A stretch of 37,471 bases of DNA from Candidatus Binataceae bacterium (lineage in GTDB: Bacteria > Desulfobacterota > Binatia > Binatales > Binataceae): positions 1 to 37,471 of the forward strand of contig JASHPB010000019.1 of NCBI GenBank assembly GCA_030038355.1, in the 5' to 3' direction. The notes beneath the pieces were generated by a model. It was not told the origin of the DNA. It did no database searches and saw only the letters and a program-made list of their open reading frames with translations. Shown piece by piece: positions 1 to 37,471 of the stretch; within the stretch, counting starts at the first letter, position 1, and the number at the start of each line of letters is the position of its first letter. A program made the position numbers and the translations under genes.

Positions 1-164
1 AGATTTTCAAAGCTTTGCCGACTAACTGGCTGCGGCTCTAAAAGAGGCACGTGCTTTCCATTACTTCGGATCAGGTATTCTACTGGAGTGCAGACTCAAC
101 CGCATCACGCCTCGTAGACCGACGGCCTTGTGCCTTGCCGAATGATTTTCTCGAGCATGAGAAG

Positions 165-182
165 TGTCCAAAAGTGTCCAAC
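165..182. repeat. Tandem 9-bp repeat plus nearby CTGATCT repeats
   Basis: Two copies of AGTGTCCAA stand side by side. About 15 bases further on, CTGATCT (198-204) and AGATCAG (211-217) form an inverted repeat, and CTGATCTAGCA recurs directly at 198-208 and 260-270. Clustered short repeats beside a truncated tRNA resemble recombinase or excisionase arm sites, but no integrase gene is visible here, so this reading is only a suggestion. Confidence 0.4.
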
Positions 183-222
183 ATGATCTCGCGTGAGCTG
201 ATCTAGCAGGAGATCAGAAACG

Positions 223-246
223 AAAAAACCCTTGATTTACAAGGGT
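223..246 (-). terminator. Intrinsic terminator downstream of the tRNA-Ser fragment
   Basis: Read on the minus strand, a 7-bp stem ACCCTTG/CAAGGGT with a 5-base loop is followed by six T residues. It lies about 35 bases beyond the end of the tRNA-Ser-like fragment and points the same way, so it could be the original terminator of that tRNA transcript. Confidence 0.6.
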
Positions 247-279
247 CCTATGGTGTGGCCTGATCTAGCAAAAGCACCG

Positions 280-326
280 GTACAGAATTAGCAATCTGGT
301 GCCTTCGACCACTCGGCCACCTCTCC
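280..326 (-). pseudogene. tRNA-Ser(GCU) 5'-half remnant, copy 1
   Basis: The minus strand reads GGAGAGG (acceptor), then a D-arm of class II type (GGCCGAGTGG then TCGAAGGC), then an anticodon arm with TTGCTAA, giving anticodon GCU. This matches the conserved first half of bacterial tRNA-Ser(GCU). The anticodon stem pairs only as CAGA/TCTG around an eight-base loop, and no variable arm, T-arm or CCTCTCC acceptor partner follows in the next 100 bases. I therefore call it a truncated, non-functional copy. A second copy lies at 2292-2338 in the same orientation. Confidence 0.7.
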
Positions 327-400
327 CCTCGGGCTACGGATTGTTAAACATCGATCGCCCGCGCGCAAGCGACGGCTTGCGCGCGCCAGCCGCATGCTGG
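281..400. repeat. Long degenerate direct repeat, copy 1 (tRNA fragment plus upstream flank)
   Basis: Bases 281-400 align with 2293-2405 at roughly three quarters identity by eye. The match covers the tRNA-Ser 5' half and about 65 bases beyond it, including the shared block GATTGTTAAACATCG and a GC-rich tract containing CGCGCAAG and GCGCGCCAGCC. Because the upstream flank is shared too, the unit was duplicated as DNA and is not just two related tRNA genes. The pair encloses about 1.9 kb with an APH gene. Confidence 0.7.
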
Positions 401-415
401 TTGACCGAGCCTGCC

Positions 416-625
416 TTACTTCGCTCGGTTGCTGGCGAGGATCTTTGCTCCAGTGAGAGGTGCGGGCGTTGGCTCTCGCTTTGAGGAGTCGCCGGTTGCT
501 GATTTGAGCGGTGGCGGTTGGGTTGGCCTCTTGGCCACGCACGCGGCGAGTACGAGTGCCAGAGATGCTGCGGTGACAAGAGCCGCGCCACACAAAGCCC
601 GAACGGCTCTACTTGCTGCTCGCAA
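416..625 (-). CDS. Possible small lipoprotein
   Basis: This 69-residue frame starts at TTG, one to three codons after an in-frame stop. It shows an arginine-containing n-region, a hydrophobic stretch rich in Ala, Leu and Val, and a lipobox-like LAAC at about residues 26-29. The rest is short, polar and proline-rich. A weak AGG lies just upstream of the TTG. The signal sequence is the only support; overlapping frames on both strands are also open, as is common in GC-rich DNA. The gene would lie immediately upstream of the tRNA fragment on the same strand. Function unknown; it may be spurious. Confidence 0.28.
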   Translation of the reverse strand: MRAASRAVRALCGAALVTAASLALVLAACVAKRPTQPPPLKSATGDSSKREPTPAPLTGAKILASNRAK

Positions 626-1223
626 AGCTGCCTACGCTGAGCCAGGCCGGAGTTTGCGTTCGAGCAAACACCTGACTGGGCGCGGCCGAGAAGCGACTTT
701 TTGAGCACAGTGAGAAGTCGAAGAGTTGTTCGTCGGATTGCTGCCGATGCCAGCGGCTGAAATGCGGGAGTCTGGGCTCACCGACACCCATCATGAGGAG
801 CTCGGCAACCTCGCTACTTCTCTGACTGCGCGCCCCTGAACATCTGCAGTCGGCGTACGGCAATCTCCCGAGCGAAACTTACCGGGGCTGATTTGAGCAG
901 CTCGGCGTACCCCCGCCGGAGGAGAATTGAGGCTGGATCTTCCAGCTCGGTGTGCAAAGCGTCCGACTCGATCCAAATTCAGGCGATCCAACCCGCGCGA
1001 ACAGCCGGCCGAGTTACGTGAGGGTTGATCGTCAATACTAGAGAGCTTCGGCTCATGGTTGCGAAACCGAGTTCGTCGCGGTCGTCCAAGTTCAGGCCGT
1101 CCCAACCCAATCAAACAGTCAAGGCGAATCGAGCGCGGGGTGTTGGTTCAGTATGAAAAGAACGACAGCGTGAGACGCGGACGCTGGAGCGTGAACGAAT
1201 TGGTCAGCTGTTGATTAGATGAC
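626..1223. other. Gene-poor stretch without a recognisable gene
   Basis: Open frames exist on both strands, but none shows a recognisable domain, a convincing start site or the composition of a conserved protein. The stretch contains one copy (971-988) of an 18-bp repeat found again at 2200-2217. Confidence 0.5.
971..988. repeat. 18-bp repeat, copy 1
   Basis: ATCCAAATTCAGGCGATC occurs here and, identically, at 2200-2217, with a further shared CCGAC a few bases to the left of each. A weaker relative (CCAAGTTCAGGCCGTC) lies near 1087-1102. The two exact copies lie on either side of the APH gene. Confidence 0.65.
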
Positions 1224-2102
1224 TCAGGTATCAGTCCAACGCTCCAACGGAGTCGAGAAGGGTACGCCCGACAGTGCTGCCCGAAGCTCGATGAGGAATC
1301 TTCGCGCTTCTCGTCGTCCATTGGGCAGCCGATCATTACGGTCCCACCGCCACGCTGCGATCATCGCAAGCATCAGGCTCCGGCATTCGTTGATCAATTG
1401 TCGATTAGCGCTCGGATATCGCACACATACCTCTTCGGGCACGTACGCGAGGTCGAACTCGACTGGCCCGCGACAACACGTCTCGAGGTCTATGAACAGC
1501 AGCCCCCGCTTCGTCCTGAGCACGTTGCCCGGGTGTGGCTCGCCGTGCAGCAGTTGTTCTGAGGCGCCGGCGTCGCTGATCACGCGGCGCATGTTTCGCA
1601 AAGTGCTGCTGAGAAGCTCACGGTCCGTATCAAGGAGCTCCGGAGTCTGCTCGCGACTTCCGACCAGCCGTTGGGCATCGGTGATTCGATCCGTGAAGTG
1701 CGGCGCAGGCAAATGGATCTGCCGCATGCAGGCATGCAGCCGTTGGAGCGCGTGCGCGTAGTCGGCTGGCGCGAAATTTCGGGACTGAACAGGTTCGTGG
1801 TAGGTCCACAGCGTGACCACGAAGCCGTCACGTACGTAGGCACCCGGCTCGACCCGAGGTTCAAGTGCAGCTACTGGGCTATCGGTTTCCGCGAGGCGTT
1901 GGGCAAGCCCGACTTCGAACTCTGCCCACCGCCTGAGGCGCTCCTCCGCGACCCGAGCAACGGCGTCGCACGGCAGTAGGCGCGCAGTGAGTTTGTTTGA
2001 GTCGTGAAGCACGATCGCGTCATCAACCTTCAGGCCCCGCGCTTTAGCGACGCCCGTCGCCGCGACGATCGCACGGTGTGAGTTTGTCGCAACGCCATTC
2101 AT
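1224..2102 (-). CDS. APH-family phosphotransferase
   Basis: A 292-residue protein of the aminoglycoside phosphotransferase/choline kinase-like fold, which transfers the ATP gamma-phosphate to a small molecule. The catalytic loop reads HGEPHPGN where the family usually has HGDxxxxN, and the metal-binding motif reads IDLE where the family has (I/V)D(F/W)(E/D). The catalytic Asp position is thus Glu, a deviation seen in some divergent members that makes antibiotic inactivation uncertain. I chose the ATG at 2102 because the upstream extension is Ser-rich low-complexity sequence. The gene stands alone between the two tRNA-Ser fragments, which suggests acquisition with an island. Substrate unknown: antibiotic, homoserine, thiamine and choline are all used by this superfamily. 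Confidence 0.75.
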   Translation of the reverse strand: MNGVATNSHRAIVAATGVAKARGLKVDDAIVLHDSNKLTARLLPCDAVARVAEERLRRWAEFEVGLAQRLAETDSPVAALEPRVEPGAYVRDGFVVTLWTYHEPVQSRNFAPADYAHALQRLHACMRQIHLPAPHFTDRITDAQRLVGSREQTPELLDTDRELLSSTLRNMRRVISDAGASEQLLHGEPHPGNVLRTKRGLLFIDLETCCRGPVEFDLAYVPEEVCVRYPSANRQLINECRSLMLAMIAAWRWDRNDRLPNGRREARRFLIELRAALSGVPFSTPLERWTDT

Positions 2103-2199
2103 GAAGAGACAACCTGATGACAGCGCATCTCCGCGAGTAGAGCTTGACGAGTTACTACTTGAAGTATCGGTTTGGTAACTTCGGCAACTGCCCGACACA

Positions 2200-2217
2200 A
2201 TCCAAATTCAGGCGATC
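2200..2217. repeat. 18-bp repeat, copy 2
   Basis: Exact copy of the 18-mer at 971-988. It lies between the APH gene start and the second tRNA-Ser fragment. Confidence 0.65.
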
Positions 2218-2291
2218 TGCCAGACCTGATATGATGTGCAAGCCGATGATTTTGTCGGATTTCCGATCGAGCACACCTACATGATCGACTC

Positions 2292-2338
2292 GTACCAAAC
2301 TAGCAATCTGCGGCCTTCGACCGCTCGACCAGCTCTCC
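2292..2338 (-). pseudogene. tRNA-Ser(GCU) 5'-half remnant, copy 2
   Basis: The minus strand starts GGAGAGC, continues with a class II D-arm (GGTCGAGCGG, TCGAAGGC) and an anticodon loop TTGCTAG. As in copy 1, the T-arm and 3' acceptor strand are missing, and the anticodon stem and acceptor have further substitutions (GGAGAGC for GGAGAGG). It is a more decayed copy of the same tRNA half. Confidence 0.65.
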
Positions 2339-2405
2339 ACTCGGACTAGGGATTGTTAAACATCGGTCGCCTCGCGCAAGACGGCTTCCGCGCGCCAGCC
2401 CCGTT
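2293..2405. repeat. Long degenerate direct repeat, copy 2
   Basis: Partner of the repeat at 281-400: same order of tRNA half, GATTGTTAAACATCG block and GC-rich flank, with small gaps and about 25 percent substitutions. Confidence 0.7.
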
Positions 2406-2482
2406 GCCCCTCGAAGTGGCGGTTTCGTATCCTTCAGGCTTCTATTTTACCGCAATCGAGAGACGCGGCGGAAGGAGGTGCA

Positions 2483-2735
2483 ATGCCGGAGGACAAGTTC
2501 GTTCACCTCAACGGTCTGCGGATGCACTTCCGCGACTTCGGCGGTGAAGGTAAACCCATCGCGCTCTTCCTCCATGGCCTCACCGGCAACAGATACTCCT
2601 TCGATCACATCGCGCCGCTGATTGCTGACATGCACCGCGTGATGGCCCTCGATTTCCGCGGCCACGGCGACCGCGACTGGCATCCCGCGGCTGACTACGC
2701 GTTTTCGCGCCACGTGAGCGATAGAATCTCCCTCC
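2483..2735 (+). pseudogene. Alpha/beta hydrolase, N-terminal fragment
   Basis: The ATG follows a near-perfect Shine-Dalgarno (GGAAGGAGGTG). About 80 residues read as the start of an alpha/beta hydrolase: a beta-hairpin, the oxyanion segment LFLHGLTG (about residues 28-35) and DFRGHGDRDW (about 57-66). Near base 2720-2735 the similarity stops and the frame runs into the antisense of the neighbouring NmrA-like gene, ending at 2863. The nucleophile elbow, lid, acid and catalytic His are all absent, so no enzyme can be made. The strong ribosome binding site shows it was once a real, well-expressed gene. Confidence 0.75.
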
Positions 2736-2992
2736 TCGCTACGCTGGCTCTGAAGAAGGTGCTGGGCGGCTCGAAAAACCTGTTCAACCTTGTCCCTTAT
2801 CTTCAAATGTGGGCGAGTTGGCGAGATCGATCATCACCTGCGCGCCGGCCATGGACTCCTTGAGCCCTCGCCGCTGCTGCTGTTGACCCCACTTTTGGGC
2901 GAAGCCGCCACGACTTCCTGGCCGCGCTGACGCAGAATAGCTACGGTTTTCGAGCCGATGAGACCGGTTCCGCCGATGACGGCGATTTTCAT
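2725..2992 (-). pseudogene. NmrA-like NAD(P)-binding (atypical SDR) protein, broken fragment
   Basis: From the ATG at 2992 the minus strand encodes MKIAVIGGTGLIGSK, the GGTGxIG dinucleotide-binding loop of atypical SDR/NmrA proteins, followed by a typical family stretch up to about residue 45 (EVVAASPKSGVN). One frame change near the GEG segment is needed to continue with AGAQVMIDLANSPTFED, and another to reach FFE. Similarity ends where the sequence enters the antisense of the truncated hydrolase at about 2725. Two frame changes and the missing C-terminal two thirds make it a pseudogene. Confidence 0.7.
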
Positions 2993-3198
2993 GATCTAGC
3001 CCCTGCTGATGATTGGAGAGCCACTCAACTAGATCTTACGCGCCCCGCATTAGACGCAACAACGAGACCTTTTTCGCGCCCGCAGGGATTGCCATCGCGC
3101 CGTGTTACGACCCTTAGGTTCAGTCACCTGCGCGACAGATGTGCGTTGCGCCAACTCTGCAGCGTGCTTAGCCTTTCTCGTCAAGGGGAGTTCACTTC
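2993..3198. other. Intergenic region upstream of the methyltransferase
   Basis: About 200 bases carrying the start regions of the divergent NmrA remnant and the methyltransferase gene. I see no distinct operator or terminator. Confidence 0.4.
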
Positions 3199-3888
3199 AT
3201 GGACAACTTCAATCGCGTCGAAGCTGAAGCCTGGGATCCATTCGCCGGCGTGGCGCCAGATCGCGAAGCGGCCCTCAGCCAGTATCGCGACCGCGCGCCG
3301 ATTTACGACCTCGAACTTCGCATCCTCGAGCCCATTCGCCGACGGGCGATTAATCGCCTGTGGCTGCGCCGCGGTTCGACCGTGATCGATGTCGCCTGCG
3401 GCACCGGCCTCAGCTTCGCTCGACTCCGCAAGCAGGTCGGACCCAAGGGCCACGTGATCGGAGTCGATCAGAGCGATGAGATGCTGGCGCGAGCGCGCGA
3501 GCGCGTCGAGCTGAACGGCTGGACAAATTTCACCCTGGTCCAGTCGCCGATCGAGCTTGCGGAAATCGGCGCGTCTGGCGACGCTGCGCTCTTTCACTTC
3601 ACCCACGACGTGATGCGCACGTGGGAAGCACTCCGCAAGGTGATGCGGAGCCTTCGCCCAGGCGCGCGCGTCGTCGCCACCGGACTCAAGTGGGCGCCGT
3701 CATGGGCGCTGCCTGTGAACCTCGCGGTCTTCTTCGCTGCGATGCGCTCGGTCAGCACTTTCGAGGGTCTCGCGCGGCCGTGGAGCCTTCTGGAGCCCCT
3801 GCTAGACGATTTCAGGATCGAGGAGCGGCAGGCTGGAAGCGTCTATATCGCGAGCGGCCGGGTCGAGCGGGTCGCGCTCGATTCGTGA
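3199..3888 (+). CDS. Class I SAM-dependent methyltransferase
   Basis: A 229-residue cytosolic protein of the UbiE/Methyltransf_11/25 type. Motif I is VIDVACGTG at residues 62-70, the acidic ribose-binding residue is Asp90 in GVDQSDEM, and a later strand carries the ALFHFTHDVMRT segment in the motif II position. Length fits small-molecule methyltransferases. The ATG follows AAGGGGAG at a good distance; the upstream frame lacks conserved residues. It stands alone, downstream of the pseudogene pair and convergent with the XRE regulator, so context does not reveal the substrate (quinone, lipid, phenol or arsenite are all possible for this fold). Confidence 0.8.
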   Translation: MDNFNRVEAEAWDPFAGVAPDREAALSQYRDRAPIYDLELRILEPIRRRAINRLWLRRGSTVIDVACGTGLSFARLRKQVGPKGHVIGVDQSDEMLARARERVELNGWTNFTLVQSPIELAEIGASGDAALFHFTHDVMRTWEALRKVMRSLRPGARVVATGLKWAPSWALPVNLAVFFAAMRSVSTFEGLARPWSLLEPLLDDFRIEERQAGSVYIASGRVERVALDS

Positions 3889-3927
3889 TCCCGAGTTCAC
3901 GGTCCTGCGGACAGAGTCGATTTTCTG

Positions 3928-4323
3928 CTAGTCGAGCGCTTGACGGATTGCGTTGAGAACGAACAGCAGGTCGCGCGGGCGCCGAATGCGGCCGAGGCGC
4001 TGCACGGCTTTCAGCACCCCGATCTCGGCCTCGGTGGCGTGCGCGGTTCTCAGGATTCCTAGGTTCACCGGCTGTGACGCGCGATGGCGCGGTGGAGAAT
4101 CGTCGAGCAGCTCGGCCAGATCGGGACGTGCGTCGCGGCAAAACTGGACGCGATCGACTTTCATCAGGTCGGCCAGCTTGATCAGCAGCGGGAGCGATGG
4201 CTGGCGGCGTCCGCTTTCGATGAAAGCGATGAAGCTTGCTTGAACGCCAAGTTGCTCGGCTACGTCACGCTGCTTAAGGCCATGCTTGACGCGCCAGGAT
4301 TTGAGAGTTTTCGCGACAGCCAT
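3928..4323 (-). CDS. XRE-family helix-turn-helix regulator
   Basis: A 131-residue protein. Residues 5-60 form a classic HTH_3/Cro-CI domain: LKSWRVKHGLKQRDVAEQ, then QASFIAFIESGRRQPS as recognition helix region. The C-terminal 65 residues are Arg-rich, contain no known domain visible to me and may serve for oligomerisation. The gene is divergent from the flavoprotein gene at 4723 across a 400-base gap containing a palindrome at 4470-4489, so it could regulate that gene and itself. Regulatory target is inference. Confidence 0.8.
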   Translation of the reverse strand: MAVAKTLKSWRVKHGLKQRDVAEQLGVQASFIAFIESGRRQPSLPLLIKLADLMKVDRVQFCRDARPDLAELLDDSPPRHRASQPVNLGILRTAHATEAEIGVLKAVQRLGRIRRPRDLLFVLNAIRQALD

Positions 4324-4469
4324 TTCGATCCGCTCACCTCATCGATAGATAATCCCCGCTCCGTTAGTTGTGGCGAACGCCGCGTGCTGAGTGCGTCCGG
4401 GTTTCGAATTCGCGGCAGTCGACAGGCAAGCGCCGCGAGCGCAACCTAACATACGACCACGGCACACGC

Positions 4470-4489
4470 TATTGGATAAAGGTCCAATA
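4470..4489. promoter_or_regulatory. Candidate operator palindrome
   Basis: TATTGGA and TCCAATA form a perfect 7-bp inverted repeat separated by six bases (TAAAGG). It sits in the divergent region between the XRE regulator and the flavoprotein gene, about 150 bases from the former and 230 from the latter start. Dyads of this size suit HTH dimers. Confidence 0.4.
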
Positions 4490-4658
4490 CGGCAGGCGAT
4501 CCCGAACACTCTCGATAGCGGAGCTTTTACGCCGTCCGCCGTTGAATTCGCGTCAATGCCAAAATCGTAATTCACGCGCCGAGGCGCTTTGCAAATCGCG
4601 CCCAAATCATGGCAACAGTGTTCGGCGCGCCGATCGCGCCGCGAACATACCGAGCGGT

Positions 4659-4688
4659 TTGTTGCAGCCGCTTCGATTGGCGTAGATT
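4659..4688 (+). promoter_or_regulatory. Putative sigma-70 promoter for the 4HBD-like gene
   Basis: TTGTTG (4659-4664) and TAGATT (4683-4688) are separated by 18 bases and lie about 35 bases upstream of the start codon. The match to consensus is moderate. Confidence 0.35.
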
Positions 4689-4722
4689 CGGGCCTCAGCG
4701 CCGCCGAGGAGAAGAAGCGCAT

Positions 4723-6111
4723 ATGATGACCGGAGAGCAATACAAGAAATCAATCAACGACGGACGCGAAACCTTTTTTGACGGCGAGCGCGTACGCGAC
4801 CTTGCGACGCATCCGCTGCTCGGTGCCTGTATTGGCAGGATCGCGGCCGGCTACGACCGCTGGTACAAGCCCGGCGCCGACGCCGTCAGCGATCTGATGA
4901 CTATCCCCGGTTCGGCCAAGGAATTGAAAGATCGAATCCCGTTGCTGCATTCCTCCGATATCGTCGCCAACGTAACTTACCAATCGATCATGACACTGAC
5001 GACTGCGGCCTCGCGTATAGCGCCCGCGCTGCCCGAGTACGCCGAGCGCATTCGTAACTACGTAAGGGGCGCGCAGCGACGCGACATCCGAATCGTCGAG
5101 TGCATCACGGACGCCAAGGGTGATCGAAGCCGGCCGCCCGGCAAGCAGGACGATCCCGACGCCTACACCCACGTCGTTGATCGACGCGCTGACGGCGTGG
5201 TTATTCGCGGCGCTAAGCTGCACATCACCGGCGCCTCGATGAGCCACGAGCTGATGGTGATCCCGACCAAGGCGATGAAGCCGGGCGAGGAATCCTACGC
5301 GATCGGATGCGCCGTGCCGGTGAACTCTCCGGGGGTGAAGATCGTGGATACGACCTTCGCGCCGCGTCATCACGACACGCGCGATTTTCCGGTCGCATCG
5401 GCGATTCATATGCCCGAAGGCTTCGTCATCTTCGACGAGGTGTTCGTGCCCAAAGAAAGAATCTTCCTCGACGGCGAAGTGGCCCACGCCGCGGTCTTCG
5501 CGCATTCGCTCGGGCTTTGGGAGCGCCTCGGTGGACTCTCGGGCATGGCAGAGGAAGGCGACCAGTTGGTGGGATTCGCGCAGCTAATCGCCGAGGCCAA
5601 CGGCCTCGCCAAGGAATCGCACATCAAGGAAAAAATCTCCGAGATGCTGATTCACGCGACGCTCGTTCACGCCGCCCTGGAAGCGGCAATCGCGAATTGC
5701 ACGATAAGCCAAGAGGGCGCTGCGTTTCCCGACGAGCTTTACACCAACGCCGGCAAGTATCACGCGGCGGCGAACTACAACGCGATGGTGCGGCATCTGC
5801 ATGACATTGCGGGCGGCTCGGTGCTCACCGCCCCCTCGGTCGCGGATTTCGAAAACGAGGTGACAGGGCCGCTGGTGCGCAAGTACATGAGCACGATGAC
5901 GGGCGTTGATGGCGAGTATCGTGCGAAGCTGTTCCACGCCATTCGTGATCTCACGGCCGATGCCTACGGCGGATGGAAGGCGGTTACGAACGTGCAGGCT
6001 GGTGGCGGACTTTACGCGCAGCGTATCGTGACCCGCAAGTACTACGATTTGAACGGCGCCAAGCGAAAAGCGCTACATCTCGCCGGTATCAAGGACGAGA
6101 AAAGCAACTAA
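4723..6111 (+). CDS. 4-hydroxybutyryl-CoA dehydratase/HpaB-superfamily flavoprotein lacking Fe-S ligands
   Basis: A 462-residue protein of the acyl-CoA-dehydrogenase-like HpaB/AbfD superfamily. The central part follows the dehydratase pattern closely: ITDAKGDRSRPP (128-139), ADGVVIRGAKLHITGA (156-171), IFDEVFVPKERIFLDGE (236-252) and DIAGGSVLTAPS (361-372). Characterised 4-hydroxybutyryl-CoA dehydratase binds a [4Fe-4S] cluster with three Cys and one His. Here there is no Cys between residues 36 and 127, and the H-x6-C pair appears replaced by Leu265 and Leu272, judged by alignment from memory. A flavin-dependent hydroxylase, isomerase or unusual dehydrogenase is therefore likelier than a dehydratase. 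Two adjacent ATGs (4723, 4726) follow a GAGGAG; the longer upstream frame is not conserved-looking. No flavin reductase partner is nearby. Confidence 0.8.
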   Translation: MMTGEQYKKSINDGRETFFDGERVRDLATHPLLGACIGRIAAGYDRWYKPGADAVSDLMTIPGSAKELKDRIPLLHSSDIVANVTYQSIMTLTTAASRIAPALPEYAERIRNYVRGAQRRDIRIVECITDAKGDRSRPPGKQDDPDAYTHVVDRRADGVVIRGAKLHITGASMSHELMVIPTKAMKPGEESYAIGCAVPVNSPGVKIVDTTFAPRHHDTRDFPVASAIHMPEGFVIFDEVFVPKERIFLDGEVAHAAVFAHSLGLWERLGGLSGMAEEGDQLVGFAQLIAEANGLAKESHIKEKISEMLIHATLVHAALEAAIANCTISQEGAAFPDELYTNAGKYHAAANYNAMVRHLHDIAGGSVLTAPSVADFENEVTGPLVRKYMSTMTGVDGEYRAKLFHAIRDLTADAYGGWKAVTNVQAGGGLYAQRIVTRKYYDLNGAKRKALHLAGIKDEKSN

Positions 6112-6222
6112 AGCTGCCAGGCTCTACAGTCGAACGGGGGCGATGCTCGCGGCCGTATTGCCGCCACTTTTCGTTGCGTGACTTTTGGTTCGTTCCGGCG
6201 TTCTGACAGTTGGAGGCTGAAT

Positions 6223-6810
6223 GTGGCCGGAGCGTCGGCATTGAAACGCCGCGGTAAGGAGCGCACGCGTCTGGATACCGCGGCGGACACGATCGAGCGC
6301 AGGCAGATCGAAGCCGCGCAACGCGATCCCGCTTGCTTCGCCGAGCTCTACGAGGCCAACTTCGAGCGCGTCTACGCATTTATCCTGCGACGCGTTGGCG
6401 ATCGCGACCAGGCGCAGGACCTGACCGCCGATGTGTTTCACAAGGCGATCGAGAGCATCGAGCGTTTCGAATGGCGGAGCGTACCGTTCGTCGTGTGGCT
6501 CTTTAAGATTGCGGCCAACGCCATCGCCGATCGCGGCCGCGGCTTCAAGCGGCTCGAAAAGCTGAAACGAAGCATTGTCGAGCTGGAGCATTCCAGAACG
6601 GAAGATCTCGCGGAGGCTGAATATCGCGCGCGGCTTTTCAAGCTGGTGGAAGAACTGCCTGCCGATCAACGCCGCGTCGTCACAATGAGATTCGCCAAGG
6701 AGCAATCAACGGCCGAGATCGCCAAGGCGATCGGACGGAGCGAGGGCGCCGTAAAACAGCTCCAGTTTCGCGGGCTGCAGGCGCTCAGAGCAATGGTGGG
6801 CGAGCGATGA
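6223..6810 (+). CDS. ECF-type sigma factor (sigma-70 family)
   Basis: A 195-residue sigma factor with only regions 2 and 4. Region 2 (about 30-100) contains ELYEANFERVYAFILRR, the DQAQDLTADVF core-binding segment and the VPFVVWLFKIAANAIAD helix. Region 4 (about 140-192) contains ELPADQRRVVTMRF and the helix-turn-helix TAEIAKAIGRSEGAVKQ. I place the start at GTG 6223, six bases after GGAGG; an upstream ATG in frame lacks a ribosome site. The stop overlaps the start of the triple-VOC gene (ATGA), so the two are translationally coupled. ECF factors are usually controlled by the product of the gene directly downstream. Confidence 0.85.
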   Translation: MAGASALKRRGKERTRLDTAADTIERRQIEAAQRDPACFAELYEANFERVYAFILRRVGDRDQAQDLTADVFHKAIESIERFEWRSVPFVVWLFKIAANAIADRGRGFKRLEKLKRSIVELEHSRTEDLAEAEYRARLFKLVEELPADQRRVVTMRFAKEQSTAEIAKAIGRSEGAVKQLQFRGLQALRAMVGER

Positions 6811-8345
6811 AGCGCGCGCTACCAAAACGCAGGCCGCTGCGCGTTGCCGACGAGCTCGAGCGCGCGGTGCAGACGCTGATCGATGATCGCAAAGCGGCGC
6901 CACGCGTTCAGTCGAAGCTCGCGCCGATTCTGCGCGTCGCCGCCGATCTGCGCGGGATGCCGGACGCTGATTTCAAGGCGCGCCTGAAGCTTGAACTGAT
7001 CGGCGGTGCAAGGCAGTCCCCAACGCGCCGCCAAAGGAGCCGCCGCACGCAGCCGGCCCGAGCGCAGGAACGCCTGGAGCCGAGCCTCGCTCCGAGCGCG
7101 GCACCCGCGCCTCCCTACGTGCGTGAGGGATTTCACAGCATCACGCCTTACATTGCGGTCGACGGCGCTTCGAAGATGATCGATTTCGTGAAGCGCGCTT
7201 TCGGCGCCCAGGAGACGCTGCGCGTGAACACGGACGACGGCCGCATCGGGCACGCCGAGGTGCGAATCGAAGGTTCTATGCTCGAGCTTGGCGACTCTTC
7301 CGGCGGCAGTCAGCCGAATCCGACCGCGCTCTGGGTTTTCGTGCCCGATGCCGATGCCGCCTACGCACGCGCGATCGAGGCGGGCGCAACCTCGATTCAT
7401 GAGCCGGTTGACCAGGACTACGGCGATCGCGAAGGCAGCGTGAAGGATCCGTTTGGCAATCATTGGTATATCGGAACGCATCGCGCCGAGGCCGAGCCGC
7501 TGCCGCCAGAGCTTCGCAGCGTGACGACGTACATGCATCCGGTTGGCGCGCCCGGCGTGATCAATTTCATGAAGAAGGCTTTCAACGCCGAAGAAGTGGA
7601 GCGTGCGCAAGATGACTCCGGCACGGTCCATCACGCGAAGATCAGGATTGGTGACTCGATAATCGCGATCGGCGAGGCGCACGGTCCGTATCATCCGATG
7701 CCGCCGGTTCTTCATCTTTATGTTCCGGAGGCCGATCGCACCTATCAGCGGGCGCTCGCCGCCGGCGCCGTGTCGCTGAGCGAGCCCGCGGATCTACCCT
7801 ACGGCGAGCGCTGCGGCGCAGTGCGCGATCCGTTCGGCAACACCTGGTATATCGCGACGCGGCTGGATGCCCTGCCGCAGAAGGCCGCGACGCCTGAGGC
7901 TCCGCCCCGGCACGAGCGCCCCGGCAACATCATGCCCTTCATGTATATCGAGGGCGTCGGGCGCGCGTTCGATTTCTATCGCAAGGTGTTTGGCGCGCGC
8001 GAAGTGCATCGCGTAGAGGAAGGCGGCAGGCCGAGCCACGTCCAGATGGCGATCGGCCAGACTAATGTGATGCTAAGTGATCCGACGATGGAACACGCGG
8101 CGAAATCTCCCGCCGCGGCCTTCGTCGCGACGCCGCATTCGCTGGGCGGCTCGCCGCTGCATCTCTACGTGTATGTTGAGGATGCCGACGCAGCATATGA
8201 ACGCGCGCTTGAAGAAGGATCAAAAGTCGTCGATCCGATGCAAGACAAAGAGTGGGGCGATCACTGCGGCGGCGTGCAGGATCCCTTCGGCCACGTCTGG
8301 TACATCGCGACGCCAATCAAAGACCGCCCATCAGCCTCACGGTGA
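6807..8345 (+). CDS. Triple VOC/PhnB-like protein with N-terminal sigma-partner segment
   Basis: A 512-residue protein. Residues 10-65 form a helical, charged segment (AVQTLIDDRKAAPR, LAPILRVAADLRGMP, FKARLKLEL) followed by an Arg/Pro-rich linker. Three VOC (glyoxalase/PhnB-like) units follow at about 110-230, 235-350 and 370-505. Each opens with a TPYI, TYMH or MPFMYI strand, continues with a helix ending in FGA or FNA, and closes with a D-P-F-G-N/H-x-WYI signature (KDPFGNHWYIGT, RDPFGNTWYIAT, QDPFGHVWYIAT). The start overlaps the sigma factor stop. VOC domains bind metals and small ligands, so ligand control of the sigma factor is a reasonable inference. Its 3' end overlaps the convergent cupin gene by 9 bases. 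No membrane segment is visible. Confidence 0.8.
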   Translation: MKRALPKRRPLRVADELERAVQTLIDDRKAAPRVQSKLAPILRVAADLRGMPDADFKARLKLELIGGARQSPTRRQRSRRTQPARAQERLEPSLAPSAAPAPPYVREGFHSITPYIAVDGASKMIDFVKRAFGAQETLRVNTDDGRIGHAEVRIEGSMLELGDSSGGSQPNPTALWVFVPDADAAYARAIEAGATSIHEPVDQDYGDREGSVKDPFGNHWYIGTHRAEAEPLPPELRSVTTYMHPVGAPGVINFMKKAFNAEEVERAQDDSGTVHHAKIRIGDSIIAIGEAHGPYHPMPPVLHLYVPEADRTYQRALAAGAVSLSEPADLPYGERCGAVRDPFGNTWYIATRLDALPQKAATPEAPPRHERPGNIMPFMYIEGVGRAFDFYRKVFGAREVHRVEEGGRPSHVQMAIGQTNVMLSDPTMEHAAKSPAAAFVATPHSLGGSPLHLYVYVEDADAAYERALEEGSKVVDPMQDKEWGDHCGGVQDPFGHVWYIATPIKDRPSASR

Positions 8346-8765
8346 CGGCTTGGCCTGAAGCATCGTCGTGAGCGGCACGCCGTGCGGCGCGATCATGAAG
8401 ACCAGCAGACGCGCCGGTTCGGTGGTGCTCGCGTTCTTCGATACCATGTGATGCTCGTGCGGCTTCTCGGCCCACATCTCGCCGACTTTGTAAGTCACCG
8501 GCTCATGATCATCGAGTTGTGATACGACTGCTCCCTCGAGGACGTAGGCATAGGTGTAGCCCGGATGCTCATGCGGGGGAGTCGAACCTCCCGGCGGGTA
8601 ATCGACCGTTATCACCGTGACATCGGTGCCGGGCTGACTTGCCAGCGGCTGGCTCAGCACCTGATGAAGAACGCCTGCCGATGCGGGCGGCGCGGCATGG
8701 AGAATAGTGCGGCTCGCGACGAGTAAAGCGGTGGCGATAAGCACCGCGATGGAACTTTTCCTCAT
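8337..8765 (-). CDS. Secreted cupin-domain protein
   Basis: A 142-residue protein with a Sec signal peptide: MRKSSIAVLIATALLVASR, with likely cleavage after HAA or nearby. A single cupin follows: motif 1 PHEHPGYTYAYVLEG with two His and a Gly, and motif 2 reading PHEHHMVSKN. It probably binds one divalent metal in the periplasm; enzymatic or sensory role unknown. I chose the second Met because it starts the signal peptide; the 12 residues before it are Ser/Arg-rich. It is divergent from the HAD gene and convergent with the VOC gene. Confidence 0.75.
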   Translation of the reverse strand: MRKSSIAVLIATALLVASRTILHAAPPASAGVLHQVLSQPLASQPGTDVTVITVDYPPGGSTPPHEHPGYTYAYVLEGAVVSQLDDHEPVTYKVGEMWAEKPHEHHMVSKNASTTEPARLLVFMIAPHGVPLTTMLQAKPSP

Positions 8766-8851
8766 GGAGCTTCGTCTAGTCTGTGGCGAACTCAATGACA
8801 ACCTCGGCAGGCGCGTTTAGAAATCTCGCTCGAGTCAGATACAGTGCCTGC

Positions 8852-9484
8852 GTGACTCTTGAGGCTGTGATCTGGGATTTCGGCGGCGTTTTCACGACGT
8901 CACCGTTCGAGGCGTTCAGTCGCTACGAAGTGAAACGCGGCCTGCCGGAGAATTTCATCCGCAAGGTCAACTCGACCAACGCGAACGCCAACGCGTGGGC
9001 ACTCTTCGAGCGCGGCGAAATCGATGGCCGCGCGTTCGATCGCAAGTACCTCAAGGAATCGACCGCGCTGGGTCATCCGGTGCGTGGAAGCGAAGTGCTG
9101 CCGCTCCTGCACGGCGAATTGCGGCCGCGGATGGTCGAGGCGCTGCTCCATTGCAAGCGGTACTTCAAGGTCGGATGCATCACCAACAATATGATTCGCG
9201 ACGATCTGCCCACGGACGGCACGCCTTCCCCCGCCCAGGAAATCATGCAACATTTCGACGCGATCATCGAAAGCTCGAAGGCTGGTATCCGCAAACCTGA
9301 TCAGCGCATCTACCTGATGATCTGCGAGCTGCTCGCGGTCGAGACGCGAGCCTGCGTTTACCTCGATGACCTCGGCGTCAACTGCAAGCCGGCCGCGCAG
9401 CTCGGAATGACGGCGATCAAGGTGGTGAGCGAAGCGCAGGCGCTGGAAGATTTGGCGAGGGCGACCGGACTCACGTTTGCGTAG
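8852..9484 (+). CDS. HAD-superfamily hydrolase
   Basis: About 210 residues in the HAD-IA group resembling the N-terminal half of ACAD10/ACAD11 and epoxide-hydrolase phosphatase domains. Motif I is VIWDFGGVFTT, with the nucleophile Asp; the second Asp is Gly, as in that subgroup. Motif II lies in GCITNNM, the Lys is in SSKAGIRKPD, and motif III is YLDDLGVNCKPA. I prefer the GTG at 8852, which places motif I at the N-terminus; an ATG at 8783 in frame would add 23 residues without conserved features. Substrate unknown. Confidence 0.75.
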   Translation: MTLEAVIWDFGGVFTTSPFEAFSRYEVKRGLPENFIRKVNSTNANANAWALFERGEIDGRAFDRKYLKESTALGHPVRGSEVLPLLHGELRPRMVEALLHCKRYFKVGCITNNMIRDDLPTDGTPSPAQEIMQHFDAIIESSKAGIRKPDQRIYLMICELLAVETRACVYLDDLGVNCKPAAQLGMTAIKVVSEAQALEDLARATGLTFA

Positions 9485-9532
9485 GCATTGCTGATCATTT
9501 GAGCGCGCTCTTCCTAAGCATCTCGCAATCTC

Positions 9533-10106
9533 GTGCGCCCCGATCCTAACAACCAGTGGCTGCGGGCTTGTTTTGCGAAAATTGACGTCACTTACCAACC
9601 TGAACAGCAGCTCGCGAAAGTCGCCAATTCGTCGTCGCCGCATGTCTCGGTCGATGTCGTTGACATTCGGCAAACGCAGAAGGTCGGCGAGTACATCGCG
9701 ATTTTCGGAATCAAGACGGCGGATACGGTCACGCCATCAGATGTGCCTGCGACGCTGAAGAATGCGTTCGAATCGGAGTTGAAGAATCGCGGATTCGTCG
9801 AAGGGGAGGGTGGCGACGCGGTGATTGTGCGCCGCGGTTACTTCCGCAATAGCTTCGCGAATCGCGGAATCGTTTACGAGGCGAACGCCTCAATGGACCT
9901 GGAGGTGTCGATCGTCAGGCCGGACGGCGCCCTTCCTTATCGCAAGTACGTGACGGGCCGCGCCGACGATGCGTTCGCGATCGCCAGCGCCGGGAATGGT
10001 CAACAGATGCTCGACGCCGCAATGCGCGACAGAGTGTCGAAAAGTGTTCGACGACCCGGACTTTCTTGCTGCGATGGAAAGCGTAGCAGACCGAGTCACG
10101 TTATAG
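9533..10106 (+). pseudogene. YajG-like lipoprotein, frameshifted
   Basis: The frame from 9533 shows the YajG pattern: VSVDVVDIRQTQKVGEYI, then a strand with LKNAFESELKNRGF, then DLEVSIVRPDGALPYRKYV and a helical end NGQQMLDAAMRDRVSK. There the frame leaves the family. Removing one A from the run of four at about 10039-10042 restores KVFDDPDFLAAMES and a stop at 10106. At the 5' end a Cys sits where the lipidated Cys should be (RACFAKIDVTYQP), but the preceding residues are hydrophilic and form no signal peptide. Both ends are damaged, which favours a pseudogene over a single sequencing error. YajG is an outer-membrane-associated lipoprotein of unknown function. Confidence 0.65.
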
Positions 10107-10213
10107 ATCCAGGTAAAGCCACATCGCGTCTTCAGCCCTTACTCATAAGCGCTGCGTTCAACGCGGCCAGTGGCGGAACTGATGCGCAATCGACGCTCAT
10201 CCGGGTCGCGGGA

Positions 10214-11461
10214 TCACATGTCCACCGCGAGGATTGTTGCGATGCCGTCGAGGGCGCTGTCGGGCGTTTGGATTACAATTTCGCCGACCGGGTCCGAATT
10301 GAAGAGCATGTCCGCGGCCGCGATGCGCCGTGAGAACTTGAGCGGCATCGTGCTGCCGAGCGGCCGCGCCGCGACCACCTTTTTCACTTTCACGCCGCGT
10401 ATCGAAACTGTCTCGTAGGGGCGCATCAGTAGATGCAGGTAAACGCGATTGCCGCGACGCGTCGAGGGACCGTAGAACTGCCATGGCTCGAGCCCGGGCA
10501 TCGTTCCCATAATCCCTTCCTCGTTGCGGCTCATCCATTCGCCGATCGCATTCAGGCGCTCGACTTGTTCGGCCGGCAGCGTGCCGTCGCTCGTTGGCGA
10601 TACGTTCAGCAGCAGGTTACCGCCCTTGCCAGCGACCTCGCATAGCGTATGTACGAGTGTGCGTACGGACTTGAGATGCTTGTCGGAAGGGTTGTAGCCC
10701 CAGCTATTGTTGATGGTGAGACAGGTCTCCCACGGTCCCGCGGGAGCGATAGCGGGCACCGCCTGCTCGGGAGTCTTGTAATCGCCGAATCCCGGCAACC
10801 TATCGTTGATGATGATCTCCGGCTGAAGCTGCTTCATCATGGCGACCAGCTCCGCCGCTTTCCATTCCTCCGGCCGCCGCTCCCATCCGCCGTCGAACCA
10901 GATCAAATCGATCTTGCCATAGTTCGTGAGCAGTTCGCGGATCTGGGCGAACATGAAGTTTAAAAACCGGTCCCATTGCTCCGGCGTTGAGCGACGCCAG
11001 TTGCCGAAGCGATACGGTTTGTCAGCTTCGGTGAACGCCGGGTAATCGGGATGATGCCAATCAATCAGTGAGAAATAGAGTCCCACCTTGAGGCCCTCGG
11101 CGCGGAACGCCTCGACGTATTCGCCGACGATATCGCGGCCGAAGGGCGTGTGCTCGACCGAGTACTCGGATTCTTGTGTATGGAACATCGCGAAGCCGTC
11201 GTGATGCTTACTGGTGAGCACGGCGTAGCGCATTCCGGCCTGCTTCGCGAGGCGAGCCCATGCGTGCGGATCGAACTTCAGGGGCTTAAAGGTCGTCGCT
11301 CCGGCGTGGTACTCCTCGACGCCCACGTTCTGGCCGTCGGGCAGCGCGCCGACGCCGCCGACCAGAGGCCACGACAGTTCCCATCCGTTCTGGCTGCAAT
11401 GACCCCAGTGGATGAACATCCCGAAACGCGCCGTGTCGAACCAGGTTGTCATAGCGATCAT
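10214..11461 (-). CDS. GH29 alpha-L-fucosidase
   Basis: A 415-residue glycoside hydrolase of family 29. Typical segments are RFGMFIHWG (12-20), the HHDGFAMFHT block at 86-95, IDLIWFDGGWE with the nucleophile Asp190, and a GGNLLLNVSP turn. The acid/base is not assignable by eye, as it varies in the family. No signal peptide is present, so it should act in the cytosol on small fucosides taken up by the cell. The ATG at 11461 follows CGGAAAA; a second Met three codons in is possible. It is a lone carbohydrate gene here, without transporter or fucose catabolic genes nearby, and divergent from the LLM monooxygenase. Confidence 0.85.
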   Translation of the reverse strand: MIAMTTWFDTARFGMFIHWGHCSQNGWELSWPLVGGVGALPDGQNVGVEEYHAGATTFKPLKFDPHAWARLAKQAGMRYAVLTSKHHDGFAMFHTQESEYSVEHTPFGRDIVGEYVEAFRAEGLKVGLYFSLIDWHHPDYPAFTEADKPYRFGNWRRSTPEQWDRFLNFMFAQIRELLTNYGKIDLIWFDGGWERRPEEWKAAELVAMMKQLQPEIIINDRLPGFGDYKTPEQAVPAIAPAGPWETCLTINNSWGYNPSDKHLKSVRTLVHTLCEVAGKGGNLLLNVSPTSDGTLPAEQVERLNAIGEWMSRNEEGIMGTMPGLEPWQFYGPSTRRGNRVYLHLLMRPYETVSIRGVKVKKVVAARPLGSTMPLKFSRRIAAADMLFNSDPVGEIVIQTPDSALDGIATILAVDM

Positions 11462-11616
11462 TGTTTTCCGCGCATCGCAGTTTGTCCATCGTGCGTGCGA
11501 GCTATTCCAGCGAATTCCGACTAAACGGTTGGTACGCCTTACGCCGGTTGCGCTCCAAGCAAAATCCCCGCTAATTATCGAGCAGGATTAGGGTTTCATC
11601 GCGGGAGACGATCAAT

Positions 11617-12885
11617 ATGAAGATTTCGATGTTTCATCTGATGCCTTATCGCGACCTGCCGAAGGACTTCGAGCAGAAGTACCACTCGGTCTGGGTCGAT
11701 CCCCCGTACACCGAGCTCGCCGATTCGCGAAAGATTGGCCAGTACTACAACTGGACGCTCGACGAGCTGATCCACGCCGCGGACAAGGGAATCGATGGTA
11801 TCTGCGTCAACGAGCATCACCAGAATGCTTACGGCTTCATGCCGAATCCCGACCTGATGGGCTCGATCCTCGCGCGCGCCACCAACGGCACCGACTGCGC
11901 AGTCGTGCAGATGGGCTCGACGCTGCCGACCTCCAACCCGCCAATTCGAGTGGCCGAAGAATACGGTATGATCGATTGCATTAGTGGCGGCCGCATGGTC
12001 GCCGGGATGCCGCTCGGCACTTCCCAGGACGTCAACCTTTGTTACGGAATTTCGCCGATCGAGCAGCGCGAGCGTTACTACGAGGCTCACGACTTGATCA
12101 TCAAGGCCTGGACGGCGAAGGAAATCTTCGCCTGGAATGGCAAGTACTTCAAACTACCGATGGTCAACATCTGGCCACGCCCGATCCAGCAGCCCCATCC
12201 TCCCGTCTGGATTCCCGGCTCCGGCAGCCTCAGCACGTGGGACTTCTCGGCGCGCAACGATCATTGCTACTGCTTCCTCTCTTACTGGGGGAACAACTTC
12301 GGCAAGCGGGTGATGGACGGATGGTGGGATTTCGTTGCCAAGGGCAATCACGATCCAAACCCGTTCCGCGCTGGATTTCTGCAGCTCGTCGCCGTCTCGG
12401 AGACCGACCACAGCGCCGAAAAGGAGTATTACCCGCACATCCGGTATTTCTACGACAAATGCCTGCACATCCTGCCTGAGTATTTCCCAGTCCCCGGCAA
12501 CCAGGATTATAAGAGCCTCGTCAATAGCGTGACGAAACTGAACCCGCAGCTCTTCGACCTGATGGGGAAGATTCCGACCTGGAAATACAAGGACTTCGTC
12601 GATAACCAGTTCGTGATCGCGGGCTCGCCGGCTACGGTGCGCCAGCAGTTGATGGACGCCGTGAAGAAGCTTCGCGTCGGCAACCTGATGGTGCTGCTGC
12701 ATATCGGATCGATGCCGCATGACCTGACGCTCAAGAACATCGAGCTGTTCTGCTCCGAGGTGCTGCCGCACTTCCGCGATGTCTGGGAAGGCGAATGGGA
12801 GAACAAGTGGTGGCCCGAGGGGATGCGCGGACCGCGCACGAAGATCACGGGCAACGGCGCGGCGCATCCGGCGGCGGCGCGCTGA
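11617..12885 (+). CDS. LLM-class flavin-dependent oxidoreductase
   Basis: A 422-residue bacterial luciferase-like (TIM-barrel) protein using FMNH2 or F420H2. Typical stretches are DGICVNEHHQNAYGF (about 60-74), MGSTLPTSNPPIRVAEEYGMIDCISGGR (108-135), AGMPLGT, and the AWTAKEIFAWNGKYF helix-loop near 165. The start ATG follows GGGAGA. It is longer than typical 330-350-residue members because of a long C-terminal part. The next gene on the strand, 90 bases on, is an alpha/beta hydrolase. The pairing suggests a ring- or chain-opening route: oxygenation, then hydrolysis of an ester, lactone or C-C bond. Substrate is unknown. Confidence 0.85.
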   Translation: MKISMFHLMPYRDLPKDFEQKYHSVWVDPPYTELADSRKIGQYYNWTLDELIHAADKGIDGICVNEHHQNAYGFMPNPDLMGSILARATNGTDCAVVQMGSTLPTSNPPIRVAEEYGMIDCISGGRMVAGMPLGTSQDVNLCYGISPIEQRERYYEAHDLIIKAWTAKEIFAWNGKYFKLPMVNIWPRPIQQPHPPVWIPGSGSLSTWDFSARNDHCYCFLSYWGNNFGKRVMDGWWDFVAKGNHDPNPFRAGFLQLVAVSETDHSAEKEYYPHIRYFYDKCLHILPEYFPVPGNQDYKSLVNSVTKLNPQLFDLMGKIPTWKYKDFVDNQFVIAGSPATVRQQLMDAVKKLRVGNLMVLLHIGSMPHDLTLKNIELFCSEVLPHFRDVWEGEWENKWWPEGMRGPRTKITGNGAAHPAAAR

Positions 12886-12917
12886 CGCGGCCTTGCTCTG
12901 AAACTATGAATGCTGGG

Positions 12918-12943
12918 GCCGGCCCTCGCGGCCGGCTTCATTA
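12918..12943 (+). terminator. Hairpin between LLM and hydrolase genes (weak terminator or attenuator)
   Basis: A 7-bp GC-only stem GCCGGCC/GGCCGGC with a 5-base loop is followed by TTCATTA. The T-tract is poor, so read-through into the hydrolase gene is likely. Confidence 0.4.
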
Positions 12944-12974
12944 TCGACTCCAAGGTATTCCCGGAAGGAACGAG

Positions 12975-13757
12975 ATGGCGACTAAGCAACAACAACTCAG
13001 CGTCTGGGGCGACAAGGTACATCCCAAGGTAAAAGTCCAGGGCGCAGGAGCGCCGCTGGCTTATCTGCATGGCGGATACGGCCCGATCGAAACCGAACTC
13101 GTCGATGAACTCGCGAAGCACTTCACCGTTTACGCGCCGGAGCATCCGGGGCTCACGTCCGGCGACGAGGACGCCTACAAGGCGCTCGACGATATGTGGG
13201 ATCTCGTCCTCTTCTATTACGATCTGTTCGACAAGCTTGAGCTCGCCGCGCCCGCCGTTGTTGGTCATTCATTCGGCGGCATGGTCGCGGCGGAAATCGC
13301 GGCCACCGATCCGACGCGCGTCAGCAAACTCGCGCTCATCAGTCCGCTTGGGCTCTGGCGCGACGATTCGCCGATCAAGAATTACATCGTGACGCCGCAG
13401 GCCGATCTGCCGAGGTTGATGTTCAAGGACGAGCATCATCCCGCGCAGAAGCGGATCATCCTGAATCCCGAGGACCAGCCCGGCTTCATCCGTATCACGT
13501 GGGCTCTCGGATGCACCGGCAAGTTCATGTGGCCGCTCCCCGACAAGGGCCTCAGCAAGCGCATGCACCGTATAGCCGCGCCGACGCTCATCCTGTGGGG
13601 CAAGAACGATCGTCTGCTGCCGGCGGTCTATGCCGAAGAATTCAAGAAGCGCATCCCGAACGCGAAGGTCGAGATGATCGACGGCGGCGCGCACATGATG
13701 CCGCTCGAAGAGCCGGCCAGGGTGGCCGGCGCTGTCGCGAAGTTCATCAAGGGGTGA
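12975..13757 (+). CDS. Alpha/beta hydrolase
   Basis: A 260-residue hydrolase with a complete catalytic set: oxyanion HGG in AYLHGGYGP, nucleophile Ser99 in GHSFGG, acid Asp in WGKNDRLLP and His in GGAHMMPLEEP. The start ATG follows GGAAGGAA; the longer upstream frame crosses the intergenic hairpin and is rejected. Its closest relatives by pattern are C-C bond/ester hydrolases of the MhpC/epoxide-hydrolase type. It lies in the same direction as the LLM monooxygenase and probably acts on its product. Confidence 0.85.
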   Translation: MATKQQQLSVWGDKVHPKVKVQGAGAPLAYLHGGYGPIETELVDELAKHFTVYAPEHPGLTSGDEDAYKALDDMWDLVLFYYDLFDKLELAAPAVVGHSFGGMVAAEIAATDPTRVSKLALISPLGLWRDDSPIKNYIVTPQADLPRLMFKDEHHPAQKRIILNPEDQPGFIRITWALGCTGKFMWPLPDKGLSKRMHRIAAPTLILWGKNDRLLPAVYAEEFKKRIPNAKVEMIDGGAHMMPLEEPARVAGAVAKFIKG

Positions 13758-13991
13758 GGTCGAAGGCGCGCCTTGTCGGAAACGATCGCAAACAAACCTC
13801 CCTTGCCCTGGGGGAAGGGAAAGAGGGTTGGATTGGCATTTTGTATGGGATCGCGCGGCGGTGAATTCGGAGAGCGACCTGACCGCTAGCGCATCCCGCA
13901 TTGGGAATGGGAATCAGCATCTGCGATTTGCCTGCCTTGCGCCGATCGCTCGCGTCGAATAGTTCAAAAGGGGCTTGAGCACGAGAGGACT
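13758..13991. other. Intergenic region with REP-like sequence
   Basis: A GC-rich dyad-type stretch at 13797-13830 (CCTCCCTTGCCCTGG then GGAAGGGAAAGAGGG) resembles the repeat pair at 37062-37180. No gene is recognised. The cyclophilin gene start follows. Confidence 0.4.
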
Positions 13992-14555
13992 ATGATCAGG
14001 AAACTGTCGCCAATACCGTGCCTCGCAGCCTTCATGGCGGTGCTCGCGATCGCCTCGGCCTGCAATGGCTCGACGGATGGACTTCCCATGCGCAACACCG
14101 GCCACTACGCAATCGTGGATACCGATCGCGGCACTTTCGTCATCGAACTTTACCCGAGCGTGGCGCCAAAAACGGTCGCCAACTTCGAAACACTGGTGAA
14201 GAAGGGGTTCTACAACGGCCTGACGTTCCATCGCGTCGTGCCCGACTTCGTCGTGCAAGGTGGCGATCCTGACGGCACCGGTAAGGGCGGCCCCGGCTAC
14301 ACCGTCCCCGCCGAAATCGACAAGAACGAACATCACCTGCGCGGCAGCGTCGCCACCGCGCGCCTCGGCGATGAAGTCAATCCGAATCGCGATTCGAGTG
14401 GCAGCCAGTTTTACATCTGCCTCGAGCCGCAGCCCAGCCTCGACGGCGGTTACACAATTTTCGGTGGCGTGATTAAGGGCATGAGTGTGGTCGATCAGAT
14501 TCAAAAGGGCGATCACATGAAGAAGATCACGCTTGCGAGCGAGCCGCCGAAGTAG
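13992..14555 (+). CDS. Lipoprotein cyclophilin-type peptidyl-prolyl isomerase
   Basis: A 187-residue protein with a lipoprotein signal peptide (MIRKLSP then a hydrophobic core ending IASAC, lipidated Cys24) and one cyclophilin domain. Conserved parts are GTFVIELYPSVAPKTVANF, FHRVVPDFVVQGGDP with the catalytic Arg in FHR, and SSGSQFYICLEPQPSLDGG. It should assist prolyl isomerisation of periplasmic or outer-membrane proteins. The start follows AGAGGA. The PHP gene begins 12 bases after the stop, so the two may be cotranscribed. Confidence 0.9.
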   Translation: MIRKLSPIPCLAAFMAVLAIASACNGSTDGLPMRNTGHYAIVDTDRGTFVIELYPSVAPKTVANFETLVKKGFYNGLTFHRVVPDFVVQGGDPDGTGKGGPGYTVPAEIDKNEHHLRGSVATARLGDEVNPNRDSSGSQFYICLEPQPSLDGGYTIFGGVIKGMSVVDQIQKGDHMKKITLASEPPK

Positions 14556-14566
14556 AGCTACGCCGC

Positions 14567-15295
14567 ATGGCAGACCCAGGAAGCGGGCACCCGTCGGGGC
14601 CCTACTTCACGATCGACATCCACCTCCACACCAACCGCGGCAGCGCGGATTCTAATCTTGCGCCCGCCGACCTGATCGGCCGCGCCAAGGCGATCGGAAT
14701 CGGCGCGATCTGCATCACCGAGCACGACAACATGTGGAACCTCGACGAGCTCTCGGACCTCGCCGCCGAGGCCCGGGTCGTGCTGCTTCGCGGCATGGAA
14801 GTGACCACAGAGATGGGCCACGTCGGCGCCTTCGGGCTCGAGCGATACGTCGGTGGGATCTACAAACTGCCGGAGCTCCGCCGAATCGTGGACGGAGAGG
14901 GCGGACTGCTGATCGCGAATCATCCGTTCCGTTACAAACTCGACCCGCGTTTCTCATTTATCAATCCTGACGCCGAGCCGATCGACCCGTCGCATCCAGA
15001 CCGTGCCGCGAAGCTGAAGCTTTTCGAACTGGTCGATGCGATCGAGGTGCTAAATGGCGCCTGCGGCGAGGACGAAAATCAGTTCGCGCTCCAGGTCGCG
15101 CGCGTGCTGGGGCGGCCTGAGGTGGCGGGCTCCGACTCGCATTCGGCCAATTCAGTTGGATGCGTCACGACCTTGCTCGACCATCCGGTAAAGAACGAGC
15201 GCGAGTTTATCGACGCGGTGAAGGCGGGACGATGTCGCGCAGGCCGCGGCCTGCTCAAAGACGGCGTTGCCCCCTTCGAGCTCGACGCGATTTAA
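14567..15295 (+). CDS. PHP-domain phosphoesterase
   Basis: A 242-residue PHP-family protein with its metal-binding motifs in order: IHLHTNRGSAD, ITEHDN, GMEVTTEMGH, ANHPFR and GSDSHSA. This His/Asp/Glu set binds two or three metals and hydrolyses phosphoesters, for example nucleoside 3',5'-bisphosphates or RNA ends in studied relatives. Substrate here is open. Start ATG without a strong ribosome site; coupling to the upstream cyclophilin gene is plausible. Its stop directly abuts the stop of the convergent Rieske gene. Confidence 0.85.
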   Translation: MADPGSGHPSGPYFTIDIHLHTNRGSADSNLAPADLIGRAKAIGIGAICITEHDNMWNLDELSDLAAEARVVLLRGMEVTTEMGHVGAFGLERYVGGIYKLPELRRIVDGEGGLLIANHPFRYKLDPRFSFINPDAEPIDPSHPDRAAKLKLFELVDAIEVLNGACGEDENQFALQVARVLGRPEVAGSDSHSANSVGCVTTLLDHPVKNEREFIDAVKAGRCRAGRGLLKDGVAPFELDAI

Positions 15296-16321
15296 TCAGC
15301 CGGCCGCGGCCGCCGCGTCGCTCGCGTTTGTGGATGCTCGCCGATGCGCTTCGAGAATCGCCTGCTTGCGCATCCCGAAGAAGAGTGCAAGTGCGCGATC
15401 TGCTGGATAGAACTTGAACTTCGAGAAGTCGCCGGGCGGATCGACCTGCGAGAGTAAGGCGTGGCGATCTTGAAGGATGAAGATCGCGCGATCGTAGCGC
15501 GCCGCAAGCTTTCCGGCCGCCGTACCGAGCAATCCGCCGATTCTGGGCGATCGATAGCGCGCATAGATCCAGCAGCGCCGCTCATCAATCGGCGTCAGGA
15601 AATAGTTCACGTGAAATCCGCCGAAATCGATCAGCGCGAGCGAGGGCAGCGCAAACCGGGCTTTGATTGGAGTGTCCTGCTTCAACGCGCCCGGCTTCTC
15701 GTAGCGCATCGTCGCGCTGAACGCGACGACGCCGTCCTCGACGTGCGCATCCATTTCGTCCATGCGCGAACCGATGCCGGGGAGCATCGTCCTGTGCAGG
15801 ATCGGGAAGTGATGAAAGTCGAGCAGGTTCTCAACGATTCGGAGGTATGGAACATTCAGGGCGTACCAATACTCGGCGCTGCCGATCCCTGGTTCGCTTG
15901 CACCCGCGATCCAGGGAACGCGGCGCGCCGGCTCGCCCGCACCGCGCCAGAACCAAACAATCCCGTGCTCTTCGCGCAGACTGATCGTGGGCAGATCGAA
16001 ACCCGGCGGTACGGGAGCACCAACGCCGTTGGCCGGGATCAGCACGCAGCGGCCGCAGGGATCAAAGCGAAGTCCGTGATACGGGCATTCGAGGCATCCG
16101 TCGCGGAGCTTGCCGACGCTCAGAGCCGCCGAGCGATGCGAGCATCGATCGGGCATGCACACGGCGCGGCCGTCATCGGCGCGCCACAGCACGAACGCCT
16201 CGCCGAAGCGCTTCACGCCGATCGGCTTGCGCCTGACGACGGCGCTACTCGCCGCGATCGCGTACCATGCGGGCACGACTTGAGTTTCTGTCTGAGAGGT
16301 CTGTTCGCTTTCGTCAATCAT
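15296..16321 (-). CDS. Rieske non-heme iron oxygenase, alpha subunit type
   Basis: A 341-residue protein. The Rieske cluster ligands are Cys60, His62, Cys79 and His82 (CSH then CLECPYHG), and the mononuclear iron site lies in ENLLDFHHFPILH (Asp168, His171, His176). The size fits the short, single-component class that includes vanillate, pheophorbide and sterol ring oxygenases (VanA/PaO/KshA-like). No reductase is encoded next to it. The start overlaps the end of the TetR gene by 8 bases, so both are on one transcript and the regulator probably senses the substrate. The ATG follows GGAGAGG. Confidence 0.88.
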   Translation of the reverse strand: MIDESEQTSQTETQVVPAWYAIAASSAVVRRKPIGVKRFGEAFVLWRADDGRAVCMPDRCSHRSAALSVGKLRDGCLECPYHGLRFDPCGRCVLIPANGVGAPVPPGFDLPTISLREEHGIVWFWRGAGEPARRVPWIAGASEPGIGSAEYWYALNVPYLRIVENLLDFHHFPILHRTMLPGIGSRMDEMDAHVEDGVVAFSATMRYEKPGALKQDTPIKARFALPSLALIDFGGFHVNYFLTPIDERRCWIYARYRSPRIGGLLGTAAGKLAARYDRAIFILQDRHALLSQVDPPGDFSKFKFYPADRALALFFGMRKQAILEAHRRASTNASDAAAAAG

Positions 16322-16973
16322 GAAATCCTCTCCTTGTTTGATTGCACGGCAGCATCCCGCGAATAGTCATTCGCACACTCTCCGCGATTTCGTCGCGCAG
16401 CATTTCGATGGTTACGTCTTCGCGCGTGGCGAACGCGATCGTCCAGGTCAGGCAAATTCCGTAGAAGAGTCCCGCGGCGCGCGCCGAATCGATGCTCGGG
16501 TCGAGCGCGCCACGTTTCTTGAGCTGATCGAGCATCGCGGTGAGCTGCGCGATCAGTCGCATGTCGAGGGCGAAGAGCCGCGCGCCGAGAGTGTCGGGCG
16601 CTGCGATCGCCGCGACGAACAACTCGCGCCATAGCCGTCGCTCGCCGGCGGTGATGCCCTGCACCATGACCTCAGTGAGCGCCGCGATTGCCTCGACCGG
16701 ATCATCGGGCGGATCGGCCAGGATCCGGTCGCCCAGTTTGAGCAGAGGCTCGGTGTCGCTCCGGCTGATGGCGAAAAGCAGTTGGTCCTTGGACGGGAAG
16801 TAGTTGTAGAGCGTGCCGACGGCGAGACCGGCACGCGCGGCGACCTCTTCCATCGAGGTGGCGGCGAAGCCTTTGCGGTCGAACAGACGGCGGGCAGCGG
16901 CAAGGATGCGGCGTTCGCGATCGTGCTTTTGGCGCTCGCGTCGTCCGGCTGGCGCCGGTAGGGAGGAGGTCAC
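16314..16973 (-). CDS. TetR-family transcriptional regulator
   Basis: A 219-residue regulator. The N-terminal helix-turn-helix is complete: RRILAAARRLFDRKGFAATSMEEVAARAGLAVGTLYNYFPSKDQL in family order (positions about 21-65). The C-terminal ligand domain is helical and not specific. I accept the GTG at 16973; no Met occurs before the HTH. A promoter whose expected start lies at about this codon implies a leaderless or nearly leaderless mRNA. The gene precedes and overlaps the Rieske oxygenase gene; a palindrome at 17015-17027 is the likely operator. Confidence 0.85.
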   Translation of the reverse strand: MTSSLPAPAGRRERQKHDRERRILAAARRLFDRKGFAATSMEEVAARAGLAVGTLYNYFPSKDQLLFAISRSDTEPLLKLGDRILADPPDDPVEAIAALTEVMVQGITAGERRLWRELFVAAIAAPDTLGARLFALDMRLIAQLTAMLDQLKKRGALDPSIDSARAAGLFYGICLTWTIAFATREDVTIEMLRDEIAESVRMTIRGMLPCNQTRRGFHD

Positions 16974-16978
16974 AATCT

Positions 16979-17008
16979 CTTATGACGTGATTACAAGGTG
17001 CTTGTCAA
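16979..17008 (-). promoter_or_regulatory. Promoter of the TetR-Rieske operon
   Basis: On the minus strand a perfect TTGACA (17008-17003) is followed after 18 bases by CATAAG (16984-16979). Transcription would start around 16972, at the GTG start codon of the regulator. Confidence 0.55.
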
Positions 17009-17014
17009 CAAAAA

Positions 17015-17027
17015 TGAATCCAATTCA
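17015..17027. promoter_or_regulatory. Candidate TetR operator
   Basis: TGAAT and ATTCA form a perfect inverted repeat with a 3-base centre (TGAATCCAATTCA on the plus strand), directly upstream of the TTGACA box. Position and size suit an autoregulating TetR dimer, though the site is short. Confidence 0.45.
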
Positions 17028-17212
17028 CTTTTTGCCTGACCGCGCAGGCGGCGCAGAAGTGAAACCCGGTCATTCCGAGCGAAGTCTGGCCGCCACCGCG
17101 ATAACCAGAACGAGGCAGAGCCATGCATGCCGTAGCTGTCCACTGCGTTTGTGGAACGCGCGCGTCCTGTAATAGCGAGCTGCCCAGTAGTTGGTGCGCG
17201 ACGCTGATGCAA

Positions 17213-18499
17213 CTAGCCTTGCGAGCCTCCGCTCCTCATCGACGGCGTGTCCGACAGAATCAGTTTCTTTTGTTTGTCGGTGAATGCGTTCAGCCGCAGC
17301 ATGTAGTCGAATCGTACATGATCGCGGCCGGACGCCGACAGCTTGTCGAACCAGTCGTCTTCGCCAAGCATCTCTCCGAGCCGCGGCGAATTGCGATGCA
17401 GCAGTTGCACGTCGGTCTTCTTCGGCTCGAGGCTGCGCAAGATGCCGCGGTTGAAGTGCGCATGGAGCGTTACGCGGTCGCCGGGTTCCGTACGATCGCC
17501 TTGCCAGTGCCAGATGCCATGAGTGAAGAAGACGACTGATCCTTTGGGCATCTCGATCGGAACGCCACCCTCGCGCGAGTCGCCGGACCTTGGCGCGCGG
17601 CGCATCCGATGACTCCCTGGAATGAGCCAGGTCGGCCCGGATTCGACGCGCCAATCCTCGAGCGCCCATACGCCGACGCCGGTCATCGAGAATTCAGGAT
17701 AAGGTTCAGGCACCTGAGCGTAATCGGTGTGCATCGGAATGAGGCCCGGTCCCGGCCCCTTCTTGATGCAACTGAACGAGGCGATGACGGCGCCGCGGCC
17801 GAGCGACGCATCGACCAGCGTCATCATCAACGGATTCTGGATGAGCTGCTCGAGTTCGCGTCCGTGGTAGAGCATCCAGTTCATCGAAAAAGCCTGATGC
17901 GGCAGTAGGGCGCGCAGAGTGGCCGTCCGCACCTCGTCGGCGAACTCCGGAGCGATCGCGCGCGCGATGACAGCGAAGCCGTTTTCTTCCATCTCGCGGA
18001 TCTTGCCGGTCAGGCCCTGCCGTCGTGCGCGATGCTCCAGGTCGGGGTTCTCGACCGTGCGACGCCCCAAGTGATCGTGCAGCAGCGCGACGAGTTGGTG
18101 CGCCTGGGGATCGACGAGCGCTCCTTTGGCGCGGATCGCATCCTTGCCGAATATGGTGGCGACTTGGCGTTGCATCACTGTCCATGCGCCGGGCGCGAGC
18201 AGTCCAACGAATTGCGCGGCGGTAAGAGCTGCCTGGTAGTCGCCTTCGATGACCAGGTTAGCGGAATCGTCGAAATCCCGGGCCACGCGGACGGTCTCGC
18301 CGTCGTAACGCACGCTCCAGGTGGCGACGTTGTCGGGGAACTTCATATGCGGAGGAGCATCGGTGAATCGTTCGGTCAGGGCAAAGGCGCGCCCGCCAAG
18401 CTTTTCTTTGCGAATCTTGCCTTCGCGTTCGAGAAAATTTCTTGCCTCATCGAGCCAGGCATCGGAGAGGAATTCGAAATGATGCGGCAGAGTAATCAT
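17213..18499 (-). CDS. PhyH-type Fe(II)/2-oxoglutarate dioxygenase with SCP2-like N-terminal domain
   Basis: A 428-residue protein in two parts. Residues 1-115 read like a small sterol-carrier (SCP2-type) domain: FLSDAWLDEARNFLEREGK at the start, a WSVRYDGETVRVARDFDD strand pair, then LVIEGDYQAALTA. Residues 160-428 form a phytanoyl-CoA-dioxygenase-like fold with the HxD iron motif in PMHTDYAQ, a distal His in THGIWHWQG and the 2-oxoglutarate Arg region in RVTLHAHFNRG. The fusion suggests a bound lipid-like substrate delivered to the oxygenase; this is inference. The ATG at 18499 follows GGGAGA; an upstream in-frame Met lacks such a site. Confidence 0.78.
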   Translation of the reverse strand: MITLPHHFEFLSDAWLDEARNFLEREGKIRKEKLGGRAFALTERFTDAPPHMKFPDNVATWSVRYDGETVRVARDFDDSANLVIEGDYQAALTAAQFVGLLAPGAWTVMQRQVATIFGKDAIRAKGALVDPQAHQLVALLHDHLGRRTVENPDLEHRARRQGLTGKIREMEENGFAVIARAIAPEFADEVRTATLRALLPHQAFSMNWMLYHGRELEQLIQNPLMMTLVDASLGRGAVIASFSCIKKGPGPGLIPMHTDYAQVPEPYPEFSMTGVGVWALEDWRVESGPTWLIPGSHRMRRAPRSGDSREGGVPIEMPKGSVVFFTHGIWHWQGDRTEPGDRVTLHAHFNRGILRSLEPKKTDVQLLHRNSPRLGEMLGEDDWFDKLSASGRDHVRFDYMLRLNAFTDKQKKLILSDTPSMRSGGSQG

Positions 18500-18564
18500 G
18501 CGAGTCTCCCGGCCATTTATACCACAGAGCCGCCGCTGCAATTCAAAATGAAATCTCCGGCGCG

Positions 18565-18606
18565 CCGAAACATCTCATCTCATAGCCGAAACATCCCATC
18601 TCATAG
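18565..18606. repeat. Two tandem 21-bp repeats in a divergent promoter region
   Basis: The unit CCGAAACATCTCATCTCATAG is followed at once by the same 21 bases with one T-to-C change. The pair sits between the divergent PhyH and ptsP genes, just upstream of a plausible ptsP promoter, where an activator or repressor could bind in phase on one DNA face (21 bp is two helical turns). Confidence 0.6.
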
Positions 18607-18636
18607 TTGTTACGCGGCGCGTGCGTGGGATAAACT
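18607..18636 (+). promoter_or_regulatory. Putative ptsP promoter
   Basis: TTGTTA (18607-18612) and TAAACT (18631-18636) are 18 bases apart, with the start codon at 18659. The 21-bp repeats end directly at the -35 box. Confidence 0.4.
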
Positions 18637-18658
18637 GCATGCGCCCCGCGCGCATCCT

Positions 18659-21046
18659 ATGGCAGCGAACAAGGACCGGCTTGCTCTAATCGAGCACCTC
18701 TCCTCAATCGGCGGCGAGCATTCGGAGGACTTGCGCGACACTCTCGATCGCGTGGTTGCCGCAATTGCCGCCGGCATGGAGGCCGAAGTCTGCTCGCTAT
18801 ACCTCTTCGATCCTCAGCGCGAGCGCGTCGTGCTGCGCGCGACCGTAGGCCTTGATCGCGAATCGGTGGGTCGCGTCTCGATGCGCATGAACGAGGGCCT
18901 CGTCGGCCTCGTGCTCGAGCAGAACGAGCCGGTCTGCGTGCCCGATGCGATGAGCCATCCGCGCTATAAGTATTTCCCCGAGACGAGCGAGGAGCGCTAT
19001 CACACGTTTCTTGGCGTGCCGATTCACGACGGACGCGGCAAGCCGCTCGGAGTGCTGGTGACGCAGACCCTCGAGCGGCGCAAATTCACCAAGGGCGAGA
19101 TCCGGCTGCTCAACACTGCAGCTAACCAGGTCGCACAAATCCTGTCGCACTTCCGCCTCAAAGAAACGCTCGCCACCAAAGAGAAGGAGCGTGAGGAATA
19201 CCGGCGTCGGATGATCGAGGCGAACCGGCAACTCAAAGACTACGAGAAGGTGGGAGGCAAGACGCGCGTCGCGGCTCCGACCAAGGTTCGTCGCCCGCGC
19301 CTGGTGGGATTACCCGCGGCGCCCGGATTCGCGCAGGGCGCTGCCCACGTTGTCGGCACCTTTCTAAGTACGATCGATCGAAATCAGCGCGCTCGCGACA
19401 TCAAGGCCGATCTCAAACGGCTCGACGAAGCCATCACGCGCTCGAAGAGCGAACTGGCTGCCCTTCGCGCCAGGATGGCGCCGCTGATGGGCGAGGGTGA
19501 CCTGAGGATTTTCGACGGCCATCGGCTGATACTCGAAGATGAGGAATTCGTTGGCCGGCTCCGCGAGACGGTGCAGCAGGGATGGTCCGCGGAAAGTGCG
19601 CTGTTTCGCGTCATCGACGAGCTGAGCGCGTCGATGCTGGCGGTTGCGGACAATTACCTTCGCGAGCGCGCGACGGATTTTCGCGACGTCGGTCATCGCG
19701 TGCTGCGCCATCTCAGGCAGGACGAGCGTAAGGGCGGCGGCAGCACGAGTTTCGGCAAGCCGACAATCATTATCGCCGAGGAGCTGACGTTGTCGCAGCT
19801 CACGATGGTCTCGCACGAGCGCCTGGCGGCGATCGCGCTGCAGTCCGGCGGTGTCACGTCGCACGCAGCGATCCTCGCGCGAGCATTCGAAATTCCGACC
19901 GTGGTCGGCGTCGAGCATCTCATGGAATCAGTGGTCGAGGGCGATCAACTGGTGCTCGACGGCAACTCGGGCGTGGTTTACGTGAATCCGGGTGCTGAGA
20001 TCGAGCGCGATTACACGAGCCTCGCCAAGCGCTACGAGACGTTCAAGAAAGATCTGATGGTCGAGGACGGCAAACCGGCCGAGACCCGCGACAGCCATCA
20101 CGTAACACTGCTCGCGAACATCGCGCTCGTTCCCGACATTCACCTGGCGCTTCGTTACGGCGCCGAGGGAATCGGACTCCTGCGTTCGGAGTTTTCGTTC
20201 CTCACCTATGAGGACTTTCCCGACGAGAACCAGCAGCTGACGCTTTACAGCAGGATGTTCGAGGCCGCTGGCAAGCGCCCGATCACCATACGCACGCTCG
20301 ATATCGGCGCTGACAAATATCCGCCTTACCTGCGCGTGCCGCGCGAGGACAATCCGTTTCTCGGGTGGCGTTCGATCCGGATCTCACTCGAGATGCCTGG
20401 CCTCTTCAAGGTTCAGTTGCGGGCGATCTTGCGCGCTGCCGCGCATCGCAACGTGCGCATCCTGTTCCCGATGATCTCGAGCCTCGAGGAGCTGCGCCGC
20501 GCCAAGGAGCTGCTCGGCGAGGCCAAAGCTGAACTCTACAAGGAGGGCCTCGAGCACAATCCCGACATCGAAGTCGGAATCATGGTCGAAGTGCCGTCAG
20601 CCGTGTGGCTCGCGCCGCGGCTCGCGCGCGAGGTCGATTTCTTTTCGATCGGCACCAACGATTTGATTCAGTACTTGCTTGCCGCCGATCGCAACAATCC
20701 GAAGGTGGCGCATCTCTACGAGGCGCTCCATCCCGCGGTGATTTCCGCGATCTCAGAAATAGTCAACGTCGCGCGCGGCGCCGATAAAGAGGTATGCATC
20801 TGCGGCGAGATGGCATCAGACCCGCTCGCGACGTTGCTGCTGGTCGGCATGGGGCTCGACGAGTTGAGCCTAAGCCCGCTATTTATTCCCGTGGTCCGCA
20901 AAATTGTGCGCGAAGTTGGCTATCAGACTGCCAGGATGGTGGCGCGCGAAACACTCCAGATGGCTAGCGTGCAGGAAATCAAGGGTTATCTGGTCGAGCG
21001 CTATCGTGACCTGGGCCTCATAAATCTGGTAGAAATGTATAAGTAA
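18659..21046 (+). CDS. ptsP: Phosphoenolpyruvate-protein phosphotransferase with GAF domain (PtsP type)
   Basis: A 795-residue cytosolic protein. A GAF domain occupies about 10-165 (AEVCSLYLFDPQRERVVLRA, GLVGLVLE, FLGVPIHDG). A coiled linker follows (KEKEREEYRRRM). The enzyme I part begins at LVGLPAAPGFAQG; the phosphorylated His402 is in GGVTSHAAILAR, PEP-binding Arg residues lie in GLLRSEF and FLGWRSIRISL, and the active-site Cys715 is in ICGEMASDP. This is the nitrogen-PTS enzyme I, which passes phosphate from PEP to NPr. No ptsO/ptsN genes are in the window. I chose the ATG at 18659 because the long upstream frame overlaps the divergent gene; no strong ribosome site is visible. Confidence 0.88.
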   Translation: MAANKDRLALIEHLSSIGGEHSEDLRDTLDRVVAAIAAGMEAEVCSLYLFDPQRERVVLRATVGLDRESVGRVSMRMNEGLVGLVLEQNEPVCVPDAMSHPRYKYFPETSEERYHTFLGVPIHDGRGKPLGVLVTQTLERRKFTKGEIRLLNTAANQVAQILSHFRLKETLATKEKEREEYRRRMIEANRQLKDYEKVGGKTRVAAPTKVRRPRLVGLPAAPGFAQGAAHVVGTFLSTIDRNQRARDIKADLKRLDEAITRSKSELAALRARMAPLMGEGDLRIFDGHRLILEDEEFVGRLRETVQQGWSAESALFRVIDELSASMLAVADNYLRERATDFRDVGHRVLRHLRQDERKGGGSTSFGKPTIIIAEELTLSQLTMVSHERLAAIALQSGGVTSHAAILARAFEIPTVVGVEHLMESVVEGDQLVLDGNSGVVYVNPGAEIERDYTSLAKRYETFKKDLMVEDGKPAETRDSHHVTLLANIALVPDIHLALRYGAEGIGLLRSEFSFLTYEDFPDENQQLTLYSRMFEAAGKRPITIRTLDIGADKYPPYLRVPREDNPFLGWRSIRISLEMPGLFKVQLRAILRAAAHRNVRILFPMISSLEELRRAKELLGEAKAELYKEGLEHNPDIEVGIMVEVPSAVWLAPRLAREVDFFSIGTNDLIQYLLAADRNNPKVAHLYEALHPAVISAISEIVNVARGADKEVCICGEMASDPLATLLLVGMGLDELSLSPLFIPVVRKIVREVGYQTARMVARETLQMASVQEIKGYLVERYRDLGLINLVEMYK

Positions 21047-21114
21047 CTGAGATTTCGGATGGATAAACGCCAGATTTTATTTGCTGTCCAACCGGTCAAA
21101 ACGCGTTTGAAATC

Positions 21115-21143
21115 TTGACTTCGAGGGTCTGCATTAGTTTACT
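21115..21143 (+). promoter_or_regulatory. Promoter of the radical SAM gene
   Basis: TTGACT (21115-21120) and TTTACT (21138-21143) with exactly 17 bases between them, about 70 bases before the start codon. Good match to a housekeeping promoter. Confidence 0.5.
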
Positions 21144-21159
21144 CTGACCGAGCGGTTAG
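21144..21159. promoter_or_regulatory. Candidate operator overlapping the transcription start
   Basis: CTGACCGAGCGGTTAG has 7-bp arms around a 2-base centre with one mismatch (ACCG..CGGT core), directly after the -10 box of the radical SAM promoter. This spacing is typical for TetR-type repression. An ACCGGT also occurs upstream at about 21091. Confidence 0.45.
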
Positions 21160-21211
21160 ATCCCGCCGCTCGTCTATATAGAGGGAGTGAAGGGCTAGGA
21201 GAGAACAATCG

Positions 21212-23080
21212 ATGGTATTTCTGGTTTGCCTTGCGTTCATCGCCATCGGCATCGCGCTCGGGGTCTACTACGTTATCGGTACCAGCCGTTACGGCAGTAA
21301 CGATCCGAAGAATATGCCGTTGCTCACGGCCAGCGCCTCGGCCGCCGCTGGCGCGGTGATGAAGCCCGAGCCGTGCCGTACGATTCGTGTTTACTTCATC
21401 AAGCCATCGAAGTACGACGACGACGGCTACGTCCAGTACTTTCGCTACGGCGTCCAGCCCAACAACACTCTCACCGTGTTGGCCGCGCTCAATGAGGCGT
21501 TCAACCGCCGCTATTCGGCCGAGCGCAACGTTTATCTCGAAACTGTCATTTGGGACGAAATCTGCGACGGGGTTATCAGCGCCGAGACGATCAAGGCGAT
21601 CGCGGAGAAAGCGCGCGAGGATGGCGTCGAATTGCTGATCGGCCTGTCAGGTGTGCAATCGAATCAATATCCGCGCGGGCGTGATCTCGGACTCCAGTTC
21701 GTGAGTCAGGGTTTGCCGACGATCATGGGCGGCTTCCACGTGAGCGGCTACCCGGACTCGTGCAAGTTTCTTAACGAGTGCGGAATCACCACCGTCGTAG
21801 GTGAGGCTGAGAATCTCTGGGGCGAAATCATCGAGGATTTCCTCCGCGGCGACCTTCAAAAGAGTTACAGCGTGACGCAGGGAATTCGCGCCAAGACGGG
21901 CAAGGACGATATCATCGTGCCGCTCATCACCGAGGCGCTGCTCCCGGTCGTTGACGATCGCTATCTCACGCGCTTCTTCAACACCTCGATGACCACTCTA
22001 GACACGTCGCGCGGATGCCCGTTCACCTGCTCGTACTGCAGCGTGAAGAACGTGATGGGCCGCACGATGCGCTCGCGCGAGCCGGATGCGGTTGTCGCAT
22101 GGGTGCGCGACGCGGTGCAGAATCACGGCATCGAATCACTCTTCCTGGTGGACGACGATTTTTTCCGTTCACCGCGTTGGGAAGAAATCCTGCTCGGCCT
22201 CGGCGAGCTCAAAAAGCAATTTCCCAAGCTCTCCTTCATGATGCAGGTCGACGTCGATGCATCGTGCTACGCCAATGTCGCCGAGGGCGAGACCGAGACC
22301 GCGAAGCATCGGCGGAGCCGTCGCTTCACCGAACTCGCCGCCGCCGCAGGATGCTACATGGCGTTCGTCGGAATCGAGTCGCTGAATCCCGACAACCTCA
22401 ACTTCGCGACCAAGTACCAGAACACCGACGATCGCCAGCACAAGATGAAGCTCGAGGAGGCGCGCGCCCGCGTCATCAACAAGTACCGGCGCGTCGTCGA
22501 CAACTGGCACAAGGTTGGAGTGTCGGTACACGCCGGTTACATGCTGGGCTTCCCCTTCGACGGCCCCGACTGCGGGCGTATCGCGGCGGCGACGCTCAAG
22601 AAAATCGGCTTCGACATCGTGTCGTTCTTCATCATGACCCCGCTGCCGGGCACCGAGGACCAGGTGCGCAGCGCCAAGGAAGGTCTTATCAGCGACTGGG
22701 ACTTCAATAACCTCGATTCGCAGCATGTCACCCTCAAGCACGAGCTACTCGACAAGGCGAGCTGGATGCAGGCGTATCGTGAAGCGTTCACGCGTTTTTA
22801 TTCATTGCCTCGCCTGCTGCAAAACATCTTCACCGTATGCGCCGGGCGTGGACTATCGGCGGAATCGCGCCGCTCGGTGCTAGTGCAATTCGTTTACTAC
22901 TTCTTTAGCTATCGGCAGGGACGCCATCCGATGGTTGGTGGTATCTGGCCGATTAAGCGGCGCGACGTGCGCCGGATGGTGATCAACGACGAGGAGGCGC
23001 GCCGGCTCTACCTCGGCAGCCGCTTCGACGCGATCTTGCGCGGCGATTCGGGCGGAGACTTCGCGGCAGCGCCGGCCTAA
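21212..23080 (+). CDS. Membrane-anchored radical SAM protein (B12-binding-domain type architecture)
   Basis: A 622-residue protein. Residues 1-23 are one hydrophobic segment (VFLVCLAFIAIGIALGVYYVIG), so the protein is probably tethered to the inner membrane. Residues 58-235 have the alternating strand-helix layout of cobalamin-binding domains (LLIGLSGVQS, PTIMGGFHVSG, GEAENLWGEII) but I see no DxHxxG cobalt-ligand motif. The radical SAM core has its [4Fe-4S] ligands Cys269, Cys273 and Cys276 (GCPFTCSYC), then VDDDFF and GIESLNPDNL strands. A ribosome site AGGAGAG precedes the ATG. Methyltransferase or other radical chemistry on a lipid is possible from anchoring; substrate unknown. Monocistronic, with its own promoter and terminator. 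Confidence 0.82.
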   Translation: MVFLVCLAFIAIGIALGVYYVIGTSRYGSNDPKNMPLLTASASAAAGAVMKPEPCRTIRVYFIKPSKYDDDGYVQYFRYGVQPNNTLTVLAALNEAFNRRYSAERNVYLETVIWDEICDGVISAETIKAIAEKAREDGVELLIGLSGVQSNQYPRGRDLGLQFVSQGLPTIMGGFHVSGYPDSCKFLNECGITTVVGEAENLWGEIIEDFLRGDLQKSYSVTQGIRAKTGKDDIIVPLITEALLPVVDDRYLTRFFNTSMTTLDTSRGCPFTCSYCSVKNVMGRTMRSREPDAVVAWVRDAVQNHGIESLFLVDDDFFRSPRWEEILLGLGELKKQFPKLSFMMQVDVDASCYANVAEGETETAKHRRSRRFTELAAAAGCYMAFVGIESLNPDNLNFATKYQNTDDRQHKMKLEEARARVINKYRRVVDNWHKVGVSVHAGYMLGFPFDGPDCGRIAAATLKKIGFDIVSFFIMTPLPGTEDQVRSAKEGLISDWDFNNLDSQHVTLKHELLDKASWMQAYREAFTRFYSLPRLLQNIFTVCAGRGLSAESRRSVLVQFVYYFFSYRQGRHPMVGGIWPIKRRDVRRMVINDEEARRLYLGSRFDAILRGDSGGDFAAAPA

Positions 23081-23104
23081 CGCATCCAAACAGGAGCAGC
23101 TTCA

Positions 23105-23141
23105 ACGCCGATGCGATCGCGAGAATCGCGTCGGCGTTTTT
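23105..23141 (+). terminator. Intrinsic terminator of the radical SAM gene
   Basis: A 13-bp stem (ACGCCGATGCGAT with ATCGCGTCGGCGT, one G-T pair) with a short loop, followed by five T residues, 25 bases after the stop codon. Confidence 0.85.
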
Positions 23142-23162
23142 CATTTTCGACGCTGGGCTAAG

Positions 23163-23570
23163 TCACTCGTGGCGGAGGGCGAGGACGGGGCAGGGCACGC
23201 GTTCGCCGACACTGCCCTCGATGAGCCCGGCGGGTCCGCGCCGGCCGCGCGCAACCATCGCAATTGAGTCAGCGCCGAGACGCTTGGCGACCTGGTCGAC
23301 AACTTCTGCCCGATCGCCCATCTCGTCGATGACGCCCCGTTTCACCTCGACGAGGCGTTCCTGCGCGGCCGCCACCAGCTTGTCGCGATCGATACCTTCC
23401 GCCGCTTGATAAGATCGACCTACTGCGGCATGTCGCTCACGTCGATGCCACGGGAACGATATGCACGACGAAAATCTCGCCCTCATTCTGCTCGCGATTT
23501 TGCCCAGCGAGCGCGAGCGCTCTCAGTGCACGCTCGTCGAATGCGACCGGGCCAGAATTTTTTTGAGCGG
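23163..23570 (-). pseudogene. Universal stress protein, frameshifted
   Basis: The pieces of a UspA-fold protein appear in order but in different frames: KKIL near 23560, then PVAFDERALRALALAGQ and EIFVVHIVPVA, then LVAAAQERLVEVKRGVID, ADSIAMVARGRRGPAGLIEGSVGERV and a CPVLALR end. The ATP-binding G-x2-G-x9-G-S/T pattern is present as GRRGP then GSVGE. At least two frame changes separate the parts (one near 23550, one near 23445), so no full protein is made. It follows the broken phosphate transporter on the same strand. Confidence 0.7.
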
Positions 23571-23599
23571 AAAGCCAGCGCATCTCGCCGCTGGCCTCT

Positions 23600-24110
23600 A
23601 GAGTAGGTCGCGGAACAGCAAGTAGAGAGAACGCTGCAAGGATAATCGAGGCGCGCAAAGTCTGCACCCACGCCATCGCGATATGGCGTACGGTTTCGAA
23701 CTGAAGTCCCGATCTGTTCGCCATCATCGTGCCGGCGATTGCCCGATGACAACACGCGCGTAGTGCTTACCGTCAGCCCCTCTAGGTCGGCGGCGGCGCT
23801 CGTCGTGGCCGCACTGATCTTAGGCGGCGGCGCCTTGCCCCTAGGTCAGGTGATCCTTGCCGATCTTTTCGCCGACCGTGACCACGATTGGCTTCCATTC
23901 CACCATCGTGCCGCGGCCGAGCGCCCGCGCCACTGCGACTTTCACCCATCCGGGAGTGAAGTTGGTCGCGACATCGATATGTCTCTTTTAGTTGTCCATT
24001 GTCGGCCAGTCATCCGCGGCCATTCCGGCGGGATTCTGCATTTGCGGCAGTTCGGAAGGCTTCGCTCGTCAGGTACATGCGATACTCCGCCGAAGGCCGG
24101 ACCGCGCAAT
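23600..24110 (-). pseudogene. Pit-family phosphate transporter, C-terminal remnant
   Basis: Segments typical of the C-terminal half of PitA-like inorganic phosphate permeases occur in order on the minus strand: MYLTSEAFR (about 24085), WVKVAVARALGRGTMVEWKPIVVTVGEKIGKDHLT up to an in-frame stop near 23850 (canonical: GTMVGWKRIVVTVGEKIGKTHLT), then SSG, TMMANRSGLQ, and the last membrane helix WVQTLRASIILAAFSLL. Several stops and frame changes interrupt it, and the N-terminal half is absent. It is clearly non-functional. Pit transporters take up phosphate with protons. Confidence 0.7.
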
Positions 24111-24463
24111 AGATTATCGCCGATTGCTTTTGTTGCCGGGATTACGGTTTCAACGCTCGCTGCCACGGACGCTTTTCCTCTGATCAGCTATGCTAGTTAG
24201 CAAGCGCTCAGTCATAACGTGCCCGGCTTACGGTTGCGCTAGTGAATTTTTGCGACGAGTGATCGGGGCAAAGCAACGCGATAGGTTTCCCCGCATAACG
24301 ACGGCCCGGCTTGTGCCGTACCGGCCGGCCGAGATGAGCGGGGGATTGCGATCGCGGCCTGCGAAATGTATGACTCTGCCCGACAATAATGAGCCGAGAC
24401 CCGCGCTTTCACTTTGCCTTGCACTGACGCTATTCGAGCCGCTAGGGATGGAGGCGGCGTTAC
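24111..24463. other. Intergenic stretch, nothing recognised
   Basis: No frame with a known domain or convincing start; it separates the decayed transporter from the DUF1499 gene, whose ribosome site GGAGG ends the stretch. Confidence 0.4.
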
Positions 24464-25261
24464 ATGGATTACCACGCTGACTTGCCTTACCTCGTTGCCG
24501 CGGTCGTTTTCGTTCTGATCCTGATCTTCGTGCCGTTCGTGCGGCGCGTTATTGGGGCGCTGATTCGTCTTGCGATCTTCATCATTGCCGTCGCCGTGGT
24601 TATCGCCGGCGTCTCGATGCTCATGAACAACGAGACCATCTTCGAGAAGCCGGGACCCGAGATGCGCACGACCCGATTCCTCACGATGAACTCGGCGCGC
24701 ACCACCGACAGCGGCACCGGCTCGGCCACCTGCGACATGAACGCTGCGTTCGAGCCGAATGCTACGGCTCTAGAAAAACCGCCCGAAAAGCACCAGCACG
24801 CCGAGAAGGGCGCTGCCACTCCTGCAGCCAGGCCCTCTGCCGGTGCTCCCAGTGCCGCAGCCACGCCCGACGATGACTACGACGAGCTGATCCGGCGGTC
24901 CTTCCCCGGCATCCCGCGTGCCAAGCTCTACGATCTCTCTAAGGAGGTGGTGAATTCGCTGGGCGGGTGGAAGATTGTTAAGGAAAATCCCGGCGCCGGC
25001 ACGCTCGACTGTATCTACACGTCGCGCATCCTCGGGATGGAGGACGACGTGCGAATTACAGTCGAACCAAGCGGCGTTATCGACGTCTGCTCGCGCTCGG
25101 GCACGGCGCGGCCCGATTCAACTTCGTGGCTGCGATGGTTCCCTGGTGACCTCGGCGCCAATATCGGACACATCAAGCAGTTCTACGAAACGCTCGAGCC
25201 GAAGATGGACGAGATCTACAAGGAACAGCAGGAGAAAGAGAACGCCAAGAAGGCGCACTGA
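24464..25261 (+). CDS. DUF1499-domain membrane protein
   Basis: A 265-residue protein. Residues 6-55 hold two closely spaced hydrophobic segments (LVAAVVFVLILIFVPFV and LIRLAIFIIAVAVVIAGVSM). A low-complexity Ala/Pro/Glu linker runs to about 130. The C-terminal 120 residues match DUF1499: LYDLSKEVVNSLGGWKIV, LDCIYTSRILGMEDDVRI, VIDVCSRSGTARPD, and LGANIGHIKQFYETLE. Family function is unknown. Its ATG follows GGAGG. It runs in the same direction as the DUF507 pair, 80 bases upstream. Confidence 0.78.
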   Translation: MDYHADLPYLVAAVVFVLILIFVPFVRRVIGALIRLAIFIIAVAVVIAGVSMLMNNETIFEKPGPEMRTTRFLTMNSARTTDSGTGSATCDMNAAFEPNATALEKPPEKHQHAEKGAATPAARPSAGAPSAAATPDDDYDELIRRSFPGIPRAKLYDLSKEVVNSLGGWKIVKENPGAGTLDCIYTSRILGMEDDVRITVEPSGVIDVCSRSGTARPDSTSWLRWFPGDLGANIGHIKQFYETLEPKMDEIYKEQQEKENAKKAH

Positions 25262-25341
25262 TGATTTCCCCCTTGACTGACATCGGCGCAACTGGAATCC
25301 GCTTTGACTCCGGCATCGAAACCGCTGCAAGCTGAGAGCTG

Positions 25342-25617
25342 ATGCCAATGCGCGAGGGACAAATCGACGCGATGGCCGCGTATCTCGTTCAGGGGCTGAT
25401 TGAGCGCGGCGTAATCACTCCCAAAGCCGATGCAGCCGAGCTGACCGCCTGCGTGGTCGAGCTCATGTCGGAGAACTTCGAGATCGAGGCGCAGATCGAC
25501 GAGGAGGCCGACCGCATGGCCGAAGACCTCGCACGCAAGGATACCCGAACCGACGTGAGCCGGCTGCGCTCGATGATCCGGCAGCGTCTCGCCGAGAAGA
25601 AGGGCTTCACGCTCTAA
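25342..25617 (+). CDS. DUF507 family protein, first of a pair
   Basis: A 91-residue acidic, helical protein matching DUF507: REGQIDAMAAYLVQGLIERGVI at the N-terminus (described in parts: the REGQID start and LIERGVI), then ELMSENFEIEAQIDEEADRM and a C-terminal RLRSMIRQRLAEKKGF. A Met at 25348 is an alternative start closer to the usual family N-terminus. Such pairs of DUF507 proteins are common in delta-proteobacterial and related genomes; function unknown. Confidence 0.8.
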   Translation: MPMREGQIDAMAAYLVQGLIERGVITPKADAAELTACVVELMSENFEIEAQIDEEADRMAEDLARKDTRTDVSRLRSMIRQRLAEKKGFTL

Positions 25618-25636
25618 GCGCGGCAGTCCAACCCAG

Positions 25637-25915
25637 ATGAAACTCAGCGAGGAACGAATTCTCTACCTGGCGCGCGAGTCGCTTAATCGCTTGCGCAACG
25701 AGTCCCTGGCCGAGATCACGAACTTTGCGCTTGCGCTCAGGACCGGGCGCTCCCTGTTGGTCGAATGGTGCGACAAGGGCGATGCGATCGACGCGATCGT
25801 GCGGCGCAAGATTGCCTCGATGAAGCGCGAAGTGGTCGAGGGCAGCAACGAATGGATGCTGCTCTACCGGCGCTACCGCGACGAAGAATTGCGCAAGAAG
25901 GGTCCACAGCGCTGA
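25637..25915 (+). CDS. DUF507 family protein, second of a pair
   Basis: A 92-residue helical protein, a paralogue-like partner of the preceding gene: MKLSEERILYLARESLNRL at the N-terminus and an Arg-rich tail ending in LYRRYRDEELRKKG. The 19-base gap to the first gene and the shared terminator at 25938 indicate one transcript, perhaps with the DUF1499 gene. The two proteins may form a heterodimer; that is inference. Confidence 0.8.
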   Translation: MKLSEERILYLARESLNRLRNESLAEITNFALALRTGRSLLVEWCDKGDAIDAIVRRKIASMKREVVEGSNEWMLLYRRYRDEELRKKGPQR

Positions 25916-25937
25916 TCCCTCCCGATTATCGAAAAAC

Positions 25938-25971
25938 AAAGGCCGACGCTTCATCAGCGCCGGCCTTTTTC
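25938..25971 (+). terminator. Intrinsic terminator of the DUF507 operon
   Basis: An 11-base stem AAGGCCGACGC/GCGCCGGCCTT (one mismatch) with a 7-base loop, followed by a T-tract (25966-25970), 22 bases after the second DUF507 stop. Confidence 0.8.
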
Positions 25972-25993
25972 ATTGTGCGTCGGAGGCTGCCGA

Positions 25994-26750
25994 TCAGAGT
26001 CCCGGAGGCGCCTCGACCGATACCGGCGGGTTCAGCGTCTCGCACGAAGCGATCAATCCACTCGGCAGACTCGGATCCACCGGCGCGGAGACATCGTCAG
26101 GCTTGGCCACGCCTGTCGCCACTGCAACCACGACGCCCGTTTTCAGCTGCGTCGGATCAGCCGGCAGGACGGCAAACAAGGAGCTGAGATCCGCATCGCC
26201 GTCAGCATCGAGCATACCGGTCGCCGCCGGAATGCCGCTGCGATCAAGGAGTCAAATGCCGCCGCCGCCCGAAATCGTCAGGCGAAGGTTGACAAAGCGT
26301 AGCTGAGGGCGGACAGCCAGCTTACGTGCCAGCGCGGCAATCGGCGCGGGAGAGCGGCTCCTAGCAAAGAGCAGCAGAGTCTCGGGGCGTCCGCTCCAGG
26401 TAAACACCGTGCCGAACAAGCCCTTGCTCTGCTGCAGCTCGGCCGCCGGTATGTGAAGCACAAGCGGCGAACCGAGGTTCGGAAACTGGCTCGCGCAATT
26501 TCCTGCCGGCGCCAGGGCGAGGAACACGGTACCGTCATTTTTTCCAAGTCGTTACCGCGATCGCTGCAGCGCAACGGGAGCCTCAGCCGGAACGGGTCGA
26601 AGTCGTGGCGCTTGCTGAAGTTCGGCGGGAGGGTCGGCAGTTTGTAGTTTTCGTCGCAATCGCCGCCGGCTCCGGCCGGTACGGCGGCCCTTTCCAAGCG
26701 TGACGCTTTGTAGCGAAATCAGACAGCTAGTGCCAGAACCGGGTCGCTCT
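25994..26750 (-). pseudogene. Unidentified broken gene, possibly a secreted protein
   Basis: Three consecutive minus-strand frames join plausibly into one protein: a part with GDCDENYKLPTLPPNFSKR and FDPFRLRLPLRC, then after a frame change in a run of A near 26540 DGTVFLALAPAGN and SPLVLHIPAAELQQSKG, and after an in-frame stop near 26252 DADGDADLSSLFAVLP and a C-terminal KTGVVVAVATGVAKP. The upstream DNA in a further frame would give a hydrophobic LALAV and LISLQSVTL, like a damaged signal peptide. Strand-rich character and two Cys suggest an extracytoplasmic protein. I do not recognise the family. Confidence 0.4.
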
Positions 26751-26811
26751 TTCTCGCCGAACTGGCGCCACCCGATTACCGAAAGAGGTGTCCGCTTGCT
26801 AGGATCGATTC

Positions 26812-27132
26812 ATGGATGAGAGCGAATTCCTCCGCCGCGCCGATACTTGTCTCACCGACGTGGCTGAATGGCTGGAGGAACTGGACCCCGACGAAGTCGA
26901 CTACAGCACCGCTGATGGCGTCGTTACGATGGAATTCGCGGACGGTGGCCGCTTCATCCTGAGCCGCCAGGCCGCGACGCGCCAGGTATGGCTCGCGGCC
27001 GGCGCACTTGGTCTTCATTTCAGCTACGATTCAGTTGCTAATCGCTGGATCGATGACAAGGACGGCGCCGAGTTGATGGCCGTGCTCGCCGAGGTCGTCA
27101 CTGCCAGGCTCGGCCATCCGCTCGATTCCTGA
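26812..27132 (+). CDS. cyaY: Frataxin-like iron donor protein CyaY
   Basis: A 106-residue protein matching CyaY/frataxin over its full length: an acidic first helix (ESEFLRRADTCLTDVAEWLEE), the strand VVTMEFADGGRFILSRQAATRQVWLAA in family order, and a tail with YDSVANRWIDD and a final helix. It binds iron through the acidic helix and modulates Fe-S cluster assembly by IscS. No isc or suf genes are in the window. Start ATG with AGGA upstream. Confidence 0.85.
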   Translation: MDESEFLRRADTCLTDVAEWLEELDPDEVDYSTADGVVTMEFADGGRFILSRQAATRQVWLAAGALGLHFSYDSVANRWIDDKDGAELMAVLAEVVTARLGHPLDS

Positions 27133-27193
27133 ATCCCTGACTCACGCCGGCTGCCCGGTCTGCTGCTGCGAAATTGGGGCGACATCAACCCTC

Positions 27194-27221
27194 TTGCTTT
27201 TGGCGGGAACCCCGCTAAACT
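27194..27221 (+). promoter_or_regulatory. groESL promoter
   Basis: TTGCTT (27194-27199) and TAAACT (27216-27221) are separated by 16 bases, directly before the CIRCE element. This is the usual placement for a vegetative promoter repressed by HrcA. Confidence 0.55.
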
Positions 27222-27226
27222 GCCGA

Positions 27227-27253
27227 TTAGCACTCGGATCGTCAGAGTGCCAA
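27227..27253. promoter_or_regulatory. CIRCE element (HrcA operator)
   Basis: TTAGCACTC, nine bases, then GAGTGCCAA: 17 of 18 arm bases match the consensus TTAGCACTC-N9-GAGTGCTAA. It lies about 100 bases before groES and covers the expected transcription start, so heat-shock control by HrcA is expected. hrcA itself is not in the window. Confidence 0.93.
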
Positions 27254-27356
27254 TTGACAAAGGCCAAAGCGTAATTAACTTACCGGCGGTCGGGTTTGCC
27301 CGGCGCGACCAACAAAAAAATCACAACTCTGCGGGTCAAGGAGGCAACTGGTCCCC

Positions 27357-27644
27357 ATGAAGATCAGACCATTGGGCGATCGGATTCTCGTCAAGCGAAT
27401 CAAGGAAGAAGAGAAAACCAAGGGCGGGATTATCATTCCCGACACGGCTAAGGAAAAGCCCCAGGAGGGCAAGGTGGTCGCCGTCGGCAAAGGCAAGATC
27501 AACGAGGACGGCAAGCTTATCCCCACCGAAGTGAAGGCCGGCGACAAGATTCTGTTCGGCAAGTATTCGGGCAGCGAGGTCAAAATCGACGGCGAAGAGC
27601 ATCTCATTCTGCGCGAGGACGATATCCTCGGCATCCTCGAGTAA
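27357..27644 (+). CDS. groES: Co-chaperonin GroES
   Basis: A 95-residue full-length Cpn10: [19 protein letters not shown] at the start, the mobile loop [18 protein letters not shown], and the C-terminal [12 protein letters not shown]. It caps the GroEL ring. AAGGAGG lies upstream of the ATG at a somewhat long distance. First gene of the operon with groEL, 67 bases apart. Confidence 0.97.
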
Positions 27645-27693
27645 TCGCGCCGACCAACGGCTGCTCAAGGATGCACAACCCACGACAATTTGA

Positions 27694-29334
<1,641 letters not shown>

Positions 29335-29361
29335 TCAGCCTAGCGCGAAGAACGCATGACT

Positions 29362-29394
29362 AGGGGCGGGGCCTCATCGGCCCCGCCCCTTTTC
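29362..29394 (+). terminator. groESL terminator
   Basis: A perfect 12-bp GC-rich stem (AGGGGCGGGGCC/GGCCCCGCCCCT) with a 5-base loop and a TTTT tract, 27 bases after the groEL stop. Confidence 0.9.
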
Positions 29395-29397
29395 TAT

Positions 29398-29886
29398 GTG
29401 CGCCCACGAACACAACTGGGCCAAACGGAAGGGAGCGCGAAAGCGGGTCAAGACCAACCAAAGACGCAGCGGTGGGCGGAGCCTTGGAACCGTGGTCGCG
29501 AAACTGAGGCAGTATCTGCCGGATTGGAAAGAATACTTCCGATTGGCTGAGACACCGAAGACCTTCGCTGAATACGACAAATGGGTTCGCCACCGGCTGC
29601 GCACGCTGCAACTCAAACGGCGGAAGCGCGGCTCCAAAGTCTATGCAGAAATGGGCAGACTCGGACTATTGGAACCAGACACAGCGTTGGCTGCCAGGGT
29701 GAACAAAGGCTAGTGGTCGCGTGCTGCCAAGCTGGGTTCGCGTCGGGCTTAGCTGCCGCTACTACGACCGACTGGGAGTTCCCCGACTTGCCCACTGACC
29801 TCAACCTTCCGAACCGCCGGACGGGGGACCACACCGCACGTCCGGTGGTGTGGCACGGGGGTAGCGGTGCGCCGCTACTATGCCGA
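29398..29886 (+). mobile_element. Group II intron remnant (internally deleted)
   Basis: The right part is clear: the C-terminal maturase domain of a group II intron reverse transcriptase, then a domain V-like hairpin at 29811-29850 (10-bp stem ACCGCCGGAC/GTCCGGTGGT with one G-T pair, CGC triad) and a domain VI-like stem at 29858-29878 (GTAGCGG/CCGCTAC), with the 3' end expected near CCGAT at 29886. At the left, GTGCGCCC at 29398 matches the intron 5' consensus GUGYG and lies four bases after the groEL terminator T-tract. If this is the true 5' end, domains I-IV and most of the RT gene have been deleted. Insertion just after a terminator hairpin is the habit of group IIC introns. Confidence 0.6.
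29423..29713 (+). pseudogene. Group II intron maturase, C-terminal fragment
   Basis: About 95 residues with the maturase-specific (X/GIIM) pattern: RRSGGRSLGTVVAKLRQYL, then DWKEYFRLAETPKTFAEYD, KWVRHRLRTLQLKRRKRG and a short end. The reverse transcriptase fingers and palm, including YADD, are missing. Because the domain is frame-intact up to its own stop, the loss happened by a clean internal deletion. Confidence 0.75.
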
Positions 29887-30080
29887 TGGTCTTCACTACG
29901 GACGAACGTGATCGATTCGCCGCCCGAGCGAGGGTGTCGACAGCTTTCAGCGTGCGCTTGTTAGGGCGAACGACGCCGCGCTTGTTCGCTGCCATGAGAA
30001 CCAGAATTTCGCGCGATCGCAGCCTATTGCAGGAGGTAATCCATTTGGCTCTCGATCTTCTCGCACGCTAGGATTCCCGC
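29887..30080. other. Short region between intron remnant and VOC gene
   Basis: No recognised gene. A minus-strand frame from ATG 29995 (MAANKRGVVRPNKRTLKAVD...) and an overlapping plus-strand frame from 29880 are open, but the former runs into intron sequence. If real, it would be a gene cut by the intron. Confidence 0.35.
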
Positions 30081-30443
30081 ATGCTCAAACGACTCGATAC
30101 GCTCGAGGTTGCGACCTTCGATCTGAGCGACGCGGCCTCAATCTACGAAAAGAACTTCGGCTTCCAGGTGAAGCGCGAAGGCGACGCGGCGACAGTCAAA
30201 GTTGGTGGCGCGGAAATCAAGCTGCGCACGGGCGAAGTCGCCGCCGCCGCGATGACAGCCAACGGCGAAAGCATGATGGGGCTCTGGCTCGAGGCTGACG
30301 ATGTCGACCGCGTCGCTGCCGCTCTGAAAAAGGCCGGTATCGACGCTGGCGTGCCAGGCCGCGACGCTGACCGCCGCGTGCTCACGATCGATCCGAAGCA
30401 CGCCAACCAGGTCCCGCTCTTCATCTTCGATCGCAAGGCCTGA
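30081..30443 (+). CDS. VOC-superfamily protein, single domain
   Basis: A 120-residue glyoxalase/bleomycin-resistance-like protein: RLDTLEVATFDLSDAASIYEKNFGF, a VKVGGAEIKLRTG strand pair, LWLEADDVDRVAAALKKAGI and a C-terminal strand QVPLFIFDR. The usual DPxGN tail motif is DPKHANQVP. Metal ligands are not obvious. It precedes the SDR gene by 17 bases and is probably cotranscribed. Confidence 0.72.
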   Translation: MLKRLDTLEVATFDLSDAASIYEKNFGFQVKREGDAATVKVGGAEIKLRTGEVAAAAMTANGESMMGLWLEADDVDRVAAALKKAGIDAGVPGRDADRRVLTIDPKHANQVPLFIFDRKA

Positions 30444-30460
30444 GGACGAGGCGAATCAAG

Positions 30461-31282
30461 ATGGAAAACGTAAGTGGAAAGGTCGCAGTAATCACTGGCG
30501 GCGCGAGCGGTATCGGCTTTGCGACCGCGAAAGCTCTGGCGGCGTGCGGCGCGAAGATCATGATCGCTGATATCGAGCGTGGTGCACTCGACAAGGCCAT
30601 CGCCGAACTCAACTCTGCCGGCGCCAGCGTCGATGGCGTCGTATGCGATGTTGGCGACCTCGCCGCGGTCAAGCATCTCGCCGACACGACCTTCAGTCGC
30701 ATGGGCGGCGCTCATATCGTATTCAACAACGCTGGCGTTGCGATCGGCGGTCCGATCGCCGAGATGAAGCACTCCGACTGGGAGTGGATCATGCGCGTTG
30801 ATCTCTGGGGGCCGATCCACGGAGTTGAGGCATTCTTGCCGAGGTTGATCGAGCAGCGTGAGGGCGGGCATCTGCTGTTCACGGCTTCGTTCGCGGGCCT
30901 GGTGCCCAACATCGGCCTCGGGCCTTACTGTGTCGCGAAGTATGGTGTCGTTGCGCTGGCCGAAGTACTGCAGCGCGAACTCCGTCCGCATAACATCGGC
31001 GCGTCTGTGCTCTGCCCGATGCGCGTCGCGACCAATATCGGCAACTCCGAGCGGAACCGCCCTACCGATCTCGGCGGCCCGTCGGCGTCTCCGCCTGTCG
31101 AGCCGCAGGGCGAGGACAACGCCAACATGGCGGGCCGCGTGCTTGCCGCCGATGACGTCGCGACGCAGGTGGTCAAGGCAATCGTCGCGAATCGGCTTTA
31201 CATCCTGCCGCACGAGGAGAGCCGCAAATCGATTCGCCGCCGCTTCGAGCGCATCGATCGCACTTTCGAGGAACAGAGCTAG
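30461..31282 (+). CDS. Short-chain dehydrogenase/reductase
   Basis: A 273-residue classical SDR. Cofactor loop TGGASGIG (12-19), NNAG at 89-92, catalytic Ser143, Tyr156 and Lys160 (YCVAK). An acidic Asp near residue 37 (IADIER) at the end of the second strand suggests NAD rather than NADP. Some C-terminal length beyond the core carries a Pro-rich insert (ASPPVEPQG). Substrate unknown; relatives include steroid and cyclic alcohol dehydrogenases. Confidence 0.85.
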   Translation: MENVSGKVAVITGGASGIGFATAKALAACGAKIMIADIERGALDKAIAELNSAGASVDGVVCDVGDLAAVKHLADTTFSRMGGAHIVFNNAGVAIGGPIAEMKHSDWEWIMRVDLWGPIHGVEAFLPRLIEQREGGHLLFTASFAGLVPNIGLGPYCVAKYGVVALAEVLQRELRPHNIGASVLCPMRVATNIGNSERNRPTDLGGPSASPPVEPQGEDNANMAGRVLAADDVATQVVKAIVANRLYILPHEESRKSIRRRFERIDRTFEEQS

Positions 31283-31321
31283 AAGTTTGATGCGCGCCCT
31301 TCTGAACGTCGCGCGTGGCGA

Positions 31322-32080
31322 TCAGACTTCCTGAGTGAACGTCGCGCGGACTTCGGCTTCGAGGCGGCGCGTCAGCTCGCCGCGATCGCGGCTGGTCATT
31401 CCCTTGGTCGAGATCGGCTTACCGATTACCATCCGCATCTTGCGTCCCGGGACCACGACGATGGCTTTGCGTGGATAGAATGCGCCCGATCCGCTGATCG
31501 ACATCGGCACCGCCGGCGCTTGGCCAAGAATTGCGATCCATGCGGCGCCGTCGCTGAACTCGTGCACGCGATTGTCGCTGAAGCGGTGGCCCTCGGCGAA
31601 CACGCTGACGAGGAAACCACTCTTGATGACGTCGACTGCATGGCGCACCTCGCGGCCCCCGGCCTGCCGGTCGATGATGATGTTCTCGGAGTGCCGGAGA
31701 GCGAACCCGAGCAGGGGTATCTTCAACAGCTCCTTCTTTGCGAGGAAGCGCGGCTCGCCCGGGATATACGCGCCGATCGCGAAAATATCGAAGAAGCTCT
31801 GATGATTCGAAACCAGGACGCAAGATTTGAGGCCGGAGAGATTCTCGAGCCCAACAATCTCGACCTTTACGCCGCAGGAGTTGATTATGAGCCGGCCCCA
31901 GAGCCGAGTGAGGAGAGTTACGGCGTGGCTCCGACCCATCATCGCCGCGAACGCGGCACCCGGTGCGAGAATCGCGGTGTAGATCCCCGAAAGCAGGGTC
32001 GCGATTACCCCCCACGCGAAGCTCAACGGACCGCGTGATGTCGAGGCCGGGAATGATGAAACCTGCGCGCCGTTTGCCAT
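31322..32080 (-). CDS. 1-acyl-sn-glycerol-3-phosphate acyltransferase-like protein (PlsC family)
   Basis: A 252-residue membrane-associated acyltransferase. A hydrophobic N-terminal segment spans about 22-48, the HX4D catalytic motif is NHQSFFD (His93, Asp98), and motif II sits at GEPRFLAKKEL. Motif III, normally FPEGTRS, reads FAEGHRF (161-167); motif IV is in VPMSISGSG. PlsC adds the second fatty acid to lysophosphatidate. The altered motif III may change acceptor specificity. Convergent with the SDR gene over a 40-base gap containing an imperfect inverted repeat. Confidence 0.82.
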   Translation of the reverse strand: MANGAQVSSFPASTSRGPLSFAWGVIATLLSGIYTAILAPGAAFAAMMGRSHAVTLLTRLWGRLIINSCGVKVEIVGLENLSGLKSCVLVSNHQSFFDIFAIGAYIPGEPRFLAKKELLKIPLLGFALRHSENIIIDRQAGGREVRHAVDVIKSGFLVSVFAEGHRFSDNRVHEFSDGAAWIAILGQAPAVPMSISGSGAFYPRKAIVVVPGRKMRMVIGKPISTKGMTSRDRGELTRRLEAEVRATFTQEV

Positions 32081-32260
32081 GCGAGCTTACTCTTGCCGAG
32101 CGCGAGCCGCTGCGCAAGAGCGTCTTGGCGACGCCGCGCCGAAGCCTGCGTTGACATGTTTTCTCGTGGTTGGTACTTCAAGAAAAGGCGCCTGTTTCAC
32201 CGCTCAATCTTCCGCGTTCGTGTCTTGGGCGTGATTCCGGCCGAATTTCCAAGGAAAAGA

Positions 32261-32446
32261 ATGGAACATTTAACCGGTCTTCAACAGTTCCTAAAGATCC
32301 TTACCCAGGCGGACAACATCCCGATCATGGCGATGATGTTGCTGGTGCTATTCTTTACGTACATCGGTCTGAAACAGGCACGCCGCAATGATCAACTAAT
32401 CGAGCACGGCCAGCGCGACAAAATTATCGACGAGATGCGTAAGTAG
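32261..32446 (+). CDS. Small single-pass membrane protein upstream of ferredoxin
   Basis: A 61-residue protein with one transmembrane segment (IPIMAMMLLVLFFTYIGL, about 21-38) and a charged C-terminal helix (QARRNDQLIEHGQRDKIIDE). The ATG follows AAGGA; the long upstream frame lacks a ribosome site. The ferredoxin gene starts 27 bases after the stop, so it may anchor or hold the ferredoxin at the membrane. Family not recognised. Confidence 0.65.
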   Translation: MEHLTGLQQFLKILTQADNIPIMAMMLLVLFFTYIGLKQARRNDQLIEHGQRDKIIDEMRK

Positions 32447-32473
32447 CCGCGCGACTGCAGGAAGGATTCCCTA

Positions 32474-32947
32474 ATGCCGTTTACGATTATCGCCGAGAAT
32501 TGCACCGGCTGCAGCGCCTGCGAGAAACGCTGTCCTACCGGCGCGATCTCGGGAATTTCCAAGCGGGTTTACTACATCGCGCCCGAGCTATGTATCGATT
32601 GCGGCGCCTGCGGCGTGATCTGCCCTGACGACGCAATCATGAATAACAAGGGCGAGATGACGCATGTGCTGAAGCGCGCCGAGCGCCCGGTTGCCGTCGT
32701 GCATCCGGATAACTGCAACGGCTGTGGCGTATGCGTCGACGTGTGCCCGTTCGATTGCATCTCTCCTTCGCCCGAAAATATGGCGGTCTATCTTGGCAAG
32801 GTGCAGGTCAACGAAAAGACCTGCGTCGGATGCCTGCTCTGCGAAGAGGTCTGCGGATGGGACGGGATTTACATCATGCCGTCGGGCGAGAAGGAGGCGT
32901 TCCTCGACTCGCTTGGCTATTCGGGCGGCGGCGAAGAAGCAGCCTGA
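32474..32947 (+). CDS. Four-cluster polyferredoxin
   Basis: A 157-residue protein with four CxxCxxCxxxC motifs: CTGCSACEKRCP, CIDCGACGVICP, CNGCGVCVDVCP and CVGCLLCEEVCG. Four [4Fe-4S] clusters can thus bind, two pairs of ferredoxin domains. A Trp in place of Pro follows the last Cys pair (CGW). It is an electron carrier whose partner is not encoded here beyond the small membrane protein. No signal peptide, so cytosolic. Ends with a terminator at 32981. Confidence 0.9.
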   Translation: MPFTIIAENCTGCSACEKRCPTGAISGISKRVYYIAPELCIDCGACGVICPDDAIMNNKGEMTHVLKRAERPVAVVHPDNCNGCGVCVDVCPFDCISPSPENMAVYLGKVQVNEKTCVGCLLCEEVCGWDGIYIMPSGEKEAFLDSLGYSGGGEEAA

Positions 32948-32980
32948 TCGCCGGCCTCGGATTCCCTCACCCTCGACTTG

Positions 32981-33012
32981 ACGAGCCGGCTGCCATGCCG
33001 GCTCGTTTCTTT
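32981..33012 (+). terminator. Terminator of the ferredoxin operon
   Basis: A perfect 10-bp stem ACGAGCCGGC/GCCGGCTCGT with a 6-base loop and TTCTTT after it. The ATG of the next gene (32995) lies in the loop. Confidence 0.7.
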
Positions 33013-33501
33013 CCCGGAAGAAAGGTTGCCACCGGTGCGATGATTGGCGTGCTTGCCGCAGCCTTATTCGTGCCCGGGTTGCAGAGGGTCTCGTATGCGG
33101 CCGATTCAGGTGACGTCGAGCCTTATTCGCCAGCGAAAGCGTGCACCGCGATCAAGAGCGGACTTCGCCAGCTCGCCGACGCCGAGCGCAGTGAAGCGCT
33201 CGCCCTCGATCTCACCACCGACGCCACCACCGCCGCGATGGCCGAGGTGCGATTGGGCGTGCTGATCGAACGGAGCCAGCAGCTACGCGCCACGCTGGCC
33301 GCCGTGCGAATGAGTTCAGTTGCACACGACAGTGAGGTCGAGCAGTGCGTTGCGATGGGCTTTCATTCGCTCGCGTCGGCCGAGAAGCTGAGTTCCGACG
33401 TCGAGGAGATTCTTTACAGCCGTGGATATCCGGTTGCAATCGCGCCGATTACGCCGTCCGCTGCTCATGAACCGGCGGCCGAGAGCTCTCGGTTGCCTTG
33501 A
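32995..33501 (+). CDS. Secreted helical protein of unknown function
   Basis: A 168-residue protein with an N-terminal signal peptide: basic start, hydrophobic core MIGVLAAALFVPGL, and a likely cleavage at SYA-AD. The mature part is helical and Ala/Glu-rich (LRQLADAERSEALALDL, VEQCVAMGFHSLASAEKL) with two Cys (about 49 and 121). No domain is recognised. A start at Met16 (33040) is possible but would lack a charged n-region. The 3' end overlaps the convergent FTR1 gene by 53 bases. Confidence 0.5.
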   Translation: MPARFFPGRKVATGAMIGVLAAALFVPGLQRVSYAADSGDVEPYSPAKACTAIKSGLRQLADAERSEALALDLTTDATTAAMAEVRLGVLIERSQQLRATLAAVRMSSVAHDSEVEQCVAMGFHSLASAEKLSSDVEEILYSRGYPVAIAPITPSAAHEPAAESSRLP

Positions 33502-34300
33502 TGATCGGCCTGCCGCGCGGAATCACGAACGACACCGCGGCGATGAGAATCAACACGGCCTGTGCGCCGAGGCTCTGAACGGTGGGCGCGATGCCTAGCG
33601 TTGGAATCGTTGGCACATGATTGACGAACGTTGCGCCAATTCGGTCGGCCTCCTGCAGGCTCGCGATTCCCTGACCGACGAAGACAACTGCCATCGCGTA
33701 GAGCAGCACCGAAGTGACCTTGAAAAACGTGCCGAGCGGTATACGGAAAGCAGCGCGCTTCAGCACCCAGAACGAAATGATCAGCGCGGCGCTCGCCGCA
33801 ACGATTCCGGCAATTACGGCGTGCTTCTCAGCCGTCTCGGTCGCGCCCGCAGTGAGGGCCTGGAAAAAGACAATCGTCTCGCCGCCCTCGCGCATCACGG
33901 CGAGGAACGCGGTGAGTCCCAGGGCGAGTGCAGGTACGCGGCTCCGGTCGGCCTTTTGGACCTTGGCATTGATGAAATGCATCCAGCGGTCTGATTGGCT
34001 TTTCGAAGTGAGCCACGAGCTGACGTAGAAAAGTGTCGCGGCGGCGACCAGCTGGAAGGTGCCCTCGAGCGTATCGCTCGCGTCATCGGTGATGATGCGG
34101 TTGATCGCGAAGGCGAGAATCATGCTGGCGACCATGGCGAGTCCCGCGCCCAGATAGACTTCGCGAGCGTGCGGGTGGCCGTCGCCGGAGGCGGCGCGCG
34201 TACCGGCGACGAGGGCGACAATCACGAGCATCGCCTCGAGGCCCTCGCGGAAGAGGATGCCGGACGAGTAGAGAAAGTATGGCAGTACGGTGTGGGACAT
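33449..34300 (-). CDS. FTR1-family high-affinity iron permease
   Basis: A 283-residue integral membrane protein with about seven hydrophobic segments. It contains both iron-binding motifs of the family: REGLE (18-22) and REGGE (137-141). It transports Fe(II)/Fe(III) across the inner membrane; bacterial forms such as EfeU work with EfeO and EfeB, neither encoded here. The start at 34300 is chosen because the longer frame would run through the Fur box. A perfect Fur palindrome directly upstream predicts repression by iron. Confidence 0.85.
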   Translation of the reverse strand: MSHTVLPYFLYSSGILFREGLEAMLVIVALVAGTRAASGDGHPHAREVYLGAGLAMVASMILAFAINRIITDDASDTLEGTFQLVAAATLFYVSSWLTSKSQSDRWMHFINAKVQKADRSRVPALALGLTAFLAVMREGGETIVFFQALTAGATETAEKHAVIAGIVAASAALIISFWVLKRAAFRIPLGTFFKVTSVLLYAMAVVFVGQGIASLQEADRIGATFVNHVPTIPTLGIAPTVQSLGAQAVLILIAAVSFVIPRGRPIIKATESSRPPVHEQRTA

Positions 34301-34312
34301 CGCCAAATCAAT

Positions 34313-34331
34313 ATTGAGAATTATTCTCAAT
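34313..34331. promoter_or_regulatory. Fur box
   Basis: ATTGAGAATTATTCTCAAT, a perfect 19-bp palindrome with 9-1-9 symmetry, fits the Fur consensus (TGAGAATNATTCTCA core). It lies 12 bases upstream of the FTR1 start codon. Confidence 0.8.
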
Positions 34332-34339
34332 TACAGCCT

Positions 34340-34472
34340 ATCCAGATTTCCCAAAGGTGTCAAATTCCTTTCCGCTTCATCGTCATGTCATACTTGCGGC
34401 AGCCTATAGCCCGGAGTAATTTCGAAAACTGAAGCGTGCCCGACGCAATCCGCGGGACCGCTTCAATTTTTT
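34340..34472 (+). ncRNA. Candidate Fur-controlled small RNA
   Basis: Support is positional only: a Fur palindrome at 34313-34331 whose TTGAGA could serve as a -35 (a weak TATCCA lies about 19 bases on), about 110 bases without a gene, and a well-formed terminator with a T6 tail. RyhB-like RNAs have this layout. No conserved sequence could be compared. Confidence 0.22.
34430..34472 (+). terminator. Intrinsic terminator without an upstream gene (possible sRNA end)
   Basis: TGAAGCG (34430-34436) pairs with CGCTTCA (34459-34465), with further pairing of CCCG/CGGG inside, and six T residues follow. There is no plus-strand gene upstream of it for more than 900 bases, while the Fur box lies 100-120 bases upstream. 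A short transcript starting near the Fur box would end here. Confidence 0.6.
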
Positions 34473-34550
34473 CGCGGAGAGCCAGACCCTTGAGCACGCC
34501 ATTGCAGGGTAAAGGGCGCGAATTGCAGCGTAGAGGGTGGAGCGCAATCG

Positions 34551-34913
34551 ATGCGCTGCATCTATTGCCATAAACGCGCCGGCCTCCTGCGGCGCGTCTG
34601 CGACACCTGCGCCAAAGTGGCCGCGATCGTCGAGCGGGCGGGCGGCGAAGTCGGGATGCTCGGAATGGTTGATATCTTCATTGCCGAGGGAATCTCGAAG
34701 GAGCAAGCCGACGTCGTGCTTGATGGCGAGATTGACGGCCAGCCCACGCTCCGCGACAAGATGACATCCAATATCGCCAACACGTTGATGCGGAACCTCG
34801 GGATGCCCGGTCGCCAGTCTCCTGACGACGTGCGCAAGATTCGCGAGGCTGTGCGCGCGGGCGGCGGCGCGGGTACGTACACTGCCGGTCAGAAACCGCC
34901 CGGGATTGGCTGA
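34551..34913 (+). CDS. Small zinc-ribbon protein of unknown function
   Basis: A 120-residue protein. The N-terminal CIYC and CDTC pairs 12 residues apart form a likely zinc ribbon (MRCIYCHKRAG, RVCDTCAKV). The middle is helical (GISKEQADVVLDGEI), and the C-terminus has KIREAVRAGGGAGTY. No family recognised. The preceding GGTGGAG is a fair ribosome site. Only 10 bases separate it from the next gene, so it heads an operon ending in or after the 3-hydroxyacyl-CoA dehydrogenase. Confidence 0.68.
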   Translation: MRCIYCHKRAGLLRRVCDTCAKVAAIVERAGGEVGMLGMVDIFIAEGISKEQADVVLDGEIDGQPTLRDKMTSNIANTLMRNLGMPGRQSPDDVRKIREAVRAGGGAGTYTAGQKPPGIG

Positions 34914-34923
34914 GACTTAAAGC

Positions 34924-35205
34924 ATGCCTAAGGACCGCAGCGATTTCGCCGTGATGAACCGGATGATCGACCATATCCGGCTGCTGATCGCGGTTGACGA
35001 CGAGACAATCGGCGTCCAGACCAAGCTCGAGGTGCAAGCGATCCTGAAGGACTTCCAGGCGATGCTCGCGGAGCCGGCCGAGACGCAGCCGCGCGCGCGA
35101 ATCCGCGGCTACTACGAAATCCTCTGCCGCGAGCTCGGCGATCAGGCCGACGTCGCGGCGCTTTTGAGCTCGCTCAAGAACTACATCGCCTTTCTCCAGG
35201 ACTGA
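34924..35205 (+). CDS. Small helical protein of unknown function
   Basis: A 93-residue, largely helical protein without Cys clusters or membrane segments (MIDHIRLLIAVDDETIG, LEVQAILKDFQAMLA, GYYEILCRELG, LKNYIAFLQ). It sits between the zinc-ribbon gene and the 3-hydroxyacyl-CoA dehydrogenase gene with 10- and 18-base gaps, hence in the same transcript. Family not recognised. Confidence 0.65.
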   Translation: MPKDRSDFAVMNRMIDHIRLLIAVDDETIGVQTKLEVQAILKDFQAMLAEPAETQPRARIRGYYEILCRELGDQADVAALLSSLKNYIAFLQD

Positions 35206-35223
35206 TGAAGGAGACTTCTGCCC

Positions 35224-36105
35224 ATGGCGGTACGGACGATCGGAGTGATAGGCGCGGGCCAGATGGGCGCGGGAATCGCGCAAGTCGCCGCGCAAGCTGG
35301 GCTGGACGTAATCCTCAACGACATTTCCAAGGAGCTCGTCGATCGCGGCATCAGCGGGATCAGCCGCAACCTCGATCGCATGATCGAGCGCGGCCGCTTC
35401 AAGCCCGAAGAGCGCGACAGGGTGCTGCGGCGAATCGAACCGTCGACGAAAATCGAAGACCTGGCGCGCGCTGATTTCGTGGTCGAGGCGGTGGTCGAAA
35501 GCGAGGAGGTAAAGATTGGATTGCTGCAGAAGCTCGATCAAGTCTGCCCGCCGGAAGTGATCCTCGCGTCGAACACCTCGTCGATTTCGATCACGCGGAT
35601 GGGTGCGCGAACGAATCGCGCCGATCGCGTCATTGGCATGCACTTCATGAACCCCGTGCCGGCGATGAAACTGGTCGAGATTATCCGCGGGCTCGCCACC
35701 TCCGAAGACACCTTCCTCACGACGCGCTCGCTTGCCGAGCAGCTCGGCAAGAACACGATGACGGCGCAGGATTTCCCCGGCTTCATCGTCAATCGCGTGC
35801 TGCTGCCGATGATCAACGAGGCAATTTATACGCTCTACGAAGGCGTTGGCGGCGTCACCGATATCGACACCGCGATGAAGCTTGGAACCAACCAGCCGAT
35901 GGGGCCGCTCGAGCTCGCCGATCTTATCGGCCTCGACACCTGCCTCGCGATCATGGAGGTGATGCAGCGTGTGCTCGGCGACGATAAGTACCGGCCCTGT
36001 CCGTTGCTCAAGAAATATGTCGACGCGGGATATCTCGGCCGCAAATCCGGCCGCGGGTTTTACAAGTACGACGACAAGGGAAATCCGATTCCGCCGCCGC
36101 ATTGA
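35224..36105 (+). CDS. 3-hydroxyacyl-CoA dehydrogenase (HBD type)
   Basis: A 293-residue NAD(P)-dependent dehydrogenase of the single-domain-pair type (about 280-290 residues, like 3-hydroxybutyryl-CoA dehydrogenase). Cofactor loop GAGQMG (10-15), ASNTSSIS, catalytic His140-Glu152 in GMHFMNPVPAMKLVEI, PGFIVNRVLLPMINEA and the C-terminal DAGYLGRKSGRGFYKY. It oxidises the L-3-hydroxyacyl-CoA of beta-oxidation or works in reverse in butanoate metabolism. AAGGAG precedes the ATG. Confidence 0.93.
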   Translation: MAVRTIGVIGAGQMGAGIAQVAAQAGLDVILNDISKELVDRGISGISRNLDRMIERGRFKPEERDRVLRRIEPSTKIEDLARADFVVEAVVESEEVKIGLLQKLDQVCPPEVILASNTSSISITRMGARTNRADRVIGMHFMNPVPAMKLVEIIRGLATSEDTFLTTRSLAEQLGKNTMTAQDFPGFIVNRVLLPMINEAIYTLYEGVGGVTDIDTAMKLGTNQPMGPLELADLIGLDTCLAIMEVMQRVLGDDKYRPCPLLKKYVDAGYLGRKSGRGFYKYDDKGNPIPPPH

Positions 36106-36147
36106 GCGCCGGCGCGGCGCCCACGCGCCTCCTGGAGGTAACCGCTC

Positions 36148-36381
36148 ATGGCCGTAAAGGCATTCATTCTCATCGATACGTCGCCGGGCAAGGCGCGCGA
36201 GGTCGCGTCCAAGCTGCGCCAGGTTGGGGGAGTCTCGGTCGCGCACGCCGTCACCGGCCCGCACGACATTATCGCCATCGCCGAGGCCTCCGACGTAACC
36301 ACGCTCGGCGAGCTGGTGGTGCAGAAGATCCAGAGCGTGCCAGGAGTGAATCGCAGCCTCACGTCAATCGTGTCTGATTGA
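36148..36381 (+). CDS. Stand-alone Lrp/AsnC ligand-binding (RAM) domain protein
   Basis: A 77-residue protein consisting only of the RAM/ACT-like domain that follows the DNA-binding part in Lrp/AsnC regulators: KAFILIDTSPGKAREVASKL, VAHAVTGPHDIIAIAEA and a final VVQKIQSVPGVNRSLTSIV. No HTH is present. Such stand-alone copies may bind amino acids and form heteromers with full-length regulators. A strong GGAGG lies upstream. Confidence 0.85.
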   Translation: MAVKAFILIDTSPGKAREVASKLRQVGGVSVAHAVTGPHDIIAIAEASDVTTLGELVVQKIQSVPGVNRSLTSIVSD

Positions 36382-36498
36382 GGCACGAATAAAGTGACGA
36401 CCGAATCGCGGCTCCGCATTAGCGCGTGGATGAGTTAGATTTGTAATGAGACCCGATCGATGCCTCAACACAGCATCGATCCCAGGAAGAACCGATCG

Positions 36499-37002
36499 AT
36501 GGCTGAACTACCTGTAATCAAGCGGCTCCGTAAGGAGATGGAAGTTCTCAAGCGCGAGCTGACCGTGGACCTGCCCAAGGAACTGGAGCGCGCCCGCGCG
36601 CACGGCGACCTTTCGGAGAACGCCGAATGGGCGATGGCCAAGCAGCGGCAGGAATTCCTGCGCGCGCGCGTCGGCAACCTCGAGGCCCGAATCGGCGAGC
36701 TGATGATGATCAATCTCGATTCGATTCCGCGCGACACGGTTGGCCTCGGCAGCAAGGTCTCGCTCGAAGACCTCGATGAGGGCCTGCTAATCGAATTCGA
36801 AATCGTCGTGCCGGAGGAAGTCGATGGTGCGCAGAACCGCATCTCGCTGTCTTCACCGCTGGGCCGCGCGCTAATCGGCAAGACCGAAGAGGACGATATC
36901 GAGGTGGTGACTCCGAAAGGCAAGCGAGCATACCTCGTAAGGAAGCTGACAACGATCCACGCAATCCTGGTGTTGGAAAACGGCAGCAACAAGGATAGCT
37001 AG
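36499..37002 (+). CDS. greA: GreA/GreB-family transcription elongation factor
   Basis: A 167-residue protein with the Gre layout: an N-terminal coiled-coil (LRKEMEVLKRELTVDLPKELERARAHG) with the acidic tip GDLSENAEW, a second helix, and a C-terminal FKBP-like domain (VSLEDLDEGLLIEFEIVVPEE, ISLSSPLGRALIGKTEED). The factor rescues backtracked RNA polymerase by promoting transcript cleavage, with the tip Asp and Glu in the secondary channel. The start at 36499 follows AGGAAGA; an upstream Met at 36460 has no ribosome site. The tail (RAYLVRKLTTIHAILVL) is slightly extended. Confidence 0.88.
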   Translation: MAELPVIKRLRKEMEVLKRELTVDLPKELERARAHGDLSENAEWAMAKQRQEFLRARVGNLEARIGELMMINLDSIPRDTVGLGSKVSLEDLDEGLLIEFEIVVPEEVDGAQNRISLSSPLGRALIGKTEEDDIEVVTPKGKRAYLVRKLTTIHAILVLENGSNKDS

Positions 37003-37252
37003 GTCTTGGTGTCTTAGGCACTCACTGCTAGCTAGTCTCTTCACCTTATCCTTTTCTGTTTCCCTCTCCTTAGCCCAGAAGAGGCCTAGGGTGAGGTTAC
37101 ACGCTTGACGCGCCGTGTATGGTTGGCATGATAAGACTCAGCCGACCCTCACCTTAGTCCCTCCCTGGTCAGGGAGAGGAGACAAAAAGCGCCTTGCTGT
37201 CATTCTGTGCGGAGAGAGTCTGCGGGCGAAGTCGCAGGATCCCGGATTCTGA
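37003..37252. other. Intergenic region with REP-like repeats
   Basis: No gene. Two diverged copies of a GC-rich dyad stand in inverse orientation (37062-37096 and 37145-37180). A GTCATTC-type motif at 37199 resembles GTCATTCCGAGCGAAG at 17070. Confidence 0.5.
37062..37180. repeat. Inverted pair of REP-like elements
   Basis: CCCTCTCCTTAG ... CTAGGGTGAGG at 37062-37096 is mirrored by CCCTCACCTTAG ... AGGGAGAGGA at 37145-37180, about 48 bases apart. Each is itself a partial dyad. Such units are typical extragenic repeats of GC-rich genomes and usually terminate or stabilise transcripts. Confidence 0.55.
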
Positions 37253-37444
37253 CTATGGAGCAAAGAACTTATCAAGTAAGTCCTCAAGCAGCAGCTCCTC
37301 CTTGTTGGTGGGCGAATCGTCGTAGTTTAAGCCAAACTCTACCAGTCGATCTCCGAAGCAATTCCTCAGTCTATTTGCTTGGTCGTGGCTCACTAGAACC
37401 AGCGGCCTCCCACGCGGTCTGGACCGAATTTCGAAGAGTCCCAT
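37253..37444 (-). CDS. Doubtful small reading frame of atypical composition
   Basis: A 63-residue frame beginning after a stop three codons upstream. It has acidic, Leu-rich content (NKEELLLEDLLDKFFAP) and codon use lower in GC than the rest of the window, which may indicate a transferred or unrelated gene. No ribosome site or domain is visible. Confidence 0.22.
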   Translation of the reverse strand: MGLFEIRSRPRGRPLVLVSHDQANRLRNCFGDRLVEFGLNYDDSPTNKEELLLEDLLDKFFAP

Positions 37445-37471
37445 AAGCGATTAGTCATGCGCAGCAAGTCG

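Follow-up and report, generated by a model that had tools for sequence, protein, structure and literature searches.

A BldN-like ECF sigma factor and its overlapping partner in Binatota and Acidobacteria: a putative soluble, zinc-free anti-sigma with VOC or cupin domains

Where the signal of an anti-sigma factor is known, the protein is in most cases either membrane-bound or a zinc or redox sensor. In class III anti-sigmas, of which RsbN is the example, three zinc-free helices contact sigma4 and sigma2. A cytoplasmic precedent is ChrR, the anti-sigma of RpoE (ECF11) in Rhodobacter sphaeroides, in which an N-terminal sigma-binding domain is joined by a flexible linker to a C-terminal, metal-binding cupin that is needed for the response to the signal, and whose operon is a target of the sigma factor (PMC6852236). 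A search of the literature, with the main ECF classification outside its reach, returned no ECF sigma factor tied to a VOC/glyoxalase anti-sigma; a listing as an unnamed ECF group is possible. Here we describe such a candidate pair, encoded by two overlapping genes in a stretch of 37,471 nucleotides from a Binatota genome of Candidatus Binataceae type (the window, meaning the whole of the DNA analysed). The pair comprises the following features:

6177..6206, + strand: putative autoregulatory ECF promoter; -35 CGTGAC (6177-6182), 16-nt spacer, -10 CGTTCTGA (6199-6206)
6223..6810, + strand: BldN-like ECF sigma factor, 195 aa; regions 2 and 4; likely GTG start
6807..8345, + strand: partner, a putative soluble anti-sigma of 512 aa with an N-terminal domain (NTD) and three VOC domains; ATGA overlap with the sigma stop codon
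6807..7004, + strand: NTD, aa 1-66; three-helix, free of Cys and His (alignments and AlphaFold2)
7005..7118, + strand: disordered linker, about aa 67-104; basic, Pro/Ala-rich; pLDDT <50 at residues 66-104
7134..7484, + strand: VOC domain 1, aa 110-226; PF00903; AlphaFold2 strand/helix order
7515..7865, + strand: VOC domain 2, aa 237-353; PF00903; AlphaFold2
7935..8318, + strand: VOC domain 3, aa 377-504; PF00903; the most conserved of the VOC domains

Pfam matches (Sigma70_r2, 8e-13; Sigma70_r4_2, 1e-13) and the coordinates agree with the initial annotation of a sigma factor with regions 2 and 4 that overlaps a 512-residue gene by ATGA. The sigma chain stops right behind region 4 and has no C-terminal extension. 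Its top PDB chain is BldN (6dxo_A, 1e-20) and its top NCBIfam model is the BldN family, TIGR02952 (7e-37); since the score of 127 bits lies below the curated cut-off of 206, we call the protein BldN-like and not a BldN equivalog. The frame is already open from GTG 6178, a start that we rejected because the codon forms part of the -35 element upstream of the sigma gene. This position, together with a Shine-Dalgarno GGAGG at 6212-6216, 5' of GTG 6223, makes GTG 6223 most likely the true start.

In the partner, three stretches match Glyoxalase (PF00903) and end in DPFGNHWYI, DPFGNTWYI and DPFGHVWYI. An AlphaFold2 model built with eight homologues has helices at residues 12-26, 36-47 and 53-65. 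Residues 66-104 are disordered in it, and it contains three complete VOC folds, which Foldseek confirmed; the paired beta-alpha-beta-beta-beta modules of the VOC superfamily are present. The three VOC units read from the sequence, each with its own D-P-F-G-N/H-x-WYI ending, are thereby borne out. By eye, the usual first His among the metal ligands of catalytic VOC members is absent from strand 1 of each domain. A transmembrane segment is likewise absent (maximum 19-residue Kyte-Doolittle value 0.74), residues 1-108 contain neither Cys nor His, and the only Cys residues of the whole partner are at 336 and 487; scan and residue count both agree with the earlier view that the protein has no membrane segment and no His/Cys zinc motif. 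Identities and dN/dS values were taken against L007, the nearest relative of the window. The partner is under purifying selection (dN/dS 0.21; NTD 0.38), as is visible most clearly in VOC3 (95% amino acid identity, dN/dS 0.07), whose nearest solved sequence is TioX (3itw). The linker is 50% identical to that of L007, versus 78-95% for the folded parts, and the sigma gene has a dN/dS of 0.12.

Directly upstream of the operon (4609-6108, + strand) lies a gene for a 4-hydroxyphenylacetate 3-hydroxylase-type flavin monooxygenase (HpaB). What seems to be its homologue precedes the L007 operon as well, and could bear on the ligand. The convergent downstream gene (8337-8801, - strand) encodes a small cupin (Cupin_2; PF12973, the ChrR cupin family, is matched weakly), and a similar gene is apparently found at the same place in L007.

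The initial annotation described the first 60 or so residues of the partner as a helical, charged segment. Alignments and AlphaFold2 indicate that it is a conserved domain of three helices and no disordered linker: Ala, Pro, Phe and Leu at positions 45, 52, 56 and 60, respectively, are invariant in 38 NTD sequences, across which no Cys or His is conserved and the Hx3Cx2C zinc motif of class I anti-sigmas is missing. Searches of the ~60-aa NTD against Pfam, NCBIfam and the PDB, singly and as a profile, gave no meaningful match; the profile retrieved no 6dxo chain (RsbN/BldN) at E values up to 10, which leaves room for remote homology. A Foldseek search with the NTD modelled in isolation (pLDDT 63) gave no match at E <5, and all TM-scores were low. 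DUF5667 (PF18915) was considered as the identity of the NTD and rejected, as its matches in the window's taxonomic class lie away from sigma factors and bear no resemblance to the NTD. The suggestion of an anti-sigma N-terminus is partly supported: linkage to a sigma gene recurs, as described below, and profile searches detect no homology to known anti-sigmas. Because the label then derives from context, the partner is fairly named a putative soluble anti-sigma, of a type not yet described; filing it under class I or class III would be premature.

An initial search with the partner protein yielded seven loci (L007-L013), Binatota-like and acidobacterial, that match over the full length including the NTD; a BldN-like sigma gene overlaps upstream in 7/7. 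Searches with the NTD alone, using a profile built without any sigma information, were positive in 11/148 genomes of the window's class, 8/396 genomes of the acidobacterial phylum and 18/162 genomes of one acidobacterial class, and none of the plasmids searched carried an NTD. Altogether 40 distinct NTD loci were found, all in Binatota and Acidobacteria, and a BldN-like sigma gene lies directly upstream on the same strand at 38 of them, counting a broken sigma frame at L062 and at L141 and a sigma gene cut by the contig end in C127. Sigma and partner genes overlap mostly by 8 nt (ATGGCTAA) or 4 nt (ATGA). Both loci that lack the sigma gene (L089; L143/L148) also lack NTD helix 1; at L148 (G775:C355, about 2266-3220) an intact sigma-type promoter leads straight into the truncated NTD-VOC gene. 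By contrast, a BldN-like sigma gene is nearby in 0/37 VOC-only relatives without an NTD (Fisher test without correction for kinship, p about 6e-20). NTD-bearing genes are thus not located away from sigma factors, and the refuting condition named in the initial annotation does not hold; linkage at 38/40 loci together with purifying selection argues that the gene pair is more than chance. A second association of sigma and VOC genes, independent of the first, is seen in two VOC-only relatives (L025:2044-3327 and L038:2032-3315, minus), which adjoin an ECF42-type sigma gene (DUF6596, TPR).

What follows the NTD varies. The cargo comprises VOC domains at 33 of the 40 loci (1 to 4+ copies: two in most Acidobacteria, three in the window, one or four and more elsewhere) and cupins at seven. 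One or two cupins stand behind the NTD in C127, from the same genome as the window, and in L062, L066, L070, L076 and L134; L061 combines two cupins with a VOC domain. The window's genome thus holds both cargo types, on contigs C230 and C127, the latter with a partial BldN-like sigma gene, an NTD with two cupins and then a separate VOC gene (L052:2783-4791, G000:C127, minus strand). On the best topology of the sigma tree, in which several forks are weak, there are at least five switches between cargo types. Recurrence of the architecture in other genomes together with the sigma factor was found; its triple character turned out not to be essential. A domain of 60 residues that one sigma lineage keeps through exchanges of the attached ligand-binding folds is how a sigma-binding regulatory module should look. 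Linkage at 38/40 loci, its absence from all 37 VOC-only relatives and the swapped cargo give strong, if indirect, support to the earlier proposal that the N-terminal segment couples the partner to the sigma factor.

The initial annotation proposed to look for a promoter of the sigma factor upstream of both genes, and a BldN-type site is present at 6177-6206. It scores 18.8 bits, versus 13.3 for the runner-up, and is the best in the whole window, with a matrix made from 35 homologous sites that include the window site itself. The motif CGT(A/G)(A/G)C-N16/17-(A/C/G)GTT occurs upstream of 35/37 testable sigma genes versus 1.1% of shuffles, with the consensus CGTAACCTTTT...AGTTTATA; at one further locus, L131, the site is one base off. 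For the C127 operon the upstream region is off the contig, and the homologous operon in the near relative G294 carries the motif. The published BldN site is CGTAAC-N16-CGTTGA (PMC2375139), so that sigma family and promoter agree independently. The full motif is also found 5' of stand-alone VOC genes in G288 (L096) and G287 (L112). In the window's own genome (G000), the promoter patterns tried retrieved the window site only. Matches within coding frames (L100, L160, L168) and those at L110 and L162 were taken as chance, as pattern-reversed controls also matched sometimes. The full motif also lies shortly upstream of a gene for an AhpC/TSA (Bcp-type) peroxiredoxin (L169, G779:C313:3654-3682), hinting at a possible link to oxidative stress.

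The acidobacterial genes have a further property. An in-frame ATG lies exactly at the NTD-VOC junction in 24/26 acidobacterial fusions (including L009, L083, L106, L131, L133 and L137). A Shine-Dalgarno core precedes this ATG in 23/24 cases, versus 39/219 for other in-frame Met codons, and 24/24 Arg codons among the eight codons ahead of it are AGG/AGA, versus 61/418 elsewhere; kinship inflates these counts. Exclusive choice of AGG/AGA is hard to explain other than by an internal ribosome site, from which we predict that one gene gives a free VOC protein besides the fusion. The junction start is absent from VOC-type Binatota loci, including the window.

We consider it probable (roughly 0.7) that the sigma factor is autoregulated and kept in check by the partner, a soluble anti-sigma without zinc that detects a cytosolic ligand through its VOC or cupin cargo. 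That the NTD binds the sigma factor, that it inhibits it and that a ligand gates the pair is what we infer from the observations above. The BldN-like sigma factor would transcribe its own operon from the CGTRAC-N16-(C/G/A)GTT promoter, and the three-helix, zinc-free NTD would bind and restrain it. Binding of a small cytosolic molecule to the linker-tethered VOC domains would release the sigma factor. The operon of sigma factor and partner would then be transcribed more strongly, as would stand-alone VOC genes in some genomes. The induced VOC proteins may bind or process the compound; since the products would then include a VOC protein that binds the inducer, we propose a titration or homeostatic loop.

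Linkage and modularity reveal coupling and not its sign, and thus would equally suit a partner that is a positive cofactor of the sigma factor (a stabiliser, chaperone or RNA-polymerase tether) switched on by a ligand on its VOC or cupin domains. We regard this as rather unlikely, as ECF sigma factors with a co-transcribed downstream partner are normally under anti-sigma control (PMC8103513), and an autoregulated sigma factor with an activator alone would tend to lock on. The cargo might instead be a pure effector, either a detoxifying enzyme or a protein that sequesters a compound as TioX- or bleomycin-resistance-like proteins do, with the NTD providing product feedback such that excess partner shuts off the sigma factor without ligand gating. 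The same promoter on stand-alone VOC genes, the free VOC product predicted from the acidobacterial ribosome site and the proximity in sequence to TioX all fit; the ChrR precedent and the exchange of VOC for cupin, a ligand-binding fold unrelated to it, speak for sensing, and sensor and effector roles are compatible with each other. A purely effector role is accordingly unlikely in our estimation.

The genes are adjacent in a short operon and the NTD belongs to no known family, as would be the case if the partner were an ordinary co-transcribed VOC protein with an extra N-terminal stretch that serves as a linker or is a side effect of translational coupling. Conservation of the NTD across two phyla as a domain of three helices with invariant residues, its occurrence almost only with a BldN-like sigma factor and its retention while the rest of the protein is swapped make this very improbable. 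Within the favoured reading, that of a sigma factor restrained by a soluble anti-sigma, a more far-reaching version stands at about even odds: the NTD would be an undescribed zinc-free anti-sigma plug to which evolution attached one to four or more VOC or cupin domains, yielding soluble sensors of chemicals that serve a single lineage of BldN-like sigma factors in Binatota and Acidobacteria, and the acidobacterial gene, with a free VOC protein from its internal start, would combine sensor and effector in one reading frame.

The combination of the sigma factor with an NTD-cargo protein in these little-studied soil bacteria points to a new type of chemical sensor in which a single protein serves gene control. 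If this is true, a zinc-free, soluble sigma-binding module with interchangeable VOC or cupin domains would be a natural means of tuning a sigma factor to selected small molecules of the cytosol, and a function would be assigned to a protein region that none of the family libraries searched names. The model also provides a testable proposal on what a set of VOC and cupin proteins of soil bacteria sense, and a modular part for synthetic biology.

Among known systems, TioX and bleomycin-resistance-type VOC proteins share the fold of the cargo and provide the closest solved sequence of VOC3; unlike the partner, they stand alone, without a sigma factor or an NTD. ChrR resembles the cupin-bearing paralogues (C127/L052, L061, L062, L066, L070, L076 and L134) in its architecture of an N-terminal module, in the paralogues a putative sigma-binding one, and a C-terminal cupin. 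However, the ASD of ChrR has four helices and binds zinc (class I), whereas the NTD has three predicted helices and no Cys or His; the sigma factor here is BldN-like, similarity in sequence between NTD and ChrR was not found, and VOC cargo is not described in the literature searched. With RsbN/BldN of Streptomyces (ASD class III) the pair shares a sigma factor closest to BldN (6dxo_A) and a promoter that agrees in -35, spacer and -10 core. RsbN has been reported as three helices without zinc (PMC7406223), as modelled for the NTD, but is membrane-anchored while the partner is soluble, and the NTD matches no 6dxo chain in sequence. Finally, ECF41 and ECF56, with a fused SnoaL-like domain, and ECF42, with a fused DUF6596/TPR domain, likewise tie an ECF sigma factor to a soluble regulatory domain. 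In these groups the extension sits on the sigma chain itself, whereas here the sigma factor is minimal and the module is encoded by a separate, overlapping gene.
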